From contig NC_071330.1 in assembly GCF_010183535.1 (NCBI RefSeq), forward strand, positions 15,667,717-15,731,716: a stretch of DNA of 64,000 bases. Reading direction: 5' to 3'. The first letter of the stretch is position 1. Each line of letters opens with the position of its first letter. Positions 1 to 64,000 of the stretch are shown piece by piece. The notes beneath the pieces are model-generated. The model saw nothing but the letters and a program-made list of their open reading frames with translations. It made no database searches and was not told the origin of the DNA. Both the position numbers and the translations under genes were made by a program. This DNA is from Caenorhabditis remanei. Lineage: Eukaryota; Nematoda; Chromadorea; Rhabditida; Rhabditidae.

Positions 1-360
1 AGAAATTTTCACCACTTGGTGCCCGCCTTTTTCATTTTCAAAATTCTACAAACAACCTCGTCTGGATCAAAAAAACTGAATTTCAAGCAAATTTCGAAGA
101 GAGAAAATATGGAGGCGGTCGGCTGCTCGCTTTTCTCTCCACAGAGCGGCGCCTCTTCAGTGTCACGTGGATAAAGGGGAACGCGCCGACCGTCCGATCT
201 GACAAGTTAAGCAACAATGACGACCGTTAGTTGGTTCGGCTCCGGACACAAAATAATAGCGTTTGAAAATAATTTAATTTTTTATCTTTAAAGTGGCCAG
301 CTGTTGCATACACCGTCTGCTGAACTATCAACAAACACCAGATTTAGTGTGTTAGTGTGA
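1..360. other. No gene seen
   Basis: Mixed-composition sequence upstream of the Helitron remnant. I see no supported exon, RNA or clear element end. It may contain the 5' part of the Helitron, but no terminus could be fixed. Confidence 0.4.
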
Positions 361-2280
361 ATGTCGCCGAGCCCGCCGCCCTCCCTACTGAACCGATTTT
401 CTTCGAAGTTGGACCAAAAGATCAGATATTTTCTCTTAATGATACCAAATTTCTTCTTTCCCGAATTCCGCGACTTGGCGTTATCTGTGTCTATCAACAT
501 TTTCATCTCTGCATCGCAAACTTTTTCTAAAGAGAGGAACTCAGACAAGATTCTCCGTGGTAGTGTGGACTACCGTTCGGAATCGGAAATGAGCATTGAG
601 TTCGGAGGAATCGATGGAATTGAAGACACTCAGCTAATGACTCGGGAGTCTGTGAGGAAACGAGATAGGAAGAAGGTATGTCTCTTTTCTTCCAATGCAT
701 GCACAAATGGATGATGACTTCAGATGAAAAAAGCAGCCGTCAAACGACAAGCAGAAACCCAAGTCGATCGGGAACACTGTAAACTCGCAGCTGATGCTAA
801 AGCAGTTCTACGATCCCAACAGTCAGATTCAAAGAAGTCGTCCATAAATAGACGCTTATTCAGCCAGAAAGCGAAGAATCGGAGTCAAGAATCTGAAGAA
901 CAGAAAACGAGTAGATGTATTTCAATGGCGTCCCGCGCAGCCGCAAAGCGGTCGGAGGGACCTGATGACGTCGTAAAGGAAAGAAGATTATCACCCCGGA
1001 TTCGAAATGCTGTTAGTCGAGCAAAAGAGATGTTCTGACAACGAATTCTCCGAAATGCTATCATTCGAGGACGGAAGTCAGCAAGCCAAGTAGCTCTTCT
1101 TGGAAGCTGCTTCGGGTGCACGACCAGATGTCCACTACATCGGAAGGATGCATCAAGTTTGTCCTCATTGCGAGACGCTATACTTCAAAGCTAAATTTGA
1201 CTTTCTAATATGTAACTCATCTTGGAAAAGTTGAATTTGATTCTTCTTTTTCAAACGATGACCTGCTTCTTCAGAATAAGCTTCTGAAAGTTCGAAACTC
1301 GACGCTAAAATTCTTAAGTCTCATTCTGAATTCATATACTCCCGATTCGACTTGAAAATCAGAATGGGCTGCCGTCCTTCCTCACCAACCTCCATGTGAC
1401 TCCTGTATAAAAAGAGGCTAATGATGATGATGAGAAGAAGAAGTTAAGAGCCGACGCGAAGAACTTTCTAGAGAATATACGTCAGTCAACTGCAATGGCT
1501 TGCATGAAGGCTGAAGCGAATTTGCCCGTCCTTACACATATTGTGTACACAAACAGGTTCGTACTAATATTCTGATTCTGAATATAATCGTCAGATAGCT
1601 GCCTCTTAATCTGCTTTTTCCAGGTTTACCACCTGCTGGGAGATCTTTATCCAGCTCCAGAAGAACCTCGGAACTTCGCCAAAACCTTCGTTATCGATAC
1701 GGAGCAAGCTGCTGCTGAGTTGGCCGGCCGAGAGATGAATTCTTTGTGTTCAAAAGAAACATTCGGAAAGCTAATCGATATTCTGAAACAACATCATCCG
1801 CATGCTAAATCATTCAAGATGATGTTTGAAGTTGAAAAAGAAGAAAAGGAGAACGCTGCTCTGGAAAAGAGACCGGAAAGGAGAGTCAAGATGGCATTCC
1901 AGATTAGAAGTCAAGACGACCAGAGAAGGTAATTCATAAAATTTTGAAGCATTTTCGTACTTGAAATCTTCAGATATCAGAATCCAACTGCTGATGAAGT
2001 CTCATCCGTTTATGTAGGAGATGAAGAAGAGATTACTGGAAAGAGAGAAGGCACGGTTCATCAGAAGAGTGGGAAGCTGCAATCTCTCCACGTCATCGAC
2101 CCAAACTGCGATCCGATGACGTATCCTCTTCTTTTCCCAAAAGGCCAGATGGGATGGCATCCAAATATTCCATACGCCAAGAAGAAAGGAAACAGAGTCA
2201 ATGTCACCATGTGAGGGTTCTACGCTTTCAATCTACATGTCCGGAAGACGTTTCGCGCACTTTTTCGATCTGGAAAATTA
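361..2280 (+). pseudogene. Helitron Rep/helicase N-terminal remnant
   Basis: This is the decayed N-terminal half of a Helitron rolling-circle transposase. In order: a basic region with RRLFSQKAKNR and RRLSPRIRNAVSRAKEMF (840-1038), a zinc-finger block GRMHQVCPHCETLYFKAK (1143-1194), NFLENIRQ..MACMKAE (1462-1515), then VYHLLGDLYPAPEEPRNF (from 1624), and KMAFQIRSQDDQRR joined over a 43-bp intron to YQNPTADEV. It ends in DPMTYPLLFPKGQMGWHPN, stop, GFYAFNLHV, just where the Helitron_like_N domain should start. These blocks match the usual order in Caenorhabditis Helitrons (family knowledge). Several stops and missing joins show it is dead. The matching helicase piece is at 4119-4560, so the element was split by later insertions. 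Confidence 0.75.
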
Positions 2281-3640
2281 AAAAAAGAAAAAGGACCAGT
2301 TGGAGTACTGTGAAAGGGTCTTCGGCCTCTTGGTCCCTTCTTATTCTATCGCCCGAGTCTCCGTCACTCTTGTGGGACGTGCTACATGCGTGGGGCCACT
2401 TGAGTAAGAGGGACGAGGGAGGAAAAGGCACGCGGTGCCACGCCTCACAAGAATTACATCTTCTATTCAGTTCCATAGAAGGACGGAGGGAGCCAGCCAG
2501 GGTTGGGAAATTCCGGGCAAATAAAATTTTTTTTTTTTAATTCCGCACAGTCTCCCAGACTCCGAGTAAGAACTGCAAGGAAATTTTTGATCTACCCTCA
2601 TGAAATGAAAAATTTGAGAAATTAGCAGGTCTAAAGCGTTATTACTTTAATTTTTAGCGTAAATCTCAAGGTCAGAAATAATAAAGTTTCAGTTTTAGAA
2701 TTATTCAGAAATCATTATCCACTCATTCAACCCAAAAAATCCTGGTTTCATTTATTTTTTCAGGTCGAAATCGCAATTTTTCATTTTGATTTTGAAAAAA
2801 TCTACGGGATTTGTTCATTTCTCAATATTATCCTACGAATGATATCTCAAAACGTGCTCCGAAGATTTGTCCACATTTCTGTAGGACGGTTTTTCAATTT
2901 GCTCATTAGTTTTCGAGAAATCGATCAAATTCCGAATTTCTTTCAATTCTTTGTTATTTTCTCGAAAACTAATGAACAAATTAAAAAACCGTCCTACAGA
3001 AATGTGGACAAATCTTCGGAGCACGTTTTGAGATATCATTCGTTGGATAATATTGAGAAATGAACAAATCCCGTAGATTTTTTCGAAATCAAAATGAAAA
3101 ATTGCGATTTCGACCTGAAATAATATCTGAAACAAGGATTTTTTGAATTAAATAGTTGAATAATGCTCTCAGAATAATTCTAAACCTGAACTTTTCTTAC
3201 TTCTGACCTTGAGCTTTACGCTAAAAATTAAAGTAATAACGCTTTAGACCTGCTAATTTCTCAAATTTTTCGTTTCATGATGGTAGATCAAAAATTTCCT
3301 TGCAGTTCTTACTCGGAGTCTGGGAGACTGTGTTCCGGGAAAATTTTTCAGCCGGCCCGGCCCGTAATTTCCCAACCCTGGAGCCAGCCCATCTGGAGCT
3401 CTCTCCGCCTTCCTTAATAAACACATTCGACTGTTAACCATTGTTTTCTGTATGTTAGACGGAAGGAGCAGGCAAAGACTTTTCTCCGTTTACATGAAGG
3501 TTCCCACCTTGTGAGAACTCGAGCCTTTATCTTTATATAAAGGTTCACGGGTCTCACTAGTTCGGGAAATTGGTCATTTGCCACTGCAGAGCAACATCGC
3601 TCCACTCTGCAGGTTGATCAATCCTTGTTCTAGTTGGAAT
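2281..3640. mobile_element. Unidentified insertion into the Helitron, carrying a hAT element
   Basis: Sequence that interrupts the Helitron coding region between its N-terminal and helicase parts. It is itself interrupted by the palindromic hAT-type element at 2498-3380. It holds an AATAAA near 3418 and a TATATAAA-like palindrome near 3533, features also seen in LTRs, but no second LTR or ends were found. Class unknown. Confidence 0.35.
2498..3380. mobile_element. Foldback hAT-type element (8-bp TSD)
   Basis: Both ends carry the inverted repeat CAGGGTTGGGAAATTncGGG and are flanked by the 8-bp direct repeat GAGCCAGC (2490-2497 and 3381-3388), the hAT signature. Nearly the whole 883 bp is one long inverted repeat: the sequence after 2548 (CAGTCTCCCAGACTCCGAG) returns in reverse complement before 3330, and the centre around 2840-3060 folds on itself. 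The short ORFs in both directions here are products of the palindrome. No transposase is present, so it is non-autonomous. Confidence 0.85.
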
Positions 3641-4118
3641 TCTAAGTGCGCCACTACCGCTACACCAATGGGTCACTACCACCTATTATTCCTATCTCAC
3701 CATTCCATCCCTTACACCATCTCACTTCCCCAACAGCTATGATTCCCATCTATATATTCTCGTCTGGTTATATGTCTTCTATCAGTTGCTACAAGTTCAC
3801 AATTTACAATGTGGATTTTGTGTGTCACCAAGGAAACAAGGAAATATCTTCAAATGCCGACAATTGCTTTTCAACTCAGTTCCACCACGGCCACTCATGG
3901 GTTGGTTCCCCATTTATGCGGATTTAATAATTTTGATATTGTAAGACCTACGAAGAAAATGTCCCGTAAGACCCTAATTGAGCAACAAGAGATTGCAGTA
4001 TTTTTAAACACCCCCTTTCAGTTTACTAAATCAGTTAATATATATTCCTTGTTCGAGCTTAAATTAATTTTTCTTTCTTTTAAATTGTAAATTCACTTCC
4101 GTATACTCCAAATTTGAA
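3641..4118. other. Unassigned sequence between Helitron pieces
   Basis: Two overlapping 93-codon open frames exist on +, but neither resembles a family I know nor fits the Helitron frame. No other feature is supported. Confidence 0.3.
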
Positions 4119-4560
4119 TCTGAAGCTATGGTCTACTTTGACATGTTCAACAAAATGGAGGCAATGAATGAGGATCTCAGAAAGTGGATCAAAAGATCAT
4201 ACACCCGAGTTCATCGATATGGACAAGTCTTCGACCATGCGATGTGCAAGAAGTTAGGAGAGCAGATGAGGTAGTTCCTCAACAAGGAGCAAGCTGAATT
4301 CATAGATGCAGTTCTAAAAGCACTTGACCTCGGCGGTCTATTCTTCCTAGATGGCTCAGGAGGCAGTGGGAAGATATGTCTACAACTGTTTTGCAAACAT
4401 CATCATGGGAATAAAGAAAAAGATTTTGACAATGACCTGGGTCGGTATCGCGGCCGATCTTCTTGCAAACGGCAGAACAGTTGCTTCAGTCATGAAACTT
4501 ATTTGGCTAATAACAGTCGTCTCAAAAGCTGGATTTGATCCTTGCGGAGATGTACTTATT
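4119..4560 (+). pseudogene. Helitron Pif1-like helicase remnant
   Basis: This is the start of the SF1 (Pif1-type) helicase of a Helitron. The frame gives KWIKRSYTRVHRYGQVFDHA, a stop, then LNKEQAEFIDAVLKALD and the Walker A loop GGLFFLDGSGGSGK (around 4335-4373). The next part continues in a different frame as YVYNCFANIIMG..VGIAADLLANGRTVASVMKL, the usual text after the P-loop, so a frameshift sits just after the Lys. It ends near 4560 without the remaining helicase motifs. With 361-2280 it is part of one broken element. Confidence 0.75.
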
Positions 4561-5885
4561 CAGGACATCATCCGGATCCGGCGGACCGCTTGGTTATGCT
4601 CCTCCAAGTTTTTCAGGTTCTCACTAAACAGCAAACAATACGAACTTCCAACCTTGAATATATCGACAGAAGGTAGCATATGAAAGTGAAAAAACATAAT
4701 TAAATAATGTGTTTTACAGAAATTTTCTGACGAAGTCTACACGTTGACAACAAATCGAGCACACCAGGAAAATACTTCAAAAAATAATTGTATTTAGTTG
4801 TTTTTTTTTGTATTTTTTGAAACTTATACTTTTTTATGTATAGTCCTTTTAGTGAATAAATTGTAATATATGATATTTCAGCTGTTTTTGTGCGCGAAAA
4901 ATAAATCAATGAAGCGATCGAGGGGTTCCATGCGGTCCGTGTCAGAAGTTGGTCGGAAGTTGGTCGTATCTTGGTCGGCTTTAGCAGCGGTCTTGTCCAG
5001 AATCCGACCAACCTCCGAGCTGAAGCCGACCAACTTCCTGTTGCCAAAGTTGCCGGTGACTGCCGAGTAATCGTGTCGGATTCTCCGCTTCTAATGATTA
5101 TGATTTCTAAGAATATGACTAGACGTGGTTAAGATTTCTAACAGGATTGCACGGTTTTTCTTCCTGGAATCCCATTATCACGATCTAGAAGTGGGAACTT
5201 TCTAAATCCTTTCTAGTCCTCGGACACTTTAAGTAAAGTACATTCATTCGGTACATCTGATATCGAATTCCTCGTCAATAGACAATATTTGGTGCAGATG
5301 TGGTAAGTACAGATAAACAGCCATCTTGGAAACGAGATGGTCCGATTCAAACACCCTATGTCTCTAGTTCAGTTCTGGTGAAAGCCGGTGAAGCCGTGTA
5401 GTCGTGAGAGGTTGACAGCATTGACTTCTGTAGCCAAAAATTCCCCCCAGCCACTTCATTTCTTGGATTCTAGTATTCAGCCTGTGTCGACTCTCTGGAA
5501 GGCGAAGGTTTTTCAACTTCCGGAGTGATGGTCAATGAATTGGTGAGATATAACGAGATTACTGTTGAATAACATCTATTTAGGATGAATTAAGTTAGAA
5601 TTAGACGTAATTGTAACTTGGTCGTTCTACCAAGGCAACGTCTCGGAGCTCATCTGACTTATCTGTCTATTGAGCACAGCTGAAGCAACAATCGGAGTTG
5701 TGTTGTGTAGCCTGCATTTCAGCTTCGAATGTAATCAGTTCGTGGATGGACGTCAGGACTCATCCAAACAGGAGCGGACTACTTAGCGTTTTGTTTCTCT
5801 GTGTTTTATCTTTCTTTAGTCTCACTATCCGGTCTTCATTCTCTTTAAGAATACATATGAATTTTGTTTCGACTCCAACCCCTTT
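4561..5885. other. No gene supported
   Basis: Mostly AT-rich. At 4940-5040 the motif GTTGGTCGG / CCGACCAAC recurs in both orientations and could form a hairpin, but no TSD was found. No exon or RNA is supported. Part may be an LTR or leader of the gag-like element that follows; no paired LTR was identified. Confidence 0.35.
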
Positions 5886-5899
5886 TTGCGAACAAAAAC

Positions 5900-6755
5900 C
5901 ATGTCTGGTACCGAACAACCAACCTCGCGGATTGACCCCTCGTCAACATCTAGAGGAACCGCCGCAAACCACAACGTGATTCAACGTCAGCCCTCAGCCA
6001 ACTTTCAGAAAGCTCAGAAGAACGTCAAGACCGCGATCACCCGCTCTGCTGGTATTAAAACCGAAGAAAAGGCACAACCTTTCATCGTCGACCCGTCGGC
6101 CAATAATGCTCTAGGACTTAAGACGATCAACGACTTGCGATAGAAGTTGACTGACATAGCAGGAATGATCGAAACGGACACTCATTTCGTTGAATTCGTC
6201 AAGAATGCCTAGGAGCTCTTGTCCGACAAAGAACATCAACGTCTACGCGAAGTGGCTAAGACTCATCTCGACTAGAAACCACGGACCGAAAACTTGCCGA
6301 TCATTATGAACGCCATCAAGAAGCCCACGAAAAGCAGAATTTTCACAATGATGAAGAGATATTTCCCACGGAAATCGCAGATATCTCGGAGGATGTGGAA
6401 AATTCACCCGTTGAGGAGGAAGAACCATTCGTAGAAGACAACTCTAATGTGGAAATGCACCCACCGTTGACGACATCTACCACTCACCGTTGACGACATC
6501 AAGGAACGCAATCGTATTCAACACCCCTCGACTGTGGGATTCAACAACTCCGGTCGAACGCAAGTTCCTCCTATCGAAAATCACGAAGTCTCTAGTTTTC
6601 TTTCGTTCAGAGCGGACACAAAGGCGGCGTCATATGGACAGCCGATGGTGTGCCCGGTCTGTAAGGATGGTCATGAGCTTTTCGACTGTAATAGCCCGAA
6701 GCTTCCGGCCTATTTGGCAAGGAACGATCTATGCATTCATTTTTCGATGTGATGC
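5900..6755 (+). pseudogene. Retroelement Gag-like fragment with zinc knuckle
   Basis: The frame starting at 5900 (MSGTEQPTSRIDPSSTSRG) runs into stops near 6141 and 6208 and continues in other frames. At about 6640-6750 it reads CPVCKDGHELFDCNSPKLP, a CX2CX4HX4C-like knuckle followed by a Leu/Asn/Asp/Leu/Cys tail. This arrangement is seen in Gag-like proteins of nematode LTR elements, so I infer a retroelement origin. Several in-frame stops mean it is not functional as it stands. LTRs were not identified. Confidence 0.45.
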
Positions 6756-7309
6756 TGTTAACTATCTTGGAAAAGAAGCTTGTCGGAGACGCAAAGGGCT
6801 TCTACTGCAAACTCAGTAGTCTTCGTGAGTCAATTGAAGTTATCTTGAAAGATCTTCGACGCTTTTTTGAAACCGATACTTTGGAGATTGCAGAGCGGTT
6901 CCGTCAGCTTAGTTTCCACGAGACTGATTACAAACGTGCTGCTCGGCAGCTTCAGGAGAGCAGAACGCTTATCTCATTAGTACGCAGATTCTTGGAAAAG
7001 TTACCGGGGGAGATGATTCGTGTTATCAGACTGTTATTTGACGACGGTTCGCAGCCCTTGGCAGACGACATCATCGATAAATGTGACCGTTTTTTAAACA
7101 ATCAGGTTTTCGTTGATCGATACCGAGCTGCTAAAGTCTTTGAGAGGTTGAATGAGGTACCGGAAGAGTCAGTAATGAATATGTCCGTGATCTCGAGTGA
7201 ACCAACGAAACTTAGTGAAAATTTCGCTCGTGTCTGCGTCTCCACATTACGCTATTTGCATCATTGGTCTCGCTGCGCCCCGACATACAAGAAACGAGTG
7301 CAACCGTAG
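6731..7309 (+). CDS. Open Gag-like reading frame (retroelement remnant)
   Basis: A 192-codon open frame overlaps the zinc-knuckle fragment. It is predicted mostly helical, with a segment (LEKKLVGDAKGFYCKLS, near the start) that resembles the capsid-like region of retrotransposon Gag proteins. A possible extra exon lies at 7411-7573 after a TTTATTGTAG acceptor and ends with a stop after LGKNQQ. The family assignment is an inference from context and composition; no protease or polymerase follows. It could also be a host gene of unknown function. Confidence 0.35.
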   Translation: MHSFFDVMLLTILEKKLVGDAKGFYCKLSSLRESIEVILKDLRRFFETDTLEIAERFRQLSFHETDYKRAARQLQESRTLISLVRRFLEKLPGEMIRVIRLLFDDGSQPLADDIIDKCDRFLNNQVFVDRYRAAKVFERLNEVPEESVMNMSVISSEPTKLSENFARVCVSTLRYLHHWSRCAPTYKKRVQP

Positions 7310-7522
7310 CCGACCAACAACAACCTGGCCTAAATCATAATTAATTCAGTATTCTAACTTTCTCTTTCTGTTAGATTATTTTTGTTGAGTTTTCCCCCGT
7401 TTTATTGTAGATTTGTTGGAAAAGCCGAAGTCGAGTACTCGGCAAATTCCTCGGTGATTCAGCGCCAGATTCAGTCTGTGTCTGGGAATCCAGATATCCG
7501 AGAATGTGTTCAGAAGAGAATG

Positions 7523-7556
7523 AAACTGTTGGGAGCTGATCAAAGTGCGAATCTGG
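7523..7556 (+). repeat. 34-bp direct repeat, copy 1
   Basis: AAACTGTTGGGAGCTGATCA and the next 14 bases are identical to 11982-12015, 4.4 kb away. The two copies bracket the minus-strand Gag fragment and the whole hAT/mariner nest. Confidence 0.8.
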
Positions 7557-7589
7557 GTAAAAACCAACAGTAACAACAACTGAATTTAA

Positions 7590-7880
7590 CTGAATTAATT
7601 GATGGCTGGGTTATCACAGTGGTCGTTGTCTGCATACACTTCGATGATGTTCCAATGCTGTTGCAGTAGTAACATGGTTTTGACGAGAGGCATCTGTGGC
7701 TTCGCGAGTTTGGATAAAGATGCAGGCATTGCGTGCAGCGTGAGCGCTGCTGTAATCTGTCCCTTTGAGCGTCTGTAGTCCAATATCTTCGCAGGTGTCC
7801 CTGTGATGGTCTTCCAAACAGAAGATCGTTGTCGAAAGGGCATGGTTAAGTTCCGGTTTTTTCCAAGACAAGTCTTACTT
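7590..7880 (-). pseudogene. BEL/Pao-like Gag zinc-knuckle array, frameshifted
   Basis: On the minus strand two frames together spell IFCLEDHHRDTCED, then CTQCLH, then CYYCNSIG and HHRSVC. The C-X2-C-H-C units in a row are typical of BEL/Pao Gag (family knowledge). The units alternate between two frames, so at least two indels have occurred. Its orientation is opposite to the Gag-like frame just upstream, so these are two separate retroelement fragments. Confidence 0.45.
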
Positions 7881-9239
7881 GATTGACTGTGCTCTGTGCA
7901 GGAGCTCCCGCCTCGGCCAACTGTTGAACTTTATTCAACTCGACTCAATCGATGCTCCAGAAGTCGTGCCTTCTTTTGTTTTTTGCACTGAAAATCCCGT
8001 ATTTTTAAGCTTTCAGACGTCGCAATTTATGAAAAAAAGTGTCTCATCCATCAGATTGTGTAAAATTACATTTTATATCGACAGAGCCAAAAAACGAGGC
8101 TTTTTGTAAGAAATGACTTTTGATAAAGAAAAACCCTATTTTGAGAAATATGTTTCTAATTTTTTTGGCAGAAAACTGGCAAAAAACTCCAACGACAATT
8201 GCACAAAATTTACTCGAGAATGCTCTGAAACTGTTAAAACTTTCAGAAAAAATATAGATATATTGGCTGAAGTTGCTGAAATTTTCATAGTTATCTCAAG
8301 GCCCGCACAAGGCCCGGATCGGCCCGGTGACAACTATGAGCATTCCGATTCGAAATTAAAATGCTATTGAAAACACAATAGAGTTTGTTGAGGTTTTTTT
8401 AGTTTATTCCAACTAAAAAAATGAACAGATTAATTGTGACAAAAACACGACTAACAGTTGAACAAAAAATACAACTAGAGCACAAAAAGTACGTGTAAAT
8501 TAGAGTGTTACTTCTCAATCCACCCACTTCGGATATCTCGACGCAATTTGGCATCCGACGACCACTTTTTCCGCAGTGGGGTACTGAAGTCTGCTTCGAC
8601 GTTTATCGAGTAAGAATGAAGTAGTCTAGAACGTCGTCTCGCACACAGATATTGCTCGTTCCTTTTCGATATCATCGAACATAGTCATTTTCTTCCTTTC
8701 GATACTTTTCTTCGTATCGACCCCATTTAGTTTCAAGAATTCGGTATGACGGGAGCACATGATGAATTGTCACTTCATTTTGTGTCTGAAAGCGAGACTG
8801 ATGTTTAAATATTTTTTGAAAAGTGCAAAACTCACTTGAAACAATGAATTGTATTTAGGCCATGATTTTAAGAGCAGAAGAATAGGCCAACGAGTATCAT
8901 TGAGAAGTGTTACCCGTTTAGATATCTCTGCACATGCCTTGATGTTATTCTAATTTCAGAAGATACATTTTTTCAGAAGTTTCGCTATCCAGAAATTTTC
9001 GTGACTTTCCCGTGGCTTGACGACTCGTTCGGCAACTAGATGAATGCTGTGGGAAATGCATCGGATGTTTAAAACACATTTTTGAAAAGTTAGCAGTTAA
9101 TAAACAAGATTTAACTTACAGGGTGGCGCAGAATTACCCGCACAAGCTATAAGTGCTATATCTAAAAAAGTAAAAGTCAGAAAACCATGGGATTCAACAA
9201 AAAGTTTATTCATGATCATGACAACAATTATCAGCTAAA

Positions 9240-10552
9240 CTTGTTCCATCCGACCTCCTCTCTTTTCGATGACAGCACGAAAACGTCTGGGGTAGGTATC
9301 GATGGTTGCACGCAGGTAATCTGGCGACAAAGCGTCCCATTCCTTGACCAGGGTTTTCTTCAGAGCCTCGATACTTGAGTGGGGTTTAGCATGGACCTTG
9401 TTTCGCAAAACCCTTAGATGGAGTAGTCCAAAGGAATGAGGTCTGGCAAGGACGGTGGCCATTCGTCCTTGGGGATGAAATGAGTCTTGCACCACTGTTT
9501 CGACAACTTGGCTGTGTGTGCGGGAGCACCGTCTTCTTAGAACTCCCAGTGACGTCCATTGAAATGCTTCTGAACCCTGGGAAGGAATGTACCGTAAATA
9601 CTGTATTATAACGGCATGCCGTTATATTTTTCAACTGCCTCCGAGAGAAATTTTGTGGCTTCAGAAACTCATTACAATTGAACGAAAAAACTTTTTTGGA
9701 CGTTCTATTTGCTGATCTAGAAGTGGCCAAACACGTTGCTACTAATCAGAACCAAGAAAAAACCCCCTGATAAACATTTTTATCGATTCTGAGTAGAGAT
9801 GGGGTGCCGTTATAATACAGGTGCCGTTCTATTACAGGTGCCGTTATAATACAGTATTTACGGTATTTTCTGAAATCGCTAAATGTAGACTTCCTTGTTG
9901 ATTTTGACTCCTTGATCGACAAAAAGCAATGGTGACTTGCCATCAGCACATACTGCTCCAAAAATCATCACACTAGCGGGATGCGAGCCTTGATGAATCG
10001 TCTTTCCGTTGGCAAAAGGTTCCTCAAATGTCTCAGCAAGCACTCGATGATTTTGAGGATTAAATTCGGCCTGTACCGTGAACAGCTTCTCGTCAGAGAA
10101 CACTGTAATCAAGTGTTCAATATTGCGCGTGCGCTGAAGGAGCTTTTTCGATCTTTCGTGACGTTTCTTGGTTGTAGCTTCCGAGAGAACGGATGCTTTT
10201 CTTACACGATAACAGGTAAGCTTCAGCTTGTCTTTGACAATCCTTCCCAACAAACGCCGACTAATTTTCATACCTTTCGCCATTTTTCTGATGCTCCAAT
10301 GCGCGATTCTTCTGATTCTCTCTTTCTCGGCTTTGATCCGATCTGGAGTAACGACTGTTGCTTTTCTCCCTCTCCCACGTCTATCCAAGAATGTTCCGAG
10401 CTTTTTGAAACGAGAAATCGAGTCATACAACGAGAAATCGAGTCATACACGGTTCTACTTAGGACTCCGAGCCGTTTAATGATGTCAACCGGAGCAACTC
10501 CTGCTTTGAAAAGGTTCAAAATGGAAGAGAGATGTGGACTCGGCGGAGCCAT
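9240..10552 (-). pseudogene. Tc1/mariner transposase, inactivated
   Basis: The N-terminal helix-turn-helix reads MAPPSPHLSSILNLF..DIIKRLGVLSRTV and is followed by RRIAHWSIRKMAKGM. The first catalytic Asp is in VFSDEKLFTVQ. After the nested MITE come a second Asp in EDGAPAHTAKL and a third in LPDLIPLDYSI, 34 residues apart. Stops replace expected residues before EDGAPAHT and after LDYSI, and one more lies near the MITE insertion. The catalytic triad can be read, but the gene is broken by a frameshift near the N-terminus, stops and the MITE. Confidence 0.8.
9592..9863. mobile_element. MITE nested in mariner (TA TSD)
   Basis: The ends are CCGTAAATACTGTATTATAA and its reverse complement, flanked by TA on both sides. 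GCCGTTATAATACAG repeats near the right end. A related but GC-rich family member is at 52922-53071, and decayed relatives lie downstream of three F-box-like genes (33800-33890, 44540-44615, 50735-50800). Confidence 0.8.
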
Positions 10553-11981
10553 TCACCTAAAACAAAACCGATCGATCTGAATTTTGGCAAAATGATAAAA
10601 CACAATATAATTAACAAAAATTTAAATAATACGCGCACCCGAATTGCGTCAACCGCCTTGCTTTATGGCATCAAACTTTTGTGCGGGTAATTCTGCGCCA
10701 CCCTGTATACCTCTAATCCGAAATCAACATCAAACTTTTCATAGCAGGACTAGCAATAAAATTGAGCGATTTTCCCGTCATAATTGAAAGTTTTGTCAAT
10801 GATTCTGTGATTTGACTAGTTTGATCCTTGGCGAATTGTTTCCAAAAGAACTCTGGAGAAAATATAGAAGTTTTTTGAGCAAAATGTAGTTGAATTACCT
10901 GTCAGTTTACGTTGTTTCATTGGTCGCTCTTCAGTGGTCTGGTGGAGGCTCTTGGCACCTCGTCCGACACAATTCTTCACGTGGCGACTGATGTGTCGAC
11001 CGTTTTTTGCAGCCAGAACACGCTTACATAGCACACAGAGAGCTCCACCAGCAAAGTTGTAGTCTTCTGATTTACCCTCAATTTGCATCATGATCAATCT
11101 AACATTTTCCGCCTTGTAGTTCTTTCCTTAAAATCAAAAATGTTCAATTTGCAAAGACAATTTTACGAAACTCACGAGAATTGCTTTTCCACTGTTTGAT
11201 TCTAGCAATTTTTGCAGTTTCTTATCTTTGGCCAGCTGGAGATTAGTTGACATTTTTTGAATTTTGGGCTGATTGACCGGAGGTCCGAATATTTTTTTCA
11301 TCTAAACTGGGCTATAATTCAAGTATTTGCTTTACTCCGAGGTTGTAATTCACTGAAAAAAAGGATTTTTATAGCCTAATTTCCATAAGTTCAATCAAAA
11401 ACGATAACGATAAGATAATTCACAGAAAACACAAGAAAAAAGTTTTAAAGATAAACTCGCCGTTCAAGAATAATTCAACAAAAAAAATTACCCGAAAAAA
11501 TTGAAATTTAAAAACAAATCGCCGGGTCTTCAAAAGGGCTTTGACAAGTATGGTTTTTTGGCTCATTCTATAGAAAATTAAATTTCACACAATTTTGATA
11601 GATGGGACACTTTTTTCATGAATTGCGACGTCTGAAAACTTGAAAAATACTATATTTTCAGTGCAAAAAAAAAAGAAATGAGTTAAAATGAAAAAAATCG
11701 CGTTTATTGCAGTTCTTTTTCGCACTGTGGGAGACCGTGGTATAAGAAATAATAACAAAAGAAAATCATAAATAAGAAATAAATAAGTCTATAATAAAAA
11801 TAAGTTCTATAATGATCCCACATAAAAATAGAAAACTGTAAGGGGCTGATAAAACCATCCTTTTTTATACTGAGCCCCGACTGGATGCGTCGGGGCGAAT
11901 GTGGAACAGGGAGAAAAGAATTCAACTAAATTTATTTCACATGATGAACAATAAATGTCTTGATAGACTATTGAGAGAATA

Positions 11982-12015
11982 AAACTGTTGGGAGCTGATC
12001 AAAGTGCGAATCTGG
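11982..12015 (+). repeat. 34-bp direct repeat, copy 2
   Basis: Exact second copy of 7523-7556. Downstream sequence differs: GATGATTCATCAC here against GTAAAAACCAAC at copy 1, which looks like an intron donor. Confidence 0.8.
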
Positions 12016-13727
12016 ATGATTCATCACACAGGGAATGTGCATTCAGATGCCAACACAAGACCAGTTGGATAAGTAGCTAATCCAAGAACAGACATGTGGT
12101 GGCCACCAAAACTGAAAGACTTTGATGAAGAGTGAGTTGGCACTATTGAGAATATCAGATTTTCTCGGAAACAGCAATTTTCAAATTTTACACCGGTGAA
12201 AATGTTTTAATATTCCACCGTGTTGAACCGAAATAAATCACATTTTTCTAGCGCTATTTTTTTCCTATGTTCTCCCTCACTCACTTTCTTCTCCTCATCT
12301 TCAATCAAATCATCCCCATACGACCTTGTGGTAGTGAAACGAGCTTCAAAAGACGTGGAAATCGACGTTGACTCTACTGATGTCAGCCATGAGTTTTTGG
12401 ATGTTCACTTCATTCGTTCCTCCGAAGATTTGCTGAAAATTTGGCGTTTTTTGTGCAAAAAATCGGGAAAATCTTGAATTTTCGTGGTTTTTATGTTGAA
12501 AAATTTTAGAAACTTGAGTGGAGTCTCACGAGTGGCCACTTTATTTTTATTTTTTCAAAACTGAAAATCTTTTGATGAAAAAAAAACCTAATTTTTTCGA
12601 ATTTTCAAAAATCGCGTCAAAGGGACGCCAGTCAGTCATTTTCTTCACAATTTTTTTAAAAAGAGTCATTTTTAATAGAGAATGCGTCAAAGTCACGCCA
12701 GGAGTATTTTTTCAGTCTGTTTGTCTGTGCGTCCGGATGTCCAAACAAGTCAACTAACTCTGCGGCTGAAAATCTGATTTCGGCAATGTTTATTCTACAC
12801 TTTTATGTTGAGAAACGCGTCAAAGGTGCGCCAGGCAGTATTTCACTTAACAATATGTTTTTTAAAAGTAATTGAATGATTTTGATTTATTTCGTTCTAA
12901 AAAGCGCGCCAACGTTACGCCAGATTCAGAGTTCTGCAGTTTTTTTCTACAGTTTCAGATTGAGGGGCGCGTCAGAGGTGCGCCAGATCTCAATTTCAGT
13001 GTCTCTTTCATGAGTATGTCGATAAATCTGTTCATCTGGATGTCCATGGTGAGTTTACTCCACTTTATCGAGGATTCTGTGAAATTTTCTGTTTTTCTTG
13101 AAAAAATGGGTCAAAAATCGGAATTTCGTAAATAACGACGAAAACCAGAAAACCTGGTTTTTCGCATTTATTTTTAATTTCAGTTGTGTTCTCGTAACCC
13201 CCCATTTTCAGAAAACTGAAAAAATTGACTGAAATTTTGAGATTCTAAGTGAGAAACTAGTCGAAACTCGACTTTAACCATGAAAACAATTCTAAAGAAA
13301 ACATTTTTGAACTAAAACCTTACAATTTAGTCAATTTTTTGCAAAATTCAAAGTTTCGAGTACAAAAATTCAATTCAAAATTAAACTTTTGACGAAAAAC
13401 TAAGTTTTGGCATTTTTACGTAAAATTTTGGTTTTTTAACGAAAAACCTCAATTTTCAACAAGAGTAAAATCACATAATTTTCGCCAATTTTTACGAAAA
13501 TCATGATTTTTTTTTGAACAAAAATTTGTTCAAAATCAATACTTTTGACCAGAAAACAGGTTCTAATCATAAGTCCCCAAATTATACCCAAATTATTATA
13601 ATGAAATAATCATTAAAAGTTTCAAAATATGTATCAGGGAACTGGGAGGACGGGCTGAATTGAGTGAGAATCTCAGCGACATAATAGAACGTCGGTTGCT
13701 TGGCATTCCGATACCAGCATCATTATA
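12016..13727. repeat. Gene-free stretch with GCGTCAAAGGTGCGCCAG motifs
   Basis: AT-rich sequence with five copies of a motif close to CGCGTCAAAGGTGCGCCAG, at about 12613, 12684, 12814, 12902 and 12965, spaced 60-130 bp apart. The same motif, reversed or changed, is found at 21.4-23.9, 59.8-60.0 and 63.1-63.2 kb. No exon is supported. A possible splice donor sits at 12130. Confidence 0.5.
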
Positions 13728-15074
13728 GGGTGTTTCATAAGTCTTCGCACTTTTTTAAAACAGTTTTCCACAAATTTTTTATTAATGAGAAAGAAATTCT
13801 GATAAGTTGCATTATGTCCATGAGTACTGAACGTTGTGGTAGTTGGACGATTTTGGCCGCGTAGAACACTTGCGGCTGTGAGCTGAAAAAGTGATCAAGG
13901 AATGATTTCACATGGATTCGATCATCAAATTTTTTCCTGCTAACGAGTTTTGCAAAGATAGATCTAAAAAGATGATAATCAGTTGAAGAAAGATCTGGAG
14001 AATAGGGCGGGTGGGGTAGAACTTCAACTTCCTGAGCCTGTAAGAAGGTGTGAGTCTTGGTAGCAGTGTGTCGGCGAGCATTGTCATGCAACAAAATCAA
14101 ATGATCGATTACCGGGCGAGAGGAGCGATTGGATTGGATCATTGTTTGAAGTTGTTGACAGTATAAGTCGGCTGTTATTGTAGCACTATCCGGAAGAAGT
14201 TTGTAGTAAATGACGCTGTTGCTGTCTCACCAAACTGACAGCATAACTTTTTTCTTATGCAACTCTCCTATCTGGTCCGTCAAAGGTTATTCGTACCATG
14301 GTTTACATGGAGAACCCATTTTTTATCTCCAGTGACAATATCAAAAATCCGATTGAAACTACGCTTCCGACTGAGCAAAGACAGCGACAGATAACATCTA
14401 AGCTTCATTTGGGCATCAGTCAGTTCGTGAGGAGAAACTTGTCCGTATTTGCTGTTCTTCTCAGATATCTGAATATTGTTGCGGAGAAAGTTCCAGCATG
14501 TGAAGATACTTCAGGTACAGTTGATCTTGGCTTTTCCTCCAAGATAACAGTGATATCATCGTATATATCTGAACGAAGGCTACCAGAACGGGACTTATCA
14601 TCAAGATTGTAGTTTTCTTCTTTCTTTTTCTCATACGTGTTCAGGATTCCTGCTGGAAGAAAAATGAATTTTTACGAGCTATTATGAATTCAATTTTTCT
14701 GTGCAAGACAATTTCGGGCTTCGCGCAGCTCAAACGCGGCGACCACGCCCACTTCCATTCAAACGCTGCGTTCCATTTTTGAACACTGCCGAAAAAAATG
14801 GGAGTGAACTTCTCTTGCACGGAAAAAAATGAATGCATAATATCGAATAGCGAAAAAGTCAATTTTCCCGACCTATCAGTTAATTTTTCAGTAATTTTGC
14901 AGTTTGTTGCAGTAATTTCGAATTAAAAAGTGGGGAAAATTTTTTATCCACTTTTTCCCGATCTATAACCACCCATTTTTTCTAAAAATTATTTTTTTAA
15001 TTTTTATGGACAAAAAATGTCATGGGGCCCAAGCGCAGTACATTGGAAAAAGTGCAAATACTTATGAAACACCC
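13728..15074 (-). mobile_element. Mariner element (TA TSD)
   Basis: The ends GGGTGTTTCATAAGTcTTcG and its reverse complement lie in TA (13726-13727 and 15075-15076). The inner TIR continues as CACTTTTT. The minus-strand transposase is described separately. A 16-bp poly-C tract (15085-15100) lies just outside the right end. Confidence 0.85.
13735..14640 (-). pseudogene. Mariner transposase (DD34D), degenerate
   Basis: The best part (13735-14142) reads LLHDNARRHTATKTHTF and HPPYSPDLSSTDYHLF. The two Asp are 34 residues apart, the DD34D signature of true mariners. Upstream, KLLPDSATITADLYCQQL and NLDDKSRSGSLRSDI belong to the same gene. A stop replaces a Trp in the VMLSVWWDS-like block near 14228, and further stops lie upstream, so the gene is dead. 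Confidence 0.8.
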
Positions 15075-15084
15075 TATTAGTTCT

Positions 15085-15100
15085 CCCCCCCCCCCCCCCC
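15085..15100 (+). repeat. Poly-C tract (16 bp)
   Basis: Uninterrupted run of 16 C next to the right end of the mariner element. Confidence 0.9.
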
Positions 15101-15499
15101 TCTAGAAATTATTATTTATCCTCACGTCATCCGTCGGCACACGTGGCATATTTTCCATATTCGCGACGACTTGTCGTTAGGCGGACTGTCATGCTGCATT
15201 GGCGGAGGAAGATTGGGAATGGAGAGATCTGGAAAATTGAGTGTCCAGGTCTGGCGCGTTTCCGAATATTTCGTTCGAGATGAAGGGCAAATAGCCACTG
15301 CAACCGGAGCAATTTTACAAAAAGATTTAATGGACCTATTCTGGAGGTAGCAAGAAAAGCAAATAACCATTTTTTTTGGTAGTAATAAAAAAGTTTTTTT
15401 TTGCTGAAACTTTGCACTTGAAATTTGGATTTCTCCTCTCTTCGGATATTCTTCCTTCTCACCTCTATAGTTGTCCAACTTGTCCGGACATTCGTCACA

Positions 15500-15720
15500 A
15501 TTCCCTTGACACCACCCCTCGTCCTTTCGCTCCGACTCCATTCCTCACAACCATCAGCCTCTTTCCGTTATTTTTGACTGTCGTATTTCCTACTGTAACT
15601 GGAACATTCAATTTAGTCAGTCCTCCGCTCGTCACATCACTCCGACTCATTCTGGCTGCAAATGCTTGGTGACCAACCGAGTCATTCTCTATGACAAACA
15701 CCTCTACATATTCGGTTTTT
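15500..15720 (-). CDS. Possible exon, unknown protein
   Basis: The minus-strand frame is open over about 70 codons with worm-like codon choice: YVEVFVIENDSVGHQAFAAR, then SDVTSGGLTKLNVPV and MVVRNGVGAKGRGVV, stop at about 15495. An upstream MSQQDPLTGKRTVQTKDG (from 15778) is in another frame, so a frameshift or intron lies between them. I do not recognise the family. It could be a fragment of a host gene or of a transposon. Confidence 0.25.
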
Positions 15721-16149
15721 GGGTCCGTCTTTCGTCTGCACCGTCCGTTTTCCTGTTAATGGATCCTGTTGTGACATGATGATTATTCCAAAGGGCGGCA
15801 CTACCGTATACTGGGAAGGAGAACTAGAAGACGCCGTGAGAACGTTGATATTGAGACAACACGAGGGGATACGGTAGTTGATGTGGATGGAGAGTCGAGG
15901 AGAAGTCTGAAAGTTGTGAATGAAAACTATAAACTCTAGGATTATCAGAAGTAGGGATTCTAGGTAACCATGTTATTACTGGAAAATCCACAAAAAAATC
16001 AGAAAATCTGGACTTTCGTTGGAGTAGCTGCAAAAAAACGGAATATTTTTAGCAAGAAAATGCTTTTTCGAACAAAATAATCTCAATCACTGAATTCCTT
16101 TGGTCATTTTCTAGGATTTCATCAGCTTCGTACTAGCCGAGCGTTCATA

Positions 16150-16383
16150 TTACAACTGCGCACCATCGCAATTGAGAGAATATCGACGAGAGACGCTGAG
16201 TTTTTTTTAGCGCGAAACAAATTTTCACCATTATTGATCTATTTTCACAAGTTGTTATAATTTTGCCGATTTTCGAGAGAGAGATATGAAAAATAGATCA
16301 AAAACGTTGAACATCTGTTTGGCGCCAGAAAACACTCCGTATCCCGCTTATACTCTCTCGTTTGCGGTGGAGCGCAGCTGTAA
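16150..16383. mobile_element. MITE with TTACAACTGCGC ends
   Basis: Left end TTACAACTGCGCACCATCGC and right end reverse complement TTACAGCTGCGCTCCACCGC form an inverted repeat of about 35 bp. A second, shorter copy is at 17791-17895. No coding potential. Confidence 0.6.
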
Positions 16384-16645
16384 GAAAGGGCGCGCTGCTG
16401 ATAGACCGGAAAACAATCAATTTCAGAGGCCGAGGAATATTATTTTTCGTATTTGAAAGTCATGATTTTATACATTTGACAAAATCTCATAAATTTAACT
16501 TCTCGGACCTAGATAATATGCTATTTTCAGATACCAGACTCTGAAAATGCGTATTCCGGGTTTAAAAAATCTTCAATCTTAGTGACCTTTTACTTAAATA
16601 CCCAGTAACTAGTTAAAGAAGGACTGAAGTCAAATTTTTATTTCA

Positions 16646-17030
16646 GATTCTGATACTTCAGAAAATTCTAAAATTTTCATGATTGAAGCATATACGATCT
16701 AAACGCCACAATTGCCGTTCTCCTGACTCAAAAAGAGCTTTCATGGAAGAGTTTTTTTCACCGTGTAGTCCTCAAAAATTTTTCTCAGTTCCTCGTTTTC
16801 TTTGTTTTTTCAACGATTCTCTTTGTTTTTCGAATTATATCGTTAAAAAACGAGGAAACAATGAAAATTTTGTCAGAGAGGACTACACGATGGAAAAAAT
16901 TCGAAACTACAGAAACTCTTCCATGAAAGCTCTGTTTGAGTCAGGAGACCGGGATTTGTGACGTTCCACGTTCAGCATATGCTGCAATGATGACTGTTTC
17001 TTAGAATTCTCTGAAGTATCATAATTTGAA
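16646..17030. mobile_element. Long hairpin MITE
   Basis: ATGATACTTCAGAnAATTCT at both ends in inverted orientation, then CTCCTGACTCAAA, GAGCTTTCATGGAAGAGTTT and TCGTGTAGTCCTC, each present again on the other arm in reverse complement. Nearly the full 385 bp folds into one stem. TSD not certain. The 92-codon frame here is a by-product. Confidence 0.7.
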
Positions 17031-17790
17031 AAAAATGACTTCAGACCTCATTCAATATCCAGTTTTTCGACTTTTCAGTTAAACTTTTCTCCAACTTACT
17101 ATTGACTGCTATTCGTCTGCACAGCCATCTGTTACTGTGACTCCTGTTCTCTTTCTCATCCTCTCATCGTATCCATCCTTTTTCTGTTCGACGGCCCGTC
17201 GTTGACATGTCTCCAGAAGGCGACTCATATGGATCCTCCTACATTCGTTTCGTATGAATCTATCGATTTTCCCTTAAGATAACTTTTACTTAACGATAAT
17301 ACATACTTTCAGTCATACAAGTACTTTTTCTTGTCATCGAGAGTCATCATACATCCGACGTCTTTCTCGCCCATTCCAAAGTATGAAGGCGACATTGAGT
17401 CGTTCAATGTCTTGTCGAAGAACTGATTCGATGAGCCCGTTTTTTGGTAATAATGTTGGAAACCGACGACCGACGACGTGCACACTGAAATAATGAGAAT
17501 TCGAGATTTTGCGAACGAAAACGGTGATTTGCGTGATTTCAGTTGTCAAAAATTGATTTTCTTTCCAATTTTATATAATTTTTTTCATTTTCCGCCTTAA
17601 ATTACAAAAATTTAAAGTTTCTCTCGAAAAATGTCACGCCAAATTTTGTGATTTTTCACAAAATTTCAACGAATTTTTATAAAAATTCAGAAATTTCTCC
17701 GAAAAATTCTAGAAGGAAATTGATTTTTGTGACAAGAAACAAGAATTGTTAGTAGCTTCCACCTATTTATTAGCACTGCACCCCTTCTTC

Positions 17791-17895
17791 TTACAACCGC
17801 GCTCTACCGGAACTGAAGAAAATTGGGTGCGAAATTGAGAGACTCGGAGAAAAAGAGACATTTTTCAACAGTATTTCGGTGGAGCGCAGTTGTAA
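17791..17895. mobile_element. Short MITE, same family as 16150-16383
   Basis: TTACAACCGCGCTCTACCGG at the left and CGGTGGAGCGCAGTTGTAA at the right form the inverted ends. Only about 105 bp, so probably an internally deleted copy. Confidence 0.6.
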
Positions 17896-17964
17896 AAACT
17901 TTTCTGATCTAATGTTTCGAAGCAATTTTCTTCTATTCAATTATATAATATCTCAACGTCTCCA

Positions 17965-18177
17965 TCAATTTCCTACCTTCCAGAAGTACTGGGCACGGGT
18001 GTCGGCTGGGATAGAAACTCGTGGAGACCGGCTTTGGTAAGAGCTGTCGATCGAATATCTTTCATCGAATTCTGATTTCCGAAGACGTTGTCGGGGGAGA
18101 TGGAGAGGCGGAGGCGTCGTATCACAGGCGTTTCCCCGTGCCAGAATCAGGGCAACTCGGAGAACTGGTAGCATCGC
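17965..18177 (-). CDS. Possible exon, unknown protein
   Basis: A minus-strand segment lies between a TTTTCAG acceptor (about 18180) and a GGTAGGAAATTG donor-like end (about 17978). One open frame reads RKSEFDERYSIDSSYQSRSP; an alternative frame reads DIRSTALTKAGLHEFLSQP but carries one stop. A short exon-like block at 17345-17486 (-) lies downstream. The order suggests a multi-exon gene or its remains between 15.1 and 18.2 kb. A similar but more degraded block is at 29250-29398, also next to the homologous AT-rich region. Function unknown. Confidence 0.3.
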   Translation of the reverse strand, partial: AMLPVLRVALILARGNACDTTPPPLHLPRQRLRKSEFDERYSIDSSYQSRSPRVSIPADTRAQYFWKVGN

Positions 18178-18180
18178 ATG

Positions 18181-20394
18181 TCTGAAAATAGAAAAAGTTG
18201 AAAACCGAGCCTAGAAGAAACTTTTTTCTCATGGAAACTTTTCGAAACTCCACAAACCTACAGAAATAGTATGAAAAACAAAGAAAAATGGCGAAAATAG
18301 CTCAAAAACGTTAGATTTACGATTTTCGTTACGGCAATCATAGTTTCGCAATAAAAATCGGACAAAATGTGGGTAAATCACCAAGAAAATCGGTAATTTG
18401 GGCACAAAACAGACGAATTTACAAGATTTGGGGCAAGAAATCGACAAAAATTAAAGTAATTCTGTGAGAAACAAGAAAAAATGACAGCGCGGAGATAAAA
18501 TACTCAAAGAATACCGAAATTCCGCTAGTTAAACTAGAAAATAATCCATTTTAGGCAGAAAAATGATGAATCGATGAAAAAAAAGTTATTTTTCGCGCCG
18601 ACATTGACAAAATCAGTTTTTATTGTTGGAAATGTGGAAAAAATATTTCAAAACGGTCTGACGAATTGCGAAACGCATAAAAAATCTTAAAACTGCGAAA
18701 ATAGCCAATTTCAGCTGAAGACTGTGATTTTTACACTAAAACTCGACGATCCGCTGGTGAAAACTTATTCTCAGAATGAAAATGAGCAATTTTTGGAAGA
18801 AAATTTGATTTTTAGCTCAAAACTTGATATCTGTCGTCAAAACGTGAAGAGTTCAGCTGATACGCCAGAAAAACTTGATTATCGAGCTAAAAATATGAGA
18901 AATCAAAGAGAAAACAAGGAAAAATTGCGATGCGGAGCTGAAATGCTTGAAAATCTACCAAAATTCCGCTAGTAACACCTGAAAATGTGCTAAAAATTGA
19001 TTTTTCTATTTTTTGGTTAAAAAATGATAAATCGGTAAAAAAAATGTTCGTTTTCGTGCCGAATTTGTTCGAGACACTGAGTATATCGACAAAACGGATG
19101 AAAAATCGCCAAAACTGCAAAAATCCCAATTTTCAACTGAAAATTGTGGTTTTTCAGCTAAAACCTTGACGATTCGCGGGTGAAAACTTATTTTCAGGAT
19201 GAAAATAAGCGAATTTAGGAAGAAATGCTAGAAAACAGCCTGAAACTGCAAAAAATAGGAATTTGAGAGGAAAAATTGCAACAAACCAGCCAAAAATCGA
19301 AGTTTGGGAGGAAAAAATTGGTTTTTCAGCTCAAAACTCAGTGTTTGTAGGAAAAACCGAAAATTTTCAACTCGGACGACACTGAGAGTCCAAAACTAAT
19401 GTCGGAAGCCAACAAAAAGCCAATTTCTGTGCGAAAAACATAAAAAGTATGCAAAAAAACGAGGTAAATGACATCCAACAACCAAAAAATCAAAAATTTT
19501 GGGTAAAATGAGGCTCAAAGGCTGAAAATGTGACAAAAACGTTGTTTTGAGCAGAAAAATTAGAAGAAAATTGGCAGAAAGCTAGAAAAGTGAAGATTCG
19601 AATTGAAAAATGAGAAAATGCCGAAAATTTCTGCACTGAATCTGCGAAAAATGAGTATTGAAACGAACAAACTGATTTTTCAGCAAAAACCTTTGAAAAA
19701 TTAAAAGAAAAATCGCTTGATAATTGACAGAAACTAAACTTTCGGTATAAAATTCAAGTTTTTCACCGGGAAAACCCTAAGGATCAAGAAGACGACTAGA
19801 AACCAACAGAAGAAATAATTTTTTTCAATTAAAAAAAAATTTAATTTAAAAAAAATGAATTTCATAACAAAAAAAGATTCACAAACGAATTTTTAGTGAA
19901 AAAATACTTTCTTTGTTAATTTTTTTCAATTTTATGAACAAAAAAAGCAAAATTTCAGTTTTAAAGAGAAAAAAAGAATTTCGGGATACTGTAGTTGAAA
20001 AGTTGTGCGAGTTGCGTACGATGCATTTGATTTGACGAGCAAACTTATTTATTGAGTTTTTTATTGGAAAAAAGTCAGAAACGTTTATTCTCATTGGAAT
20101 ACGGCTGAAAAAATGGTGTAGAAATATTAAAAAAATTATTTTATTTTTCATTTCAAAAATTATATTTTTGAATAAAAAATATGCAGTGCATTTGGCGATC
20201 TGCTGCCTAAAATCCGGGAAGGGAAAAGAAATTTGCTCTTTTCCACTTCGATAATGGAAAAAATTTTCTGAAAATTAAAAAACAAAAACAAAAAACTATA
20301 AAAATCATTTATCGACATTTTCTTAAAAAATACTCGATTTTCATTAGAGTAACGTGTCGACCAAATTTTCGATGATTTTTTAAATTTTTTTTTT
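18181..20394. repeat. AT-rich block A of a three-copy set
   Basis: No gene. The block is full of short GAAAAxTG/TTTTCAG-like units and shares collinear text with 29400-31890 and 39040-40572. Examples are CGACGATTCGCGGGTGAAAA-like units and, near its right end, GGGATACTGTAGTTG followed by GCGTACGATGCATTTGA and TATTGAGTTTTTTATTGGAA. The three blocks are therefore segmental copies. Confidence 0.6.
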
Positions 20395-20811
20395 ATGGAA
20401 TCAATAGGGGACTCTTACAAGACTATCACACGGGGTAACAGCGATGAACCTCAAATTCCTCTCGTAAATCGACACCGAGAGAGACGCGTTGCGTGCTCGT
20501 CGTGGCTCCTTTCAAGTGATAAGCCGCGAAGCTCGTTTTTTCATCAAAAAAGTTTAATTTTCTTCATTTTTTCTCGTTTGAAACCGACTTTTCGTATATT
20601 TACTTTGTTATCCGTTCAAAATATTATTACAGAACCAAAAAAATCTATTTTCAGTCAACTAATGCTGCGAAAAATGGACAAAATCAGCCTACAAGTGAAG
20701 AGGAACTTTTCAGGTTATTTTTTCCACGTATTATTTCCGTTTAGACAGTTTTCCCGTAGATTTATGAATAAAACTTTCAGATTTCTTCTTCAACGTCTTG
20801 TCAGCAGCTGA
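20395..20811 (+). other. Open frame of uncertain status
   Basis: 138 codons open from ATG. The first part, MESIGDSYKTITRGNSDEPQ up to about residue 45, has normal composition; the rest is low-complexity Phe-rich, typical of translated AT-rich DNA. It could be a short first exon with a donor near 20518 or just chance. No homology recognised. Confidence 0.15.
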
Positions 20812-21060
20812 AATTGTGAATCTTCGGCTCAAATTCACCTTAACAACGCTTCTTCGAAATTCAATGTAAATTTTCATTATTTCTCTAATGTTTCTTTGTT
20901 TTTATTTTACTCTTTTAATAAATTTGATATTGTTCGAAAGTTTTGTGTTGTACATGTCATTAGTTGTGAGTATTCTCATAGTTTTCCTTGTCTCGAATCT
21001 CGTTCAAATTCTTTGTCTTTTTCGCATTTTTTAATGCCTATATGTCCAAAATAACGGTTT

Positions 21061-22827
21061 ATGAAAAAGGAAAACGTTATTCTAGTTGATTTTGACTTTT
21101 TCTTCGAAAAAAACGCCTTTTTATTGCGTTTTCAGTTGAGGAAAGGCGCTTTTTCATCGCGCCGAGCGCCGTCGGCCGCGTCGCGGCTTATTCCGTTCGA
21201 GGCGTCGCGGCTCTCGTGTCAACAGAGCGCGCTTTCGCGAGGCGCGTTTTTCGAAAAAAAGACAGAAATCGATGGGAATCGAAAATAGCTGCTAAAATTA
21301 GACGAAATACCTATTCGGACGGATGGAATCACTATTTTTGAGCTAAAATGACATATTTCAAATAGAAAAATGTGACATTCCGAGAAAAAAAAGGGAAGCT
21401 GGGGCGCGTTTGACGCGTTTTTCGGAAAAAAAAAATATTGATAGGAAAACCGGAATTCGGATGAAATACCTATTTGGAAGGAAAAAAATCAAATTTGAAC
21501 CATAAAAACTACGGAAAACCGATTTTCAGTAGGATCTGGCGCGCGGTTGGCGCGTTTTTTCCGAAAATACGAATCTGAGCTGAAACTGACTGAAATGACA
21601 TTTCTACCCAATGAAATGTCTCATTTTGTGCTAAAAATCAAGTTTTAAACCTAAAAAAACCAATTTTAAGAGTGAAACATGATAATTTCACATCATCCAA
21701 ACGAGTCTGGCGCGCGTTTGACGCGTTTTCTGGAAAAATGACAGAAATCGGTGGGAATCGGAAATAGCTGCTGAAATTAGACGGAATACCTATTCGGACG
21801 GATGAAATCATTATTTTAAGCTAAAAATGACATATTTCAACTTGAAAAATGTGAAATTCCAACAAAAAAAAACGGGAATCTGGGGCGCGTTTGACGCGAT
21901 GACAATTTATAACCAAAATGGCGATTCCAGGATTATTTTAAGCGATTTTTCAAGAATTTCGAAATTTTTGGAGTAAAAAATCGATTCCGAATTCAAAAAT
22001 TCTGATTTTCGAGAGGAAAATGACTGAAATCCGGGGAAACTCAGATTTCTCATAAAAAAAGTCAATTTCAAATAAAAATTCAAATAAAAACGGGAGGCTG
22101 GGGCGCGTTTGGGCGCGTTTTTTTCTAAATGAGCAATAAGTGAGCGAAATCTGAGTTTTTAGATCCAAAAAATTGAAAAAATCTCGAAAAATGCGTATAT
22201 TGCGTACAATTTGACGCGCAATTCGGATTTCACATTTTCTGGAGCCAAAAATTCGGATTTTTTGATATTTTCTAGCCGAATTGATTGATTTTCGCTAATA
22301 AACCGCTCGAAAATCTCCAAATCGCTCAGAAATCGCTGGAAAATTACTGGAAAATATCTGAAATCACGTAAAATTGAGAACATTTCAGATTTTCGGCTTA
22401 AAAATCTGGCGCGCGTTCGGCGCGTTTTTTGAAATTTCTCGAAATTGATGATTTTTTCGCCGTTTTTTTGACAATTCCTAGCCATTTTGATTGGTTTTCT
22501 ATCGATTTTCATGAGGAAAAGCTAGTTTTTGAAATTAAAATCGACAAATTCCAAAATTTTCAAGTGAAAACTTGAAAATTCGAAATTTTCTGAGGTTTTC
22601 ACTGAAATTCAAATAATTTGGAGAGAAGTTGAACTCTTTTCTCGAAAATAGGCAAACTACAATTTGTTAGCTTTATTCACATGTTATATATATATATATT
22701 TAAATAAATATCCACTATATCACAAATATTCGAACGACAAACAATCAAACGGTAATTATATCACAAATAATCAACTAGGTGAACTATGGATGGAGAGAAG
22801 GAGGAGGGGCTTAGGCTTTCAAATCAT
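21061..22827. repeat. Gene-free stretch with CTGGCGCGCGTTYGRCGCG motifs
   Basis: AT-rich DNA punctuated by near-palindromic GC-rich motifs: about 21399, 21536, 21706, 21880, 22098 and 22406, with further copies in the introns of the next gene at 23024, 23623, 23751 and 23882. Each is usually followed by TTTTT or a similar T-run. Between the motifs, related 100-150 bp units recur (for example AAATCGGTGGGAATCGGAAA-type text at 21265 and 21745). No exon seen. A TATATATATATA run is at 22690. Confidence 0.6.
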
Positions 22828-25505
22828 TTAATACGGTCTTCCACGGCGACGGTCATCCCGGCGAGCATCGCCACGACGAGGGCGGTAGTGAGGGCGGCCT
22901 CGTGGAATGAGACGCGGGATATTTTGAGGCTGAAACATATGATATATGTATATTTTTCAACTCTGAATTCTATTTGACTAGTTTTTTGAAGCGTTCTGAA
23001 CCTGAAAACCTCAATTATCCTAGGCTGGCGCGCGTTCGGCGCGTTTTTCAAAAACACTCGAAATTGATGATTTTCGCAGTTTTTGATCTATTTGCAGTCG
23101 TTTTTCTCCAAATTTTTATCAAATTTCACAGTGAATTGAGGTTTTACAGGTATTTCTACTGAAAAATGCACTAAAATGAGCAAAAACAATGTTGCGAGTT
23201 AAGGGAAATGCACAGTTTTCAGAACATCAGGTTCTTTCATCGAGTACATGTCGATTCACATCCTTCATAGCGATTTAATAACTCACACGGGCGGGACGGG
23301 CCTCGTCGCCTATCTCTGGAATCTCTCTTGCCACCGGAACATCCGGATTCTCGTTTCCACCGATTGGAACTTGTTGATCGAATTGCTCGCGTCCGTTCAC
23401 ATTCTCCACTTGTGGCTGAAAGAAGTCCTTGTTAAGAGTTCCTGGAGAGTCCAAATGTAATACCAACCCGAAAAAGATCAAAATTCGGATATTAGAGTGG
23501 AAAAAGGGGGCTAAATCTTGCTGGAACACCCATTTTAAAGGCAGAAATGTCTATCTAGGACCTTGAAATAGCTTTTTTCAACCCGAAAAACGCCGTTTTT
23601 AAAGGGGAAACGAGAATGGTTGGCTGGAGCGCGTTCGGCGCGTTTTCACAGAAAATACAAAACTAACTGTAATAGCATTTCTACAGCCTAGAAAGTCAAA
23701 TTTTGACCCCAAAATAAAGAGAAATCGGAAATTCACATCCTACAGGCAAGGCTGGCGCGCGTTCGGCGCCTTTTCCAAAAAATACTTGACAACAGTATGG
23801 TTTTTTGCTGGTTTCACTTAAAATTCAAGCAACGGGCTTTTCATCTCGTTTCACGACCCGATAATCTCTAATTTCTTAAGGACTGGCGCGCGTTCGGCGC
23901 GTTGTTCAAAAAAACTCGAACTTTGCGCAGTTTTTGATCTATTTTTAGGAAAAAAGAGCGATTATAACTTAAAAACGGAGAAACGCAAGGCTGCGGCTCG
24001 TTTCTGAGTGAATCAAGCCCCTTCTCCAGACTCTTTGTCTCCAGTTGTCTTTCTCAGGAAGAACTGGGGAGCGAGGTGATGAGTTAATTGCAATCATATC
24101 CGCATTGACGACTTCTGGAACTGAGACCACCCAAAAAACTTACATTCTCTTGTGGTTCAGCCATCGGCGGTGCTGGTACTGGTTCGGGCAATACGAAACG
24201 AAACATCCCATGAACAAAGTCAGCATGCTGAAAGAAACAAAAATTGCCTACTGCAAGTTTTGCGCAATAGACCAATTTCCATATACTTACACGATCCAAT
24301 ACATCGAATCTCCCGTTGTTTTGTTGGAGTTGAACTTGAATCGCGTTGATCTGTTCTCCTTGAGCACGCAGAATCTGAATCGAAAAATTATCGCAATGAG
24401 AGGGGCGTTTTGTAAACTGGTTCGAAACTACCGCATATTTTTTTAAGAAGCAAAGAATTAAGACTAGAAAATACACATTTCTGATGACATTCGAGACCTT
24501 TACTCGCGTTTAAGCTAAAAATGTAGCTAGAATTCAATTTTCTCTTATCAGGCGATTACAGAGCATAGAAATGACCGGAATTCTGCGCAAATTTTCTTTC
24601 ATTTTGCTAGTAAGTTTGAGACTGCTGAATCAGAAAAGTTCCAGTTTCAATGGGGGAAAACGATAACGATAAATCGGCAATTGATTTACGAGCTAATCGT
24701 GTGGATTTACGAAGACCGGTCGGAGTGTGGATTTACGAAAATTGAAATGTGGATTTACAAGCACTCTAAGATGTGGCGCCAAAGTAAGAAACTGTATGTG
24801 TAGATTTACAAAATTCTATTTTATGTGTGGATTTACGAGGTCATAAAGTTTCTGGTGTAGAATTACGTGAATTTACAGGGAGTCGTCTGGTGCCTTATTG
24901 TTTCGACATATTTTGGGCTTGAAGTGGCATTTTCAGCCTGACACACCCTCAAAGTTGGACAATTTGAACTGAGAACGGTCAAAGTCCATATCATTTTGAC
25001 CGGTACTGTAGATCACGTCCCGTTTCTTCACACTTAGTCCATGGGCTTCCCTAGAGAGTCAATCTACCGTAACCTCATCCTACCTATTTTTTGACTTAAA
25101 CGTTGGCTTTTCAGTACTTAAAATGCAAGCAAACAAGATTCGGTAAAACAAAAACTAATTTTCTGTTAACTTTGAGCTCAGAACCGTGTTTCTCGTGCTC
25201 GAACTAGACTAGAAATTAAGTTTTATCGCCGTTGCTCAAAGTGTCGTGAAATCCAATGTTTGGTCCGCAACCACCGAGCCACCGTGTCTCCAAATGCTCA
25301 AATTACTGCTAGAAGCTTCAAAAAACCACTATTCTGCCAATCAAATTTTGCACTGAATCTGATTTTCGCATCCAAAACCCGAAAAACCAACATTTCCAAT
25401 TTGGTCTTGTCGTTGCAGTATGAGTTGGAGTTGATTGAGGACCTGAAGTTGGAATGGAGGTGGTGGAGGTGGTTGAGGTGGTTGACGTTCTCTTGCTCGT
25501 TCCAT
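22828..25505 (-). CDS. Five-exon gene: Pro/Gln-rich protein with Arg-rich tail
   Basis: Exons on the minus strand: 25392-25505, 24291-24374, 24144-24227, 23287-23415, 22828-22929. All junctions are phase 0 and the spliced frame gives about 170 aa. It starts MERARERQPPQPPPPPPF, continues with a Gln/Leu-rich, likely helical stretch (LQVLNQLQLILQRQDQIGN, INAIQVQLQQNNGRF) over residues 20-65, then HADFVHGMFRFVLPEPVP, an acidic linker, and ends PRGRPHYRPRRGDARRDD..GRPY. The Arg/Gly tail suggests nucleic-acid binding (inference). The first donor (AAT|GTTGGT) is weak. Introns of 357, 728 and 1017 bp hold the GC-rich motifs and TGTGGATTTACG repeats. Two nested hAT MITEs lie 150 bp upstream of the ATG. 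Family not recognised. Confidence 0.5.
24695..24875 (+). repeat. TGTGGATTTACG repeat cluster
   Basis: Six variants of TGTGGATTTACGA within 180 bp (for example 24700, 24727, 24752, 24802, 24829, 24860), irregularly spaced, inside the first intron of the gene at 22828-25505. Similar short motifs are scattered in Caenorhabditis genomes (background knowledge). Function unknown. Confidence 0.5.
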
Positions 25506-25654
25506 TTCGTGTCTGAATGTGATTGTATTTAAGGAAGTATTCAGGGATATATGGGTTCAAGAAAAGGAGAGAAATAATATTAAAAGAGTTGCTCCGGTCA
25601 GAAATGAAGAAATATTTGATAAGGGTATTGTAGTCCTAGAATTGTCGTGCATTG

Positions 25655-26053
25655 TAGGGCTCGAAATGGGACGAGTTGGGATGTCCCGTGTCCCGTCCTG
25701 GATTGTCATAAAACGGTTAAAAATCAGTGGTGGGCGGGGAGTGAAATTAGTGACTCTCCCCGTGGCGGCAGCGGCCACAGCGCGGGGGGAAGAGATCGCG
25801 AGAGAGCGCGCCCCACCATTGCCGACAGCGAGAGACGCAGACATTTCTCCTCCCCCCGTGGATTTTGGAGTGAAGCTCAGCTTCACTCGCGCCCACCACT
25901 GTTAAAAATGAACCAATATTCTTGAAACTTTGGAAATCGCGTCCCTCTCCAGCTACGTCTTCGGAATCCGTAAACGTTTGACCACTCTCCGACAAAAATG
26001 GACTGTTTTCCAAGATGACCGGAAAAATGTGGGACGCCCCATTTCGAGCGCTA
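25655..26053. mobile_element. hAT-type MITE (8-bp TSD), outer
   Basis: The inverted ends are TAGGGCTCGAAATGGGACG and TAGCGCTCGAAATGGGGCG, flanked by the direct repeat GTGCATTG (25647-25654 and 26054-26061). It holds a second MITE at 25725-25901. It lies just upstream of the gene on 22828-25505 and could affect its promoter. Confidence 0.8.
25725..25901. mobile_element. hAT-type MITE (8-bp TSD), nested
   Basis: Ends CAGTGGTGGGCGnG and reverse complement, flanked by TTAAAAAT (25717-25724 and 25902-25909). At 177 bp it is much more GC-rich than the surroundings. Inserted inside the MITE 25655-26053, so it is the younger of the two. Confidence 0.85.
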
Positions 26054-26649
26054 GTGCATTGTAGACAAAATTCTGTTTGAGCGAGTACTACTGTTTTGGT
26101 GACCTTAGAAATTTATTCATCCCCTGATGATCTGTGAACCGAAACGCCGGAGAAATCATACATTATTTGTGTCTAACTTCATCTGAGGTCATCGAAAGAG
26201 TGATACTCTCTCAAACGAAAAATAAATATCTTCTAAACAGTTATTACAGTGACAGAAATGAAATAGTAATACCAAAAGATTAGTCGATATGCAAACATTC
26301 AGCCTATTTTGTTCATCCGCTGCCTCAGCGGCCGGGCGTACGACAGCCTTCGGTTTTTGAAAGTTTTTTTCTTTCAAAATGTCCGATTTCAGTGGTAAAA
26401 ATTAACAAACTAGCGTGTTCCTAATCAATCAACCGTAAATTTCTGGGAACACTCCTGACAAAGAAGTAGCCACCTATAAGACAAGAGATCTAGTTTTGTG
26501 CAACAAACTATATTCCTTCACTTTCTGGCCAACACTGTACAACAGGGTCAGACTTCTTTAATTCACTAAACGGAAACGAGAAATGAAGCATACATAGAAA
26601 AAGGTTATTCCGACGTGAGCACTTTATTCAACAATTAAATTTGATTAGT

Positions 26650-28288
26650 TCATGCGAAAAAGTGTCCAACAAAAGAATACGGATATTCCTGTAACAGTTC
26701 TTCATCGAATCCTTCTTCCAGCTCCTTCTTCTTGATATACACATCCAAATTGAAATTGAATTGATTGACAGTATCCTCTACTTGAAACCTTCTTCCAACC
26801 CATTTATTGTCAAGAAATACTTCCGGACCATGGCCTCTATTGAACGGGGAAGACTTCTTGAAACAATGTAATCTGTTCTCTTGTAGAACATATCCCGAAG
26901 CGATTCCCAACAATTCTTCCCTATTCGTCTCCTCATTGAGCTTTTTGACGATTCCTGATTTCACGAAAAACTTGATGTCTAAACTCAATTTCTGTGGCTT
27001 TTTCATGGAGACCACTTGCAATATTGTTGACATTTTCTTCTTGATATTATTACATGCAATAAAATACCAATGAGGCAGTTCCATCGATATTTGATCTGTC
27101 GGGAACAGTCTTCTGATATTCGGAATAAAATTTTCGTATCCTGCAGGAGGATCCGCTTCTGGAGGGAGGTTTCCCAACCCTCTTACACAGTCTAGTGAAT
27201 AGGATAAACTCACTTCGACATGGTTGAATTTCAAATCTGAAAACTTTGAAATAGAACATGTAAGATTTCGCATTAATACCTGATTGCTTAGTTTCCCAAT
27301 ATGAATCATTCAATCTGACTCGAGTGAAATAGTCATACTGTAGCCATTCGATTCTGCACTCTGGTTCGTTCGTGTGATGCAATATATTGAGCTTTATCGA
27401 TTTTACATTCCATTTTCTCAGAATGATATCTATAACTTCTCGTGGCATGTGCCGGTGATCATACTTTGGATCTGTCTCTTCATCCGGGAGTACTCTGGAC
27501 TCACTGATCCAAATAGCAAGTTTGTCACAAGATATGGTGGAGAGAATAGTTTTATCCAGCTCTTTGAAACATTCTTCCTTGTTTTTTGACTTAGAGATAC
27601 AGTACTCTGCAATGTCTTCGAATAGTTTATCAGTCACATGCAGTTTCTTGTAGTTCTTTGAATAAATCATAGTTTGTAGTGTACTGAATCTCAATGGACC
27701 ATATTCTAGACACTTCTGAGCAATATTTGAACATTTCTCACATCCATCACATATTTCCTCCAAGTTAATCAATGATTGAATATGGGTTCCTGAAAAGAAG
27801 ATTATAAATTTGAGCGGATTTTTTTAAAACTAAATTTACCATTACTTCCAATCAGATGAGAATGAATGAAGTCGTGAAGTCTGAGCATGAATTTATTTTC
27901 CAACATCCATAACCTTCTTGTTGCAATCTTCTCAACTTTTACACCAACTACAGTATTCAGAAAACTGGAAACAGATTTATAAGTTAGAAGAATACACCAA
28001 ACCTTACATGAAGTATCCGACAACATCGTGTGTATAGATTTTCCGATAGTTGATATAGATATAATCCTTCGATCGTGTGAATGAATCTTCTACGTCGTAA
28101 GCATACTCAATCTTAATTTGTCGATGATTTCTCCTAATTAGCCGTAGAAATGTGTTATTTATTGATTTATTCACCAATCTAACATCCAAATTCTTCCTGA
28201 AGTCATCAGAAAGATAACTGAGAATGTTTTCGACAATATGTTGGTTGGTGAATACTCTTGCATACAGTATTTCAGGTTCAAAGTTCAT
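26650..28288 (-). CDS. F-box-like family protein, copy F1
   Basis: Exons 28008-28288, 27840-27964, 27280-27789 and 26650-27236 splice to 500 aa. Residues about 10-60 (NQHIVENILSYLSDDFRKNL, then LVNKSINNTFLRLIRRN) resemble an F-box, which would recruit SKP1/SKR to an SCF ubiquitin ligase (family knowledge; assignment by pattern only). A Cys cluster CDGCEKCSNIAQKC starts the third exon and is followed by the family hallmark RFSTLQTMIYSKNYKKLHV. The ancestral start used by the other copies (AAAATGTCTGT) is GTG here, so I start four codons later at MNFEPEIL; an upstream in-frame ATG at 28372 is also possible. AATAAA lies near 26625. The promoter block shared by the family is at about 28431-28518. 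Confidence 0.7.
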
Positions 28289-29150
28289 GACAGACACTTT
28301 GACAGAGAAGGAGAGGATCAATACAAAACGAGAAAAAGAGAAGAAGAAGAATGAGGCAAAGAGGGATTGCACACAGTCGATTCAGAAGAAATGCGGACGA
28401 CTGAGGGAGTGAGAGTGGAAGAAGACTGCGCACAGTCGATCTAATCTCAACATTGCTAATTTCCCAGGGTACAGATGGTTATTTGAACAACCCTTTCACA
28501 CCCTAATTACTCTCCTTCTTCCCCATCACCCAATTCCAACCCTTTTTGTGTGTATGTGTGCACTCTGTGTGCAGATCCATTGTTCATGATGAATAGATCG
28601 AGTCCCTCATCTTTTTTCTCTAAAGCTCCGTTAAGTTAAAAATTATAGAAAAAAATCAATAAAAACTGAAAAAAAAACGAAAAAGAGCAAAGAAAAAAAA
28701 TCGAAAAAGAGCATCTGAAAGTATGGCATTTTTTGAAGAAAACCAAGATTTTTCAGATTTTTTCAGCATAAAAATCGTATTTTATGAGGAAATTGTTGAT
28801 TTTGGCCAATTTTTACCCTAAAATCTTAAAATTTCCAGTCATTTCGAGGCTATTTAGTTTCGCCTGACAGAAATTTGATAACTTTCATTTGAGGCGAAAT
28901 TTCCACTTTTTTACAATTTCAGCTAAATTTTAGTTAATTTTGGATAATTTACAAAAAATTGAGAAATTCTGGCTGACAATGTGATTTTTCAGCTTGAAAA
29001 TTGAGTTTTCGAACGGAAACAGCGTAATTTTTCAGCTTAAAATGTGATTTTTCAGATTACTTGCGGAAAACTTCAATTTTGTGAGAAAAAAAGTATTTTG
29101 ATGCAATTTCCTTCGTTTCATCGTATTTCAATGAGAAATTACATCAACGC

Positions 29151-29221
29151 ACGGCCTCCAGCGGAGGCCCTCTCAATGCACTGCGCGCAGTACTTTGAGA
29201 GGGCCTCTGCAGGAGGCCGTG
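29151..29221. repeat. Short GC-rich hairpin with flanking direct repeat
   Basis: CACGGCCTCCaGCGGAGGCC and its near reverse complement, with CCCTCTCAA/TTGAGAGGG in the stem, form a 71-bp hairpin. ATCAACG flanks both sides, suggesting a very small MITE. Confidence 0.55.
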
Positions 29222-29399
29222 ATCAACGTCTTCATCAATATCCTACCTTTTATCGATTGTTGATTGGTGAAGCGGGCGCGGAGGCGTCGTTCATTTTCCC
29301 CGAGCTGAAATTACGGCGACTCGGGGAACTTTTCGTTTCCCCGAGCCGGTATGACTTCGGCTCGGGGAACTTGTGCTCGGCGAGCAGTGATCGCTGAAA

Positions 29400-31890
29400 A
29401 TAGAAAAAAAATGTTTGAAAAAATACGTTGAAATTGATATTACAAGGAAAAAAGCGAGAATTTACGATAAATTCGAACAAATAATTAGCGGAATGCGATT
29501 TTTTAGCTGAAAACTGAGTTTTCAGCATAGAAAAGACTTTTTCTGATGGAAAACCTTTACAAAACTCTGAAAATCACGCCAAATAGCATGAAAAACTATG
29601 AACAATGACGACAACAGCTTAAAGAGCATCGGAATTACGATTTTTGCGATAGAAATGTGGGAAAATCACTAAAATATTGGAAATTCGGGCTCTAAAACTA
29701 GATTTAACGCTGAAAATCGACAAAAATATAGAAATTCCATGAGAAAAGGGGCAAAATGACGCTTTGGAGGTAAAATGCTGGAAGAATACCAAAATTTCGC
29801 TAGTAAAACCAAAAAATGTGCTGAAAATCGAACAAAACGTGAAAAAATTACTAAAAAATCGGAAAATCACAGAGAAAACCGACAAAATTAGCTCTAAATC
29901 AAGATTTAATGCTGAAAATAAGCAAAATTATAGTAATTCCATGAGAAAAAGCGGAAAATGACGATTCAGTGAAAAAATGATAGAAAAATACCAAAATTCC
30001 GCTAGTGAAACCTGAAAATGTGCTGAAAATTGATGAATCGGTGAAAAATGTTCATTTTCCTGCCGAATTTGTCCGAGACACTAAATAAATGGACGAAACG
30101 GATGAAAAATAACTGAAAACTGCGAAAATCGTAATTTTCAGCAAAAAATTGTGGTTTCTACGCTAAAAACTTGACGATTAACTGGTAAAAACTGATTTTC
30201 AGACTGAAAATGAGCAATTTTTGGAAGAAATGCCAGAAGACAGCCTAAAACTGCAAAAATGGATATATTGGACGTAAAATCCAGAAAAAAACAGCCAAAA
30301 ATCGAAATTCTAAAGGGAAAATCTGATTTTTCAGCTCAAAGCCGAATTTCGTCGCTAAAACACGATAATTTCAGCTGAAACGTCACTGATATTCGAAAAC
30401 TGATGTCGCAAGCCAAAAAAACCCAACTTTTGTGCTGAAAATATGAAAAATGATGAGAAAAACGAAGCAAATAACATTCGATAACAAAAAATCAGAAATA
30501 TTGGGTTTACCGAGCTGAAACTGTGCGAAAAGTGGCTAAACGACTGAAAAATTGAGGCGAAAAGCGAGAAAAAAGCAGTTTCTCATGAAAAAATAGAAAA
30601 ATGCCGGAATTTTTTGGAAAAAATCGCTAAAAAACCAATTTTTGTCGCCAAAGTGTGATTTATTCAGAAAAAGTGTCCTAACAAGTGAAAAAACTGATAA
30701 AACTAAAAGGTTTACGTCGTCCAAACGCTGAAAATCAAAAAAATTATCCAAAAAACGAAGAAAAATTACGATTTAGCCGAAAAATCGGTCAATAATTGAC
30801 AAAAACGGATTTTCGGCGTAAATTTTCAGCTTTTATTGAGAAAATTGTCGAGAACAAGGATAAAAATAGAAAATTATAGTATTTCTGCAAAAATTGAGCT
30901 AAAAAACTGAATTTCAAAAAAAAAATCGCGAAAAAAAATTTTCCAAAAAAAATTTTTTTTCGCTAAAAGTTCGATTCTTTGCTCAATACAGATTGTTTTA
31001 TTTATATAGAAACTATGCTAGGCTAAAAAAATCAGAAAATTGAGAGAAAAATTGAGATTTTGTCGAAAAATCGGAAAATTTTCAACTCGCTCGAAAAAAT
31101 CGAAAATTCCGTGGAATTCATTAAATTTTGGGAAGAAAAGACGTAGAATTCAATGAAATTTATGAAAAATAGAGTTTTAAGCAAAAAAAATGGCCAAAAA
31201 CGGCCAAAAACACGAGAAAACACGTCATGGGCGGTAAAATTCAGTGCGGTGACGTGGAGGGGTACAGTATGATTTAAAGGTGCATACCGAAATTTTTAAA
31301 ATGGGTCTCGACACGATTATAGTTTTTCAGCAGTTTTTTGGTGGAAATTGATGATTTTTTAGTGAAAAAGGTTGAATATTTATTAAAATACACAATAAAT
31401 ATTGTTTTCATAAATTATTTTATAATATTTTTTTTTCAAATTAAAAAAAATTAAATTTCATAACTAAAAAAAAAGTTTTTTAAACGAATTTTTGTGGAAT
31501 GAATATTTTTATTTTTAAACACTAATTTTCACAAAAAAAACGTCAAATTTAATTGAAAATAAAGCAAAAATTCGGTTTTGAAGATAAGAAAATGAATTTC
31601 GGGATACTGTAGTTGAGAAGTTGTGCAAGTTGCGTACGATGCATTTGAATTGACGAGCAAACTTAATTATTGAGTTTTTTATTGGAAAAAAAAGTCAGAA
31701 ACGCTTATTTTCACTGGAATACTGGTGAAAAATGGTGTAGAAATATATAAAAATTTGAATTTTTATTGAATTTTTCAACAAAATTTTTTTTTTCATTAGT
31801 GAATAATGCATTGGACTTGACGATCAGTCGCCTACTTCCAGTTCGATCATAAAAACATGTTCTGAAAATTAAAAAGAAAAACGGATAATT
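29400..31890. repeat. AT-rich block B of a three-copy set
   Basis: No gene. Collinear with blocks A (18181-20394) and C (39040-40572): it shares GCAAAAATCACTAAAA-type units, CGCTAGTGAAACCTGAAAAT, and near the right end GGGATACTGTAGTTGAG, GCGTACGATGCATTTGAA and TATTGAGTTTTTTATTGGAA. At its left is a degraded exon-like block (29250-29398, -), GC-rich with repeated TTCCCCGAG/CTCGGGGAA. At its right is the last exon of acidic gene C. Confidence 0.6.
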
Positions 31891-32063
31891 TCAAAAATTA
31901 TTTATTATCAAGTAACGCGATTCCGCCTCCTTTTCCTCATCACCACCTGCCTGATCTCCAATTTCCACGTCGTTTTGATTCGGCTGAAAATGAGAAAAAT
32001 TGGATGGAGGACCGAGTAATTGGCGCCAAAATTCAAAATTTTTGACAATTTTCGAATTTCGCC

Positions 32064-32807
32064 GTGCTGGTTGCGGTTTCTTTGGCGTCTCGGCTAGAAG
32101 GCTACTGTTCGCAGTGCTTTAAGAACACGCTCAAACGTCAACAAGATGCAGCCAGGCTTACCTCCCCTGTTGTCTCCCCTTCATCAATGGCGGCCGCCAC
32201 CTTCTCTGCCCTCAAATCTGACCCCTCAAGTCTGGAACAGAGTTGAGCGGAATTCCGCCTTCCGCTTTCCGCCTTTCGCTTTCCGCCACTTTTTTCTTTC
32301 CGCCTTCCGCTTTCCGCTTTCCGCCGAAATTTTTTTTATTCCGCCTTCCGCCTTCCGCTTTCCGCCAAAAATTTTTCTATTTCCGCTTTCCGCCTTCCGC
32401 CTTCCGCTATTTTATGATTTTTTCCGCCTTCCGCCTAGAAGATATCAGATTGATAAATATCTCCAATTTACTGATATTTTTGACGTTTTTTTGCAGCAAG
32501 ACTATCAGTTTTTACCGAAAAAACAAAATTTAACCATTTTAAGGGCTTTTTACAACAAAATAAGGCCAAAATCGTCTTCTTAAAATCGAAATTGTATTCC
32601 GCGTTCCGCCATTTGCTCTTTTTTTCATTCCGCTTTCCGCCTTCCGCCTTCCGCCATTTCAAAAATCGCATTCCGCTCAACTCTGGTCTGGAAATTTGCA
32701 CAAAAGCACAGGATTGCAAAACGCAAGGTCGCTTAAACGCGCTCCGTCGCTCAGCGGTTGGCACGGTGCCAAAAACTGACTTGGCTGCGTGCCAAGTTCA
32801 AGTTTAG
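32064..32807 (+). pseudogene. Cys-containing open frame interrupted by a hAT MITE
   Basis: Left of the MITE the frame reads RLEGYCSQCFKNTLKRQQDA, then SSMAAATFSALKSDPSSLE. Right of it, in the matching frame, it continues ICTKAQDCKTQGRLNALRR. Removing the MITE and one 8-bp TSD copy joins the two parts in frame. CX2C and a later CX6C-like pair hint at a metal-binding fold. I do not recognise the family; it may come from a transposon. The frame ends soon after, at the repeat shared with 47.8-48.0 kb. Confidence 0.4.
32238..32685. mobile_element. hAT-type MITE with TTCCGC-repeat interior
   Basis: Ends CAGAGTTGAGCGGAATnCG and reverse complement, flanked by GTCTGGAA (32230-32237, 32686-32693). The interior is a mosaic of TTCCGC/CTTTCCGCC units, dense near both ends, with an AT-rich centre. 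A broken single end of the same family sits at 51389-51424 in intron 1 of acidic gene A. Confidence 0.9.
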
Positions 32808-33066
32808 CGTGTGTTTATCGTATATTTTGATGAAAAACGCGACGCACACGCATCGCGACTCGGTCGGTAATTTCAAAACTTTTCGTTGCGGACCTTACGC
32901 CTTGCACCCCTGTGCAAAAGCAGCCGTGAGTGCATCCGATGCGACGGAGAAGATGGATTGTGAAGAGATTCTCAATGTGACTGATGATACGGCGATGATG
33001 GTTGCCGAAAGCACTGCGCCCACGACAATTGACGGTCCACGCGTTGCAATGTCACGTTCCAAGTGA
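32758..33066 (+). other. Open frame, uncertain
   Basis: The second half (VSASDATEKMDCEEILNVTD and on) has a normal amino-acid mix and could be an exon. The first half lies in the repeat shared with 47800-47960. It stops at 33066, where homology to the acidic-gene first exon starts on the other strand. Status unclear. Confidence 0.2.
32775..32925 (+). repeat. Dispersed repeat, also at 47800-47960 (inverted)
   Basis: ACTTGGCTGcGTGCCAAgTT, AAGTTTAGCGTGTGTTTnTC and CGACTCGGyCGGTAA recur in reverse complement at 47800-47960, followed in both by TTGCGGAnCTTACG and CACCCCTGTG. About 150 bp shared, 15 kb apart. Nature unknown. Confidence 0.7.
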
Positions 33067-33370
33067 TCTCCACGTTATGGAATAGCATCTTGACTTTCTT
33101 TGTTCATTGAATACGCTGAAATTATTTTCAATTCAACTTACTCTATCATCAATATTTCGAATGCATAAACTCAAATTACCGTTCAAATTTGTGACGGAAT
33201 TATTCGTCAAGTGTGCTCTAAGGATGACATTAAAATAGTTAGAATAGCGAAGGCTCGTCGTCGGCGTCTCTCATTTTGCAATGCTGTTTTTCGTTTTCTG
33301 GCCAAGGCTATCGTTAGGGCGCATTTGTTGGCTACCCCTTGGAACAATACTTATTAAAGGGGGGCACCGG

Positions 33371-33663
33371 TATTCCGAAGCCGAGATTGTTTGATATGAA
33401 TCGACTCAGAATTTTGTAGAAAAGAGAAAAGTCTCTTAGAGTCAGGTACGAAAATTAGTCTAAAACGAGTTATGAGGTTTCAAAGTGTCAAAAAATAGCG
33501 CCTCGCCGTGAAAATCAACGTTGTTTTTTTTCCCCCTTTTTTGACACTTTGAAACCTCATAACTCGTTTTAGATTAATTTTCGGACCTGGCTCCAAGAGA
33601 ATTTTCTCTTTTCCGCAAAATTATGAGTCGATTCATATCAAACAATCTCGATTTTTGGAATAC
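33371..33663. mobile_element. Hairpin MITE
   Basis: ATTCCgAAnnCGAGATTGTT..GATATGAATCGACTCA on the left returns reversed on the right, and AAACGAGTTATGAGGTTTCA with AAGTGTCAAAAAA forms the inner stem. About 130-bp arms around a short GC-rich centre. It lies downstream of F-box-like copy F2. Confidence 0.7.
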
Positions 33664-33975
33664 CTATATCTCCTTTTAAGAAAAACCAGACGATAACATA
33701 AACGAAAAAAGGAATAAAGGTATTTAGGAACATTAAACAGCAATTCATGAAGTACTTTATTGATTATTTAATCAAGAAATGAAACAATTTCAACAACGCA
33801 ATATAAACTGCAGTAAAAACACTATTATAACGGTATATTATATTACAGTTCCCGTTTAAACACAGTTTTCACGGTATATGACAAGCGAAGTAGTTCTAGT
33901 TCAGCCATTGAAAATAGACAAAGTCAGAATATAAAGGTTGTGACATAAAAAAATCGTTCACCAGATGTGAAAATT

Positions 33976-35624
33976 TCAATTGTAAAAATGTCCAACAAAA
34001 GAATTGGGATATTCCTGTAACAGTGCTTTAATAAACATATCTTCCAACTCTTTCTCCTTGATATACACATCCAAATTAAAATTGAATTGATTGAAAGTAT
34101 CTTTCACTTGAAACCGTCTTCCAACCCATTTATTGTCAAGGAATACTTCTGGACCCTGTGCATCAATGAACGGTGAAGACTTCTTAGAACAGTGTAATCG
34201 GTTCTCTTGTAGAACATATCCCGAAGCGATTCCCAACAATTCTTCCCTATACGTATACCTATTGAGCTTTTTGACAATTCCTGATTGCACAAAAAACTTG
34301 ATGTCTAAACTCAAATTCTGATGTTGTTCCATAGTGACCACTTGCAATATTGTTGACATTTTCTTCTCAATATCCTTGTTGGCTATAGCATACCAGTGTG
34401 ACAGATCTATCATTATTCTATCCGTTGGGAACATTCTTCTGATATTCGGAATGAAATTGTCGTATCCTGCCGGAGGTTTCGTTTCTGCAGGGAGGTTCCC
34501 CAACCCTTTTACACAATGTTGTGAATAGGACAAACTCACTTCGACATGGCTGAATTTCAAATCTGAAAATTATAATTTGAAACAAGTTAGAGCTTACAGT
34601 AATACCTGAATGCTTAGTTTCCCAATATGGATCATTTAATCTGACTCGAGTGAAATAGTCATACCGTAGCCATTCGACACTGCACATCCCTTCACTCGTG
34701 AAATATATCATATTGAGTTTTATCGATTTTACACTCCATTTCCTTAGAATGATATCTATAACTTCTCGTGGCATATGACGATGGTCATACTTAGGATCTG
34801 TCCCTTCATCCGGGAGTACTCTGGACTCACTGATCCATATAGCAAGTTTATCACAAGAGATGGTCGAGAGAATAGTTTTATCCAGTTCTTTGAAACATTC
34901 TTCCTTGTTTTTTGACTTAGAGATACAGTACTCTGCAATGTCTTCGAATAGTTTATCAGTCACATGCAGTTTCTTGTAGTTCTTTGAATAAGTCATAGTT
35001 TGTAGTGTACTGAATCGCAATGGACCATATTCTATACACTTCTTGGCAATATTAAAACACTTTTCACATCCGTCGCAGATTTCCTCCAGTCCAATCACGG
35101 TTTGGATGTTTGTACCTGGAAGGTAGAAAGTGAATATGAACATTTCTCAGTTTTTAAATGTCAACTCACCATTACTTCCAATCAGTTGAGAATGGATGAT
35201 ATCGTGAAGTCTACGCTTGAATTCATCTTCCAACTGGCACAACCTTCTTGTTGTAATCTTCTCAACTTTGGCACCAACTAGAGTATTTAGAAAACTGGAA
35301 ACATGATTATAAGTTAGAAGAATCTATCAAATCTTACATGAAGTATCCGAGAACATCGTGAATATTGATTTTTCGATAATTGATATAGATGAAATTTGTC
35401 GATCTTGTTTTATTTTCTGTGTTGTAAGCGTACTCAATCTTCATTGTTTGATGATTTATTCTGATTAACCGTAAAAAAGTGTTATTTATTGATTTATTCA
35501 CCAATCTAATATCCAAATTCTTCCTGAAGTCATCAGAGAGATAACTGAGAATGTTTTCAAGAATATGTTGGTTGGTGAATACTTTTGAATAGAGTATTTC
35601 AGATACAGAGTTCTTGACAGACAT
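33976..35624 (-). CDS. F-box-like family protein, copy F2
   Basis: Exons 35338-35624, 35170-35294, 34606-35115 and 33976-34562 give 502 aa, starting MSVKNSVSEILYSKVFTN. The domain layout is as in F1: F-box-like segment in exon 1, the FLNTLVGAKVEKITTRRL block in exon 2, Cys cluster CDGCEKCFNIAKKC and the RFSTLQTMTYSKNYKKLHV hallmark in exon 3, and a C-terminal domain ending YPNSFVGHFYN in exon 4. Exon 2 is 125 nt and exon 4 is 587 nt, the same as in F1, F5 and F6. The promoter block (35699-35787) holds TAATTA and GTGGGAAA. AATAAA (-) is near 33752. Upstream is the end of the GIY-YIG array (35964). Intact. Confidence 0.75.
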
Positions 35625-35698
35625 TTTGACAGAGAAGAAGAAGATCAATACAGAACGAGAGAAAGAAAGGAGGAGGTATAAAGCGATGAGGGATTGCC

Positions 35699-35787
35699 AA
35701 CAATCGATTCTATCTCAACAACGCCAATTTCCCACAGCACAGATGGTTATTCGAATGACCCTTTCACACCCTAATTAGTCTCATCCT
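35699..35787 (-). promoter_or_regulatory. Conserved upstream block of the F-box-like family (F2 copy)
   Basis: On the minus strand it reads GACTAATTAGGGTGTGAAAG, then TCATTCGAATAACCATCTGT, then GTGGGAAATTGGC, GTTGAGAT and AATCGATTGT. The same order is found upstream of all six family genes at a similar distance to the ATG. TAATTA is a homeodomain-type core, CATCTG an E-box, and GTGGGAA matches the CSL/LAG-1 core (background knowledge). Use of these sites is not shown. Confidence 0.55.
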
Positions 35788-35963
35788 CCATCATCACCCA
35801 GTTACAATTCTTACTGTATATTTACTCTGGGTGCATTGTTCACAACAGTGAATTCAAAAAAAAAAGAGAAAATTACATAAAAGGAAAATAAGAATTGAAA
35901 GACCGTGAGTACTAGAGGAGGGAATGAAAATACACTTGTAACGGGTAAAACATGGTTAATTTA

Positions 35964-36057
35964 TCAATTCTTTCGCGGTTTCTTGGGACGGAGAATGTCG
36001 GGGAGTCCATTCCGGTGGATGAAAGTGAATCCGTCGATTCTCAGTGTCGACCCCGCC
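35964..36057 (-). CDS. Terminal exon of the GIY-YIG array
   Basis: After an ATAATTCCAG acceptor the frame AGSTLRIDGFTFIHRNGLPD..KKPRKN ends in TGA. It needs two bases carried over, as supplied by the GTWLLD-AG exon type. The actual preceding exon (unit 5) arrives in another phase because of a deletion, so the join gives an early stop (GRGRH). The exon may be reached from an alternative splice or be non-functional. Confidence 0.4.
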
Positions 36058-36131
36058 CTGGAATTATAATTTTTCGCATTTTTGCTAGAAAATAGTCAAG
36101 AATTCTCAAAAAACTGCAGAATATTCCTTAC

Positions 36132-36629
36132 CTATCCAGCAACCATGTTCCATATTCGGTTTTGGTGGTCGAATCCCATAATCTCGTGAATCCGTGGAAT
36201 TCGCCCTTCTCACGCTTCTTTGATCAGCATCTGACACTCCGTGAGCTGAAAATTATATAAACACATTTCTTGTTGTCTTGTTTTCAAAAACTTACAGAAT
36301 TGAATCTTCGGAACTCCGAGCCCACTTGACCAGATATCAACAATCGTTTGAAGTTTCTTGTTCATTTTCTGATCGATAGGTGCTTTGTCCATCTCATTTC
36401 TGTTGGAGCCCTTTCCAATGTAGAATACTGATTTGACGAATGTTTCGAATGTCAACGTTTCAATATTGACGCCAGAAACACGAAGATCGATGAGGACATA
36501 GCAAAAAGCCATGTACCCCCTTGTATCGAAGTTGTTTCGAACAGCATTCTCACAACGAAGAGCACGCTCGAGGGAATCCCGAGAGAAGTGTCCGTTGCGG
36601 ATGACGGCATTCAGTTCTGGAGAGAATAT
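36132..36629 (-). pseudogene. GIY-YIG array unit 5, catalytic residues lost
   Basis: Exons 36296-36629 and 36132-36245. It reads in frame from unit 4 (LLDR|YSPELNAVIRNGHF), then MAFCYVLIDLRVSGVNIE and SVFYIGKGSNRNEMDKA. YIG-like YIGKG is kept, but the RPLDHF motif (Arg and His) is replaced by RNEMDKA. The following exon fuses the start of the EAFVRE exon with the GTW exon after a deletion, removing the Glu and Asn motifs and shifting the frame. Probably not an active nuclease domain. Confidence 0.6.
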
Positions 36630-36733
36630 CTGAAAATTGGAATTATTTTGAGGTAAACTGTGAATTCATTTACTGTATAAAGAGAGCAGAGTCTAGAGAG
36701 TGTAAAAATTCAAAATTTATCCGTGGTCTATAC

Positions 36734-37300
36734 CTATCCAGCAACCATGTTCCATACTCGGTTTTGGTGGTCGAATCCCACGATCTCGTGAATCCGTGGA
36801 ATACACCTTTCTGTAAAAATAAATTTAAAAAAATCCAAATTTTTATCTGAAAATTACCTTTCTATTTGTCAAGTTGACCACTTGGAGTGCCTCGATCATG
36901 CAGGCTTCTCTTACGAATGCATCTTTATCCGACACTCCATGAGCTGAAAATTATAAAAACTCATTTCTTGTTGTCTTGCTTTCAAAAACTTACAAATTTC
37001 ATGCTTCGGAATACCGAAGCCTGCTTTCCATATGTCTCCAATCCTCCGATACTTCTCGGTTAGCTTTTGCTCATTTGGAGGCTTCTCCAGCTCCTTTCTC
37101 GCATCCCGGAAATGGTCCAATGGCCTATTTTTCGTTCCTTTCCCAACATAGAAAACATATTGAACGAAAGGGCGGAGTCTAGAGATGTGAAAAATAGTCA
37201 AGTCATTCTCAGATAACTTCATATTGTTCCTTACTTGTGGAGCTCGAATGATCGGAATTCTTCTTTCGTGTTCATATCCCACGATTTCGTGGATCCCTCC
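36734..37300 (-). CDS. GIY-YIG array unit 4 (ANKLE1/LEM-3-like)
   Basis: Exons 36994-37300, 36858-36943 and 36734-36810, all in frame with units 3 and 5. The first exon starts with a post-nuclease segment (GGIHEIVGYEHERRIPIIRA), then lacks the first strand (FCYxLLD) and goes straight to VQYVFYVGKGTKNRPLDHFR. The next exon keeps the Glu motif DAFVREACMIEALQ and the Asn in NLTNRK; the third is KGVFHGFTRSWDS..GTWLLD. In ANKLE1/LEM-3 nucleases the first strand supplies a conserved Tyr, so this unit may be inactive or structural. Confidence 0.55.
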
Positions 37301-37350
37301 CTGTAAAAAAAATTTATAGAAATCCAAGTTTTTAAATAGATAATTTAGAC

Positions 37351-37767
37351 CTTCTTGTTCTTCAAATTCTTTCTTTTGATTGCTTCAATCATTGACCCTT
37401 CTCTCACGAAGGCCTCTTCATTGGATATGCCGTGGGCTGAAAATTACACATTTTTTGTTGTCCTCTTTTCAAAAACTTACCAAACTCATGTTTCGGGATG
37501 CCATATCCAGCATCCCAAAAGTCCGCTATTTTTTGAAGCTTGATGCAAAGCTCCTGTTCGTCTGCTGGCAGCATTCTTTCGTTCCGAGCTTGAATAAAAT
37601 GAGCCATTGATCGGTTCTTCGACCCCTTTCCTACGTAGAATACGGCATGAACAAACCGATCGAACGTAACCATCTCAATGTCGTTACCCAGTAACAATGG
37701 ATCAAATAGAAGGTAGCAGTAGGCATTGTAACCCTTCCTCTTTCGTAGATCCGTGGAACTCACCGCC
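37351..37767 (-). CDS. GIY-YIG array unit 3 (ANKLE1/LEM-3-like)
   Basis: Exons 37481-37767 and 37351-37436. It reads AYCYLLFDPLLLGNDIEMVT, VFYVGKGSKNRSMAHF, GYGIPKHEFG, then SNEEAFVREGSMIEAIKRKN. The Tyr strand, YVGKG, Arg/His region (RSMAHF, with a P replaced) and Glu motif are present. The start of its first exon is a fusion of a GGEFHGSTK-like tail exon with the nuclease exon in another frame, so joining from unit 2 would shift the frame. Joining onward to unit 4 is in frame (phase 0). Confidence 0.5.
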
Positions 37768-37814
37768 CTGTAAAAAGCAATGTATAAAAGTCCAAGTTTT
37801 TTAAAGATAATTAC

Positions 37815-38320
37815 TTTTTTGTTACTCAAATTGTCCTTTTTAATAGCTTGAATCATGCTTCCTTCTCTCACGAATGCCTCATGATTGGAAATTCCGTGAG
37901 CTGAAAACAATATCACATTTTTTGTTGTCTTGTTTTCAAAAACTTATCGAATTCATGCTTCGGAATGCCGTATCCTCTATCCCACAAATCAGCTATTTTC
38001 AGGAACTTCACGCCGAGCTTCTGCTGATTTGCTGGTTTCTTCCTTTCGTTCCGAGCATCTTTGAAATGGTCCAATGGCCTATTTTTCGTTCCTTTCACAA
38101 CATAGAAAACGGATTTTACGAACTTCTCGAACGTAACCGTCTCTATGTTGGTTCCCAGAATTCGTGGATCCAAGAGCATGTAACAGAAGCAATTGTATCT
38201 GAATCCAGGTCCATAGAAGTTCTGTCGAACCTCTTTGTCGGAGTGGAGAGCGCGAGCAGTGATACCAGGAGGAATGAAGCCCTTGCTGAGAATCTCTTCA
38301 AGAGCAAGGGACATTTTGCT
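37815..38320 (-). pseudogene. GIY-YIG array unit 2, donor site mutated
   Basis: Exon 1 reads MSLALEEILSKGFIPPG (ATG at 38314), then YNCFCYMLLDPRILGTNIE, VFYVVKGTKNRPLDHFKDA, and GYGIPKHEFDK. YVGKG is changed to YVVKG. The donor that is GTAAGT in the other units is ATAAGT here, so the exon would read through to a stop after KTRQQKM. The following exon (37815-37900; SNHEAFVREGSMIQAIKKDN) is intact. Whether a short protein from 38314 to 37913 is made is open. Confidence 0.5.
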
Positions 38321-38400
38321 CTGAAAAAAGTTGATTTCAGATTACTTTCAGCCAATTTTGATTGATTTTAAACCATTTTCAGCTCCAGGATCTTTCTCAC

Positions 38401-39026
38401 CTATCCAGCAACCATGTTCCATACTCCGTTTTGGTGGTCAAAGTCCATTTTTTGGTGAAACCGTGGAATCCATCTTTCTGTAAAAATAAATTTAAAAAAA
38501 TCCAAATTTTTATCTGAAAATTACCATTTTATTTGTCAAGTTAGTCACTTGAATGGTCTCTATCATGCAGGCTTCTCGTACGAATGCCTCATGATCCGAC
38601 GCTCCATGATCTGAAAATTATATAAACTCATTTCTTGTTGTCTTGCTTTCAAAAACTTACAAATTTCATGCTTCGGAATACCGAAGCCTGCTTTCCATAT
38701 GTCTCCAATCCTCCGATACTTCTCGCTCAAGTCTTGCTCATTTGGAGGCTTCTCCAGCTCCTTTCTCGCATCCCGGAAATGGTCGAGTGGCCTGCCACCC
38801 GTACCTTTCCCAACATAGAAGACGGATTTTACAAATTTCTCGAACGTAACCGTCTCTATGTTGGTTCCTAGAATTCGAGGATCTAAAAGCATGTAACAGA
38901 AGCAATTGTATCCGAATCCAGGTCCATAGAACTTCTTTCGAACGTCTTTTTCGGACTGGAGAGCGCGAGCAGCGAAATCGGGAGGAATGTAGCCATTGAG
39001 AAGGATTTCATCAAGTTGTGTAGTGC
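38401..39026 (-). CDS. GIY-YIG array unit 1 (ANKLE1/LEM-3-like), best preserved
   Basis: Exons about 39026-38661, 38525-38610 and 38401-38477. Motifs in order: LDEILLNGYIPPDFAARAL, YNCFCYMLLDPRILGTNIE (first strand with Tyr), VFYVGKGTGGRPLDHFRDAR (YIG-like and Arg/His), GFGIPKHEI, DHEAFVREACMIETIQ (catalytic Glu), NLTNK (Asn), then FHGFTKKWTLTTKTEYGTWL. This matches the ANKLE1/LEM-3 branch of GIY-YIG nucleases, which in C. elegans acts on chromatin bridges (family knowledge). No ankyrin or LEM domain is visible. The 5' end abuts AT-rich block C, where the acceptor TTTTCAG of unit 5 is TTTTCTG, so its start is unknown. The 3' exon continues to a stop (LLDR-TGA) if unspliced. Confidence 0.6.
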
Positions 39027-39039
39027 AGAAAATTGGAAT

Positions 39040-40572
39040 TATGTTAAGGAAAACAAGAAAAAAGCAAGAATTTACAAAAGATTCGAACAAATAATTGACT
39101 GAATGCGTTTTTTTTTCTGTCGAAAACTGAGCTTTCAGCGCAAAAATGATTTTTACTGTACGGAAACTTGACAAAACTCCAAAAATCAACAGAAGCAGTA
39201 TTAAAAACCGAGAAAAACGACGAAAACTGCTTGAATAACATCAGAATTACGATTTTTGTTTCGGAAATCACAGTTTTGTGAAGAAAAGCAAAAAAATGTG
39301 GGAAAATAGCTGAAATATTCCAAAAATTTGGCCACAAAGACGAAAAAATAGCAGAATTAGCTCGAAACCTAGATTTAATGCTGAAAATCTGCAAAGCTAA
39401 TAATTTTTGTATGAGAAACAAGGTAAAATGACTATTCGGAGATAAAACGCTTGCAGATTACTATAATTTCGCTAGTAAAACTTGAAAATGTGCAGAAATT
39501 GATTTTTCTATGCTTTTCGGCAAAAAATTATATAACGGTATAACGAATTGCAAAAATAAAGAAAAATAGCTCAAAACTGTGAAAATCGGCTGAATTTTGT
39601 GGTTTTTACACTAAAAACTCGACGATTCGCGGGTGAAAACTGAGAAAATGAGCAATTTTTCAAAGAAATATCAGAAAACAGCCTGAAACTGCAAAAAATA
39701 GGTATTTGCGACAGAAAATCCAGAAAAACCAGCCAAAAAACAAAATTTGAAAGAGAAAATCTGATTTTTCAGCTCAAAACTTAATTTTTGTTGTCAAAAC
39801 ATTTTTTCGTCAAACAATTTCAGCTAAGACGTCACTGAGAGTCGAAAATTGCTATTACAAGCAGTAAAACCCGGTTTTTGAACTGAAAATATGAGAAATT
39901 CTAGAGGAAACGAGGAAACAACGACACAGTGGCTTAAAAACTACAAAAAACCTAGTTTTCCAGCAAAAACTCGCCATTTCGCTGATGAAAACTGATAAAT
40001 TTTAACTAAGACGTCACTGAAAGTCGAAAACTGTTATCGCGAGCCGAAAAAACCCGATTTTTGTGATGAAAATATGAAAACTTATGTGAAAAACGAGACA
40101 AATGACATCGAATAACCAAAAAACGGACAAAAATTGAGTTTTGAAGTAAAAAAATTCTAAAAACGAGTTCAAATCGAAAAAAAAACAGATTTTTCAGCTA
40201 AAAAAACAATTTTTGACGCCAAAATTTCATTTATTCAGGAAAATTGTCCTAAAAAGTGAAAAAAACTAATAAAACTAAAAGGTTCGAAAGTTGAAAATTG
40301 AAAATATTATCCAAAAAACGAGGAAAAATAAGGATTTCGCAAAAAAATCGCATAATAATTGACAAAAAATGATTTTCGGGATACTGTAGTTGACAAATTG
40401 TGCGAATTGCGTACAATGCATTTGAATTGACGCGCAAACTTAATTATTGAGTTTTTTATTGGAAAAAAGTGAGTAACGTTTATTTTCACTGGAATACGGA
40501 TGAAAAATGGTGAAGAAATATATAAAAATTCGAATTTTTAATTTATTTTTTCAATTTTTTTTTATAAGTGAA
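39040..40572. repeat. AT-rich block C of a three-copy set
   Basis: No gene. Collinear with blocks A and B, for example CGACGATTCGCGGGTGAAAA, ACAGCCTGAAACTGCAAAAA, and near the right end GGGATACTGTAGTTGACAA and TTGAATTGACGCGCAAACTT. Here it joins GIY-YIG unit 1 on one side and the last exon of acidic gene B on the other, as block B joins acidic gene C. Confidence 0.6.
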
Positions 40573-41978
40573 TCAGCATGGGTTTTTTTCTCCGATTTCT
40601 CCGAGTTCCCCTGCTTCTTCCTCATCCACTCCGAATTCTTCGATGTTTCCGATTTGCTGAAAATGAGAAAAAATAGATGAGTGTCTAGGCCTGAGCCGGG
40701 ACTCAACAGCGAAATAAAGCCCCGACCCGAAAGCGCGAGAAATTGGCGCAAAAGTTTCAAAATTCAAATTTTTGACATTTTTTGAATTTTTCCCCAAAAA
40801 AAGACAAAATTTGGACCAAAAAACCTCAAAACGTTCTAATTTTAAATTTACTCTTTGTAACAGGGCCGAGCCTCTACAGGTATGGATGAGTAGAAGTCTT
40901 GCCTGATTAAAATACTCCAGAATCTTGCTCCGCCTCTTTAACCATCAATGCCGCGAATCTTCTCCTAAATAGACACGGCTCCTTTTCCCCTTTTCGATCG
41001 ATAGGCGGCATAGGCTCCGCCCCTTTTCTATAGCTGCCCCAATGTAGGCCGAAACTCCGTACGTTTTGAAAAGGAAGAAATTTTTAGAAGGGAATGCACC
41101 GACTCTGAGCCTTTCTATATAACAATACGAATAAAACTCACTAAGAAGATGAGATGGATGTAGCCGTTCCCATCCAGGGTGAACAGTTTTTGACCACCCT
41201 AAAACTTCGATGTGATGCTATGTCAACTATTTGAATAAACTCACGATTGGGTTCACTCTCATATAACCATCATTATCCGCGAAGATGTGGAATGGTTCCT
41301 CAAATTTTTGTAGGTAAGTTAAAAAGAGAGTGAGTGAGAGAGAATCACCTCAATCACCATGGCACCTAGATCATCTTCTACGGGTTCCAACGGAACATCT
41401 TCATCACGTTCGGCACGTTCGACCAGTTCCAACCAGGGACGAGCGGCAATGCCGTTGCCGCGTTGCCGAATTGCCGAAATTGCCGACTTTTTATAATGCA
41501 TTGCCGTTGCCGGGTTGCCGACTTTTTTTTCCGACAATGTTTTCAGCAGTTTTTTTTCTAATTCTTCTCAAAATTTCAAGCTGAATTCGACAAAAGTATT
41601 ACAAAAATCGAAAAATTTTGCTTCTATCTGAAAGAGATTACACCATTTTTTGATAAAATGGGAAAATACTCTCATTTATTCAAAGCAACTGTCACTGGAA
41701 AAATAAAGTGTACTTTGCTCGCATTTTTCTTTCCCGACTTATGAAAAATCCTTGTTATTACATGTTGCCGAAAGTTGCCGAAAATTGCCGAAAATTGCCG
41801 GTTTTTTAATTCGGCAATTGCCGGTTTTTTAATTCGGCAATTGCCGGTTTTTTAATTCGGCAATTGCCGGATTGCCGGGTTGCCGAAATTTTCCGTTGCC
41901 GCTCGTCCCTGGTTCCAACGGAACATCTTGGACTTGTTCTAGGCCTGGTGGAAGAGCATCTTGGTTTTCTTCGTTCAT
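40573..41978 (-). pseudogene. Acidic-protein gene, copy B, exon 1 split by a hAT MITE
   Basis: Exons (-): 41349-41978 including the MITE 41434-41911, 41245-41298, 41142-41198, 40573-40656. Exon 1 begins MNEENQDALPPGLEQVQDVP; without the MITE and one TSD copy the frame runs on to LVERAERDEDVPLEPVEDDL with no stop, so the gene was intact when hit. The 54- and 57-nt exons (EPFHIFADNDGYMRVNPI, GGQKLFTLDGNGYIHLIFL) match in length and phase those of copy A. The last exon is QIGNIEEFGVDEEEAGELGE..NPC, stop. Unlike copy A it has no minisatellite exon. Role unknown; very acidic and probably non-globular. Confidence 0.65.
41434..41911. mobile_element. hAT-type MITE with TTGCCG-repeat interior
   Basis: Ends CAGGGACGAGCGGCAA and exact reverse complement, with a perfect 8-bp TSD GTTCCAAC (41426-41433, 41912-41919). 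Both flanks of the 478-bp element are rows of TTGCCG/GTTGCCGAAATTGCC units. It disrupts exon 1 of acidic gene B. Confidence 0.95.
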
Positions 41979-42193
41979 TGAGTACGCTGAAATTTTATCA
42001 ATTCAACTTAATCGTTCATCAATTTTTTGAATGCGCAAACTCATACTGCCCCTCATATTTCTAGCTGAATTATTCGAAAAGTGTGCCACAAGGATGAAAT
42101 TAAAATAGTTAGAATAGCACTGAAAACAAAGAGACGCAGAACTAATGCTTCGCTTGTCGTCGGCGTCTTTCACTTTTCAATGCAGTTTTTCGT

Positions 42194-44137
42194 GGCAAAC
42201 ACTAACTTGCTAGTAGATCATTTGCTATTTTCCCGTTTGCTATTGAGTCTCACTTGCTATAGGGGATCATTTGCTATATTTGGCTCACTTGCTATAAAAT
42301 TCCCAAATTTCAGAGTCTCATTTGCTATTAAATGTCTCACTTGCTATTTCAAATCTCACTTGCTATTTTTCGACTCATTTGCTAGAATTATTTGACTCAT
42401 TTGCTATTTTCTGGCAGACTATTCCGTTTTCCCTACTAGGGAAGGATCATGAGTCGAGATGGAGTTACATGTCGAGATATATATCACTATAACTGAAATT
42501 TTGCGCTGATTTCAAATATGTATTCCAATTTTGCAGAACGATCCTGTGAAAAAAGTTATTCAGGTTTTTGTGAGTTTTCAGTACTAAAAATGGAAACTTT
42601 GAAGTCACGTAAATCGTCCAAAATGTGAATTCAGAGGGAATAAAATGAACCAGAATACGTTTCAAACAACGGGGAACATTTTCAGTCATTTTTTGGGGAA
42701 ATTTTTTTTTCGACGAAATTTTGAAGTTTTTGGTGGCCAATGATCGACCACGATCGAAAATTCGACCAAAATTTTTTTCGAATTTTTTTCTCAAAAACTG
42801 TTGTTGTGTGATTATAAGTGTTTCAAGTAAGAGTTTACACTACTTCTTTTATCAGATAAGCTTCTAAATGGCTTGAAAACATGGTTAGAAGTGAGGTGAA
42901 TTGATCAGAGGATATAAGAGACAATGTCTCGCTCAAGCCACCAGGCCATGTTACACATGCGCCAAGTTGATCCGTTTCGGCTGATTTTTTGATATGTTAG
43001 TACCCTAGGAATTCTAAGAATTTTATACCATACCCCATTAGGCTCCGCCCTCTTTGACCTACCGAAACTCATTTGCTAGAAAAACTGTTCCCTCCCTCAC
43101 ATTGTTCCCCTTCTTTGTTTCCCCCTTTATCTTCATTGTTACCCCTCCTTTACTGTTGTTGGCTTTCTAGAATGAATTTGCATTGTTGTTAAGAGAAAAT
43201 CTAGCAAACCGATCTAACTAGGAAAGGATCCCGAGTCAAGATGAACTTCCGGGTCATGACCTATATGGTTGGAAAGCTTGAACTTGGAAACTTCCAAAAC
43301 TGTTTTCCAATTTTGCAGAACACCTCTAGGAATGGAGAAAAATGAGCTTAAAGTTTGAGCACTGACCCCCTCTTCTTAACCATAGGAAACCTAAAAATCC
43401 GAAATAAAGGGTCATTCCTCTTGTCTTTTCCTTGTGTTCACCTAGTTTTCAGCGGTGAGATGGCCAAGGGGTTAACAGCGAGGGCCAGTAATCAAGCATC
43501 TTACTTGAAACACTTATAATCACACAACAACAGTTTTTGAGAAAAAAATTCGAAAAAAATTTTGGTCGAATTTTCGATCGTGGTCGATCATTGGCCACCA
43601 AAAACTTCAAAATTTCGTCGAAAAAAAAATTTCCCCAAAAAATGACTGAAAATGTTCCCCGTTGTTTGAAACGTATTCTGGTTCATTTTATTCCCTCTGA
43701 ATTCACATTTTGGACGATTTACGTGACTTCAAAGTTTCCATTTTTAGTACTGAAAACTCACAAAAACCTGAATAACTTTTTTCACAGGATCGTTCTGCAA
43801 AATTGGAATACATATTTGAAATCAGCGCAAAATTTCAGTTATAGTGATATATATCTCGACATGTAACTCCATCTCGACTCATGATCCTTCCCTAGTAGGG
43901 AAAACGGAATAGTCTGCCAGAAAATAGCAAATGAGTCAAATAATTCTAGCAAATGAGTCGAAAAATAGCAAGTGAGATTTGAAATAGCAAGTGAGACATT
44001 TAATAGCAAATGAGACTCTGAAATTTGGGAATTTTATAGCAAGTGAGCCAAATATAGCAAATGATCCCCTATAGCAAGTGAGACTCAATAGCAAACGGGA
44101 AAATAGCAAATGATCTACTAGCAAGTGAGTGTTTGCC
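42194..44137. mobile_element. Palindromic MULE-like element, 9-bp TSD
   Basis: Ends GGCAAACACT and reverse complement with the 9-bp direct repeat GTTTTTCGT (42185-42193, 44138-44146). A 9-bp TSD plus very long TIRs points to the Mutator superfamily (inference). Each arm is about 640 bp and nearly identical to the other. The outer 240 bp carry about ten CAYTTGCTAT units; then a second TIR, CTAGGGAAGGATCATGAGTC, starts (42437 / 43891), so an inner element may be embedded. The 650-bp centre holds an old relative of that TIR (43216) and a tRNA-like block (43450-43490). Paralogue 33280-33330 shows the empty site. Confidence 0.75.
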
Positions 44138-44184
44138 GTTTTTCGTCTTATGGTCTTATGGTCATCGTTAGGGCGCATTTGTTA

Positions 44185-44284
44185 TGGGCCTGTTCTGGAG
44201 GTAGCAAGAACAGCAAAAAACGATTGTTTACTACTAGACAAAATAGTTTTTTTGATTTTTTTTGCTACCTCCGGAATAGGCCCA
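44185..44284. mobile_element. 100-bp hairpin MITE (TTA flanks)
   Basis: TGGGCCTGTTCTGGAGGTAG and the reverse complement TGGGCCTATTCCGGAGGTAG enclose a short AT-rich loop, flanked by TTA on both sides. The homologous site near 33325 lacks it. A half copy with GGACCTATTCTGGAGGTAGC lies at 15330-15350. Confidence 0.75.
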
Positions 44285-44685
44285 TTAGCACCTTTTTGGA
44301 ACGATACTTATTCAGAAAAATCACACGCTAACATTTTTCAAAAGGCAGAATTGTAATCATTCCTAAATGTAAAATGCCCGCAAGATTTTAAAGAAATGGA
44401 AAAGAACGGTGACCAAAATTGGCGCACAGAAGAAAAACACAAATAAAAGTATTAAGGAACATCAAACAGCAATTCATAGAATACTTTATTGATTATTGAA
44501 GCAAACAATAAAATACAATACAATTTCAACAACACAATATAAGCTACCGTGAAAACTGTATTATAGCGTTATGTTCTAAGACAGATTCGTTATACTACAG
44601 TTTCGCGGTATATAACAAGAAAAGTCAGGATAAAGGGAGTGTGACATAGAAAAAATCAAAGAATCATTCTTCATATGTGAATATT

Positions 44686-46299
44686 TTAATTGTAAAAGAG
44701 ACCAACAAATGAATTGGGATATTCCTGTAGCAGTTTTTCATTAAACACATCTTCCAACTCCTTTTCCTTGATATAAACATCCAGATTTAAAATGAATTGA
44801 TTGAAAGTATCCTCAACTTGAAATCTTCTTCCAATCCACTTCTCCGAATCAAATGCATCCGGACCTAGTTTCACTTCAAACGGTAGACATTTCTTATAAC
44901 ATTGCAAACAATGTTTTCTGAAATTATATTTTGGAGCAATTCCAAACAATTCTTCTTTTTTTGTCTCCTCATTGAGTTTTTTGACAATTGCTGATTCCAC
45001 AAAAAATTTGATATCCACAATCAAATTCTGAGGTTGTTCCATAGAGACCACGTACAATATAGTCGACATCTTCTTCTCGATATCATCATTGGCTATACAA
45101 CACCAATGAGACAGATCCATCGATATTTTGTCAGTTGGGAATAATCTTCTGATATTTGGAATGAAGTTGGCATATCCTCTCGGAGATTTGTATTTTGGAT
45201 AACGAACGCCTAGATCTCTCACACAATAGATCGAATCCGACATTTCCACATCGACATTAGTGAACTTTAGATCTGGAGACTTCTGAGTTTTGAAATATGG
45301 ATCATTTAGTCTGACTCGAGTGAAATAGTTATACTGTAACCAGTCGACACTGCACATCCCTTCATTCGTGAAATATATCATATTGAGTTGAATCGATTTT
45401 ACACTCCATTTCCTCAGAATCATATCTATAACTTCTCGTGGCATATGACGATGGTCATACTCAAGACCTTCCACTTCATCCGGGAAAACTCTGGTCTCAT
45501 TGATCCAAATAGAAAGTGTATCACAAGAAATTACTGGAAGAATAGTTTTATCCAGTTCTTTGAAACATTCTTCTTTGTTTTTTGACTTAGAGATGCAGTA
45601 CTCTGCAATGTCTTCGAATAGTTTATCAGTTACATGCAGTTTCTTGTAGTTCTTTGAATAAGTCATAGTTTGTAGTGTACTGAATCTTAATGGACCATAC
45701 TCGAGACACTTCTTGGCAATGTTAGAACACTTCACACACCCATCACATGCTTCCTCCAAGCCTATTAAAGATTCGATATGAGTTCCTGAAAAGCATATGG
45801 AATGACTTTTTCAAGTTTTTCAAGAAAACATACCGTTGCACCCGATTAGTTGAGAATGAATGAGGTCGTGAAGTCTGAGCATGAATTCATTTTTCAACAT
45901 CCATAACCTTCTTGTTGTAATCTTCTCAATTTTTGCACCAACTGCAGTATTTAGAAAACTAGAAAGAGATTCGTTAACTAAAAAATTATAATAATATAAC
46001 AAATCTTACATGAAGTATCCGAGAACATCCTGAGTTTTGACTTTTCGATAATTGATATAAATAAAATCCTTTGAAGTTTTCTCCCGTTCTTTCCGCTCAC
46101 AAACATACTCAATCTTCATTTTTCGATGATTTCTTCTAATTAGCCGTAGAAATGTATTATTTATTGATTTATTTACCAATCTGACATCCAAATTCTTCTT
46201 GAAGTCATCAGAAAGATAACTGAGAATGTTTTCAAGAAGATGTTGATTTGTGAATACTTTGGAATAAAGTATTTCAGTTACAGAGTTCATGACAGACAT
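44686..46299 (-). CDS. F-box-like family protein, copy F3
   Basis: Exons 46010-46299, 45834-45958 and 44686-45785 give 504 aa, starting MSVMNSVTEILYSKVFTN. The third intron of F1/F2/F5/F6 is absent: the frame reads straight through FKTQKSPDLKFTNVDVEM. The C-terminal half differs from the other four copies and matches F4 (RYPKYKSPRGYANFIPNIRR, CLQCYKKCLPFEVKLGPDAF). The Cys cluster is CDGCVKCSNIAKKC. The promoter block is at about 46353-46441 (CTGGGAAAC here). AATAAA (-) near 44482. Member of the inverted duplication; acidic gene B lies downstream. Intact. Confidence 0.75.
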
Positions 46300-46804
46300 T
46301 TTGGCAGAGAAAATACGGACGACTGAGGGAGTGAGAGTGAAGGAAGACTACACACAGTCGATGTTATCTCATCAATGCCAGTTTCCCAGAGTACAGATGG
46401 ATATTTGACTGACCCTTTCACACCCTAATTACTCTCATTCTCCTCCATCTCCCAGTGGTAATTCATATTGTATATTTGCTCTGGGTGGATAATCATTGTT
46501 CTCTTTCGTTTGTCTTCCGATTGGTTTGTATGATGCAAAAATTGAAAAAAACATTAAATGAAACAAAATAAAAAAGAAGAAAAAACATGGTTAGATACAG
46601 TTTTTTAATGAAGCCAAAAATTTGTTGTGGTGGTGAATAGCCTCATAATGAAATAGGTCGCATCGGATAACCTCCACTTGGGTCAGAGTCATTTCCTTGG
46701 TGAGTTCATACACGTTGACATTTCTGGAATAAAAAACACATTGAGAAAAGTAGAAAAAGGTTTCATAAATATATTAATTTTCAACGTGAGCTTTCCTCCC
46801 CATT

Positions 46805-47056
46805 TTAAACAAACAGAAAAAAGGGAAAGGTCAATCTTACCATTTGCCACATAAAATTAGTTATTTCGAAGAAAACGAACAGTGCGAACACGACAAGTGA
46901 TCCTAATAAAAGTATGTTTCTCACTTCCTCCCTGTTTGCGCGGATTAGCTTGTACGTAGTATAGTAATTGGGTAAAACAAATTGAATACTCTGAGCTCTA
47001 AGCTTATTTGGAGAACAGAGCCAAAACAAATCTTGTATAGGTTCGGGTCTCGCCAC
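46805..47056 (-). CDS. Small putative membrane protein, uncertain
   Basis: In the spacer between the two halves of the inverted duplication. The open frame MARPEPIQDLFWLCSPNKLR continues to YKLIRANREEVRNILL and one strong hydrophobic segment (LLLGSLVVFALFVFFEI). A donor-like ATG|GTAAGA follows WQM. A possible next exon (46594-46726, -) reads NVYELTKEMTLTQVEVIRCD, but its phase does not fit the simple join. Function unknown; may be a degraded gene. Confidence 0.3.
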   Translation of the reverse strand: MARPEPIQDLFWLCSPNKLRAQSIQFVLPNYYTTYKLIRANREEVRNILLLGSLVVFALFVFFEITNFMWQMVRLTFPFFLFV

Positions 47057-47248
47057 GTACCCATTAGGTTATTGTAGGCTGCGTTCTCTTGCTGAAAAAC
47101 TAAAGTGCGCGCACGAGAATACTCTGAATCGATTTCTACTCAAAAACGGTGAAAATGAAACTTTTTTTCCGAATGGGGTTATGTTAACCGTGGGTCACGT
47201 AAATTCGAAAATAGAACTTTCAAAGATTCGAAAAATAGAACTTTCAAG

Positions 47249-47659
47249 CAGACTTGTCACGGGCCGGGCCGGGCCGGGCCAAAATCAGGAAAAATCTCGG
47301 CCCGGCCCGGCCCGGCCCGGCCCGTAGCCCGGCCCGGCCCGCTCGGCCCGTTTTGAAACAGTTTTTGAAACATTTTTGAAAATTTGATGTTTTTTTGGAA
47401 AATTTTGAAAATTTTTGAAATTTTTTGAAAAAAGTATAGTTTTCGAGTAAACATTTAAAATTGAATCAAAATGTGAATATGTATGATAATTTAAGCATTT
47501 TTACTCTTTTTTTTCGAAAAATTTCAAAAAAAAATTGGTAAAAATGGGTACCCATTTTTGAATCCGGGCCGACCGGGCCGGGCCAAGAGGAATTTCGGCC
47601 CGGCCCGGCCCGGTCAAGAAAAATCTCGGCCCGGGCCGGCCCGATTTTTGACAAGTCTG
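47249..47659. mobile_element. hAT-type MITE with GGCCCG-repeat interior
   Basis: Ends CAGACTTGTCA and reverse complement, TSD CTTTCAAG (47241-47248, 47660-47667). Arrays of GGGCC/GGCCCGGCCC stand just inside both ends around an AT-rich centre. Located in the spacer of the inverted duplication. Confidence 0.9.
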
Positions 47660-47799
47660 CTTTCAAGACCGTGTCTGATCGATTCTTAATCTCGCTTTCT
47701 GTCTACCATTAGACAACTTCTATGAAACAAATCGTAATTTGCCGGAACTTTTTGGGTCAGCCGCTACCGTACGGGTAGTTTTTTTTTCAATCCTAGAAG

Positions 47800-47960
47800 G
47801 AATCCGCCATGTAGGTGCTCACAGGGGTGCGAGACGTAAGATCCGCAACAAAAATTGTTGAATTTACCGGCCGAGTCGCGTTGCGTGCGCGTAGCGGTTT
47901 TCATTAAAAGATACGAGAAACACACGCTAAACTTGAATTTGGCACTCAGCCAAGTCTCAA
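47800..47960 (-). repeat. Inverted copy of the repeat at 32775-32925
   Basis: Reads, on the minus strand, ACTTGGCTGAGTGCCAAATT, then AAGTTTAGCGTGTGTTTCTC and CGACTCGGCCGGTAAATT. A sequence to its right (48040-48130) is not shared. Confidence 0.7.
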
Positions 47961-48432
47961 AATTTAAAATCGGGAACAGTAGAAATGTGAATGGACTGAG
48001 ATCTGGATGATGTTTCCTGAATTCCTGTTCATCCCGTTCAAGGCTGTCGTACGGCCGGCCGCCGCTTTTTCTTGAAAATCTCAAACAGTCGCAGTCGGCC
48101 CAAAAAAATGCTGGCACTCGTGGGGGTCGAAGCCTGGTTGTCAAATTGATACCAAAAAGTTAAGAAGTATATAAACTTATGCTTCCCTTAGAATACCCAG
48201 AGGTGGGCGCCGGTTAGTTGACCTGATTTACCTATTCCATCCCATCCCATTTTTCACGGCTAACATCCAAAACGAGTCGAGGTTCCCAGATTGGTACTAC
48301 CCACGCACCAAAAATTACATGAGCGAACTGTTTGTGAATGTTTCTTTTCTTCTTTTTTTCATTTCTTTTTTGTTTCACTTTTTGATTCATACCAATCGGA
48401 AGACAAAACGAGAGAGAACAATGATTCTGCAC

Positions 48433-48828
48433 TAGGCTTGGTCGGAGTCGGAGAATCGGATACTCCAATTCTCCGATTCTCCGACTTTTTTCGGACAATT
48501 TCTCCGACTTCTTTTTTTCGGAGAAATAATCCGAAATTCTCCGAAAAAAAAGTCGGAGAATTTCGTAGAATACCGGAGACAACGACACTCCAAACTCTGT
48601 TTTTGTTGTATTTTTACTCGTAAAAGCTTTTAATGATGATTAAACATGTTTTAGAAAGGTGAATTCGGAAAAATACAACAGAAAATCCGTTTTAAAATCA
48701 TTTTTGGGAACATTTTTGGATTCTCCGAAATTATCCGAAATTCTCCGATTCTCCGAGAAAAAAAATCGGAGAAAATTTCGGATATCCGATTCTCCGAAAT
48801 TTTTTTTATTTTTCTCCGACCAAGCCTG
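48433..48828. mobile_element. hAT-type MITE with TCTCCGA-repeat interior
   Basis: Ends YAGGCTTGGTCGGAG and reverse complement, TSD TTCTGCAC (48425-48432, 48829-48836). The inside is made of ATTCTCCGA/GGAGAATCGGA units. It lies about 190 bp upstream of F-box-like copy F4; the homologous stretch upstream of F3 (46470-46505) lacks it, so it arrived after the inverted duplication. Confidence 0.9.
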
Positions 48829-48880
48829 TTCTGCACCCAGAGCAAATACACAATAAGGATTGGATTTGAATGATGGTGGA

Positions 48881-48972
48881 AGATGAGAGTAATTAGGGTG
48901 TGAAAGGGTCATTCGAATAACCATCTGTGCTGTGGGAAACTGGCATTGATGAGATAACATCGACTGTGTGTA
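48881..48972 (+). promoter_or_regulatory. Conserved upstream block of the F-box-like family (F4 copy)
   Basis: Contains GAGAGTAATTAGGGTGTGAA, TCATTCGAATAACCATCTGT, CTGTGGGAAACTGGC and GAGATAACATCGACTGTG. It ends about 50 bp before the ATG. Same order as in the other five genes. Confidence 0.55.
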
Positions 48973-49021
48973 GTCTTCTCTCACTGTCACTTCCTCAGTC
49001 TTTCGCATTTTCTCTGCCAAA

Positions 49022-50645
49022 ATGTTTGTCAAGAAAAACTCTGTAACTGAAATACTCTATGCAAAAGTATTCACAAATCAACATCTTCTTGAAAACATTC
49101 TCAGTTATCTTTCTGATGACTTCAAGAAGAATTTGGATGTTAGATTGGTGAATAAATCAATAAATAACACATTTCTACGGCTAATAAGAAGAAATCATCG
49201 AACAATGAAGATTGAGTATGTTTGTGAGCGGAAAGAACGGGAGAAAACTTCAAAGGATTTTATTTATATCAATTATCGAAAAGTCAAAACTCAGGATGTT
49301 CTCGGATACTTCATGTAAGATTTGTTATATTATTATAATTTTTTAGTTAACGAATCTCTTTCTAGTTTTCTAAATACTGCAGTTGGTGCAAAAATTGAGA
49401 AGATTACAACAAGAAGGCTATGGATGTTGAAAAATAAATTCATGATCAGACTTCACGACCTCATTCATTCTCAACTAATCGGGAGCAACGGTATATTTTC
49501 TTTGAAAAATTTGAAAAATCAGTCATTCTATAATTTGCGTTTCAGGAACTCATATCCAATCTCTAATAGGCCTGGAGGAAATCTGCAATGGTTGTGAGAA
49601 GTGTTTTAATATTGCCAAGAAGTGTCTCGAGTATGGTCCATTAAGATTCAGTACACTACAAACTATGACTTACTCAAAGAACTACAAGAAACTGCATGTG
49701 ACTGATAAACTATTCGAAGACATTGCAGAGTACTGTATCTCTAAGTCAAAAAACAAAGAAGAATGTTTCCAAGAACTGGATAACACTATTTTTCCAGTAA
49801 TTTCTTGTGATACACTTTCTATTTGGATCAATGAGACCAGAGTTTTCCCGGATGGAATGGAAGGTCTTGAGTATGACCATCGTCATATGCCACGAGAAGT
49901 TATAGATGTCATTCTGAGGAAATGGAGTGTAAAATCGATTCAACTCAATATGATATATTTCACGAATGAAGGGATGTGCAGTGTCGACTGGTTACAGTAT
50001 GACTATTTCACTCGAGTCAGACTAAATGATCCATATTTCAAAACTCAGAAGTCTCCAGATCTAAAGTTCACAAATGTCGATGTGGAAATGTCGGATTCGA
50101 TCTATTGTGTGAGAGATCTAGGCGTTCGTTATCCAAAATACAAATCTCCGAGAGGGTACGCCAACTTCATTCCAAATATTAGAAGATTATTCCCAACTGA
50201 CAAAATATCGATGGATCTGTCACATTGGTGTTGTATAGCCAATGATGATATCGAGAAGAAGATGTCGACTATATTGTACGTGGTCTCAATGGAACAGCCT
50301 CAGAATTTGAGTGTGGATATCAAATTTTTTGTGGAATCAGCAATTGTCAAAAAACTCAATGAGGAGACAAAAAAAGAAGAATTGTTTGGAATTGCTCCGA
50401 AATATAATTTCAGAAAACATTGTTTGCAATGTTATAAAAAATCTCTACCGTTTGAAGTGAAACTAGGTCCGGATGCATTTAATTCGGAGAAATGGATTGG
50501 AAGAAGGTTTCAAGTAAAAAATACTATCAATCAATTCAATTTCAATTTGGATGTGTATATCAAAGAGAAGGATTTGGAAGATGAATTGGATAAGGAAATG
50601 TTGCAAAAATATCCTAATTCTTTTGTCGGACACTTTTACAATTGA
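49022..50645 (+). CDS. F-box-like family protein, copy F4
   Basis: Exons 49022-49314, 49366-49490 and 49546-50645 give 505 aa. The start differs from the other copies (MFVKKNSVTEILYAKVF, one residue longer). As in F3 the third intron is missing. Cys cluster CNGCEKCFNIAKKC in exon 3, the RFSTLQTMTYSKNYKKLHV hallmark, then EYDHRHMPREVIDVILRKW, and the end MLQKYPNSFVGHFYN. Almost the same protein as F3, from which it is separated by the spacer of the inverted duplication. Acidic gene A lies downstream on the same strand. AATAAA near 50857. Intact. Confidence 0.75.
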
Positions 50646-51255
50646 AATATTCACATCTGGAGAACAATTCTACGGCTTTCCTCTTTTTTTCTTCTATGTC
50701 TCAAGTCTTCCGTCCTGACTTTCCTTGTTATATACCGTAAAAACTATATTTGAACGGTAATTGTAATCTAATACCGTTATAATGCATACCGTTATAATTC
50801 ACTTTTTTTTAAAATTGTATTCAAAACGTTTTCATTTTTTTGCTTCAGTAATCAATAAAATATATTCTACGAATTGCTGTTTGATGTTTCTAAATACTTG
50901 TTCTTCTGTACAGCAAATTTGGTCATCGTTCTTTTCAATTTTTCGGAAAACCATTTTTTTAGGAATAATAACAACTCTGTCTTTTGAAAAATATAATCTT
51001 CTGGTTGTTCTCAATAAGTATCGTTTCACGAAATAGCCGACAAGTGTGCCCTAATGATAACATTGGCCAAAAGACGGAAAACAACATTGAAAAATTGTTC
51101 TCAGTCTCTTTATTTTCAGTGATATTCTAACTATTTTAATGTCATTCTTGGGGCACACTTGTTGAATAATTCCGCCACAAATATGAGGGGCAATACGAGT
51201 TCGTGCATTCAATAATATTGATACGCGATTAAATTTAATTTAAAAAATTTCAGCA

Positions 51256-53774
51256 ATGGACGAACATGACGATGAAAGTCAAGGAAATTCGTCTGGAAAT
51301 AGAGGACAGAAAAGAGGAAGAAGCAACGAAGAAGACGATAGACAAGCGGCCCAAACAAAGAGAGTGAAGGAGGTAAGTGCGTCAGTTACAGAGTTGAGCG
51401 GAATGCGGTTTTTGAAATGGCGGAGTTATTTTTTCAAAACACCCCCTCCCCCCCCCCCCTCACTTTGAAAAAATCTTTCTTCTAGGCTGAAGAGGCTGAA
51501 GATGTTGAAGATGGTGAAGGAGGCAACGAAGGAGCAGGAGCCCCACTTGCAGCCGAGGAAGGTGGTGAAGGAGGCAACGAAGGAGCAGGAGCCCCACTTG
51601 CAGCCGAGGAAGGTGGTGGAGGCGGCAACGACGGAGGAGGAGCCCCACTTGCAGCCGAGGAAGGTGGTGAAGGAGGCAACGAAGGAGCAGGAGCCCCACT
51701 TGCAGCCGAGGAAGGTGGTGAAGGAGGCAACGAAGGAGCAGGAGCCCCACTTGCAGCCGAGGAAGGTGGTGAAGGAGGCAACGAAGGAGCAGGAGCCCCA
51801 CTTGCAGCCGAGGAAGGTGGTGGAGGCGGCAACGACGGAGGAGGAGCCCCACTTGCAGCCGAGGAAGGTGGTGAAGGAGGCAACGAAGGAGCAGGAGCCC
51901 CACTTGCAGCCGAGGAAGGTGGTGAAGGAGGCAACGAAGGAGCAGGAGCCCCACTTGCAGCCGAGGAAGGTGGTGGAGGCGGCAACGACGGAGGAGGAGC
52001 CCCACTTGCAGCCGAGGAAGGTGGTGAAGGAGGCAACGAAGGAGCAGGAGCCCCACTTGCAGCCGAGGAAGGTGGTGAAGGAGGCAACGAAGGAGCAGGA
52101 GCCCCACTTGCAGCCGAGGAAGGTGGTGGAGGCGGCAACGACGGAGGAGGAGCCCCACTTGCAGCCGAGGAAGGTGGTGAAGGAGGCAACGAAGGAGCAG
52201 GAGCCCCACTTGCAGCCGAGGAAGGTGGTGAAGGAGGCAACGAAGGAGCAGGAGCCCCACTTGCAGCCGAGGAAGGTGGTGAAGGAGGCAACGAAGGAGC
52301 AGGAGCCCCACTTGCAGGGGAAGAAGTCGAGGTAATTATCTCTCTCACTCTTTGTAACATACCCACAAAAATTTAAGATGCCGTTTTCAATCTATGCGGA
52401 CATTCAAGGATACGTGCGTGTCGCTCCACCAGTGAGTTTATTCAAATAGTTGACCCAGCATTTCATCAAAGTTTTTAGGGAGGTCTTGAAGAGTTTGGTT
52501 TAAACGAAGATGGATTCCTATACCTTGCCGTGCCAGTGAGTTTTACTCGTATTGTTGAAGACTTAAAGTCGATGCGCTTTCTTTTAAAAAGCTGTTCCCT
52601 GTCAAAAAAAAAAACAAAGGTTCGGCCTACATGGGGGCAGCTATAGTGAACGAGCGGAGCCTATTGCGCCTATCGATCGTGAATAAAAATATCTCACACT
52701 AGCAACGGACCGGGACATGACGGGAACTTTCACGGCCCGAAGGCCCGCCTAAAAACTATAAATACAAATTTTTGAATTTTATTCTGGTGAAAAAATCGGT
52801 ACTTTTTTTGAACTTTTCATAATAAAAAAGTTTTTGAATTCTGAATTTTGGCGTCAATTACTTGCGCCTTCGGGCCGGGTTTTAATTTAGCTGATAAGGC
52901 CCGGCCACGGCTTGAAAAGTACCGTAAAAACTGTAATATAGGCGCATGCGCCTCTATTTTTCAACCCCCTTCCGAAAGTGCTCTTCTATTACAGGGGCGC
53001 CTCTATTAGAGGGTGCGCCACTACTAGAGGGGCGCCTCTAATAAAGGGGCGCTTCTATTACAGTTTAACGGTATACTTACTAGGAAATACTTACTAGGGA
53101 ATGACTCGCACAATGGTTGAAGATATACAAAGTCCGACTTCTAACCATGGTCACAGAAAAGTTAGTTTTCTCGAAAAAAAATTATTTTTCTTAAAACGTC
53201 GAAGGCGGTCAATATGGACTGGAAAAGCTTCAAAAATCGATTTTGGCCACACTCTGATGACTAATGGCAACCAAAAACGAGACCTACAAAAAATAAAAAA
53301 ATAAGCAAAAAAAGGCAAAGAATCGAACCATAGAGTATCCAACTACTACCCCACATGCAACCCCCTAGACCATTCGGCCGTTGATTTATCTATCCCCCAA
53401 ATGGATTCACGTGTTGGGGCAACACGCCAGTTGAAAATTTTATTATGAGCACTGAAATTTAAGCAAGCTTTGGAGCCGAATTTCTCAAAACTGGGAGCGC
53501 CATTGCAAAAACTGAATATACATAGATAGAAATCAGGGAAACGTCAACTTTCCAGTGATATATATCGTGTTGTATATCTCCAACCATAGTGTGAGTCATT
53601 CCCTAGTTAGCCAATTTTTCTAATTTTCAGCCTATCGAAAACGTGGAAGTAATCGGAGATGATCAATGGGAGCCAGTGGAGATGGAACAGATAGAAGAAA
53701 TGGAGGAGAACGTAGATGAACCAGAACAGGAAGTCCTGGAGAACGATGACTCAGCAACAGAAGATGAGAATTGA
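51256..53774 (+). CDS. Acidic repeat protein, copy A (intact)
   Basis: Exons 51256-51372, 51486-52331, 52378-52431, 52479-52535 and 53631-53774, all phase 0, give 405 aa. Exon 1 is hydrophilic with basic patches (GQKRGRSNEEDD, TKRVKE), possibly nuclear targeting (inference). Exon 2 holds 16 copies of a 17-residue repeat, GGEGGNEGAGAPLAAEE or GGGGGNDGGGAPLAAEE. The small exons are MPFSIYADIQGYVRVAPP and GGLEEFGLNEDGFLYLAVP. The tail is PIENVEVIGDDQWEPVEM.., Glu/Asp-rich, ending SATEDEN. Copy B at 40573-41978 confirms the exon borders, including the unusual AATTTAAG acceptor of exon 3. Intron 1 holds one end of a TTCCGC-type hAT MITE; intron 4 holds two elements. Disordered and acidic; role unknown. 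Confidence 0.65.
51511..52326 (+). repeat. 51-bp coding minisatellite, 16 units
   Basis: The unit contains GTGGTGAAGGAGGCAACGAA and AGCCCCACTTGCAGCCGAGG; 51 is a multiple of 3, so the frame is kept. Two unit types differ at several bases (GAAGGAGGCAACGAAGGAGC against GGAGGCGGCAACGACGGAGG). Their order is K K A, K K K A, K K A, K K A, K K K, which points to a 153-bp higher-order unit. Units of one type are almost identical, so it is young or homogenised. Confidence 0.95.
52922..53071. mobile_element. MITE with GGCGC motifs (TA TSD)
   Basis: CCGTAAAAACTGTAATATAG at the left and the reverse complement of CCGTTAAACTGTAATAGAAG at the right, flanked by TA. Inside, TCTATTACAGGGGCGCCTC-type units repeat. 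Related to 9592-9863. In intron 4 of acidic gene A. Confidence 0.8.
53094..53606. mobile_element. MITE with CTAGGGAATGACTC ends (TTA flanks)
   Basis: CTAGGGAATGACTCGCACAA at the left and reverse complement of CTAGGGAATGACTCACACTA at the right, then TGGTTGnAGATATACAA on both arms; TTA on both sides. It carries a tRNA-like block (53313-53383). The same TIR core occurs in the MULE-like element at 42437 and 43891. In intron 4 of acidic gene A. Confidence 0.75.
53313..53383 (-). other. tRNA-like block (Pol III box A and box B)
   Basis: The minus strand reads CGGCCGAATGGTCTAGGGGG (box A-like), an arm around GTAGTAGTTGGATACTC, then TATGGTTCGATTCTTTG (box B-like GGTTCGATTC), followed by a TTTTTTT run that could end Pol III transcription. 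The acceptor stem does not pair well, so it is not called a functional tRNA. Probably a tRNA-derived segment carried by the MITE. Confidence 0.4.
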
Positions 53775-54001
53775 CGAGGAGAAGATTAGGAGATTATGAG
53801 GACTGAGAATAAAACGTTTTCTTAGATTTCTGATTTTTCTGTTTTTTTATTTTTCAGAACATTTTTTCATGATCGAAGTGAAAAACATGTGAGACAGTTC
53901 TGCTAACTTGTGATTTTTCCTCGTTTTTTGAAAAGGGCTCATCAGTTTCTTGCTTGCTGGCGTCAAAGATTGGTTTTTTTGCATCCAACTCGTTTTTTGT
54001 A

Positions 54002-54273
54002 CAGTAACCCGATGAATCTCACTCCAATTACTCAAGTCCTTGGATATTTAGGATACGGCATGTTAAGACAGTTCAAATAAGTATAATCATATATATATAT
54101 ATATATATATATATCCGAAAATTTTGGTTTTTGACCACGAAAATCGTGGTGGGGCCCGAAATTTTCGGATTTTCGGAATATAGGCATGATTGTACTCATT
54201 TGAAAGGTCCCAACGAGCTGAGTCTTAATAAACTAGAATTTCAGTAATTGGGCTGAAATTCATCGGGTTACTG
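54002..54273. mobile_element. MITE (TA TSD) with an AT microsatellite
   Basis: CAGTAACCCGATGAATCTCA and reverse complement of CAGTAACCCGATGAATTTCA at the ends, each next to TA. The inside holds (AT)n and a hairpin with GTATAATCAT/ATAGGCATGATTGTAC. A related inner part occurs at 60675-60790. Confidence 0.8.
54089..54114 (+). repeat. (AT)n microsatellite
   Basis: About 13 AT units inside the MITE 54002-54273. Confidence 0.9.
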
Positions 54274-54976
54274 TAGATTTTCCAATAGTTAATTTTCGAA
54301 AATTTTCGAAAATCTGTAACTTTGTCAGACTTTGAGATTTTTGAGAAAAAATCAAATACAAAAAATTATTCACTCAAAAACCAAACCAAATCCAAAATAC
54401 TTATATCTTATGCATTCCACTGATACCCATACATATTACTCTGTCCCTTAGTGAAGTCATACTGTAGTGAAGGCGTATTCCAGTACCCCGCCGCGTCGAA
54501 TCCATGATGATGTCCAAAATTCTGCTGAAAACTTGGCTGAAAATTTTGCACCGTTTGGAATTGATAGTATTAATTGATAGTCGGAGTGGGCGGGGTTTGG
54601 TACACTTCGCTCCGCCCCTTTTTCACAGAAATTTCAGAGCTGTGCATTCTTTCCTATTTTTGTACCGATTGAAAAATGTTTCCACTTTTCCCAATGGTTT
54701 TTTATTCAAGAAATTTAACTTTTCACAGAAAACGTGGCTTAATACATCATTTTTAACAATGGATCTGCACACAAAGTACACACACAATAAAAATTATATT
54801 TTGGAGATGGTGGAGAATGAAAGTAATTAGAGTGTGAAAGGTTCATTCAAAAATTGATTGGTATCCTGGGAAACTGGTCCTGTTGAGATACAATCGACTG
54901 TGGCCAATCCATCATTGCCTCATTCTTCCTCATCTCTTTCTCTTGTTCTGTATTAATCCTCTCCATCCCTGTCAAA

Positions 54977-56618
54977 ATGTCTGTCACAAACGCTGTACTT
55001 GAAATACTCCATTCAAAAGTGTTCACTAATGAACATATTCTTGAAAACATTCTCAGTTATCTTTGTGATGACTTCAAGAAGAATTTGAATGTTAGATTGG
55101 TGAATAAATCAATAAATAACACATTTCTACGGCTAATTAGAAGAAATCATCGAACAATGAAGATTGAGTACGCTTACGATGTAGAACATGTTAAAACCAG
55201 GGAGAAGGATTATATTTATATCAATTATCGAAAAACCAATACCCACGATGTTCTCGGATACTTCATGTAAGATTTGATACATTCTTCTAACTTATAAATC
55301 AGTTTGCAGTTTTCTAAATACTGTAGTTGGTGTCAAAGTTGAGAAGATTACAACTAGAAGGTTATGGATGTTGGAAAATAAATTCATGCTCAGACTTCAT
55401 GACCTGATTCATTCTCAGCTGATTGGAACTAATGGTAAACTGTGTGAAAGAAACCTTATATTATGATCTACCTTTAAGGAACTCATATTCAATCACTGAT
55501 TAATTTGGAAGAAATATGCAATGGATGTGAGAAGTGTTCTAACATTGCCAAGAAGTGTCTAGAATATGGTCCATTGAGATTCAGTACACTACAAACTATG
55601 ACTTATTCAAAGAACTACAAGAAACTGCATGTGACTGATAAACTATTTGAAGACATTGCAGAGTACTGTATCTCGAAGTCAAAAAACAAAGAAGAGTGTT
55701 TCAAAGAGCTGGATAACACTATTCTCTCGAACATCTCTTGTGATAAACTTGCTATATGGGTTAATGAGTCCAAAGTACTCCCGGATGAAGACACAGATCC
55801 AATGTTTGACCATCGACATATGCCACGAGAAGTTATAGATATCATTCTGAGAAAATGGAATGTGAAATCACTCAAACTCAGTATGTTGCATATCACAAAT
55901 GAACAGATGTGTTGTATTGAATGGCTACGGTATGACTACTTCATTCGAGTCAGACTGAATGATCCATATTGGGAAACTAAGCATTCAGGTATTACTGTTA
56001 GCTCTGACTTGTTTTAAATTATAATTTCCAGATTTGAAATTCGATCATGTCGAAGTGAGTTTGTCTTATTCACTAGACTGTGTAAGAGGGTTGGGAAACC
56101 TCCCTCTAGAAACGAATCCTCCGGCAGGATACAACAATTTTATTCCGAATATCAGAAGAATGTTCCCAACAGATCAAATATCGATGGAACTTCCCCATTG
56201 GTATTTTGTACCCAGAATCGATATCGAGAAGAAAATGTCAACAATATTGCAAGTGGTCACTATGGAACAACATCAGAATTTGAGTTTAGACATTAAGTTT
56301 TTCGTGAATATTGGAATTGTCAAAATGCTCAATGAGGAGACGAATAAGGAAGAATTGTTAGGTATCGCTTCGGGATATGTTTTACAAGAAAAGCGGTTGC
56401 ACTGTTTCAAGAAATCGTCACCGTTCAATGCAGAACATGGTCCGGAAGTATTCCTTGACAATAAATGGATGGGCAGGAGATTCCAGGTAGAGCATGCTGA
56501 GAATCGATTCAATTTCAATTTGGATGTTTATATCAAGGAGAAGGAGTTGGAAGAGAAGTTCGATAAGAAACTTCTACAGGATAATCCTAATTCTTTTGTT
56601 AGACACTTTTTCGCATGA
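54977..56618 (+). CDS. F-box-like family protein, copy F5
   Basis: Exons 54977-55266, 55310-55434, 55479-55988 and 56032-56618 give 503 aa, starting MSVTNAVLEILHSKVFTNEH. Keeps all four exons of the ancestral layout. The acceptor of exon 3 is TTTAAG instead of TTTCAG. The Cys cluster is CNGCEKCSNIAKKC; then MFDHRHMPREVIDIILRKW; C-terminus YPNSFV-like with NPNSFVRHFFA. The promoter block at 54810-54905 is less well kept (GAAAGTAATTAGAGTGTGAA). AATAAA at 56639. Intact. Confidence 0.75.
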
Positions 56619-57154
56619 ACTGATTAATCTAAATTATGAATAAAGCGTTTTCGTCGGAATATCCTTGTTTTATGTGTGCTCCTGCTTTTGTTTCGTTTAC
56701 TACTTAAACAAGTGAGTACAGTGTCGGCGGCCAGAATGTTGCCGTTTGAACTTTCTCAGTGGTTAGTAATCCACTTTGATAGCTTAGCGAGGTATGAGGA
56801 ATGATGATTTTTTGTAGAACACTTTTGTACCTGTTGCTTTATTGTTTCTTTTTTATTTTCTTCGATTACTTTCCACATAAAACAAGGATTTCGACAAACA
56901 AGAGATGTGTGACTCCACCAATACATCATTCTGAACAATGGATCTGCACACAGAGTACACACACACAGACAATGAGGATTGAATTTGGGTGATGGATGGA
57001 GGATGAGAGTAATTAGAGTGTGAAGAGGTCATTGATTGACATCTATGAGAAAGTGGCCTTGTTTAGATAGAATCGATTGTGCGCATTCACTCATTCCTTC
57101 ATTCCTCCTTCTCTCTTTCTCCCGTTCTGCACGCTTTTCTTCTTCTCTGTCAAA

Positions 57155-58788
57155 ATGTCTGTCACAAACTCTGTACCTGAAATATTCTATGCAAAAGTAT
57201 TCACCAATCAACATATTCTTGAAAACATTCTCAGTTATCTCTCAGATGACTTCAGGAAGAATTTGGATGTTAGATTGGTAAATAAATCAATAAATAACAC
57301 ATTTCTACGGCTAATTAGAAGAAATCATCGAAAAATGAAGATTGAGTACGCTTACGACATAGAAAATTCATTCACACGATCGAAGGATTTTATTTATATC
57401 AATTTTCGGAAAATCTATACCCACGATGTTGTCGGATACTTCATGTGAGGTTTGATATATTTTTCTAACTTATAAATCAGTTTGCAGTTTTCTAAATACT
57501 GTAGTTGGTGTCAAAGTTGAGAAGATTACGACAAGAAGGTTATGGCTGTTGGAAGAGATATTCAAGCGTAGACTTCATGACCTCATTCATTCTCAATTGA
57601 TTGGGACTAATGGTAAACTTTGTCAAAAAAACCGTATATTTAACATCTTCTTTTCAGGAACACACATCCAAACAGTGATTGGATTGGAGGAAGCATGTGA
57701 TGGGTGTGAGAAGTGTTCCAACATTGCTAAGAAGTGTATAGAATATGGTCCATTAAGATTCAGTACACTACAAACTATGACTTATTCAAAGAACTACAAG
57801 AAACTACATGTAACTGATAAACTATTCGAAGACATTGCAGAGTACTGTATCTCTAAGTCAAAAAACAAAGAAGAATGTTTCAAAGAACTGGATAAAACTA
57901 TTCTCTCGGCCATCTCTTGTGATAAACTCGCTATTTGGATCAGTGAGACCAGAGTAATCCCGGATGAAGAAATGCGTGACCACATGCATATGCCACGAGA
58001 AGTTATAGATACCATTCTGAGAAAATGGAATGTAAAATCGATAAAACTTAATATATTGCATTACACGAATGAATCAGAGTGCAGAATCGAATGGCTACAG
58101 TATGACTATTTCACTCGAGTCAGATTGAAGGATCCATATTGGGAAACTAAGCAATCAGGTATTAATGTGATACCTTACATGTTCTATTTCATAATTTTCA
58201 GATTTGAAATTTAACCATGTCGAAGTAAGTTTATCCTATTCACTAGACTGCGTAAAAGGCTTGGGAAACCTTCCTGGAGAAACGGAACCTCCGGCAGGAT
58301 ACGACAATTTCATTCCAAATATCAGAAGACTGTTTCCGACAGATCAAATATTGATGGAACTGACCCATTGGTATTTTGTACCCAAAATCGATATCGAGAA
58401 GAAAATGTCAACTATATTAAAAGTGGTCACCATGGAAATACACAAGAAGTTGAGTTTAGATATCAAGTTTTTTGTGGAATCAGGAATTGTCAAAATGCTC
58501 AATGAGGAGACAAATAGGGTAGAATTGTTGGGAGTCGCTTCGGGATATGTTCATCAAGAGAAGAGGCTGCATTGTTTCAAGAAGTCTTCACCTTTCAACG
58601 GAAATCATGGTCCGGAAGTATTCCTTGACAATAGATGGATTGGTAGAAGATTTCAAATGAGAAATACTGTCAATCAATTCAATTTCAATTTGGATGTTTA
58701 TATCAAGGAGAAGGAATTGGAAGAGAAATTCGATAAGGAACTTCTACAAGAATATCCTAATTCTTTCGTTGGACACTTTTTTGCATAA
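57155..58788 (+). CDS. F-box-like family protein, copy F6
   Basis: Exons 57155-57444, 57488-57612, 57658-58158 and 58202-58788 give 500 aa. Residues about 13-62 (EIFYAKVFTNQHILENILSY, then VRLVNKSINNTFLRLIRRN) look like an F-box. Residues 97-137 are IFLNTVVGVKVEKITTRRLW and HDLIHSQLIGTN. Residues about 152-165 hold CDGCEKCSNIAKKC (C-X2-C-X2-C-X6-C, possible metal site, inferred). The remaining 330 residues contain ECRIEWLQYDYFTRVRLKD and FIPNIRRLFPTDQILMEL, and end YPNSFVGHFFA. An in-frame ATG at 57077 would lengthen it, but alignment to the other copies supports 57155. Exon 3 is 9 nt shorter than in F1/F2/F5. AATAAA near 58809. Promoter block 57001-57081. Confidence 0.75.
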
Positions 58789-58809
58789 GCTAATCAAATT
58801 AAATCAATG

Positions 58810-59262
58810 AATAAATCGTTCACATTTAACACCTTGTCTTCGTTTCAGTTTTCGAGTTCCGAGTACTTGTAGACTTTTTTCAGATTCTTTCATTGTGGAG
58901 ATTTCATATCCAAAAAAATTTAAATTTAGCATAATACGGGGTTATAAAGATTTTCGGCTCAAAACTGTCTTGTATTTAACATTCTAGGTTTAGGGTTGAC
59001 TGGAATCCGATAGTTTCAAAATTTTCGGGGTGTATGCGCCTTTGAAATACAGTATCCCAGTAGTTTTGTACACAACGAGGAGTATATGCCATTCAAATAT
59101 ACATATCCCTCAACTTTTGAAATTCGCCATTGAACGATTACTCATTATTACACAAGTACACATGTGATACTCAGGTTTGAAGGTTATACAATAAAGAGTG
59201 AAATGAATAAAAGAGACGCAGAGAAATAGAGAACACAAGTGACCCCGTCCCCTCAGAAAGAA
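58810..59262. other. No gene seen
   Basis: AT-rich intergenic sequence between F6 and the next gene. No element ends recognised. Confidence 0.4.
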
Positions 59263-60417
59263 TGAAGAATTCATTCATGCAGACAAGGCGTGCTAACGGA
59301 ATGCGCGCCGCCGACTATTTGCTTTTTTTTGAATCCTCATTAATTTCTGCTATTTTTGAATTGTTTGAGGTAAGTAAAACTCCAAAATTTTGGGAAAATG
59401 ACCTAGATTTGGGTATCTAAGCCACCAACAAGTTGTGTTAACCGATTTTTTTGGGATTTTCTAGTATTTTTTGATGAAAATTTGTAATAGCTTGTAGTCT
59501 AAGTTCGAGTTACTAAGGTCTGCACGTGAAAATCTATTGTTTCATCCAAGCATTTGATATTCGATACCAAAAACCGGCAAAAAACCCTAAGAATGCAGAA
59601 TTTTGCAGTTTTTCTGGATTTTCCTGTGTTTTGTAAGTAGAAAACTACCAGAAAAACACATCCTGCTTTTTCTGCAATTTCAAATATAAAAATCTTAATT
59701 TCTATATCAAAAACTGGTTGAAAACAGTCTAAAATCGCTCAGGAGCATCATATTTTTGAAAACGCGTTCAAGGTGCGCCAGACAAATTATATATTTATTG
59801 TTTTTGGTGGAAATTATCAATTAAAACGGGTCCAAAAAGTGTTTAGGGTTAAAAATTAAAAATTTTCGATTTCCACTCTGAAAACTAGTTGAAAACTGTC
59901 TGAAATTGGTCAGATTTACCATATTTTTGATGACGCGTCAAAGGTGCGCCAGCCAGATGTAATTTTGGTTGAAAAAACGGCAAGAATACTGCATTCAGGA
60001 AAAAAACTTTATCGCCATTTTTTGTGATTAAAATCAAAAATTTGCAGATTTCTCTCCAAAATCGAAAAGGCCGTGGAGAAATGGAACAAGCTCGTGGTCC
60101 CAGAAAAGTAAGTTTTGATACATTTTACGATTTACGAGATGTAACCATTTTTTTGAATATTTCAGCAAGACGACGGAATCCTACGTAATCACTGCGAAAG
60201 ACTTCATCGAAATGTACCAAAGCCATTTTGGCGTCCTCCAAAAAACCGTCACGACGACAATCAATATCGAGAAAGTCTTCATGAAGAAATTTGACGGGAG
60301 AACCATTAAGGTAATTAATTTTTAATTATGGTTCATAATTAGTAAACGTTTATTATAGGACGCCACCATGGCGATGATGGGGTTGCTGAACGAAATCATG
60401 GAGAAAGATGGAGAATA
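59263..60417 (+). CDS. Gene with short helical C-terminal part, unknown function
   Basis: The last three exons are clear: 60048-60107 (after TTTGCAG; frame FLSKIEKAVEKWNKLVVPE), 60165-60310 (NKTTESYVITAKDFIEMYQS, then GVLQKTVTTTINIEKVFMKK) and 60360-60417 (DATMAMMGLLNEIMEKDGE, stop). The three join in one coherent, helix-rich frame of about 87 residues. A likely first exon ends at 59369 (ATGs at 59263, 59278 and 59301; MRAADYLLFFESSLISAIF), but its phase does not match the coherent frame, so either an exon is missing from my model or the 5' part is untranslated. The large intron holds two 85-bp repeat units with the CGCGTCAAAGGTGCGCCAG motif. Family not recognised. Confidence 0.4.
59708..59957 (+). 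repeat. Two ~85-bp repeat units with GCGTCAAAGGTGCGCCAG
   Basis: Units at about 59708-59786 and 59878-59957 share ACTGGTTGAAAACAGTCT-type text, CATATTTTTGA, then ACGCGTCAAAGGTGCGCCAG. Inverted copies lie at 63062-63145 and 63224-63300. Confidence 0.75.
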
Positions 60418-61995
60418 ACTTTGTGATTAAATTTTTTGGTTCTTTTTCATCATTTTTTCCTAATATGAAGTAAATATCAATGTTCGAATTTTTAAAAATT
60501 GACTATCAGGCTCGTAACTCAGCTATTTTAAGCTACAAACCAAAAAAAAATCGGTTAGAAACTCAAGATGTTTCAGATTTTCGAAATGTTTCGAAAATCC
60601 CGAAATCACAATCTACCCTATCTCACTCAACTTCGTGTCGAGACCCATAAAACTTATATTTTTAGTATCAGCAGGTCAAGCAAGACGGTTCAGAAAAGTA
60701 TAATCACGCCTACATTTGACAAATCTGAAAAAATGGGTCAAAACTGAAAATTTCAGAATATAGGCATGATTATACTTTTTTAAAGCGTCTTAACGCGCTG
60801 ATTCTGTATATACCAGTCGGTTCACGTCGCCTAACGGCGACTGAACCTCCTTCTCAACACCACCCTTCTAGGTGTTACAGCGCCTGCGGCGCTTCTCATA
60901 TGGTTCAAACAATCGGGGTATCAGAATTCTCTTTTTCTTCTGGTCCTATAACTTTTCTTCGATTGTTGGTAGTTTTTATTAGCTGAGCAACCCGTTCCAG
61001 AGAGAACAATTTAAACACTCCTACTTTTCTGATAATATTTCGACAAATTACTTCAGAAGAACAGGAACTTGGTAACTCTATTTTCCCTCTCATCAATAGA
61101 CAGGCGATCCTCTGAATATAAAGTTTCAACTTTTGATTGATCGGCGGCGATGCCGCCACCCTCCTCTGAATATGGCAAATATGGCAAACTAAGGCCATAT
61201 TTAAACAAATTCATATTCTAGAATTTGCTTCTTTTTTGAAGGTAACCGAGCTACGACAAAGTTCCTCATTCAGAAATCACTGGTTTCAGAATTAACTGTA
61301 CTAAATACAGGAAATGTGTTCTTTGCCTGACTGAGAAACCTTTTACCAAAATATAATTTCCTTTTCTCATCTTCAAAAGATGCGTTTAAAGTATTCTTTT
61401 GAAGTTTTTGACTAATCAGCGGCGATGCCGCCTCCCTCCCCCAAATTCTTTAAAGATTTAGTTCATATACACGGAAATCTTCTTTTAGTTTAATTTGATC
61501 CAAAACGTTCTGCTTTCTGAATATTTCACTGTTCGGCGGCGATGCCGCCTCTCTTCTCTGGAATACTTCGAAACTAAAACTTTTTTAGATATTTCTAAGT
61601 TCAAAAGTTAAAGAAGCACCTTATTTAGCCTATTTCGATTTCAATCCTTTTCATTCGTACCTGAGTGCTTCACAAAAATTCTCAAAGTTCTTAAAGAAAG
61701 CAAAACTTCTTGATTCCCCTAAATATCTCACTCTTAACATGTCTACCTCTAAGTTCCTGATCGTTTTCTTTTATTTTTTCTATTGTGATTGTGTTAGTGG
61801 GTTTTCGTTCATCATCTCGAATAAAAACTAACTAACTAAAAAAACAAAGAAAAGCATTTTGAGTTTTTAAACAGATTCGGACGAAAGGTTTATTGTTAAC
61901 TACTCAGTTTCTGACTCGGTGTTTGTAGGATTGTGAATTTTTAAACACCGTCAAAGTTGGACCTCATTCATCCCTTCTGACAGAATTGTAGCGGT
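60418..61995. repeat. Gene-poor region with repeated GC-rich hairpins
   Basis: GGCGGCGATGCCGCC (or one base changed) occurs at about 61144, 61421 and 61534; GTCGCCTAACGGCGAC at 60828 and CAGCGCCTGCGGCGCT at 60879 are similar hairpins. Between them are Pro/Ser/Phe-poor, pyrimidine-rich segments of unclear nature. The region ends near 61840 with AATAAAAACTAACTAACTAA, which looks like the tail of a retroposed element. The 97-codon minus frame at 60905-61198 has no recognisable features. Confidence 0.45.
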
Positions 61996-62099
61996 GTGTA
62001 CAGAGTCAACAGAAAGATAGCTACTCCACCCTTTTGTTCTAAAATCTCGACCATAATTACAACTTTCATATACTCACTGTCTATGCTCTTATCAAAACA

Positions 62100-62460
62100 A
62101 AAAACCAAAAAGCTTTTCGGACCTGGCGGGAACGAACTCTCTACCCCATGGGTGAGAATCATCTGCGTAGACCGCTACTCCAAATATGCGCGGCCGCGGC
62201 GCTCTCGAGAATGCAGTCAAGAAACACCGAGTCAGTAGTTTTGAGCTTTCAACCACCCTGTCGGGACACACCTTTTCTCAACGCTTTCTACTGTTGAAAT
62301 CGACATCGTCTCCAGAAGACGTCAAATTTGAAATTTTTGAAAAAAGAAAAGTTCGGGCATCAACTAAGCCTAATTTCCAATCTATCTATCTAGGTTTCAT
62401 AAAAATCGGTCCACTACGGAGGGAGTTATGATCAGCGACAAATAAACGGACACACGGATC
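62100..62460. other. Possible transposon end with tRNA-like text
   Basis: On the minus strand 62115-62185 reads GGAGTAGCGGTCTACGCAGA (box A-like) and GAGAGTTCGTTCCCGCC (weak box B-like). The stretch to the right includes ATCCGTGTGTCCGTTTATTT (minus strand), a text type seen in nematode repeats. No ends or TSD determined. Confidence 0.25.
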
Positions 62461-63061
62461 TGTTGAATATTATTAGTAAAGATAACTTTCATGGGTCTTG
62501 CCACGAATGGAACGTAGATACGGTAGGTTTTATGAGTTTGAGAATTTCGAAAAACACATTTTGAAACATTCGCATAGAGTGTGTTTTGGTAACCGTTGCT
62601 GAGAACAGCTAGATGAAAGCAAACAAACGGAGAGAGTGTGTGTCATGGAGAGAGTGTTAGAGAATCAGAGACATGTGGTGAAGGTCAGTCTCCGCCCCCT
62701 CAACACCCCGTCGATTCTTTTCCTTCCCCCTAACCAAAAGTCTCTCGAGATGCCTTAACGGAATAGGCGTTATATTGATTTTTATTAAATTCTAATTTAT
62801 TTTTTCTATTATTTTTCTTATATATCCGTTGTGGACCATTTGAAGGTGAGTAACTATTGAGAAATGTATGAAATGTATAGTTTTCGGTCTAAAATTGGTA
62901 TATTTTTGGTATTATTCCCATTGGAAACCCCGAAATTTCCATTTTTCCATGATTTTTCTGCTTTTCTGTTTGGAAACAAGTTTTTGATAAAAATTGAATA
63001 AAAAATGCCCAACTGTCGACAGAAACCGAACATTTCGTGAACAAATCCCCATTTTACAACT

Positions 63062-63300
63062 GACTGGCGCACCTTGGACGCGTTTTCAAAAATATGGTGC
63101 ATCTGACCAATTTCAGACTGTTTTCAACCAGTTTTTCAAAGTGGAAATTGAGATTTATATATTTTCAATTTTAAATACATTTTTGACGCGTTTTATCCGA
63201 CAAAAACGACAATATATACATTGTCTGGCGCACCTTGGACGCGCTTTCACAAATATTGTGCATTTGGTCAATTTCCGACAGTTTTTTTCAACGAATTTAA
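63062..63300 (-). repeat. Two inverted ~85-bp repeat units (same family as 59708-59957)
   Basis: CTGGCGCACCTTGGACGCG at 63062 and 63224, each followed by a T-rich segment, GGTCAATTTC-type text and GACAGTTTTTTTCAAC or GACTGTTTTCAACCAG. Confidence 0.75.
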
Positions 63301-63320
63301 AATGATTTCAGTGTTTTCAG

Positions 63321-63681
63321 AACTGCCCACTGTTCAAAGTGCAGACGATTGGATGGCTTCAACATTCACTTGCTTCATATTGATTGCTGCAAGCGCAGTG
63401 CTGACAGCTGTAAGGTAATCGTTAGATTTGTAGAAAAAGTAATACAGCTACATTTTAGAGCAAGAGGATCACCATTTGCTTGTGATGTTCCACAAACTTA
63501 TTCTGGTGAATGGGCGCAAACTGCTGAAGTAGAATGTTTCATGAAAGGACTTCATTTTCCATGGAATGTGAGAAACCACGATTCTCCGCTACAACGAGTT
63601 CCGCTCGATGGAGCCGAGCCAAGAAATTTTTGTTCAAAGTTTAAAAAGTGTACTATTCCTCTTTATTTCCTCTTATTATAA
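63321..63681 (+). CDS. Innexin-like gene fragment (first TM and loop)
   Basis: Exons 63321-63414 and 63459-63681, joined across a 44-bp intron in frame. The protein reads ELPTVQSADDWMASTF, a hydrophobic helix FILIAASAVLTAV, then GSPFACDVPQTYSGEWAQTA and EVECFMKG. The GxPhxCxVPxxYSxxWxxxxExxC pattern and the preceding helix fit the N-terminal part of innexins, the invertebrate gap-junction proteins (family knowledge). Full innexins are about 350-450 aa with four TM helices; here the frame ends about 55 residues later (CTIPLYFLLL, stop) with no further TM domains, so it is truncated. The 5' exon may be near 62848 (TTTGAAG|GTGAGT), but no ATG was fixed. Confidence 0.55.
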
Positions 63682-64000
63682 TATTATTTTCATATTTCTT
63701 CTGTTATAATTCAAATCTCTTATTGCCTCCTCTTTCCCATAAGTCATCTTCTATTTGTTAACCTTTTGGCCCCTGTGCCCTTTGTTCTATTTTCTGTATT
63801 TGTAATATTACTTCTTTTCATCTCTAACCCCTCAAACCCCACCCCTATTTCTCACTCTTCACCTTACACCCCACGATCGTCCCCCCCATCAATTGTTAAT
63901 TAACTGTTAAAGTCTCTAAATAAACTTGTTATTGAAAAGAGCAAGTCTACTGACCACCCATCACGAAACGGACAAGATATTCATTCTAGTCTAATTTAAA
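63682..64000. other. Pyrimidine-rich tail region
   Basis: C/T-rich sequence with AATAAA at 63919, possibly the 3' UTR of the innexin-like fragment or the tail of another transcript. No coding exon seen. Confidence 0.35.

Follow-up and report, generated by a model that had tools for sequence, protein, structure and literature searches.

In the available text of PMC10368747, most hAT transposons are stated to have subterminal repeats, so the kind of feature described here is already known. In Hermes, from the house fly, the left-end repeats are bound by the BED domains of several protomers, and in the observed complex the BED domains leave the right-end repeats unbound. The same text gives the arrangement of these sites as an opposed first pair followed by antisense sites at the left end, and sense sites at the right end, where we take "sense" to mean reading inward from the tip, which is our own reading of the term. 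The available text of PMC3143072 reports that the transposase of the mosquito element Herves binds tetramers of the subterminal motif CGATTCAT, and cites Ac and Tag1 as elements with short transposase-binding repeats inside the tips. PMC2872659 was also considered as a precedent and set aside, as the text available concerns coral piggyBac MITEs and has no bearing on hAT arrays. A literature search of titles and abstract openings, mostly outside subscription journals, returned no report of the families described below, nor of dense arrays matched to the tips together with a switch of the motif throughout the arrays of a sister family.

Four array-bearing elements in the window and their copies

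The window, meaning the whole 64-kb stretch of Caenorhabditis remanei DNA that was analysed, was scanned for an 8-bp target site duplication (TSD) flanking inverted hAT-like tips, the criteria being a length of 80-1600 bp, pairing of 10 or more of 12 tip bases and no more than one TSD mismatch. hAT tips are of the CAG...CTG type, and the TSD consensus is NTNNNNAN. The scan identified six elements, and five shifted-TSD controls yielded 0, 0, 0, 1 and 0. Four of the six are hAT MITEs with arrays of one short motif in both ends. E1 (32238..32685, plus strand, 5' end left) carries TTCCGC arrays and the tip CAGAGTTGAGCGGAA, and is flanked by the exact 8-bp TSD GTCTGGAA at 32230-32237 and 32686-32693. 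E2 (41434..41911, plus strand, 5' end left) carries TTGCCG arrays, the tip CAGGGACGAGCGGCAA and the exact 8-bp TSD GTTCCAAC (41426-41433 and 41912-41919). E3 (47249..47659) lies on the minus strand with its 5' end on the right, and has GGCCCG arrays, the tip CAGACTTGTCA and the exact 8-bp TSD CTTTCAAG (47241-47248 and 47660-47667). E4 (48433..48828, plus strand) has TCTCCGA arrays, the tip (T/C)AGGCTTGGTCGGAG, in which T opens the left tip and C the right, and the exact 8-bp TSD TTCTGCAC (48425-48432 and 48829-48836); its 5' end was set as the left one by alignment to a sister element described below. All four TSDs fit the consensus, and tips of the CAG...CTG type are found at both ends of three of these elements and at one end of the fourth.

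Motifs were counted on both strands and compared with 1000 dinucleotide shuffles per element, the motifs themselves being taken from the sequence-only reading so that their choice was not blind. There are 26 TTCCGC sites in E1 (shuffle mean 1.27, maximum 6), 21 TTGCCG sites in E2 (0.73, maximum 4), 21 GGCCCG sites in E3 (1.00, maximum 5) and 13 TCTCCGA sites in E4 (0.25, maximum 3). Together with the exact TSDs and hAT-like tips, these counts far above the shuffles confirm what that earlier reading had described, namely four elements with 8-bp TSDs and motif arrays in both ends, and in all four the motif is indeed an extension of the terminal sequence. An AT-rich middle had also been claimed, and the G+C fractions by thirds agree for every element, weakly in E1 (0.50/0.35/0.41) and E4 (0.42/0.31/0.36) and more strongly in E2 (0.45/0.30/0.45) and E3 (0.63/0.18/0.55). 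The sites of E1 and E2 point mostly one way on one strand across both ends, and directions are mixed in E3 and E4.

Two further elements were noted in the window. The first (2498-3380, 883 bp, TSD GAGCCAGC) has the tip CAGGGTTGGGAAATTCCGGGC, which is also the tip of the hAT locus L076, along with few GGCCCG sites and an apparent long internal inverted repeat. The second (25655-26053, 399 bp, TSD GTGCATTG, tip TAGGGCTCGAAATGGGAC) has a GC-rich middle and a few GTCCC copies beside its left tip, with no array by the 6-mer tip-array test given below.

A first look at the genome assembly, of 130.47 Mb with six large contigs, returned 458 candidate copies for E1, 74 for E2, 1137 for E3 and 118 for E4, from which 40 per family were scored. 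Median lengths were 572 bp for E1 (n=27), 433 bp for E2 (n=7), 402 bp for E3 (n=23) and 493.5 bp for E4 (n=16), and all four are short, non-coding, multicopy and alike in size, as MITEs are. A looser scan for TSD and tip in loci L001-L124 (296,249 bases) gave 81 matches, the window's own four elements again included, of which 77 have an exact TSD; four shifted controls gave 13 matches when pooled. One E1-type copy (L031, 2634-2747) is 114 bp long with an exact 8-bp TSD, and consists of nearly nothing but its tips and 10 TTCCGC sites.

Larger relatives with transposase domains

A Pfam search of the genome returned 33 matches to the hAT dimerisation domain (PF05699). One of them lies in L069, where a 2446-bp element (292-2737) has E2 tips, E2 arrays and the TSD ATCATCAT. 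Searches of the stretches downstream of the other 32 matches, followed by tip searches, yielded three more elements, the sequence of which was read at the ends. These are an E1-type element of 2960 bp with the exact TSD TTGTGCAA (C4:24010289-24013248), an E3-type element of 2919 bp flanked by the 9-bp repeat CATCGGGAC instead of an 8-bp TSD (C4:4798998-4801916), and a 2678-bp sister of E4 with TTCCCGA motifs and the exact TSD GTGCCGTC (C6:19869044-19871721). Their open frames were listed and scanned against Pfam piecewise, giving PF05699 at E values of 1.1e-14, 1.2e-10 and 7.4e-13 in the E1-, E2- and E3-type elements and 2.7e-16 in the sister. A zf-BED domain was matched in the E1-type element (E 9e-8), with no Pfam match to it in the E2- and E3-type pieces scanned, and the E2-type transposase piece matched Hermes (E 1e-5).

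In local alignments the C-terminal transposase domains of the TTCCGC, TTGCCG and TTCCCGA elements share 38-42% identity with one another, and that of the GGCCCG element is 25-36% identical to these three. The distant transposases and the differing tips speak against a single source element for all four, which bears out the earlier contention that the four are not one family. The comparison supports E1 to E4 being MITEs of separate hAT families and not of one recent source. Matching the tips to autonomous hAT elements, a check named in the sequence-only reading, succeeded to the extent of a larger domain-bearing element for E1, E2 and E3, but reached only a sister for E4.

The closest tie is that of E2, which aligns with L069 in four blocks of 86-97% identity and retains a remnant of the transposase frame start (41658..41714, plus strand; MGKYSHLFKATVTGKIKCT compared with MGKYSHLFKSTVTGKLKCT in L069), with 16-17 of 19 codons identical or nearly so. 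This four-block alignment and the kept frame start show E2 to be an internal-deletion derivative of an L069-type element. E1 differs from its larger relative by one tip base, and E3 agrees with its own at approximately 70-78% outside the tip, so that neither of these larger elements would be the immediate parent. At C2:3619210-3622464 a pair of CAGGGTTGAGCGGAA tips in inverted orientation, separated by 3255 bp, marks a possible second larger E1-type element, by position only.

Among the best-scoring candidates of the genome searches, none was a TCTCCGA element with a transposase. One locus (L125, 20-3275; C5:14811419-14814674) has a 3256-bp element with exact E4 tips, arrays at both ends and the flanks AATGCGAT; it contains no open frame of transposase length (the longest listed, 140 aa, enters from the flank) and none of the 33 matches to the hAT dimerisation domain falls within it. 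Other repeats are present in its middle, runs with GGACGT among them. When the C-terminal domain of the sister was used as the query, one partial match reached 92% (contig C166), relatives lay at 32-52%, and numerous short remnants were also returned.

The association of arrays with hAT genes extends beyond these families. Downstream of 19 of the 33 domain matches, which include near-identical copies (L072/L073, L083/L084, L085/L088 and L086/L100/L101), a 6-mer is clustered more strongly than in any of 60 shuffles; downstream of the other 14 there is no such cluster. On reading, 14 of the 19 clusters have a clear tip, with none in L079, L081, L082, L083 and L084. Further types of tip plus array are ACTTCCG (L072, L007, L015, L022), CTTCCTT (L070) and TCGAAA (L091), and GGCCCG arrays also occur with other outer tips (L036, L076, L078). 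Across eight families, picked after inspection, the dominant array 5-mer, counted with the tip excluded, is present in the family's own tip in seven, the miss being L070; it is present in another family's tip in 5 of 56 cross pairings, and 6 of 40320 permutations reach seven matches. In a 6-mer version the leading array word lies in its own tip for 13 of 15 end sets, likewise picked after inspection, the exceptions being L076 and the window element at 25655. Separately, the cluster in L082 consists of CGATAA, and that in L081 is a tandem repeat containing AAAACGATCAGTGATCG.

Motif replacement between E4 and its sister

E4 and the TTCCCGA sister have the outer tip CAGGCTTGGTC in common, and their arrays are built on different motifs. 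Each of 21 E4 stretches (20 loci and the window copy) contains 10-26 CGGAGA and 0-1 CGGGAA, and each of three sister stretches (the two ends of the sister element and L126, a short sister copy truncated at 436 bases) contains 0 CGGAGA and 12-16 CGGGAA. No copy mixing the two motifs was found among these 21 E4 and three sister stretches. When E4 sites were aligned to the sister, nine at the 5' end to L124 and ten at the 3' end to L126, the E4 motif was kept in none of the 19; 11 are the exact sister motif, and eight are gap-shifted or otherwise altered. With motifs masked and tips removed, alignments of the same ends scored 122.5, 114.5 and 136.0, above the 86.0 and 87.0 of opposite ends, and unit-shuffled versions reached the same-end scores in 1, 6 and 0 cases per 500. 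As the spacers are AT-rich and simple, this makes site-by-site homology between E4 and its sister likely, not certain. Exact sister tips were found 11 times, with eight paired by position at 533-693 bp, one in the 2678-bp element and two unpaired, and seven of the eight pairs enclose a remnant of the transposase C-terminus.

This exchange of the motif across whole arrays suggests that the transposase co-evolved with the entire set of its sites. A broader account, which we put forward tentatively and as somewhat short of probable, is that hAT families build dense arrays of the site in their own tip and may split through replacement of that site throughout, with spacers and order kept, so that in E4 and its sister the transposase preference would have changed, the sites followed and cross-mobilisation ended. 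If this is true, at least a dozen sites per end have followed a change in the DNA preference of a transposase.

Proposed role of the arrays and comparison with described systems

Reading inward, the first site sits inside the tip, from base 10-17. In a set of 14 elements that includes related copies, and in which the 5' end was assigned by the transposase gene in the larger elements only and otherwise by likeness, the second site at the 5' end is opposed to the first in 10; in two E4 elements, the sister and L036, the opposed site is the third. At the 3' end the second site has the direction of the first in all 14. The purest case is E1, and in E3 and E4 directions become mixed further inward.

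We consider it probable that E1 to E4 are MITEs of separate hAT families whose arrays are subterminal docking sites for the BED fingers of each family's own multimeric transposase, and whose ends derive from larger hAT elements by internal deletion. The opposed site that follows the tip site at the 5' end forms a palindrome, and at the 3' end the sites continue in one direction; many fingers binding together could distinguish the two ends and join them, as published for Hermes. Where a transposase lineage changed its site preference, the tip site and the array sites would be expected to change along with it. From Hermes we infer the docking of transposase at the arrays, and we likewise infer that BED fingers do the binding, that these transposases act as multimers and mobilise the MITEs, and that co-evolution caused the switch. 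The Hermes right-end repeats, unbound by BED domains in the observed complex, call for caution regarding the 3' arrays here.

The arrays could instead be neutral, with slippage and gene conversion spreading copies of the inner tip that have no role in transposition. The units are tandem, as expected of slippage, and the number of sites does differ among copies (9-44 in E1, 6-29 in E3), but the orientation pattern is common to distant lineages, one plan is found in families with distant transposases, and the motif has been replaced on spacers shared by E4 and its sister, a replacement that block-wise homogenisation should have blurred. We regard neutral arrays as unlikely.

The sequence-only reading proposed that MITEs amplified the binding site after loss of the transposase gene and may owe their success to it. 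To compare site numbers, sites were counted in 300 bp at each end of one larger element per family, and in those MITE copies from among the top matches to the window elements that were recovered by the TSD scan. For TTCCGC the larger element has 42 sites and the MITEs a mean of 33.5 (n=27); for TTGCCG the numbers are 18 and 18.1 (range 17-21, n=7), and for GGCCCG 15 and 20.4 (n=23). E4 MITEs have a mean of 20.1 sites (range 9-25, n=16), with no larger partner for comparison. A modest excess in the MITEs is thus confined to GGCCCG, although arrays can grow locally, as a unit of approximately 24 bp is present three times in the window TTGCCG copy and once in the larger element. As the larger elements with TTCCGC and with TTGCCG have as many sites as their MITEs or more, and as several hAT elements with transposase domains already bear arrays at their ends, amplification within MITEs is unsupported as the cause of their success, and we consider that explanation highly unlikely. 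The related proposal of a repeated evolutionary route holds insofar as separate families are alike in plan, but a better reading is that hAT lineages, in which tips and arrays diverge together, passed these ends on. The arrays look like inherited docking sites of each element's own enzyme and not an invention of the miniature copies, which places the explanation with the parent elements instead of the MITEs. That the arrays bind a host protein for expression, chromatin or insertion preference is very improbable, even if GC-rich sites amid AT-rich spacers could draw host factors, as a shared host factor explains neither the match of each array to its family's own tip nor the difference in motif between sister families that share an outer tip.

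If the sites are docking sites for transposase, these families would be a natural record of an enzyme and many sites changing together and gaining mutual specificity, and E4 and its sister, as paired ends with the same spacers and a different motif, are suited to a direct test of that specificity.

Among described systems, Herves likewise repeats a single subterminal motif in each of its ends, and in Herves a tetramer suffices for binding; unlike the families here it has CGATTCAT at few sites, and the available text of PMC3143072 describes no switch in a sister family. Ac and Tag1, likened here by their description in the same text, also have short repeats inside the tips. The left end of Tol2, again likened by description (available text of PMC10368747), resembles the elements here in a perfect palindrome just inside the tip followed by an antisense site, and differs in its motif and site number. 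Hermes, as described in that same text, is alike in its short repeated sites near the tips, in an orientation grammar that is the same, and in the BED domain of its transposase, for which the counterpart here is the zf-BED match of the E1-type larger element only. Unlike Hermes, which has a loose 4-base motif with 17 and 14 sites per end, the elements described here carry dense runs of 6-7-base motifs that repeat the inner tip, with one different motif for each family.
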